Shown one piece after another: positions 1 through 29,309 of a stretch of DNA of 29,309 bases. The DNA lies in assembly GCA_910592205.1 (NCBI GenBank), contig CAJVPJ010000309.1, positions 1 through 29,309 on the forward strand, read 5' to 3'. A program made the translations under genes and the position numbers. The stretch is from Paraglomus occultum. Lineage: Eukaryota; Glomeromycota; Glomeromycetes; Paraglomerales; Paraglomeraceae. Within the stretch, counting starts at the first letter, position 1; the number at the start of each line of letters is the position of its first letter. The notes under the pieces are model-generated. The model was not told where the DNA came from. It saw only the letters and a list, made by a program, of their open reading frames with translations, and made no database searches.

Positions 1-839
1 AGATTAAAAAAACAATTGCTTCTTTGGGCTATGAAAATAGTCTTAAATACTGAATAAAAGTTGGTAATAATAATGAAGGTAATATTTTTATTTGACTGGG
101 AAAAAGAGATGAGGAAATAATTAACATAAATGGCGGCGGCGAACTTCAAATTTCTATTAATCGCAAAGATTTAGAAAATTATAGCACTGGTAGTTATAGC
201 AGAGGAGAAACAATTTTTTGGAAGGACTTAGATAATCAGCAACTCGCTAGTGAGTTATTAGAAATGAGGATAAATCCTTTTTGACATTTAGTTAATGGTG
301 GTGGAAAGAAAGGAGCCATTTCTGTTTATGACGATCACCAAGTAGGTTTTACTCAAATTCCTGACTCTAATTTAGACTTGCCAGATAAAGAAACTTATTC
401 TTATGTTGACAATAGTCTTCCTAGCAAAAATGAACCTAGCAAAATAAATGACAATCCAAGAAAAAAACCAAACAACTATTCTGAATTAGAAAACTTAAAA
501 ACTATCTTCCAAAAATTAAATATTAGAAAAATAACTTATAAAAATGATAAATTAGTAATTGAGTTTATTAATAACCACCAATCTACTTCGGTTAAAACCA
601 CTAATAACCAAGATTACCAAACTCTTAAAAAATATTGTCAGGCACATAATAAAAATGAACTGACTTCCCAAGAATTAGGGATTGGAGTTAATAATAACTC
701 TTCTGGTTCTAGTCATAACAAAACTAATAATCACCAACTGGTAATTGGCTTAGTGGCAGGAACTATTGGGGGGGTTGTTTTAGTTAGCCTTGCCTTATTC
801 TTCGCCAAAAAGAAAAAGTCCTCTCGTAAGACAAATTAA
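1..839 (+). CDS. C-terminally membrane-anchored protein of unknown function (5' end outside window)
   Basis: The frame is open from base 3, so the start lies before the window; at least 278 residues are visible. Three in-frame TGA codons (51-53, 99-101, 282-284) are read as Trp. No known domain is recognised. The visible part is polar and rich in Asn, Ser and Lys, with a Ser/Asn linker near residues 225-240. It is followed by one hydrophobic helix of about 22 residues starting 'LVIGLVAGTIGG' and a basic tail 'KKKKSSRK'. This layout (soluble part, low-complexity linker, single C-terminal helix, basic tail) recurs in three other proteins here. The stop TAA (837-839) shares the palindrome TTAA with the stop of the convergent gene. 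A TTG at 378 could be taken for a start, but the open frame continues far upstream of it. Confidence 0.75.
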
Positions 840-1372
840 GGAAATTCTCGTATCGAAAGAGTTCCATCGTTGTTTCTTGTCAATAAACGGCTCTTTCTAG
901 TGCCGTCAAAATAAACGCCATACTTAGCATTAACTATTCGCATCGCTGGGATTAATTGGTGTTTGATGGCCGACCTCATATTTTCTTCAGTATAACCCTT
1001 TTTTACCTCTGCGACACAGATAAATCTATTTTGTCCCTTGATTACTAGATCAACCCGGAGAGTGTTTTGTCCCTTGTGTCCGATTGGTATTGCGTATTCA
1101 ATGATAAACTGACTTTTAGGATAACCTTTTTGTAAAAGATATTTAATCAATCTAATTCGTTGGTATTCTTCGGTATAATTGCCCTTAGTATCATATTTTC
1201 TGGCTCGTAAAATACCACGAATAGGGCAAATTAAAAGACCTTTATCACTCCTTTTTTCTTTAACTTCTTCTTTTTCCCAAATTATAAAAATAATAAAGAT
1301 TAAAAGAAGCAGCAATATTACTATTCCAATAATCACTCCTCAGTTTTCTTGAAAAAGATTTTTCCAATTCAT
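836..1372 (-). CDS. Membrane-tethered PD-(D/E)XK nuclease-like protein (HSDR_N-type fold)
   Basis: 178 aa from ATG at 1372; an internal GTG at 1336 would drop 12 residues including a TGA-coded Trp. Residues 13-31 form a very hydrophobic N-terminal helix followed by a charged stretch, so the domain is probably anchored with its bulk in the cytosol. The remainder fits the restriction-endonuclease-like core: Glu around 68-69 in 'TEEYQRIR', then 'RVDLVI' (Asp108), 'VAEVKKG' (Glu122, Lys124) and a downstream Gln139 in 'KHQL'. This is the E..D..ExK..Q order seen in type I restriction R-subunit N-terminal domains and related stand-alone nucleases. No helicase domain is attached. It is the last gene of the der-tyrS operon, 62 bases after tyrS, and its stop overlaps that of the convergent gene. 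Nuclease family assignment is by motif only; substrate unknown. Confidence 0.6.
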
Positions 1373-1434
1373 ATTAAATGTTTTTGACTTTTGCTATATA
1401 GGTGTGCTATTGTAGAAAACTTTTCTCACGTTTA

Positions 1435-2580
1435 TTAAGTTTGGAGGTTAGAAGGAAGGTTTTTTATTATTTCACTGTAATTAAGTCAATGAATTAATTC
1501 ATATAAAATCCTTTGTAATATTCTTAATTTAGGAGGATTGTTTAATTTTATCAATTCTTCAATTTGTTCTTCTTTCAAAAAAGTAAATTGCTTGATATAA
1601 ATTTTCGCCTGCTCGTCGGACATATTACGCCAAAAATCGTAAAAATCTTTTTTTTCGCTGTTGAGCCATAAAATCTTTTTGCCACTTTCACTTTTAGAAA
1701 ATTTTTTGCCTTCTTTATCAGTCAACAAGTTAAAAGTAAAAGCAAAAGATTTATTTTTTTTTTCGTTAGCAAATTCCTCCTCAGGATAAAAATTACTAAT
1801 TAACTTTAGGCCAGTAGTCAGATTTCCCCACTGGTCGCTGCCACCTAATTGTCCGTGACAGTGGTAATTTTCGTACAAATAGTAAAAGTCATAAGCCTGA
1901 ATAAGGGGATAACTAAACTCTAAAAAAGAGAGTCCATCGCCAATTCTTTTTTTGATAGTTTCTTTACTTGACAAGTAAGCAATGGTTAAATATTTTCCAG
2001 TTTGGCGTAAAAAATCGATGAAGTTTATCTTTTCTAATCAATCTTTATTATTTAAAATTCGAAAGTTAGTGTTTTCTTTTAAGGGTCAGACATATTGTAA
2101 ATATTCCTCTCATTGCTTTTCTTTGTTATCAGTTGGGTTTATTTTTAATATTCGGTAAATATTGTTTAATAACTCAGGATTGTCCTGATAAAATTGCTCT
2201 AAAGGAGAAAAGTCAACTCTTTCTATTTTTTGAGGCTTGATTAATATTTTTTCTAACTGTGATTTTATTTTGGCGTGGTAGTTTTCAATTTGCTTTTCTT
2301 CTAATAAAGGGCGTTCTTTATCTTTATCACTCGGGTCTCCAATTTTGCTGGTGGCTCCACCCAAAACTAGTAATATTTTAAAGCCTTCCTTAGCAAAACG
2401 AACGGTTTGAAAATATAAAAATAAGTGTCCGATATGTAATTTTTCGCTTGTGCAGTCTATTCCTAAGTAAATCACCTTCTCCTCTGGTCTTAGTAGGTAA
2501 AAATTATCTAGATTGGCGTAGTTAGCAATTATTCCTCTTTGTTGTAAATCTTGAAAAAAAGTTTTGGGACTATCCGACAT
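1435..2580 (-). CDS. tyrS: Tyrosyl-tRNA synthetase lacking the C-terminal S4 domain
   Basis: 381 aa. It charges tRNA-Tyr with tyrosine in the cytosol. The class I signature 'HIGH' lies in 'TSEKLHIGHLF' (about residues 45-52), the tyrosine-pocket motif 'GGSDQWGN' near 246-253, and the KMSKS loop as 'KFSKS' at 293-297. TGA codons (2110, 2089 region, 2038 region, 1486) encode Trp; the one in 'NNKDW' matches a conserved Trp of bacterial TyrRS. There is an insertion of roughly 50 residues between 'GDPSD' and 'NKDW'. The frame ends about 80 residues after KFSKS, where typical bacterial enzymes still have an S4 RNA-binding domain of about 90 residues. Only 62 bases separate the stop from the next gene, so the domain is truly absent here. 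It follows the 33-aa CxxC peptide by 21 bases in the same operon. Confidence 0.92.
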
Positions 2581-2601
2581 ATTATTTATTTTTTTAATTG
2601 T

Positions 2602-2703
2602 TTATATCCCTCCAATACTAGCCAAAATTTTCTCTCAATCTAATTCTTTAACTTTTATTTCTTTGTCCTTTTCCATATCTTTTTGGCAGTAATTACATTT
2701 CAT
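2602..2703 (-). CDS. 33-residue CxxC peptide
   Basis: A short frame, ATG at 2703 and TAA at 2602-2604, lying 8 bases after the der stop and 21 bases before the tyrS start, all on one strand. The product begins 'MKCNYCQKDMEK' with one CxxC pair, is highly charged, contains one TGA-coded Trp ('ELDWEK') and ends 'LASIGGI'. One CxxC pair is half of a zinc ribbon, so metal binding would need a dimer or a partner. Support is position (it fills an otherwise empty operon gap) and a sensible N-terminus. It could be non-coding; no function is assigned. Confidence 0.4.
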
Positions 2704-2711
2704 AACGTAAT

Positions 2712-4001
2712 TTATTCACTCTTTTTTAATACTACTTTAATCGGTAAGTATTCTAAGCCTAAATTTTTCCGTAAGTAATTAGTCATGTATCTTTGATAAG
2801 AAAAATGAGCCCATTGAGGATTGTTAACAAAAAAAATGAAAGTTTGAGTTAGACCGGGTTCCTGTTTCGCAAAATAGATTTTTAATTTATTGCCCTTAAA
2901 ATATTTAGGCGGATTATTAATTAACATTTTTGCTACTATTTCTGCCAGTTCCTTTTTAGAAAGTTTTTTTTGGGATTGTTCCAGCATTTTTTCTAAAATT
3001 TTTAGTAATGACTTTAACCCTAACCCCTTTAAGGCCGAGATATAAATTATTGGCACATAACTTAGTGATTTTAGCCGTCTTTTTATTTCTTCTTTTAATT
3101 CCTCTCTCTCTTCTAGTAAATCACATTTGTTAATAATTATAATCAATGGTTTATTATGTTTTTCCCCTAAATTAACTATTTGGAGGATTTGTTTAGTCAA
3201 AGGTAGAGTGGCGTCAATCACTGCTCAGGCTAAATCACATTTTCTCCAAATGTTTTCTTTTAATTTCTGTTCTTTGGTAATGCCAGCGGTGTCGACCAGT
3301 TCAAAGTCAATTCTTTTTGCTTCGCCGAAACTTTGTTTTCAATTCCAATTGCTAATTACTGGTTCTTGGGTAGTGCCGGCAATTGGGGTAGCCAAGGAAC
3401 GATTTTCTCGCAATAAATAATTCATGAGGGTGGATTTGCCCGAATTAGGTGGACCAAAAATGAGTAATTTTAGTTCTTTTTCTTTGTGGTCGGCATTTTT
3501 CTCACCGGAGGAGTGAGGTAAAAGAGTAGTTATTTGCTTGCTTAACTCGCCAAGGTTGGTTCCTTTTAAGGCTGAAATAGTTAAAAAATATTTCGGTCAG
3601 AGAAGTTGATAGTCATAAAAATCATTTTCGCTCACTAAATCTGTCTTGTTAAATATTAAAATTTGCGGAGCCTGAAATTTTTTTAAATATCTTTTTAACA
3701 ATAGTTCTTCTTCGCTTATTTTATCAATTATCCAGCAAATTAAATCACTAGTCTTTAACAAATCTTCAGTTTGGGTTTTAATCCCTTTTTCTATTTCCGT
3801 CTTGGGAGAAAGAATAAACGCTGGCGTATCAATTAGTCGGTAAGTTTTATCCTGGATTTGAATTAAGTCTTCAGTGTAGTTAATCACTGGATTTGGTTTA
3901 ATATTGGTTTTTCTTTTATTAGAAGAATAAAGTTTTACTAATTGCTGAAAAAGAGTGGTTTTTCCCACCTCTTTATTTCCTATTATGACAATTGCTTTCA
4001 T
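2712..4001 (-). CDS. der: GTPase Der (EngA), 50S ribosome assembly factor
   Basis: 429 aa, close to the usual ~436. Der is a tandem-GTPase factor for maturation of the large ribosomal subunit. First G domain: G1 'GNKEVGKT' at residues 8-15, G3 'DTPA', G4 'NKTD'. Second G domain: G1 'GPPNSGKST', G3 'DTAG', G4 'NKCD', then 'SALKG'. The C-terminal KH-like domain follows, with 'NNPPKYFKGNKLKIYFAKQ' and 'GLEYLPIKVVLK'. Several TGA codons between 3222 and 3600 are read as Trp. I prefer ATG at 4001, directly before the first strand 'MKAIVIIG', over GTG at 4019. It is first in an operon with the CxxC peptide, tyrS and the nuclease, and is divergent from rpsJ with 91 bases between. Confidence 0.93.
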
Positions 4002-4092
4002 GAAAAAATTATTCTTCACTAATAATATAGTTTTGAGTCATTGTTAAAAAGAAAAAACCTAAAATATTAATATATCTCAATTTAGATTTATA

Positions 4093-4416
4093 ATGGCAGT
4101 AAAAATTAATAGTCAAATAAAAATTACCGTTTATGGTTATGACGTAGCAACTACTGAAGAAGCCACGCGGCTGGTTAGTGAAAAACTTTCTCAACTCAAA
4201 TTAAAATTCAGTGGTCCCATGCCTTTTCCAACCAAAAGGGTGCTCCGCTCAGTACCTATTTCTCCTCACAAACATAAGGATTCGCAAGAACAATTTGTTC
4301 GAGAAATTCACCAGCGAGTAATTCACATTGCTAAGATTTCTCCAAGTGACTTAGAATCCCTCGAAAAGTTAAAGGTTCCTAACACTGCCCACCTGGAAGT
4401 AGAAACTTCTCTTTAA
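4093..4416 (+). CDS. rpsJ: 30S ribosomal protein S10
   Basis: 107 aa, normal for S10, which sits in the 30S head and also serves with NusB in antitermination. Recognised by 'GPMPFPTKR', 'SPHKHKDSQEQFV' and 'NTAHLEVE'. In most bacteria rpsJ opens the S10 operon with rplC, rplD and others; here none of them follows and the next gene (rpmB) is convergent, so rpsJ stands alone. A TATAAT-like hexamer (4089-4094) overlaps the ATG and no Shine-Dalgarno is visible. The TAA (4414-4416) shares the four bases TTAA with the rpmB stop. Confidence 0.96.
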   Translation: MAVKINSQIKITVYGYDVATTEEATRLVSEKLSQLKLKFSGPMPFPTKRVLRSVPISPHKHKDSQEQFVREIHQRVIHIAKISPSDLESLEKLKVPNTAHLEVETSL

Positions 4417-4604
4417 CTTTTTAGTCTTGTTCAGTAAGTGCGGAATAACTTAGTGGGGATATAGTAGGTCTTATCTCCAATGCGAAACTTCTGGCGGTTA
4501 GTGGCAAACTTCCTGCGAGTGGCTCGCATCGAAAAGGAACGATTATTTCCGGCTAACGGTTTGTTTTTTTTACTCAGTAATTTTTTTAACTCTTGTTTTT
4601 TCAT
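4413..4604 (-). CDS. rpmB: 50S ribosomal protein L28
   Basis: 63 aa from ATG 4604 to TAA 4413-4415; a TGA-coded Trp near the end ('FRTYW') extends it past an apparent stop at 4431. The L28 signature 'GNNRSFSM' followed by 'RRKFATNRQKFRI' is clear. The N-terminal Cys-containing segment common in L28 ('RKCxxTGK') is replaced here by a Lys-rich stretch without Cys. ATG 4604 was chosen over TTG 4619. The start codon directly abuts the rny start codon on the other strand (CATATG, 4602-4607), and the stop overlaps the rpsJ stop, so the gene has no flanking intergenic DNA at all. Confidence 0.9.
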
Positions 4605-6236
4605 ATGGATTTTTCTCAATGACTAAGAGAAGGCTATGGATATTTACTCTTTTTCCTTGCCTCATTTCTTATTATATTAATTTTAGCATTTTTTAGTTAC
4701 CTCAAAAGAGTACACTGGGGCAGATTAGATTTAAAAAGGTTACTTAACAGCCAAAAAAAACAAGAGAGCAAGTTAAAAACTAGAGAAAAAAAAATAGAGA
4801 ACGATAATAAAAAATTAACCATTGAGTGAGAAAAAATTAAAGAAAAGGAAAAAAAAGTACAGCGGGAAGAGAAAAGAATAAGTGAGTTTGCTAATCAATT
4901 ATTCCGTAAAGAGGAATTGTTTACTCAGCAGTTGGCGGTGAGTTCCGAAAAGGAAAAGAGTATCAAGGCTGAGATGGAAAAGGTTAATGAAATAAAAAAA
5001 TGGGTAATGGATAAGTTGGAAAAAGCGATTCCAATGAGTAAAGAAGAGGCCAAAAAAAATCTCTTATTTCTACTAAGAGAAGAAGTGGACCAAGAATTAG
5101 AGTGATACAAGGAAGAAAAAATTAAACAAACTGAAAAAGTAGCGAAGGAAGAAAGTGCCAAGGTGATTTGTTTGGCTCTAGAAAAATGCAGTTCGGAACT
5201 AGTTTTCACCAAAACGACCGATACTTTGTGAGTAGAAAGTCCCCAAATAATTAGCAAAATAATTGGGAAAGAAGGGCGAAATATTAATGCCTTTCAACGA
5301 GTTACTGGAACCGAATTAATCATTGACCGCGAAAGTGACGAATTAAGCGTTCAGATTTCCTCTTTTAACTCTTTGCGTCGAGCCGTAGGGTTACAAACTC
5401 TCCAAACTTTAATTAAAGAAGGTAAGTTTTCCCCACTCCACATTGAAAAAATTTACCAAAAAGTAAGTTCAGAAATTAAAGAATTTATTATCAAGACTGG
5501 AACGGAGGTCTTGAAGGAATTGGAATTGAATAATGTCCATCCCGAATTAGTTAAACATTTGGGAAGACTAAAATTTCGCACAAGTTATGGGCAAAATGTT
5601 CTTGAACATTGCTTAGAAGTGGCCAAATTAGCGGGAAGTATTGCGGCTGAATTAGATTTAGACGTTCTTCTGGCTCGGCGAGTTGGCTTATTTCATGACA
5701 TTGGCAAAGCAGTGGAAGATAATGGAAGTTATTCCCATGTCCTGAGTGGTGTCAGTTTAGCCAAAAAGTGCCAGGAATCCGAAGTGGTTATTAACGCCAT
5801 TGCTTCTCATCATCGGGATTTTCCTCCTAATAATCTTTATTCTTTGATTGTTTTAGCGGCCGATAAATTGTCAGCAGCCCGTCCTGGTGCCCGCGGCTAC
5901 CAGTCAGAATCTTATATAGAAAGAATGAATAGTTTGGAAAATATTGCTAATAAGTTCCCCGGCATCAAAAAAAGTTATGCTTTTCAAGCCGGACGGGAGG
6001 TCTGAGTATTTGCTGATGCAGAAAAATTAAATGACCATAAAACCTGGGAGGTGGCCCGAAAAATCAGGGAAAAAATTAAAAAAGACATTGTTATTCCAGG
6101 TGAGGTAATCATTCATGTTGTCCGAGAAAAGAGATTTATTCAAAGATTACACCACAAAAAAGAGAAAGAAAGAATTAAGCCCCAAAAAAAAGATAATTTA
6201 CTACGAGGAGCAAAAAAAACCAAAGCAAAAGTTTAA
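4605..6236 (+). CDS. rny: Ribonuclease Y
   Basis: 543 aa. RNase Y is a membrane-bound endoribonuclease that starts mRNA decay in Firmicutes and Mollicutes. Order of parts: N-terminal helix (residues 13-32), a long charged coiled coil (about 45-210), a KH domain with 'IIGKEGRNINAF', and an HD domain with 'LFHDIGKA' (His364-Asp365) and the downstream 'ASHHRDFPP' and 'AADKLSAARPGARG' segments. TGA codons at 4620, 4827, 5103, 5229 and 6003 encode Trp. After the usual end ('IIHVVREKRF...') there is an extra basic tail of about 30 residues rich in Lys and Arg, absent from most family members. Start ATG 4605 abuts the rpmB ATG head to head. Confidence 0.95.
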
Positions 6237-6280
6237 AAAAAGTATTATAATAATTAGGAATATATTATAAATAAAATTAA

Positions 6281-6360
6281 ATATATATGAGTTAATTAAT
6301 TCCGTAAAATAGAACAAAACTTATATATATGAAGTTAACTAAGTCCAAAGCAAAAGTTTA
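6281..6360 (+). repeat. Imperfect direct repeat around the 6329 start, plus a copy of the rny 3' end
   Basis: The stretch 6281-6303 (ATATATATGAGTTAATTAAT...) reappears with few changes at 6323-6346 (ATATATATGAAGTTAACTAA...). In the first copy the ATG is followed one codon later by TAA; in the second it opens the small frame at 6329. In addition, the 16 bases CCAAAGCAAAAGTTTA at the rny stop (6220-6235) are repeated exactly at 6345-6360 in the same reading frame (KAKV). This looks like local duplication of the rny 3' end and its flank. Confidence 0.5.
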
Positions 6361-6547
6361 CAAAATAAATTCACGGGTTCTTATTCATCCCACTACTCTT
6401 TTATTCGCGATAAAAAGATTAGTAAAAAATGACTTCACACTTTCGCTCGAAAGTCTTTTGGCTAGCAAAAAGATTAGTAGCGGCTTTACCGGAAGTAAAA
6501 CAGGGCAAAGTAATATTCTAATTGGGTTATTGGTTTTTTACTGATAA
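6329..6547 (+). CDS. Small hypothetical protein
   Basis: 72 aa, ATG at 6329, with a TGA-coded Trp immediately before TAA. No family recognised. It is basic at the N-terminus ('MKLTKSKAKVYK') and hydrophobic at the C-terminus ('NILIGLLVFYW'). The first codons repeat 16 bases that end rny (6220-6235 and 6345-6360), and the 3' part (from 6511) is one arm of a 12-bp inverted repeat with sequence after the stop. The region may therefore matter more as structured RNA than as protein. Weakly supported as coding. Confidence 0.35.
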
Positions 6548-6621
6548 TCTTTGGATTTCTCAACCAGTTCCACCATTAGAATATTAAGTAAAAGAACTGG
6601 TAAACAGAGGCTAACTGTTTA
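6511..6621 (+). ncRNA. Candidate structured RNA element (interleaved stems)
   Basis: Three perfect pairings lie within 111 bases: TAATATTCTAAT (6511-6522) with ATTAGAATATTA (6575-6586), 12 bp; CCAGTTC (6564-6570) with GAACTGG (6594-6600), 7 bp; TAAACAG (6601-6607) with CTGTTTA (6615-6621), 7 bp. The second stem starts inside the loop of the first and closes outside it, the topology of an H-type pseudoknot, and the third hairpin stacks directly behind. The element spans the end of the 6329 frame and the leader of the gene at 6661. No known RNA family recognised; in AT-rich DNA part of this can be chance. Confidence 0.35.
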
Positions 6622-6660
6622 AAATAGCAGCAAAAAAATACGAATAATTTATATAATAAT

Positions 6661-6972
6661 ATGGTAAAAGAAAACATTATAATTCCCAAAGAAAATAAAG
6701 CGCAAGTAGAAGAAGTTAGATATTTAGATAATCAGGTGGAGGAGCAAAGCAAAATAACTAAATTGGCTACTTTTTTAGGAGTGTCAAGAGTTTATTGTGT
6801 CAAGGAAAAAGATGCTGGTGGCAACGGCGGTGCCGGTGCTGGTGGCGGAAGCAGTTCGGGTAGTTCAGGAGGAAACAGTGGTGGTGATTGAGAACCTAAG
6901 ATAGTTCAAGCCGAGACTCCAAAGGGTTATCCGCCTAAGGCAAAAGACCCCGAAGAGTGTAAGATTTTGTAA
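6661..6972 (+). CDS. Gly/Ser-rich small protein ending in Cys-Lys-Ile-Leu
   Basis: 103 aa, ATG 6661, TAA 6970-6972, one TGA-coded Trp at 6889. Residues 1-50 form a charged region with 'VEEVRYLDNQVEEQSKITKLATFLG'-like composition. Residues 51-76 are almost only Gly, Ser, Ala and Asn, an obvious flexible linker. The last 27 residues are Pro/Lys/Glu-rich and end in 'EECKIL'. No signal peptide or TM helix is visible. Its GC content over the linker (GGC, GGT, GCC codons) is higher than the surroundings. No family recognised. A TATAAT-like box lies 3-9 bases before the ATG; no Shine-Dalgarno. The next gene starts 17 bases after the stop. Confidence 0.6.
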
Positions 6973-6989
6973 GCAAATCCTGCAGTTCG

Positions 6990-7391
6990 ATGATTTACTA
7001 TTTGGAAGAAGAACTGAGCGAACTGCTAGTCAAAATAAAAAGAGAGAGGGTTTCGCTGCAGGAGGGTTATGACTTATATTTTAAAGCCCAGCAAAAGTAT
7101 TTAATGGTTGATGAGGAGGCAAGAACGCAAGAAATGAGTAGGTTGACTTTGAAAATATTTTTCCAAGCAGGAAAAATAAGCGAAGAATTTATTAAAAAGT
7201 GGCAGAACGGCAAAATTTCTCCTACTGATAAGGAATTAGAATTATTGAAAAAAGGTTGTAGGGAAGTTTTAGCAGCCTTTGACAATCATTTTAAGAAAGA
7301 ATTGCTTTCCTATCAAAAAAAGCCATACGACGCTCACTATGCTGAAGTAAAAGAAAAAATTAGGAAAATTAGAGGTTTGATTTATAAGTAA
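6990..7391 (+). CDS. Helical hypothetical protein
   Basis: 133 aa, ATG 6990, TAA 7389-7391. Predominantly charged amphipathic helix with no TM segment, no signal and one TGG Trp; no TGA codons. Not recognised. It follows the Gly/Ser-rich protein by 17 bases and precedes a pair of hairpins that probably end the transcript, so the two are likely cotranscribed. The Lys/Glu-rich pattern would suit a cytosolic partner-binding or coiled-coil protein, which is only a description. Confidence 0.65.
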   Translation: MIYYLEEELSELLVKIKRERVSLQEGYDLYFKAQQKYLMVDEEARTQEMSRLTLKIFFQAGKISEEFIKKWQNGKISPTDKELELLKKGCREVLAAFDNHFKKELLSYQKKPYDAHYAEVKEKIRKIRGLIYK

Positions 7392-7395
7392 GCCC

Positions 7396-7412
7396 AGGGG
7401 GCACTGCCCCCT
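7396..7412 (+). terminator. GC-rich hairpin after the 6990 gene
   Basis: AGGGGGC (7396-7402), loop ACT, GCCCCCT (7406-7412): a perfect 7-bp stem, six pairs of it G-C, strikingly GC-rich for this DNA. No T tract follows directly; a second, weaker hairpin with a T tract follows at 7425-7453. Confidence 0.5.
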
Positions 7413-7424
7413 CTTAATAATTGA

Positions 7425-7465
7425 AGTCCTAACTTGAATTATTAGGCTTTTTTCTCTTTTTTTTG
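7425..7465 (+). terminator. Probable intrinsic terminator
   Basis: CCTAA (7428-7432) pairs with TTAGG (7442-7446), extended past a bulged T by AG/CT. It is followed by TTTTTT at 7448-7453 and a further T-rich run with two C interruptions. It lies 34 bases past the end of the 6990 gene and before the next frame. Confidence 0.55.
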
Positions 7466-7504
7466 TTGACTTAAAAGCGCATTAGAAGAAAAAAATAATT
7501 TATT

Positions 7505-8500
7505 GTGCCTCAGGAAAAGTTATTAAAATCTCTTTTCAAAAAATTCAAATGAAAATTTTTCCTCCTTTTTTTCCTTACTTTTTTAGTTAGTTATATAACT
7601 TTTCTCATTCGTTTTAATTTAGTTAAAAATTTATCCCATGACCAAGGTCGGGGTCATTTTTTTTATCTTTTTGGTAAATACCGACTTATCGAAAAAATTG
7701 AAGGTAGTGAAATACACGTAGATTGAAACAAGTTATTACTCATTCTTTTTTTACTTTATTTTCCCCTCAAAATAATTATCCACTTAGTTCTTAATTATTG
7801 GAAAAGAAATTATGAAAGAGAAGTTAACGTCTACTTGACGAAAAAGTTGTTGAATTATGTTGATAAAAATAAAGATTTGTTGGCTAAAAAAACTAGTGAA
7901 GGGGTCTATATCATTAACAGAGTTGTGCCGGAATTTTCTCGCCAATTTGTCACTGTTCCAGTTGATTTATTCGAAATATTTGTTGATATTTCTTTTACTG
8001 TGCTAAGTTTATATTTCCTCATTACTTCTTATCGTTTGACGCAACTAGTTCCTTTATTGTTTATCTTTATCTTAGTTAATTTAACCTGATTTGCTTTCTT
8101 TTATTATTTTTTGAGTTCGTCTCGTAAGGCCAATTTGACTAAAAAGAATAATTACCAAAACTTAGAAAAAGTTCAAATAAAAACTTGGTTGAGTAAGCCA
8201 GAAGACTTAAAAAGTCTGAATAAAACATTAGACACTAATTCCCAACAAATAATCAATATTAACTTTTCATTGGCTCTTCATCAACTACCAGAATTAATAA
8301 TTTCGGGCATTATTATTCTTTTTTTATTTCTTTATTATCAAATTTATTGTGGGGGAAAAGGAAGTTTGGACTGGGGCATTTACTTTATTGCCAATAATCT
8401 CCAAATAGTTTTCTTAAAAGTGAAAAAAGGGTTTAACTTGTTGTCAACTATTTCAGTTTGACAAGAAAATTATCAAAAAATAGAGAGTTTTTTTGGCTAA
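7505..8500 (+). CDS. ABC-exporter-type transmembrane domain without ATPase domain
   Basis: 331 aa from GTG 7505 (ATT 7502 also possible; there is no in-frame ATG near the N-terminus) to TAA 8498-8500. Trp is coded by TGA at 7550, 7724, 8087 and 8459. The layout matches a type I exporter membrane domain: six hydrophobic helices in pairs, the long cytosolic extension after TM2 with 'LTKKLLNYVDKNKDLLAKKTSEGVY' resembling the usual 'L..kll..d......k.sGe', and after TM6 'LLSTISVWQENYQKIESFFG'. The frame stops exactly where the linker to the nucleotide-binding domain should begin. No Walker A, signature or Walker B follows; the 97 bases to the convergent HAD gene hold no remnant. Either the ATPase partner is a separate protein elsewhere, or this is a remnant kept for another use. 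Confidence 0.6.
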
Positions 8501-8585
8501 TCGACAATTTTATGGTCTTTTCTTTAATTTTTTACTTTTAATTGCTAATGTCATAATTATCACTCTCCTAAAAAAGGCTAATTAG
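8493..8585 (+). CDS. Possible 30-residue single-TM peptide
   Basis: A short frame beginning with TTG at 8493, overlapping the stop of the membrane-domain gene and running to TAG 8583-8585. It would encode one hydrophobic helix ('LFFNFLLLIANVIIITLL') with a basic end. It needs a non-ATG start and has no ribosome-binding site, so it is a weak candidate that mainly accounts for this gap. Confidence 0.15.
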   Translation: MANRQFYGLFFNFLLLIANVIIITLLKKAN

Positions 8586-8597
8586 ACATCATAATTA

Positions 8598-9503
8598 CTA
8601 ATTGTCTAGACCAAAATGCTTAGTTAAAAATTGAGCCACTCCGTCGCTATTAAGAACCCCAAAATCAGTTATTCCATAAGCATAGGCCTTTAAATGATTA
8701 TCGCTATCGGCCGTGACAATACCTTTACCAACGGTGTGCATTAGTTCTATGTCATTAACGTCATTGCCAAAAGCAATGGTGTGAGACAAAGGAATATTAT
8801 AATAACTAGCTACTCATTCAGCTCCCATGCCTTTGCTAGCAAATTTGTTACGAATTTTGATGATAGTTTTTTCTGGGTCTGGAACAAGGACTTTATCACC
8901 AGGGCTCTTGGCTTTTAATTTACTACCAGAATAAAAAGTAACAGAAGCATTATACTTGCTGCGCAACAACATTAAAATATTGTTGAACATTTCGTCATTT
9001 TTAGAAAATTCCAAAACTAACTGTAAGGCGTCTTGCTCCCCTAAGAGTTTCAAAATATTTTCTCCTTTAGTGTAGGGATTGCCATTAAAAAAAATCTCTT
9101 CGTAATAAATATCATCACTGGTGCTAATAGTTGTACGGTCAATTTTGTCAATCAAAACATTATGGAGATTTTTTTTAATTATTGGTTCATCTAAAATATT
9201 TTTAACTACTTGGTTAGAAATAGGATTAAGCACTAATTCGTCAGCGTTATTTTTGGAAGGATTATTAATGTAGGCTCCGTTATAGGTAACCAAAAAAGTA
9301 TCTAAACCAACTTCTTGATAAAAAGGCAATGCTGACAAATAATTTCGTCCGGTTGTAAAACATATTTTATGGCCTTGCTCTTTTAATTTTTGTAAAACTT
9401 TTTTTAGTTTTTGATTTAAGGTGGAGAAGTCTGGATTAGTGCTGGTCCCGTCGATATCTAGTTTAATTAAATGTATTTCTTTTTTCGTTATTTCTGTACT
9501 CAT
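8598..9503 (-). CDS. Cof-type HAD-superfamily phosphatase
   Basis: 301 aa. These cytosolic Mg-dependent phosphatases hydrolyse sugar phosphates, FMN or similar small phosphoesters; Mollicutes carry several. HAD motif I is 'LDIDGTSTN' (nucleophile Asp16, acid/base Asp18), motif II 'FTTGRN', motif III the Lys in 'SPGDKVL', motif IV 'AFGNDVNDIEL'. The C2-type cap lies between motifs II and III. One TGA-coded Trp (8817) joins the two apparent halves. Start ATG 9503 lies 14 bases after the zinc-ribbon gene. It ends the rpsG-nusG operon. The substrate cannot be told from sequence. Confidence 0.88.
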
Positions 9504-9517
9504 ATATTATTATAATT

Positions 9518-10204
9518 TTATTTTTGCTTTCTTTTTCTGATTAAGTAAATTAATAAAATTATTATTCCAATTATCAAAAATATTACTCCACAAATGATTA
9601 AAGTTTGTTTGCCCGCTGGCTGGTTTTTTGTTGTTTGTGACTCTTGATTTAAGACTTTTTCAATTTCAGTTCATTGCTCGGGGGGGAAATAATCCTTTCT
9701 ATACATTTTGGGTGGTCTAATTATTAAGAAACCGTTTTCGCTGTATTCTATTTGGGCTGATTGGTGAAGAAGAATTGTTTGCTTATTTATTTTCTTCTCT
9801 CTCTCTCTCTCTCTGCCAACCATCATAGTAGTATTCGCCATTTCTATTTCAATTCATTTCTTTAATTTCTCATTCGTTTTTATAACGTTTAATGTTTTCG
9901 ACGAGGGCTTGTTTGGCTTCCGTTCAATCATTTTCCAGTAATTATTGTTGTAATCCTCTAAGTATTCAACTGATTTTCGGTGTCTTAATTCCTTAATTAT
10001 CTCCTCTTTTAGTTCTTGCGAAAAGACTTTTTTTCATTCTTCATTACAGTTTCCGCATAATTCAAAATCGTCTCCGTCTTTATTTTTGCCACTTTTTTTG
10101 GCAATAAATTTTTGGAGCGATTGTTTATCTCGGGAAAAAATTCCATGATAAGACATTCAAGAATTTCCTCCTTTCGAACCACAAGCATCACAAAACGTAA
10201 TCAT
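9518..10204 (-). CDS. Zinc-ribbon protein with C-terminal membrane anchor
   Basis: 228 aa, ATG 10204 to TAA 9518-9520; five TGA-coded Trp hide the frame under the standard code. The N-terminus carries two CxxC pairs, 'CDAC' (Cys5, Cys8) and 'CGNC' (Cys50, Cys53), consistent with one four-Cys zinc site. The middle is charged and helical, with 'REREREKK' encoded by a (CT)9 tract. The end is a hydrophobic helix of about 23 residues ('LIICGVIFLIIGIIILLIYL') followed by 'IRKRKQK'. There is no signal peptide. It starts 9 bases after nusG and ends 14 bases before the HAD gene, so it is a member of the rpsG-secE-nusG transcript. Function unknown; a zinc site on the same side as ribosomes could suggest nucleic-acid or protein binding, which is inference. 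Confidence 0.7.
9797..9814. repeat. (CT)9 dinucleotide tract inside the zinc-ribbon gene
   Basis: Nine CT units on the + strand (AG on the coding strand), translated as Arg-Glu-Arg-Glu-Arg-Glu. The tract currently keeps the gene in frame from zinc ribbon to membrane anchor; gain or loss of one unit would shift it. Confidence 0.9.
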
Positions 10205-10213
10205 AATAATTAA

Positions 10214-10741
10214 TTATATTACTTTTTGGCAAATGTTTACTGGTACATCACTAATTTCTCAGCCAGAAGACTCAATAATAATTTTGACTTTCTGTTTTTT
10301 TTTGTCTAAATAGGTAATCCGTCCTTCCCGGTTAATAAAGGTTCCTTGGGTAATCTTTACTAAGTCGCCAACGTTTAAGTCAACTTCGTCATAATTGCCA
10401 ACTTTATTTTCTTTTTTTTCTTTCATCTTAGTTAAGAAACTTTTAACCATTTCTTCAGAAACCGGGTCAGGTAATTTCTCCTCGCTCCTTTGATGATTTA
10501 AAAAACCGATTATTTCCGGTATTTTGTAAATAAGGTGGGCCAATTCTGGAATTAAATGGCAATGACAAAGAATGTAGCCTTTTAAAATGTTTTTCTTGCT
10601 GCTATCACTAACAACTTTTAAGTCACGAACATAATCGCTCAATTCCTTTTTCTCTAGTTCTGATTTAATTTTTTCAATAATTTTCTCCTCCCGTCCGCCA
10701 CGCACTGACAGGATATATCACTGATAACTTTTTCTTTTCAT
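10214..10741 (-). CDS. nusG: Transcription elongation/antitermination factor NusG
   Basis: 175 aa. NusG binds RNA polymerase and couples it to the ribosome through S10. The NGN domain opens with 'QWYILSVRGGREEKI' (the first Trp is TGA), fitting the usual 'WYvv.t..g.E..v'; 'KGYILCHCHL' matches the 'pGYvfv' strand. The KOW motif is 'NVGDLVKITQGTFINREGRI'. The very end deviates from the usual 'TPVEL.f.qV'. ATG 10741 was chosen because it precedes the conserved Trp; a GTG at 10705 would cut the NGN domain. It starts 11 bases after the secE-like gene, the classical neighbour. Confidence 0.9.
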
Positions 10742-10752
10742 TAATTATTTTA

Positions 10753-10941
10753 TTATTGAAATGCTGCTTCTCCGCCGCTGGTTGGGATGCGCAAAATGTA
10801 AAAAAGCCCTAAAATAGCAAAGGTGTAGAGGAGAATAATGATTGTTATAAGGAAGGACGAGAATAAACTTTGGTCAAAACTTAAATATTTGAATAATTTA
10901 TTGTATTTTTTGATAGGATTTGAACGAAATTTTTTTTTCAT
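10753..10941 (-). CDS. secE: Probable preprotein translocase subunit SecE
   Basis: 62 aa with a basic, amphipathic N-terminal segment ('RSNPIKKYNKLFKYL') and one TM helix ending 'AILGLFYILRIPTSGG'. Size, topology and placement directly before nusG are those of SecE, the small clamp subunit of the SecYEG channel. The identification rests mostly on synteny, because SecE is poorly conserved in sequence and the usual Trp-Pro motif is not evident. Confidence 0.6.
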   Translation of the reverse strand: MKKKFRSNPIKKYNKLFKYLSFDQSLFSSFLITIIILLYTFAILGLFYILRIPTSGGEAAFQ

Positions 10942-10977
10942 AGGAGTTTTTATACATTATTATTTTAAAAAAAGTTT

Positions 10978-11454
10978 CTAGCGGTTCAACAGGGAGGAAA
11001 AGACCCGACCTGATTCAGCCTCCTTGTAAAGATTTTCTTTTTTCTTAAAGGCTTCACCAGACTTATTATAAGCACTGTTGATTTCTCCGGCCAATTTTTC
11101 ATACATTGGCTCAGTGCTCTTTTTTTCTTTGGCTCCTTCGACTAACCACCGCAAGGCTATTTTCATTGAACGAACCTCATCAATTTCTTTGGGAACACGT
11201 TGTTTTGAGGCGCCAACCCTGCGGCTTTTCATTTCAATGGCTGGCCTAACATTCGCTACTGCTCCTTCTAAAACAGTTAAAAAAGGTAAAGAAGTCTTTT
11301 TTTCAATTGTCTGGGCGGCTTGGTAAACGATATTCATTGCCTTTCTTTTTTCTCCGTCCTTCATTATTTTGTTAGTTAAGCGGCTAACAATAACCGAAGC
11401 AAACTTTGGGTCGGGCTTGATTACATGACTTTTGATTACTTTTTTTTTACGCAT
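10978..11454 (-). CDS. rpsG: 30S ribosomal protein S7
   Basis: 158 aa, typical. S7 organises the 30S head and contacts the E-site tRNA. Clear signatures are 'LTNKIMKDGEKRKAMNIVYQ', 'SRRVGASKQRVPKEI' and 'ALRWLVEGAK'. Usual str-operon partners rpsL, fusA and tuf are absent: the gene is followed by secE and nusG and preceded by the divergent mnmE. The last residues ('SGRVFSSLLNR') differ from the common '..FaHyrW' ending. It heads the operon running to 8598. Confidence 0.95.
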   Translation of the reverse strand: MRKKKVIKSHVIKPDPKFASVIVSRLTNKIMKDGEKRKAMNIVYQAAQTIEKKTSLPFLTVLEGAVANVRPAIEMKSRRVGASKQRVPKEIDEVRSMKIALRWLVEGAKEKKSTEPMYEKLAGEINSAYNKSGEAFKKKENLYKEAESGRVFSSLLNR

Positions 11455-11663
11455 TATTTATATTAATATTATTTTAACAATAAGAGTCTTACTAACTAGC
11501 CTTTTAAACAAAAAAGTTCTAAGAAGGAAAGTTTAACGAGTTCAGAAAAAAAGAAATTAAACTAATCAATAACCCCGCAAGGAAGGAGAGTTATCTATAA
11601 AAACTAATTAACGAGAAAATTAAGTTAATTTTGAAATTAGACCTTTAATTACAAGAGTTTTAT
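11455..11663. promoter_or_regulatory. Divergent leader between rpsG and mnmE
   Basis: 209 bases, no gene seen. It must hold promoters for both directions. On the rpsG strand, ATAAC...GTTAT flanks a locally GC-rich patch (around 11571-11596, CCCCGCAAGGAAGG on +) that could form a small stem in the rpsG leader. TTTTATATG at the mnmE start is AT-rich without a Shine-Dalgarno. No known ribosomal-protein autoregulatory structure is recognised. Confidence 0.3.
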
Positions 11664-13034
11664 ATGTTTACTAAAAGAACTATTGTTGCTTTGGCTACCG
11701 CTCCTATTACCCAAAATATTGCCCTGATTAGAGTTTCTGGTCCGCAAACTTATTCAATTATCACTCGGATTTTTGACCGCTCCCTGCCTGAATACCCCCC
11801 AAAAAACTCGCAATTAATCTTTGGTAAAATTATTAACCCACAAAAAGAAATTATTGACGAAGTACTGCTTCTTTGTTTTTATAAACCTCACTCTTTTACA
11901 GGAGAAGATGTAGTGGAAATTAGTTGTCATGGTAACTTATTTATTGTTAACCAAATATTACAATTAATTCTAGAAAATGGGGCAGAGTTGGCCCAAGCCG
12001 GTGAGTTCACTAAGCAAGCCTTTTTTAACGGCAAACTCAATTTAGTTCAAGCTCAAGCCATTAATGATTTGATTCGGGCTCCCAGTTTGCCAGCCGCCAA
12101 ATTAGCCCTCCACAATTTAAGTCCCGAAACCCAAAAAGAATTAGAAATTATTGAAAATGAGTTATTAGAAATTATTGCTACTATTAAAGTCAATATTGAT
12201 TACCCGGAATATGATGGAGTAGAATACCTAACTGGAAAAGCGGCACTTTCACGCTTAGATAGACTGTTGTTGAAATTAGAAGTTATTAAAAAAAGCGGCC
12301 GAGAATCCCGAGTCTACCAAGAAGGGTTAAAAATTGCCATTGTCGGGAAGCCGAATGTTGGTAAGTCTACCCTTTTAAACGCTTTATTGCAGGAAGAAAA
12401 AGCCATTGTGTCGCCCATTGCTGGAACTACTCGGGACATAGTTGAAGCCCGTTATAACCTCCAAGGGATACCTTTAACTCTGTTAGATACAGCCGGCATT
12501 CATGAAACTCAGGATATAATAGAAAAAATTGGAGTAGAACGAAGTTTACAAGCCTTAGACAAAGCCGAAATCATTTTTTTTTTAGTGGATAATTCCTGTC
12601 CGTGAAGCCAAGCAGACGAAAATATTTTTCAAAAAATTAAAAGCAAAAATTATTTACTTATTATTAACAAAATAGATGAACCAAATAAATTACAAACTCC
12701 TTCTTTTGTTTCTACGAGAAAGATTTGCCGAATTAGTGCCAAAAAAAGACAGTTAAAAGAATTAGAAACTAAAATTAGCGAATTATTTGCCAGCAATTTA
12801 ATAAATAATTTGTCCCCTTATCCCTATTTAAGCCAAAGTTGACAACAGGCCAAATTAGCCAGACTTATCCAACAATTAAAAGCTGTAATTAGTGAATTAA
12901 AAAAAGAAACTTATTTGGACGCCCTATGTGGAGATTTAGAAATTATTTATAAATTAGTCAAAGAATTAAGTGGTAAAGATTATAATGAAGAATTATTAGA
13001 TATCATTTTTAGTAAGTTTTGTTTAGGGAAGTAG
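11664..13034 (+). CDS. mnmE: tRNA modification GTPase MnmE
   Basis: 456 aa. With MnmG it installs the carboxymethylaminomethyl or related group on wobble U34 of certain tRNAs. N-terminal folate-binding domain: 'TIVALATAP' start, 'SFTGEDVVEISCHGN' and 'GEFTKQAFFNGKLNL'. G domain: G1 'GKPNVGKST', 'GTTRD', G3 'DTAG', G4 'NKID'. The C-terminal catalytic motif is 'FCLGK' (Cys453). TGA at 12603 and 12840 is Trp. The gene has its own leader and is followed 45 bases later by a two-TM peptide. Confidence 0.95.
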
Positions 13035-13079
13035 AAAAAAAATTTAAATGGTCTTTGATATAAAATCTAATAATAGAAA

Positions 13080-13274
13080 ATGATATTCGTGCTGGAGGGT
13101 CAACTTAGTTTTTTCTTCTTATTCTTTCTAAGTTTTTTATTTTATGGCTTTTTTGTTAAATGAAAGTTTCGCCGTGAGGATAAAATTGCCCTTATTATTC
13201 TGATAACAGGTAGCGCTTATTTTTTTGTTTTACTATTTTTATTTTTGTGGGGACTTTGGCGCTTTAGAGCATAG
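13080..13274 (+). CDS. Small two-TM membrane protein
   Basis: 64 aa, ATG 13080, TAG 13272-13274, one TGA-coded Trp (13161). Two hydrophobic helices ('SFFFLFFLSFLFYGFFV' and 'IALIILITGSAYFFVLLFLF') are separated by a basic turn 'KWKFRRED', which predicts a hairpin with the loop in the cytosol. It lies 45 bases after mnmE on the same strand and before the convergent tRNA genes. No family recognised. The hydrophobic pattern makes it more likely real than chance. Confidence 0.5.
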
Positions 13275-13306
13275 ATCGAAAGTCATTATTTTGTCATTCA
13301 TGTTTC

Positions 13307-13400
13307 TGGCGGAAGTGAGAGGATTTGAACCTCCGCGGATGCTACTAACATCCCTACCAGCTCTCCAAGCCGGCCCCTTCAACCACTTGGGTACACTTCC
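13307..13400 (-). tRNA. tRNA-Ser (anticodon GGA)
   Basis: 94 nt including encoded CCA. Acceptor GGAAGTG/CACTTCC with discriminator G as expected for Ser; anticodon stem CCGGC/GCTGG with loop TTGGAGA giving GGA, reading UCU and UCC; long variable arm (GGATG...CATCC); T arm GAGG-TTCAAAT-CCTC. It lies 19 bases downstream of the tRNA-Met gene and is probably cotranscribed with it. Confidence 0.95.
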
Positions 13401-13419
13401 CTCTTATCCCTTTTATTTA

Positions 13420-13496
13420 TGGTAGCAGCGGGAGGACTTGAACCTCCGGCCTAACGAATATGAGTCGTTTGCTCTAACCAACTGAGCTACGCTGCC
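13420..13496 (-). tRNA. tRNA-Met (CAU), elongator type
   Basis: 77 nt including encoded CCA. Acceptor GGCAGCG/CGCTGCT (G1-U72 wobble), A73; D arm GCTC-AGTTGGTTA-GAGC; anticodon stem AACGA/TCGTT with loop CTCATAT; T arm GGAGG-TTCAAGT-CCTCC. The D arm and acceptor are of elongator-Met or Ile2(CAU) type, not initiator. I favour elongator Met, but a lysidine-modified Ile tRNA cannot be excluded from sequence. Confidence 0.88.
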
Positions 13497-13536
13497 TTTT
13501 TGAAAATAAGATAATAAATTTTATTAAAAAGTGAAT

Positions 13537-14502
13537 ATGGAAAGCATGAAACTTTACTTCTGTCCGACTCGCTTCCGATTTTCTAATGACCCAGCTTCTT
13601 GTTGAGAAGAGGGCAGAGAATATTTAATTTGTTTTTCGGCTAGTCAAAATTTAGGAAGTTTAACTTTTTCTGACGGTGTTTGAACTCGTTTATTAGTTCC
13701 AAAAGATAATTCGAATTTTAGTAAGCAAATTAAGGAGGTAATTGATAAAAAGGAAGTAGAAGGAGACTTTTTCGCCACTCCTTTTACTAACCTCGAATTT
13801 AAACCTCATTTTAGCCAAAAAGTAGATAAGGAATATAAAGGAGATGCCTTATTAATCAAGGACCCTAGTCAAGTGGAAAAATTAACTGAAACTAGGAACA
13901 TCAAATCGTCCTCGCCTTATCAAATTACTTTTAAGGTAGTAAAACAGCAAAAAGAGGGTTATGGAGAGGAAAAAGGAAGACCATTAACTTATGAAGAAAG
14001 TTTTTCGAGGCATGGTGATTATAGACATATTCTAGAAATTGAACCATTAGACCTGGGGATAGAAGGATTACCACCGATTATTCGGTTGGTTTTTTATTTT
14101 GCTGACGAAATTAACCCGTTGGCCGCTGGCAACTATGAATTAACTAAATGCGAATTATACAAAAGTCCAGCATTAGAAAATTCAGTCGGAAAGACTTTCA
14201 CCATGGGAGTAAAAGAGTTTAGAGTTAGCAGCAAAAATAACACCTTGTCTTTTTCGACCAATTTTGAATATGAATTTGGCTCCTTGACAGAAAAGAAAAG
14301 TCAAGATAGCCCAGAAAATCCTACTAAAACCCCGCCAAAAAATGATAATTCTGGCAATCCTCCACCCAAGCCCAACCCAACCAGTCCAGAGACACTAAAA
14401 AACTCTGGAATCTTTAAAGTAGTTTTAATAGTCAGCATTATTATGGTTGGATTAATTTTTCTCGTCCTCGTTTTTTCTCATTATAAAAAAAGGAGAGGTT
14501 AA
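13537..14502 (+). CDS. C-terminally membrane-anchored protein with Pro-rich stalk
   Basis: 321 aa from ATG 13537 (ATG 13546 is also possible), with TGA-coded Trp at 13603 and 13681 that extend it 112 codons upstream of the start at 13873 seen under the standard code. N-terminus 'MESMKLYFCPTRFRF' is not a signal peptide. The body is a soluble, beta-like domain without recognised motifs. Residues about 260-290 are a Pro/Asn/Lys-rich stalk ('NPPPKPNPTSPE'), followed by one helix ('VVLIVSIIMVGLIFLVLVF') and a basic tail 'HYKKRRG'. There is no LPXTG motif. It shares layout, though not evident sequence, with the proteins at 1-839, 9518-10204 and 22375-23352. It is divergent from the tRNA pair. Confidence 0.75.
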
Positions 14503-14546
14503 TCCCCCTTAAATTGATAAAATTTCAGTTATTAGTAAAAAATGAC

Positions 14547-15950
14547 TTAAAATTCTAATTTTCCTGGAAACCGAGGAAAAGCAATGGTGTCCCGAATATT
14601 TTCTGTTCCGCTTATAAACATTATTAACCTCTCCAAACCTAATCCAAAACCGCCACTAGGAGCGTAGCCATATTTTCTCAAACTAAGGTACCAATTCATA
14701 TTTTCCAAATCTAAGCCAATTTTTCGGGCCTTTTCTCTTAAAACCTGGTAATTATCTTCTCGCATGCTACCGCCAATCATTTCACCGACTTGGGGAAACA
14801 GTAAATCAAAACAAGCGACTGTCCTTCCATCTGGATTATTTTTCATGTAAAAAGCCTTTAATTCAACAGGATAATTAACAACAAAGACTGGGACATTACC
14901 AAAATGTTGGCAAAGATATTTTTCATGTTCCGACTGCAAGTCTATGCCTCACTTAATTTCATTATAGACAAAGTTTTCTTTATTTCTTACTAGTATTTCT
15001 AAGCATTCAGCATAAGTAAGGCGTGGAAAGTTAAGATTGCTAATCTTTTTTAATTCGTTAGTTAATTCTTTTTGGTGGTATTTTTCGAGATAATTTAGTT
15101 CTGACAGGTTGTTTTTTATTACTTCTTCAATGACATGTTTTAATAAATTTTCAGCTAAATTAAGAATGTCATTTAAATCAGCAAAAGCCATTTCTGGCTC
15201 AACCATTCAAAATTCGGCTAAGTGGCGAGTGGTGTGAGAATTTTCGGCCCGAAAGCAAGGATTAAAAGTATAAACCTTACCTAAGCCTTGGGCGAGGGCT
15301 TCGGCTTGTAGTTGCCCGCTAACCGTCAATTTGGCTTTCTTGCGAAAAAAATCCTTTTCATATTGCTTATCATATCGGGTAGTAGCAGTAAATAATTCTC
15401 CGGCTCCTTCAGTGTCATTTGCTGTGATTAAAGGAGTATGAATGTAATAAAATCCTTCTTGTTGAAAAAATTGGTGAATGGCCCAACTAATCTGGCTTCT
15501 TAATCTAAAAACTGCTAAAAAGTAATTAGTTTTAGCCCGCAAGTGGGGATAATTACGAACTACTTCCAAAGGAACATTTTTTTTTTGAAGGGGATAATCG
15601 CTGGCTGTCGGGTTAGTTCAAACAATTTCCGAAACCAGCAATTCGCAATTTTGTTCTCGGTTGGGAGTTAATACTAACTTGCCACTCACTAATAGACTGC
15701 TGGCAAAATTAATTTGCTCCAACAAATCAGTCTGAGAAAAATTTTTCCGAGAAATAATTATTTGGAAGGGGCTGGTTGTTGAGCCATCATTGAGAGCAAT
15801 AAAAATCTTTTCTTTACTTTCTCGGATTGATTTTACCCAACCACCAACTTTTATTTTTTCTAATTTGTTTATTTCCTCTAATCTTTGCTTTTCTTCTAAT
15901 TGGCTTAACTCCTGAGCCTTTTGGTAAATATCTTTAATATTAACTAACAT
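14547..15950 (-). CDS. asnS: Asparaginyl-tRNA synthetase
   Basis: 467 aa, usual size. Class IIb synthetase charging tRNA-Asn. N-terminal OB fold: '[13 protein letters not shown]'. Catalytic core: motif 2 '[16 protein letters not shown]' (the Trp is TGA at 15207), 'PEMAFAD', '[11 protein letters not shown]' (Trp TGA at 14946), and motif 3 '[11 protein letters not shown]'. These TGA positions are invariant Trp in homologues, so they calibrate the code. It lies 99 bases after the coiled-coil gene at the end of the nucleotide/ABC array. A weak stem GCCAAA/TTTGGC (15992-16013) lies in the leader. Confidence 0.95.
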
Positions 15951-16049
15951 TTGCGAATATTCATTATTGTCTAACTTTTAACTTTGTTATGGCCAAAAAA
16001 TAATAGATTTGGCTGACAAATTTCTCAACTACCATGCAAGAATCGTTTA

Positions 16050-16502
16050 TTAGGATTTCTCCTCTGGATTATTTTTTTCTTTCATTCACTCTTCCAACTC
16101 CTTTCGTAATTCCACAATTATTTCCACGTCAATTTTTCCTTCCTTGAAACCTTTTTCAATTGTTTTGTTATAGGTGTTAAGGTTTTGAATCTCTTCCATT
16201 ATTGCTTCTCGTTCACTTGGCAGAGTTCCAATTTCTGTCTTTTCTCGCAAACTATTTATCTTCACTTCTCTCTTCCAAAAGTCCCACCATAGAATTAACT
16301 GGTTTTCCAATTTTTCCAGTTTTTCTCATTCTTTTTTAAACCACTTTTCATTTTCTTTAACCTGACTTTCCAATTCTTTGAGTTTAGTAGAAAAACTTTT
16401 TTCAATTTCTTTCTTTTTTCCCGCGATATTTTTTAAGTGCTTTTCGATATCTTCTAATATCTTTTCTGGCTTGACATTTTTCTTTTTACTTAAACCTACC
16501 AT
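16050..16502 (-). CDS. Coiled-coil protein of unknown function
   Basis: 150 aa, ATG 16502 to TAA 16050-16052; TGA-coded Trp near residues 61 and 140. Nearly all charged helix: long runs of Lys and Glu with hydrophobic positions in heptad spacing ('EKILEDIEKHLKNIAGK', 'KLEKLENQLILWWDFWK'), no TM segment. It lies 44 bases after the end of ABC transporter 1 and 99 before asnS. No family recognised. Its place in the array may be incidental. Confidence 0.7.
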
Positions 16503-16546
16503 GTTAATAATATTTTACTAATTTAATTTTTGAAAACACCCATTTT

Positions 16547-18049
16547 TTAATGTCCGATTAGTATAACTAATTTCTTTTTGCTAATCTTCTCTATTTTTTG
16601 GTGAAACTCTTTTTTATTTTTTTCATCTAAGGCATTATCGGCTTCATCAAAAATAAATACTTCCTTGCTCTCGGTATCGGCAAAAAGGCGATTTAAATCA
16701 GTTCATTGTTTTTGCCCCGTCGATAAACCATTTTCGATTAAGTTTTCATGTTCGGCATAGGCTATTTTTGCCCGTCATTTTATTAAGTTTAATTCGCTTA
16801 ATTTATGATTATTATTAATAATTATTTCTCCTTGGTTAGGCTGATGTAGACCCATAATTAAACTGATTATCGTGCTTTTACCAAAACCGTTTTCTCCCAC
16901 TAAATGATTAACTTTACCCTTTTTAAACTGCAAATCCATTTTTTTCAAAATTGGCTTGTCTTTCTGGTAAGCAAAACTTACTTTTTTGAAATTTATGCTT
17001 TCAATAGGTTCGGAGACAAGAATATTTTTTTGAATGTCATCCCTTTCCGGTTGAGCGAGAAACTCATTAATTTGCTTTTGGGCGGAAAGTCCATAAGGAT
17101 AGTCCTTTAATCTCTCAATCATTTTTTTGGTTGAATCGCATAGTCCAGTTATTTTATCCACCGCTGTAAAAGTGCCTAAATCTTTAACAAAAGGTAAGAA
17201 AACAAAGCCGGTTGCTCGCACCAAAGAATAAGAGGGAATCACATAAGCCAAAGTGTAAATTCAATCCCGTTTATTAACTTTTTCATGAGTTTTATTGAGA
17301 TAAAGATGATAAGAAGCCAGCGAGGTATTAGTTAAATTTTTCTTAATAATTAAGTCGCGATTATTTACTAAAAAGTCTTCTCGTTCAGTTTCTTTTTTTA
17401 AGGCCTTTTGAAAAGGTTGGTCTTTTTTATAAACTCAATACTGAAAGAAAAAGACCACACTCAGTATCAAAAGATAATAGGCAATGCCTCATCAGATTAA
17501 GGTATGTTGATTGGTTTGTCTTCCGGCTTGATAAACAGCCACAAAAGTCATAATGGTATCTAATAAAGCATAATATATTTGGTTGGGAACGAAAATTGAT
17601 AAATAAGAAAAAGTTCGGACATTATTGGTTAAAACAGTTAAAGTTTCTTTTTTATTGTGAGAATTTTGTAAAGAAAAAAGTTTTTTGGTTAATCTTTTTT
17701 TGGCTGCTACCGCTATTTTATTAGCAAATCAATAAGCACAGTAAACGTGGGCCACCACTATCAAACAAGCAATAAAGATAACTATCAGCATTGCTGTAAT
17801 AAAGGCTGCTTGACTATTAAATTTTCATACTCCCAATAATTTGCCGAAAAATTTCCACTCGAGATTGTATTCAACCTTTCCCTCAGAAATCGCTTCCGCA
17901 ATTTTTTTAGCCACATTAGTGGAAATCACAAATGAACCTAAACAGCTTAAAGTGGTTAAAACATAAAAAAATAATTGCTCTTTTCAGCACTTTTTAGTAA
18001 TAGTGAATCAGTTTAATTTGATTGTTTTTTTATTATTTTTTCTTTCCAT
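16547..18049 (-). CDS. ABC exporter half-transporter (membrane plus ATPase domain), second of a pair
   Basis: 500 aa, ATG 18049, TAA 16547-16549; at least ten TGA-coded Trp. The N-terminal ~290 residues hold hydrophobic helices of a type I exporter. The ATPase domain starts at 'INFKKVSFAYQKDKPIL'; Walker A 'GENGFGKST', a diverged signature 'LSTGQKQ', Walker B 'VFIFDEAD' with the catalytic Glu, D-loop 'ALDEK', and switch His in 'ILIGH', after which the frame ends at once. Most homologues carry 20-40 more residues there. An AAAAGG lies only two bases before the ATG. It probably pairs with the exporter at 19441-21129. Substrate unknown; nucleoside kinase neighbours suggest a nucleotide-related cargo only by association. 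Confidence 0.88.
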
Positions 18050-18075
18050 ATCCTTTTATAATAATGTTCTTGCCG

Positions 18076-18267
18076 CTACCAATTAATTATTAACAAATAG
18101 AGAGCCAGCAGAAAATAAACTACGCTGGCCACTAAAAAAAATATCCCTATTGGTTCAGTTCGTTGTTTCTCAGTCAAAACTGTAAAATAATTAACCACTG
18201 TGAAAAAGCAAGGCAAAAATGCCGAGACCTTTAAAACCACCTTGCCAATATTATTAACTCACTTCAT
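18076..18267 (-). CDS. Small two-TM membrane protein, overlapping the TK-GK gene
   Basis: 63 aa, ATG 18267, TAG 18076-18078, TGA-coded Trp at residue 3. Two hydrophobic helices ('VVLKVSAFLPCFFTVVNYF' and 'GIFFLVASVVYFLLALYLLI') are joined by a charged loop 'TEKQRTEP'. Its start lies inside the last codons of the fused kinase gene (14-base overlap), a sign of translational coupling, and the ABC gene begins 26 bases after its stop. Placed between kinases and transporter it might be an accessory subunit of the transporter; this is inference. Resembles the 13080 peptide only in topology. Confidence 0.6.
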
Positions 18268-19426
18268 AGTTTAATTTTTCTTTAATTTTTTGGGCTGCTT
18301 CGGTTAGACCATTTTCTTTAACCGTCAAAATATAATCAAACTCGTCCACAAATTTTCCTTCTTGTTCTTCAATAATTAATCTCCGAATAATTTCTGGTTC
18401 ACTAGTGCCCCTTTTTCTCATATGTTCGACCATTTTTTCCCTACTTTCGGCTTTAAACCAGTAAGAAGTCGTATTATAACCCTTTTCTTGACAGTATTTT
18501 TTAATTTGCTGAAAACCATCCACATCCACAATAATTACTCCGTTTTTTTTTTGGGTTCCTAAAACTAGGTCTATTACTTTCCCATGAATCCCGTAATAAT
18601 TACCGTCATAGACAACATGTTCTAAAAACCGACCTTTTTTTAATTCGTCCTCAAATTCTTCCTTGCTGATAAAATAGTAGTCTTTACCATTTACTTCTCC
18701 CTCTCGTGATGGCCGAGTAGTAGTGGAAACTAATTTGACAATATTTGGGTCCTGGGCTAATAAATTTTCTATCGTAGTTTTGCCGGTGCCACTCCCGCCT
18801 GCAATAATAATTAAAGTATTTTTATTTTCCTTTGGAGCTGTTTTTTTTACTGGTTTATAATGAAAACGGCAATAGGAACCATATTTTTCACTACCACCTA
18901 CAAAATCTTCTGGCTTTTTTGGCAATCAATTTAATTTTCAACGTTGTTTAGTACTTTTTTCAGGACAGTTTTTAATATCACATTTTCCAAATAGCCTAAT
19001 CGGGTATTCAGCGGTCGCAACTAAATGAGACACAGGCAGAAAGGGTTTATCAGCAAAGCAATCCCAGGTTAAGCCAGCTACTACTATTTCTTTATTTTTA
19101 TTAGCCAAATCATTTAGGTAAGCATTAACATCTTCTCTAAAAAAATGGATTTCATCAATATATATATTTTCAACTTGGTCTTTATACTTTTCAATATCCC
19201 AAATACTATTAATTGGAATAGCCTTAATTTTATCCTTATCATGAGAAACTATTTCAACTTCACTATATCGGTCATCCAAAGTTGGTTTAAAGGCCAAACA
19301 TTTTCGATAGTTTTTATTTTGATTGTATTTAGAAATTAGTAAACCAGTTTTACCAGAAAACATATTTCCAATTATTACAGTGACTGAACCAATTTTATGA
19401 TTATTTTTCCTATTTATTTCTTCCAT
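18254..19426 (-). CDS. Fused thymidine kinase - guanylate kinase
   Basis: 390 aa in one frame; TGA-coded Trp at codons 163 and 167 bridge what look like two genes under the standard code. Residues 1-195 are type II thymidine kinase (dT to dTMP): P-loop 'GNMFSGKT' (20-27), 'YIDEIHFF', 'TWDCFADKPFLP', and the zinc lasso Cys149, Cys154, Cys186, His189 with 'VGGSEKYGSYCRFH'. After about 15 linker residues comes guanylate kinase (GMP to GDP): P-loop 'GGSGTGKT' (210-217), 'STTTRPSREGEVNGKDYYF', 'FLEHVVYDGNYYG', 'VIIVDVDG'. Both active sites look complete. AAAGGA lies 9 bases before the ATG, one of very few Shine-Dalgarno-like sites here. It starts 14 bases after ABC transporter 2. These enzymes are normally separate; the fusion is unusual. 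Confidence 0.9.
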
Positions 19427-19440
19427 ATTTTTTATTCCTT

Positions 19441-21129
19441 TTAATTTTCTTTAACTAGTCCACGAGAAGTAAACTTGTATATCTCATCCACATATTTAAT
19501 AACTTCCTTATCATGACTAATAATGATGACCGTTTTATCTTTTAATTCCTGAAAAATAACTTTCAACATTTTTTCTTTTAACTCACTACTAATATTACTC
19601 AACGACTCGTCCAAAAGATAAATATCATAATCTCGAACGAATGCTCGCATTAAACTAACCAGTTGTTTTTGACCTTCGGAGAGATTTTGTCCTTTTTCCG
19701 CAATAGTAGTTTCTCAACGCTTTGGCAATTTATCAATAAAACCTTTAATTCCTAACTTTTTAGCAATATTTTCTAGTTTTTGCTGGTGAATATTTTCCTG
19801 GTAAGGTTCGGGATAAATTATATTATCTCCCAAACTGGTATTAAAAAAAGAGGGATTATTAGGCAAATAAACAATTCTTTCCCGCAGGGCTGAATTATTA
19901 ACTTTTCCCAACTTGGTATCATCTAATTTGATAAATCCTTGCTGGGGTTGGTAAAGTTTAACAATTAATTTAAATAAAGTACTTTTTCCGACTCCGTTTG
20001 GCCCAACAATTACATATTTTTTCCCCTTTTGAAAAGTGAAAGAAAAGTTATCAAGTATTTTTTTGTTAGTTTCGGGGTAAATAAAACTGACATTTTGAAA
20101 ACTAATATCAGGATTTTTTGCTGGCAAAGTTTTTTGAGAAGTTTTGGCAGGAAAGTCAGAATTTTTTTCTAAAATAGCAAAGGCATTATTTAACTGATTG
20201 ACACTAGAACGATAAGTATCATATCCCCCAAAGGCCCACAGCATTTCAAAGAGTTTTTTTCATCGGTCAAATAGTTTGTCTAATAAAAGATATAGAGCAA
20301 TCCAAAAGCCACTATTCTCCACAAAGAAAAACAAAAGAACAACCGGCATATACTTTAGCAAAACGTAATTGGGGAGGGTGCCATAAAGTGATTTCGAAAG
20401 AGCAAGAGGAAAAAGGCTTTTAGTATCTTTAGCAAATGTTTTTTTGCTTTTTTGAATTTCAGTTTTTTCTGCTCCAGTAATTTTAATATATTCGAGATTA
20501 CTTTTTACTTCTTCAAAATGTTTGTTTTCTTTTTGAATAGTCCTATTTCTTCGTTTTCTATATCAGTAAGATAATTGATAAAGTAAGACTGCTACCACTG
20601 TAAGAAAGACGAGAGCCAGAAATATCCAAGGTATAAAAGTTCTTTGTTTCTTGTCTTTTCCGATTTGTCAGAACAGTAATATTATCGAGATTGCCGAGTA
20701 AAAACAACGATTGAAAATTTGGGCTGCCTTACTTCCGACGATAGTTGCATCGCTTTCATAATTGCTTAAAATGAACTTGGCTTTTTGAGTTTGGGAGAAA
20801 TTAGCCTTTAAATATTTTTGGGCCAATCGGGACCGCAAATGAGAACTATATAATTCCCCCAAGTATTCTCCGAAGGCAATGTGGATATAAACAATAATTC
20901 CAAAAAGTATTAATCGAATCACTATTTCTAGTCAATTACTTTTGACATAATACCAGTTGCCAGCCTTGATAATATCACCTATTCCTCCTAATATCTTAAC
21001 ATTAATAAAGGCACTTAAAAACCCAAATAAATAATGAAGAGAAGTTTGGGGAGTAAACTGGCGAAACAAATAAAACCAACTAACCTTGGTTTTGTCCTTT
21101 TTGGGTGATTTATATTGATTATTTGGCAT
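19441..21129 (-). CDS. ABC exporter half-transporter, first of a pair
   Basis: 562 aa, usual for a half-exporter; frame verified open across all TGA codons. N-terminal ~320 residues form the membrane domain ('SLHYLFGFLSAFINVKILGG' near TM1; 'GEYLGELYSSHLRSRLAQKY' resembles the conserved cytosolic coupling region). ATPase domain: 'ISFQNVSFIYPETNKKIL', Walker A 'GPNGVGKST', Q-loop region 'VYLPNNPSFFNTSLGDNI', signature 'LSEGQKQ', Walker B 'IYLLDES' with catalytic Glu, switch His in 'IIISHD'. All motifs intact. Its ATG lies inside the end of the TMPK-NUDIX gene (11-base overlap). Likely forms a heterodimer with the exporter at 16547-18049. Confidence 0.9.
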
Positions 21130-22171
21130 ATTTTTTTAATTTCTTGATTTTTTCTAAATAAAATTGGAAAGCACTATCCTCCCCACCTGTTTTTTCAGAA
21201 TTAGCAGTCATAAACTTAATGTCTAATATTTTTTCTACTTCTTTATTCTGAATTTCGCCAGAGTATTTATTTGCTTGAAAAAAATATCCTTTTCAATTCT
21301 GATTACCTTTTGGTAAGTTAGCATAAAAGACATTTTCCTCCGCAATTTTCTCCAGATTTTCCACTACTAAATTAGTTTCTTCAAATACTTCCCTTTTGGC
21401 AGCACTTTCTGGGCTTTCGTTCAACTCTATTTTGCCACCTGGAAAATTCCAGCCTCACTTTTTATCTTTTACCAACAAAAACTCCCCTTTTTCATTTTGG
21501 ATAACTACACGAACAAACTGGGGCAAAGCGGCTTCATTTTTTGGCAAATAAGTCTGCTTAATTATGCCCTGAACTTCGGCTAAAATTTCTTCTTCCTGTC
21601 TGTCGGCATTCACGATATAAATTCTTTCGGGAAAGATTTTTTTCAGTTCCAAATAATAATTTCTAATTCTATGGTGAAATTCCAGTTTTAAATTATCTCA
21701 ATTAGTATATTCACCAGTGGCTAATTTTCTTTTTTTTAGTCTTTGTTGGGCTTGTTGGGGGTCAATATCTAAAATAAAAGTAATATCAGGTAAGGGCAAG
21801 TTAATGGTTTTTCTCGCAATTTCTTGGACAACATTAACTCCTAATCCTCCTTCTAGTCCCTGATAAACAAAAGTGCTATCAATGTATCTATCAATGATTA
21901 CCACTTTATTTTTTTGGAAACTCGGTTTAATTACTTTTCCATTTAATTCGTCAAAGGCTGAAAAAATAAGGAAAATATAAGTTCAGGTGCTTGGCAAACT
22001 ATTTTTCCCCTCGGCTCGGGACTCATTAAGTAAGTGTCAGATTTTTTGTCCTAATTCAGTATCTCGTCAATTATGAGTTATTAGGTCTAATTCGCCACTT
22101 TTTTGAAGATTTTTAATGAGAGTAGTTTTGCCACTTCCGTCTATTCCTTCCAGGGTGATTAGCAATGACAT
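21119..22171 (-). CDS. Fused thymidylate kinase - NUDIX hydrolase
   Basis: 350 aa in one frame; TGA-coded Trp link the parts. Residues 1-200 are thymidylate kinase (dTMP to dTDP): P-loop '[11 protein letters not shown]' (7-17), '[12 protein letters not shown]' (94-105), LID region '[12 protein letters not shown]'. The usual 'TREPGG' is missing, leaving 'HNWRDTELGQ'. From about 215: NUDIX domain with '[20 protein letters not shown]' and box G246-x5-E252-x7-R260-E261-V-F-E264-E265-T-N-L (Gly at the penultimate position replaced by Asn). NUDIX enzymes hydrolyse nucleoside diphosphate derivatives, for example oxidised dNTPs. First gene of the seven-gene array; a 12-bp palindrome lies 35-46 bases upstream. 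Most thymidylate kinases are single-domain. Confidence 0.88.
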
Positions 22172-22374
22172 ATAAATATATTTTAGGGAAAAGAAAAAAT
22201 GACCTTTTTGGCCAAAATTGGGGCAAGGAAAAAGACTAATGGTTAGTTATTTTTTTTAGTTTTTTTGTTGTGAGAAAAGGAGAAGAGGAGCATTTTTTTA
22301 AGTAGGATTTTTTCGCAAAAACAAAACAAACTTTTTTCTTTATAAGTTACGGGATAATAATATAAAATTAAGTT
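22172..22374. promoter_or_regulatory. Divergent intergenic region with a 12-bp palindrome
   Basis: 203 bases between the kinase array (-) and an anchored-protein gene (+). It contains the perfect palindrome TTTTGGCCAAAA at 22206-22217, a T-rich patch at 22248-22270, and TATAAAA/ATAATATAAAA boxes near 22355-22365 that would suit a promoter for the + gene. No gene seen. The palindrome could be an operator for the array; no regulator gene is visible in the window. Confidence 0.35.
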
Positions 22375-23352
22375 ATGAAAGGCGAAGAAAGTAATAGAGA
22401 CAAAAAAGAGGTGGAATATGCTCGTAAAGAAATGTTGGAGGAAAACAGATACTATGGAGGAGGTAAGTTACCTTTTGATTTAACTGGCCCAGAAAAAAAT
22501 ATCGTCAAAGACTCAGTTTTAGATACTTGTAGTTCTTTGGCAAAAGTTATTTCTTTAATCGAGGAGTTGAGGAGAGCAAACAACTGAAATAATTATTTGA
22601 ATAGTTTTAGTTCGGCTGCTTCTTCTTGCTTAGCAAGTTTAAAAGAGTTTCGCAATGCTCCTCGTGAAAGCGACAAAGGAAAATGTGCTCAAGCCGCCAA
22701 GAATAACAATGATTTACTAACCAAAGCTATTAATTTAGTTCAACCGAAATATTTAGCCAAAAGTCAAGAATTAAGGAATCTGGTAATTAATAGTTTAGAA
22801 TGATGAATTTTGGACCATTCATATTTAAGAAATAACAAGCCTAAGCAATTGCGTCAAGAAGAAATTAGAGAAATTGGTGTGGGTTACTTAGCTCCAGAAC
22901 ACTTTCAAGAAATCAGAAATTTGATGATAAAAGATATTAAAGAAACAGCGACCGATTGAAAAATAGCAAAAAGTGTGGGTTGACTGGACGAAAAAACAGG
23001 AGAGGAATGGTATGTAGAATTAGTATTACAAAATATCAAAAAACCGCACCGAAGATTTAATATAAGAACTTTTACTGAACGGGAATGAGAAGAAATTAAG
23101 CAAGTAGTTAAAAATCATCAATGTAAAGAGCAGGAAGAGGAATATTTAAGACAGGGACGCTGAGGAGAGCCAGACTTACCTCCCATTCCTCCCAAAACTC
23201 CCGAAAACAGTCAAAATAAAAATAACCAAGTCCAACCGAATGGGGGAAAACTATTTAGCCAAAATACTCTTTTTCTGATAGTGGGGAGTATTGTCCTAAT
23301 AGTAATAGTCGGTATTTGAGTAATTTATCGAAAAAGAAGGAAAAATAGTTAA
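22375..23352 (+). CDS. C-terminally membrane-anchored helical protein
   Basis: 325 aa, ATG 22375, TAA 23350-23352; nine or so TGA-coded Trp break it into short pieces under the standard code. The N-terminal part is helical and charged ('MKGEESNRDKKEVEY'), without signal peptide; a middle segment is Trp-rich. Residues about 265-295 are a Pro/Asn/Gln stalk ('PDLPPIPPKTPENSQ'), then one helix ('TLFLIVGSIVLIVIVGIWVIY') and a basic tail 'RKRRKNS'. Same layout as three other proteins in the window. Its stop shares TTAA with the convergent RuvC-like gene. Function unknown. Confidence 0.75.
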
Positions 23353-23936
23353 TTATTATTTTCAACTAAAAACCCTTCTAACTTTTTTAATTGTTCTTTT
23401 TGTTTAATGCCTAATCTTTTTTTGGCTTTTAAACTAGTTATCTTTTTTTTAATATTTTTCTGTTTTTCTAAACTTCCGCCACTTCATAAGTGATAAACTA
23501 CTAAGGCATCTAATTGATGCAAACTAATTTTTTTTCGCTTATATTTTCAGCCTTTACCACGGCCCGCCTTACAAGTTAGACCTTCTATTTGTTCCTGGCC
23601 GTTGAAAAGTTTGTCTTTAAAAGGTTTGACTTGATTAACCGCAACACTGCCTAATTCCTGAATAAAATTAAAAATGTGTTTTAAAGCCACGATACTACCA
23701 ATTAATTTATACAGTCCCACGGTCCCTTGGTGTTGTCGGCCGTAAATGTAAGTAGTATTTTCGTAAATAATAACATCTGGCTCCCATTCTTTTACAAGGT
23801 CAACAATAAAGTTCAAATGTTCTTCTCATTTTTTACTTTTATATTCAGAAAATACATGGCTCGGTTTACTACTAGCCTGAAAAAAAAATATTCCAGTAGT
23901 GCCGGTTCCGGAAGGGTCAATACATAAATATTTCAT
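23349..23936 (-). CDS. RuvC-like Holliday-junction resolvase (RNase H fold)
   Basis: 195 aa, ATG 23936, TAA 23349-23351. RuvC enzymes cut four-way DNA junctions. Candidate metal ligands fall in family order and spacing: Asp7 in 'LCIDPSGTG', Glu59 in 'DVIIYENT', His140 and Asp143 in 'LHQLDALVVYHL'. His in place of the third Asp also occurs in some RuvC proteins. A Lys-rich C-terminal tail follows (about 50 residues). TGA-coded Trp at codons 37 and 130. The 'DPSG' instead of 'DPGxxxxG' suggests a divergent or phage-type branch. Last gene of the LRR transcript. Related RNase H-fold nucleases remain possible. Confidence 0.65.
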
Positions 23937-24001
23937 AATCTTTTTTTAATCTACCACAAACAAGTTAAATCTATTTAGGATAATTAAAGAGAACCAAAAA
24001 G

Positions 24002-24211
24002 TTAGGGACTCAAGACTATCCTAATTGTTAAGGTCTTTCCTAACGCAACAAGGACATAAGAACAAAGAGGACTTGTCAACAAAGCAATCAAACATTTACT
24101 TTCCAAACAAAGCATTAAAATCAGGTTTGTCATAGAAAATAAGAAGGAACGCAATAAAGCCATAAAAAAATAAAATTTAGATGCCCAAAAATAGTTTTTC
24201 AACCAAGTCAT
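24002..24211 (-). CDS. Short hydrophobic protein
   Basis: 69 aa from ATG 24211 (TTG 24232 would add seven) to TAA 24002. Hydrophobic throughout, with two probable membrane segments ('FYFFMALLRSFLFSMTNLIL' and 'ALLTSPLCSYVLVALG') and several Cys. It lies 27 bases after the LRR gene and 65 before the RuvC-like gene, on the same strand. It uses TGG and no TGA, unlike most neighbours. No family recognised; could be a chance frame in T-rich DNA. Confidence 0.3.
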   Translation of the reverse strand: MTWLKNYFWASKFYFFMALLRSFLFSMTNLILMLCLESKCLIALLTSPLCSYVLVALGKTLTIRIVLSP

Positions 24212-24238
24212 TTTGGACGCAAACAACAGCAATCAATT

Positions 24239-26896
24239 TTATTTGAAACCAGGAACGCCGTAAGCAGATTGTTGAACAATGTTTGCCTGTTGTTCTAGGT
24301 TCTTCATTTCTATTTCTTCCTTATCTAAAAGACTGACATGCGAAGAAGTCAAAGAAGCAACACTTGTTTGTTCACTCTCCACATTAACTGCTAATCATTG
24401 TTGGGAAGATTCTGGTTCGATGGATTCAAATTCCCTGGTTTTTTTCTCTTTTTCTGTTCCCTCTACTTCTTTGGAGAATTCTTCTACATTTTCTTCTTCA
24501 ATTAAAGAACCTCTTTTTTTATAGTCAACCACTTTGTCTTCAAGTAGTTTTATAGACTCAACAATTCCTCATGAACGGCTTTCTTTTTTGTCCTTGGCTA
24601 AATCTTTGGCTAGTTCTGTTCTTTTTTCAATCAATTCGCTAATATCTACTTCTTTGTTATGGTTTTCATCATATATCTCTAAAAACTCATCGGCTTTTTC
24701 ATTTAAGTCTTTTAACGCCTTGTTTACTTTTCCTAAATCAGAACCCATGCCAAGTTTTTTAATTATTCCTAATAGTTCATGATAATTGTCCAAAAACGTG
24801 TCAGCATCATTTAAGAATTCTTTTCATTTTTCCTCCCTCTTGGTGTAATAATTCTCCTCAATTTGAGAAGCAATCGCATCAATAAGAGGAGAGGCGGCAG
24901 CGAGAGAGCCTCCAGCTGTCGCTTGATCGGTTAAAGCTAAAATACCACCCGTGACCGCAGCAGCGCGGGCAATTCATTTTACGCCACCGAGATAGCGAAA
25001 TTTACTGTATTGTTCGGGAGATTGGAGTTTGCTTAACTCATTGCCTGGCTCGCCTTCGTCTGTTTTTCCTCATTTGTTAAGAAACTGCTTGAGGTTGCTG
25101 CGAATAACAAATAACCTTTCTAAGGGAATGGCGGAAGCGGTGATGTTATTTTGCTTGTCTGTTCTCCATTTGTCAAGGCTGTAATATTTTTTGCTAGCCG
25201 ATTTCGAATCTTCTTTTTCTTCTACCAGACATCTACTTTTATCCAGTTCTTCCATGATTTTGGTGGATTGGTGAGGATAATTACTATTGCAGTAAACTTT
25301 TTTGCAACTCTCTGGTAAGTACTCTAATCCTTCCTTTAGGCTGGTATTACTAATGCTTAATCATTCTAACTTATTCAAACTTTCGAGAGGCTTTAAACTT
25401 CCTTCAAATGGGCAATTGCTAATGTCTGAATACTTTAACTCTTTCAGAGAAATCAAAACTTTTAAGTCTTGTGAAAGATTTGGATTGTTATCGCATTTAA
25501 GTTCGACTAGACTTTGGCAATCACCTAAATTAAAACTAGTTAACTTGTTGCCAGAGCAACTTAATTTCTTTAAGTTAGTAAACCCTTTTAATCTTAATCT
25601 TCCGGCTAAATTTTGCTGACTAAGGTCTAATTTAGTAATTTCTACTCTTTTTTTACCTTTATTATTTCAGTCGCCACTACCGTCCCAACCTTCATCGGCT
25701 GTTTCTCTTTGGCATTCCCCTCTTTGTGGATAATTTTCTTCTAATCATTGGTCTAATAATTTCTGATTGTCATCAGGCTTATTAACAAAATCTTTGTATT
25801 TCTTTAAATCATGATTGAAACATTCCCAGTCTTCTTGAATGACTTTTACTTTTGCCTGTTTCCTTTTGTCTGCTTCACAAGAAAAAACTTTAATATTTTC
25901 TGGTAAATATTCTAATCCATCATCAATGTCAGTGCTGCTAATATCTAAATATTCCAGTTTTCCCAGATTTTGTAAGGGCTCTAAAGAGCCAGTAAATCGA
26001 TTATAAACTCCTTGATTAATCTTTATTTGATTGTGATTGCCTATTTTTAATTCCCTCAAATTAACACTTTTTCCAAAAACAGAGCAATCCTGGGAAAGGA
26101 AATTGTTATTTTCGGCATACAAATAAGTTAACTGTTTAGTTTGAAGAGGAGAAAGAGCCAAATATTCCAAATAGTTATCGCCACACCTAAGACCTTCTAA
26201 TTTACCCGAGTTAGTTAAGTCAAGAGTAGTTAATTGGTTATTATTACAATTAAGCATTCTTAGTTGTCGACAATTATTAAGTTTTAAACTAGTTAATTTA
26301 TTGCCTCAACAATCTAATATTTCTAGATTTAAAAAATCAGATAGGTCTAAAGAACCGGTTAAGTTTTTGTTCTTGACATCCAGTATTTTTATTGACTTTC
26401 TTTTTGGTTTAAGATAGCAAAAGTTCAAATAGTCCTCGGCTAGCACGCTTGTCCGCCAATCATTAAATTCTTTTCTTAACTGGTCTAAGTTAAATTGTTG
26501 TTGGACATAATTCTTGTTTCTTAAATAAGCCGCGAACTCGTAGTCAACGGGTTGCAATCCCACTTCCAACCATTCTTTAATCTGTTCGTAAGTAAAGCCA
26601 ATATTTTGTCACTGGAAGGCAAATTCAGAAGTAATACCGGCGTTTTTTCATCGAGTATATTCTTCTCTCAGTTCTTTTATTTTTTTAGCAATTTTTTCAT
26701 CTGGTCAGCCTACTAATGAACCAGAGCCATAAAAATAATAGCCTTGGTAATATAAATAGTTAGCAAAATCGGCTTCTTGGGGTTCTATATTTTTATCAAT
26801 ATATCCTTTGCAATCATAATAATCAAAACCTCGGTCTTCTCATTCTTTTTGCAACTCACTAGTGAAATCAGGATGAATATCTTTTCAGTCGATCAT
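24239..26896 (-). CDS. Large leucine-rich-repeat protein
   Basis: 885 aa in one frame once TGA is Trp (checked open through the whole span). Residues 1-160 contain at least two copies of a helical motif with a 'W..xGF....' and '..L.P.d.eFA.YL' pattern (compare 'WEDRGFDYYD' with 'WQNIGFTYEQ'). A first LRR block (about 165-345) has 'NLTGSLDLSDFLNLEILDC', 'NNQLTTLDL' and ends 'DIDDGLEYLPENIKVFSC'; a second (about 415-535) repeats the scheme with 'NLAGRLRLKGFTNLKKLSC' and 'GLEYLPESCKKVYC'. Then comes a charged region, an Ala/Gly-rich hydrophobic segment near 630-660 and a helical C-terminus. No signal peptide. LRRs bind proteins; the style recalls endobacterial and fungal proteins of mycorrhizal systems (from memory). 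Confidence 0.85.
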
Positions 26897-27039
26897 AATA
26901 TAATACTATTTTTATTATAAATGACAGTAACAAAGAGTATTCATTAGTTAAATAAACACAAAAAATCCACGTTCTCCCTGGTTTTATAATAATTAAAAGT
27001 TAAAAAAAGTAAAGAATGTTTAAAACTTTTTTATAATTC
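26897..27039. promoter_or_regulatory. Divergent promoter region, LRR gene and uvrB
   Basis: 143 bases. Toward uvrB there are two TATAAT boxes: 26985-26990, which leaves a leader of about 43-50 bases, and 27032-27037, which ends two bases before the ATG and is too close for a usual start point. Toward the LRR gene, TATTATATT directly precedes the ATG. No Shine-Dalgarno on either side. Confidence 0.35.
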
Positions 27040-29010
27040 ATGTTCCGTCTCATAACTAATTTTCATCCAAAAGGAGACCAACCCACTGCTATCAAGAAAA
27101 TAGTCGAAAGTATTCACAAAGGAGAAAAAGAGCAAGTTCTTTTGGGAGCCACCGGCACCGGCAAAACTTTTACCATGGCAAACATTATCCAACTAACCCA
27201 AAAACCTACTCTAATTCTAGCTCATAATAAAACCTTGGCGATGCAAATCTATCAAGAAATGCAAGGATTTTTTCCTCATAATAAGGTTGAATATTATGTT
27301 TCTTATTTTGATTATTATCAACCAGAAGCCTATAAACCCGCTAGTGATATGTATATTGGCAAAAAAGTTCAAAGAAATGCCAGCATTGCCAAAATGCGCT
27401 TAAAAACTTTAAATTCTTTGGTTACTGATAGACACGTAATCGTGGTGGCTTCTGTGGCCGCCATTTATGGCTGCTTTAATCCCACCTCTTATCGAAAAGT
27501 AGTAATTCATTTAGAAAAAGGGCAGAGAGTGGATAAGGACCTGCTTCAAGAAAAATTATTGCTTCTCGGATATAAAAATGACAAAAAGATCAACCCAGGA
27601 AATTGCCAAATAAAGGAGAACAAAATCAACTTCATGCTAGGTTGGGAAGAGAATTACTATTTCTCGTTAAGTATTAAGGGAAACGAGATTCAAAAAATAG
27701 AAAAAATAAATCAGCAAACGGATGAAATAACAAAAGAACTGCAAAAAATTGCTATTCCGCCCAGCCAGGACTATGTGGGTGAAGAAGGAGAAGAATTAAC
27801 CGAAATTCTAGCAAGAATTGAGAGAGAATTGAATGAACAAAAAGAATACTTTTGCCAAGAAGGAAAATTTTTAGAAGCCGAAAGATTAGAAAAAAGGGTT
27901 CAGGAAGATTTATTTAACTTGCGGGAAATGGGTTTTTGTCCCGGAATTGAAAATTATGCCCGCTATTTTGACGGAAGAAGTGAGGGAGAGACCCCTTTTG
28001 TCTTGCTGGATTACTTTCCCAAGGATTTTTTAACTATTATTGACGAGTCCCACATTACCATCCCTCAAGTCAGGGCCATGTATAACACTGACCGCCGCCG
28101 CAAGGAAACCTTAGTAAAATATGGCTTTCGCTTACCTTCCGCCCTGGATAACCGTCCTTTAAACCAGGAAGAATTTTTTGCCAAAATTGGCTATTCTCTT
28201 TATGTTTCTGCTACCCCAGGCGATTTCGAACTAGAGAAAGTAAATTATCAGCCAGTGGAACAAATTATTCGTCCGACTGGCCTGCTTGACCCTGAAATAG
28301 AAGTAAGAACCACCCGCAACCAAATTGCCGACATCATGGAAGAAATAAAAGAAAAAAGCCACCGAGGAGAAAAAGTGCTTATCTATGCTTTAACTATTGC
28401 TATGTCGGAAGATATTGCGGCTTTTTTACAAGAAAGAAATATCCGAGTAGTTTATCTTCACAGCCGTCTAGAAATTTTTGAAAGATACCAAGCCATTACT
28501 AGTTTACGGCGCGGAGTGTATGACGTAATAGTTGGAATTAACCTGCTAAAAGAAGGAATAGACCTGCCTGAAGTTTCTTTGGTTTGTATTCTAGATGCTG
28601 ATAAACCTGGATTTTTGCGGGACACTCGTTCGCTAATTCAAATAATTGGACGGGCTTCCCGAAATAGGAATGGCCGGGTTATTCTTTACGCTGATAAAAT
28701 TACTGATAATATGTGAGGTGCCATTGAGGAAACCAACCGTCGCCGCCAAATTCAGAAAGAACACAACCGTCAGAATAATATCGTCCCTCAAACCGTTGAA
28801 AAACCGGTTAAGGATATTGCTCTTGACCCTCTAATAGCCCTGTTAATAGAAAAAGCCCAAAAAGGAGAAATGGAAGAAAAAGAATTAAAAAAATTGGTTA
28901 AAGATTTGCGAAGACAAATGAAAAGATTTACTCGGGAATTTAAGTTTGACCAAGCCATTGCTTTTCGTAATGCCCTTTTAGACTTAGAAAAGATAGAGAT
29001 TGCTGTATAA
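27040..29010 (+). CDS. uvrB: UvrABC excision repair helicase UvrB
   Basis: 656 aa, usual length. UvrB is the damage-verifying core of nucleotide excision repair, loaded by UvrA and recruiting UvrC. Motif I 'GATGTGKTFTMAN', Ia 'LAHNKTLA', the beta-hairpin region 'YYVSYFDYYQPEAYKP', motif II 'TIIDESH', 'YVSATPG', 'GINLLKEGIDLPEV', 'QIIGRASRN', and the C-terminal UVR motif 'LVKDLRRQMKRFTREFKFDQA'. A single TGA (28714) encodes Trp 'NMWGAI'. The hairpin segment reads 'SDMYIGKKV' where homologues usually have 'TDTYIEKD'. uvrA and uvrC are not in the window. Confidence 0.97.
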
Positions 29011-29077
29011 GACTTAGGCACTTATTGCTAATAATTGTTAAAATAAAACATATACTAAAGTATAAAGTAAAGTTGAT

Positions 29078-29305
29078 ATGCAAACTAATATTCATAAAGG
29101 AAAAATAGAAAGGATAATTGAAGAAAACTCAGACTTCTTCCTAAAGGAGTGAGAAAGGGAGAAAGTAAAAAAGAAAGGACAGATTAATGAACTTGCTAAG
29201 CAATGCACGAAAGACTATCGAAAATTAACAGTTAAGGAGTATACCAATATACCAAAAAAGAGAAGTAATTATGAGTGAAGAATTACTACAAAGAAGTTCA
29301 GATAA
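29078..29305 (+). CDS. Small basic hypothetical protein
   Basis: 75 aa, ATG 29078, TAA 29303-29305, TGA-coded Trp at codons 25 and 66. Lys/Glu-rich helical N-terminal half ('KGKIERIIEENSDFFLKEWE'), basic C-terminal half. A TATAAA box (29061-29066) stands 11 bases before the ATG. No family recognised. Its 3' end overlaps a further frame that opens at 29271. Confidence 0.45.
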
Positions 29306-29309
29306 TCCT
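29271..29309 (+). CDS. Possible start of a downstream gene (truncated by window end)
   Basis: ATG at 29271 opens a frame reading 'MSEELLQRSSDNP' up to the window edge, overlapping the preceding small gene by 35 bases in another frame. The acidic-polar start is plausible for a real gene, but only 13 codons are visible. Confidence 0.25.
   Translation, partial: MSEELLQRSSDNP

Follow-up and report, generated by a model that had tools for sequence, protein, structure and literature searches.

The window analysed here, a stretch of 29,309 bases that spans all of contig C309 in an assembly of 32.3 Mb and 1408 contigs, encodes a type II thymidine kinase (TK) joined to a guanylate kinase (GK) in one reading frame. 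We propose that this TK-GK protein is probably a one-chain bifunctional nucleotide-salvage enzyme of a Mycoplasma-related endobacterium (MRE) and represents one state of a labile architecture. The gene offers a case of fast change in domain architecture around near-universal housekeeping kinases in minimal genomes.

Translation of the gene with code 4 gave a single frame containing two TGA codons (Table 1). The Pfam TK family (PF00265) matches residues 13-190 with 109.8 bits (gathering cut-off 20.6, E 1.8e-31, profile positions 1-176 of 176), and the Guanylate_kin family (PF00625) matches residues 203-386 with 109.7 bits (gathering cut-off 25.2, E 1.8e-31, profile positions 2-180 of 182), so the single-chain code-4 frame that had been put forward by a sequence-only reading is borne out by translation and domain search. 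Two complete Pfam domains and five further full-length homologues of the same architecture show that the frame did not arise by chance. Scores against the NCBIfam families NF003296 (thymidine kinase, 140.1 bits, curated cut-off 183) and TIGR03263 (guanyl_kin, 125.7 bits, curated cut-off 160.45) fall below the curated cut-offs, indicating that both kinases are divergent. The linker contains no ATG, GTG or TTG codon in frame, and TTG 168 is the only such in-frame codon within residues 150-214.

Table 1. Coordinates of the TK-GK gene, its parts, its neighbours and GK fusions in other genomes (window positions unless a locus is named)
Feature	Position	Strand	Remarks
TK-GK fusion gene	18254..19426	-	390 aa, ATG to TAA, code 4
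N-terminal leader, residues 1-12	19391..19426	-	
Type II thymidine kinase domain, residues 13-190	18857..19390	-	Pfam and alignment
Linker, residues 191-202	18821..18856	-	pLDDT about 58
Guanylate kinase domain, residues 203-386	18269..18820	-	Pfam and alignment
Shine-Dalgarno-like AAAGGA	19436..19441	-	9 nt upstream of the TK-GK ATG; read from sequence
TGA codon 163	18938..18940	-	in frame, Trp
TGA codon 167	18926..18928	-	in frame, Trp
Thymidylate kinase-NUDIX (TMPK-NUDIX) protein	21119..22171	-	350 aa; same gene run as TK-GK
ABC transporter protein	19441..21129	-	ABC_tran over cut-off; membrane domain match below cut-off
Second ABC ATPase gene	16547..18049	-	204 nt after TK-GK
RsmD (PF03602, 16S rRNA methyltransferase family)-GK	L141, 1030-2199		genome G016; code 4
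CTP_transf_like (CoaD-like cytidylyltransferase)-GK	L148, 1132-2196	-	genome G011; one frame
GK-PP2C phosphatase	L153, 871-2175	+	genome G013; no intervening stop

Reading of TGA as Trp is supported for the genes of the window, 14 of which together carry 61 in-frame TGA codons and 32 TGG codons. In alignments with PDB sequences, TGA codon 181 of TyrRS faces Trp (the three chains being variants of one enzyme), as does TGA codon 248 of AsnRS in 3/3 alignments, and TGA codon 334 of AsnRS faces Trp in two of three and Tyr in the third; TGA codons at TyrRS 365 and AsnRS 111 face residues other than Trp, and those of the thymidylate kinase lie at unconserved places. The two TGA codons of TK-GK had been described as sitting exactly in the join. 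This proved wrong: codons 163 and 167 lie inside the zinc lobe of the TK, between C149/C154 and C186/H189 and 24-28 residues ahead of the linker. Residue 163 is Trp wherever its column is filled in TKs of this type, namely in six of six TK-GKs (window included) and three of three stand-alone TKs, and both positions are Trp in 9/9 covering TKs of this type, again counting the window and with most of them decoded with code 4; the canonical TK of P0010 has Arg at the position of residue 163.

Five other full-length TK-GKs (P0002-P0006, from NCBI, JGI and ENA) are 76-90% identical to the window protein (75-90% by BLASTP), and they have the same domain order and a similar leader and linker, which makes the window protein a member of this MRE group. 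The same architecture had been suggested as something to look for in other genomes, and it is already present in databases; one public source calls P0004 'guanylate kinase/thymidine kinase'. We found no paper describing the fusion among the open-licence literature listed, and term searches in PMC10507103, PMC11423566 and PMC11535214 gave no pointer to it. The earlier view that this order of the two kinases is uncommon agrees with our genome searches: among the matches listed, none covers both kinases in 320 genomes of the order or in 395 genomes of the class. Some TK matches in the 320 order genomes extend to residue 203-236; those inspected run across a TAG or TAA stop without covering the GK. 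Of 365 relatives on genome contigs, the 80 kept (identity 41% or less, no record titled as MRE) include no frame in which a motif filter sees both kinases, and on viral contigs the five matching loci match on the GK side alone.

Two explanations would do away with the single chain. If TGA, or part of it, acted as a stop at codons 163 and 167, two polypeptides would be made and the GK would initiate at TTG 168, which follows the second TGA directly and in frame; the 222-residue P0009 starts at the residue matching the one after the second TGA-encoded Trp. This start is what a standard-code call would give, and it lends some support to the expectation that standard-code annotation would split the gene. 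We consider the two-polypeptide explanation very unlikely, given the TGA codons inside the 14 window genes (three of them opposite Trp in solved homologues), the loss of half of the TK zinc site that a stop at codon 163 would entail, and the Trp pair in the nine covering TKs, most of which are decoded with code 4. An assembly or sequencing artefact at the join, which could be imagined for a gene seen on a single contig, is largely refuted by P0002-P0006, which come from other sources with the same architecture and a similar linker, and hardly deserves any credence.

In three Gigasporaceae assembly proteins (P0010, P0012 and P0013) the partner of an MRE GK is a different, canonical TK, and the linker between them has MPNNQ or MPNKQ, resembling the start of the window ABC gene (MPNNQ at 21129). 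These joins could be a real third fusion or an artefact of gene calling, and the three proteins were left out of the main tree because their fungal gene calls seem to splice round TGA.

The TK-GK gene appears to belong to an MRE, judging from TGA read as Trp and from nearest proteins that come from MRE genomes. The closest proteins are metagenome proteins and proteins of MREs ('Candidatus Moeniiplasma', RC_NB112A) and of Paraglomus, Funneliformis, Gigaspora and Cetraspora assemblies; among the matches listed, the named nearest ones are Candidatus Moeniiplasma, RC_NB112A, RV_VA103A and GvMRE, and many closer ones are metagenome proteins. TK-GK is the sole TK and the sole unsplit GK found in the 32-Mb assembly, the other two GK matches lying in pieces on contig C73, as an intron-containing host gene would. 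PMC11423566 reports MRE contigs hidden within Mucoromycota assemblies; from this report, together with other GK and thymidylate kinase genes of the assembly, which are split, we infer that a fungus is the most likely host of the MRE. A single bacterial 16S turned up, on contig C537 (five of 208 candidates were scored). In fungal assemblies that bear endobacteria, such fusions may be broken, or invented, by gene callers that use the standard code or are built for eukaryotes. The gene is part of a same-strand run consisting of the TMPK-NUDIX, ABC transporter, TK-GK and second ABC ATPase genes, in which the ABC transporter gene overlaps the TMPK-NUDIX gene by 11 nt and ends 14 nt before TK-GK.

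The TK part resembles TK1-like type II enzymes (PF00265; solved as 2ja1, 1xx6 and 2b8t) in its full-length domain, P-loop, DE motif and Cys/His zinc site, with a best PDB sequence match of 95.2 bits over residues 13-194. It differs from them by AGLT in place of AGLD (AGLT in MRE TKs of this type, AGLD in 9/9 other TKs), by the CX4C spacing in the first half of the zinc site, by Trp 163/167 in the zinc lobe, which it has in common with its MRE relatives and the divergent TK-GK P0159, and by its fusion to a GK. The P-loop (residues 20-27) and zinc site (ligands 149, 154, 186 and 189) expected of a type II TK were located by alignment: P-loop residues G20, K26 and T27, H62 and DE 91-92 are kept in all seven MRE TK-GKs compared (window included), and the zinc ligands and Y182 in the six that fill these columns. 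The GK part is likewise a full-length Gmk domain (PF00625, TIGR03263; 6wct, 1gky) with a P-loop (210-217), the GMP-binding motifs TTR..R..E and Y-Y-G that had been predicted for it, and an RGT lid; residues K216, R238, R241, E244, Y250, E269, Y278, R339 and R349 are kept in 7/7 MRE TK-GKs, window included. It differs from Gmk by its C-terminal fused position and by His for the first lid Arg: position 335 is His in 7/7 TK-GKs and His or Asn in 18/18 stand-alone MRE GKs, compared with Arg in 16/17 generic GKs. Position 299 is, less strictly, Ile or Val in MRE GKs and is variable in generic ones. Such substitutions in the MRE TK and GK may alter kinetics; T120, I299 and H335 also occur in stand-alone MRE TKs or GKs and are therefore not tied to the fusion.

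Both domains are confidently predicted in an AlphaFold2 model of TK-GK (57 alignment rows; mean pLDDT 88.8, pTM 0.58), in which the linker is loose and the zinc lobe at 161-180 is modelled poorly. A Foldseek search with this model retrieved the GKs 6wct/1gky and the TKs 2ja1/1xx6 and no unexpected fold among the best 50 matches listed; the TM-scores of about 0.4 by query length are expected of a two-domain chain.

The GK was found with changing partners among MRE-like proteins. The protein searches gave 28 matches in one case, and the best 120 of 284 and the best 120 of 1180 were used in the others; the resulting lists of architectures are not frequencies, assignment of unnamed proteins to MREs rests on similarity, and the architectures of relatives rest on database protein calls. 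TK-GK is represented at full length by P0001-P0006, by the GK-side fragments with TK ends P0009 and P0011, and in fungal assemblies by P0007, P0008, P0010, P0012 and P0013. The matches listed also include TK alone (P0147, P0153 and P0155), GK alone (P0142-P0146, P0148-P0152, P0154, P0156-P0158 and P0160-P0167) and TMPK-NUDIX-GK (P0014-P0017 and P0019, the fragment P0018 and the fungal-called P0020, P0022 and P0025). In the TMPK-NUDIX-GK proteins P0014-P0017 and P0019, the GK domain is 68-82% identical to that of the window and is joined to a thymidylate kinase-NUDIX protein, whereas the window GK is joined to a TK. TMPK-NUDIX stands alone in 31 of the 39 rows of the TMPK-NUDIX tree, and P0031-P0033 (Pfam run on P0031 and P0032) carry a second TMPK at the C-terminal end, the place that GK takes in other MREs.

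The main GK tree comprises 29 rows (eight TK-GK, six TMPK-NUDIX-GK and 15 GK alone), keeping the fragments P0009, P0011 and P0018. It leaves out 17 of the 46 non-outgroup rows of a 50-row tree, namely the fungal-called P0007, P0008, P0010, P0012, P0013, P0020, P0021, P0022 and P0024, the divergent P0159, and the stand-alone GKs P0149-P0152 and P0156-P0158, which were judged to have a possibly truncated start or, for P0157, to come from a fungal assembly; P0023 and P0025 are in neither tree. The best 29-row tree has seven architecture changes among three labels (shuffled mean 12.3), and the 50-row tree has 18 changes among seven labels. AU tests on the 29-row tree reject a single clade of TK-GK (p 0.0023), of TMPK-NUDIX-GK (p 0.00058) and of GK alone (p 1.4e-7). 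Of its 26 inner branches, six carry a star and 12 are open, and the starred branches alone force one change for TK-GK and two for each of the other labels; a single origin of TK-GK thus fails the AU test, but well-supported branches do not contradict it. The TMPK-NUDIX tree, whose bootstrap is not settled, has six changes: GK is attached at three points, two of them forced by starred branches, and a second TMPK also at three, one of them so forced; the three separate places of P0031-P0033 on the best tree are weakly supported.

The clearest view of these steps comes from a sister pair. P0048 and P0049, TMPK-NUDIX proteins lacking GK, appear to come from genomes that have TK-GK (P0005 and P0006; P0006 and P0049 are both from RC_NB112A), and they are sisters (99/95) of P0014/P0015, TMPK-NUDIX proteins that carry GK; P0005/P0006 and P0014/P0015 adjoin in the GK tree (69/92). 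This placement implies that GK switched partner, or fused twice, between sister groups, and recombination between MREs could mimic such switching. The joining of TK and GK therefore looks real but evolutionarily labile, and the leader common to several proteins, together with a sister pair with different GK partners, makes the fusion and fission steps traceable.

The leader bears on the possible origin of the join. Its first 11 residues (MEEINRKNNHK) closely resemble the starts of P0144, P0145 and P0148, GKs without a TK that begin with MEEINRKSNHK or MEEVNRKSNHK, and are absent from the three stand-alone TKs, so that the TK stands between the leader of a GK gene and its core. Either the TK was inserted into a GK gene or it was cut out in frame from a fusion, and the tree favours neither. 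Deletion between two ATAAAA copies (gene nt 29 and 602) would yield the N-terminus MEEINRKNNHKNTLIII; apart from two leader residues, this agrees with the solo GKs P0144/P0148. The direct repeat itself was dismissed as evidence, since 36% of random stretch pairs from the gene share an in-frame 6-mer.

Other Mollicutes also have GK fusions. P0159, from a Logan source, is a divergent TK-GK; its TK groups as the sister of the MRE TKs of this type (100/99), and its GK falls outside the MRE GKs on long branches, a placement that is unsure; among the matches listed, none covers both of its domains in 395 class or 317 order genomes. The 400-kb Mollicutes genome G016 has four places matching thymidine kinase, and PMC11535214 reports four TK copies in Oceanoplasmataceae and names that group as the closest relatives of Moeniiplasma. 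The RsmD-GK fusion of G016 depends on code 4, as TGA codon 184 lies near the RsmD/GK junction, and a PP2C-like gene follows it. Eight further GK regions were inspected, seven of them picked for long frames and one (in genome G307) as ordinary, which is not a systematic sample. The CTP_transf_like-GK frame has a single TGA at codon 230, inside GK and away from the junction; the GK-PP2C frame has none at its junction, and an in-frame ATG nearby makes separate initiation possible. GK regions L149-L151 have C-terminal extensions of about 100 aa, L152 gave no frame by the motif filter, and no added domain was seen by eye in L154 and L156.

In the proposed pathway, the N-terminal type II TK would convert thymidine to dTMP, the tethered C-terminal GK would convert (d)GMP to (d)GDP, and the dTMP would pass to the TMPK-NUDIX protein, whose gene lies two genes upstream within the same-strand run. 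We predict translation as a single chain, activity of both kinases and a TK oligomer displaying GKs. In this lineage the GK has probably been repeatedly joined to and separated from thymidine-nucleotide enzymes, perhaps via in-frame deletion or insertion, with little constraint on its partner. The TK and GK reactions share no intermediate, and channelling between them is therefore not expected. Fixed stoichiometry, which had been suggested as the purpose of the fusion, is argued against by close relatives that carry the same GK alone or on thymidylate kinase-NUDIX. With no common substrate and a readily changing partner, both stoichiometry and channelling are weak explanations; a better fit is a fusion of neighbours within a compact genome that is either tolerated or of mild use, and it may be selectively neutral or mildly advantageous through co-expression or genome compaction.

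An adaptive link between dT and dG is conceivable since both GK carriers in MRE proteins are dT-nucleotide kinases (TK or TMPK-NUDIX, among the matches listed). The fusion would then couple dT and dG supply for dNTP balance or co-localise salvage kinases, with exchange keeping the GK on a dT-making enzyme, and the divergent P0159 likewise joins TK to GK. Stand-alone GKs are nevertheless common among close relatives, and the partners that GK has in other Mollicutes, RsmD, a CoaD-like domain or PP2C, have no known dT role; we regard such an adaptation as unlikely. A broader form, in which the GK of strongly reduced Mollicutes is a roaming module, gained and lost time and again as a fused domain, that switches between TK and TMPK-NUDIX carriers in fungal endobacteria and so keeps a (d)GMP kinase on dT-making enzymes to balance dT and dG, is a tentative idea that we doubt somewhat less. 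Free exchange of partners might also be expected if the GK were catalytically altered or a pseudo-kinase module with, for example, a regulatory or scaffolding role, as could be read from His for the lid Arg equivalent in all seven MRE TK-GKs compared and from Ile/Val 299 where many generic GKs carry an acid or Gln. This is distinctly improbable: most other GK motif residues examined are kept, similar substitutions occur in stand-alone MRE GKs, no second bacterial-type GK was found in the assembly, and a GK above the family cut-off is present in 309 of 317 genomes of the order. Our preferred reading remains the one-chain bifunctional salvage enzyme with a labile architecture.

Elsewhere in the window, 24239-26896 (-) encodes an 885-aa leucine-rich-repeat protein carrying 14 TGA codons; LRR domains of MREs are reported as transfers from fungal hosts in PMC10507103. 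Several unrelated-looking proteins (window 3-839, 9518-10204, 13531-14502 and 22375-23352, and L158 7598-8824) have at their ends one hydrophobic stretch and then basic residues, resembling tail-anchored or surface proteins, and the same ending occurs on contig C537, the carrier of the bacterial 16S.
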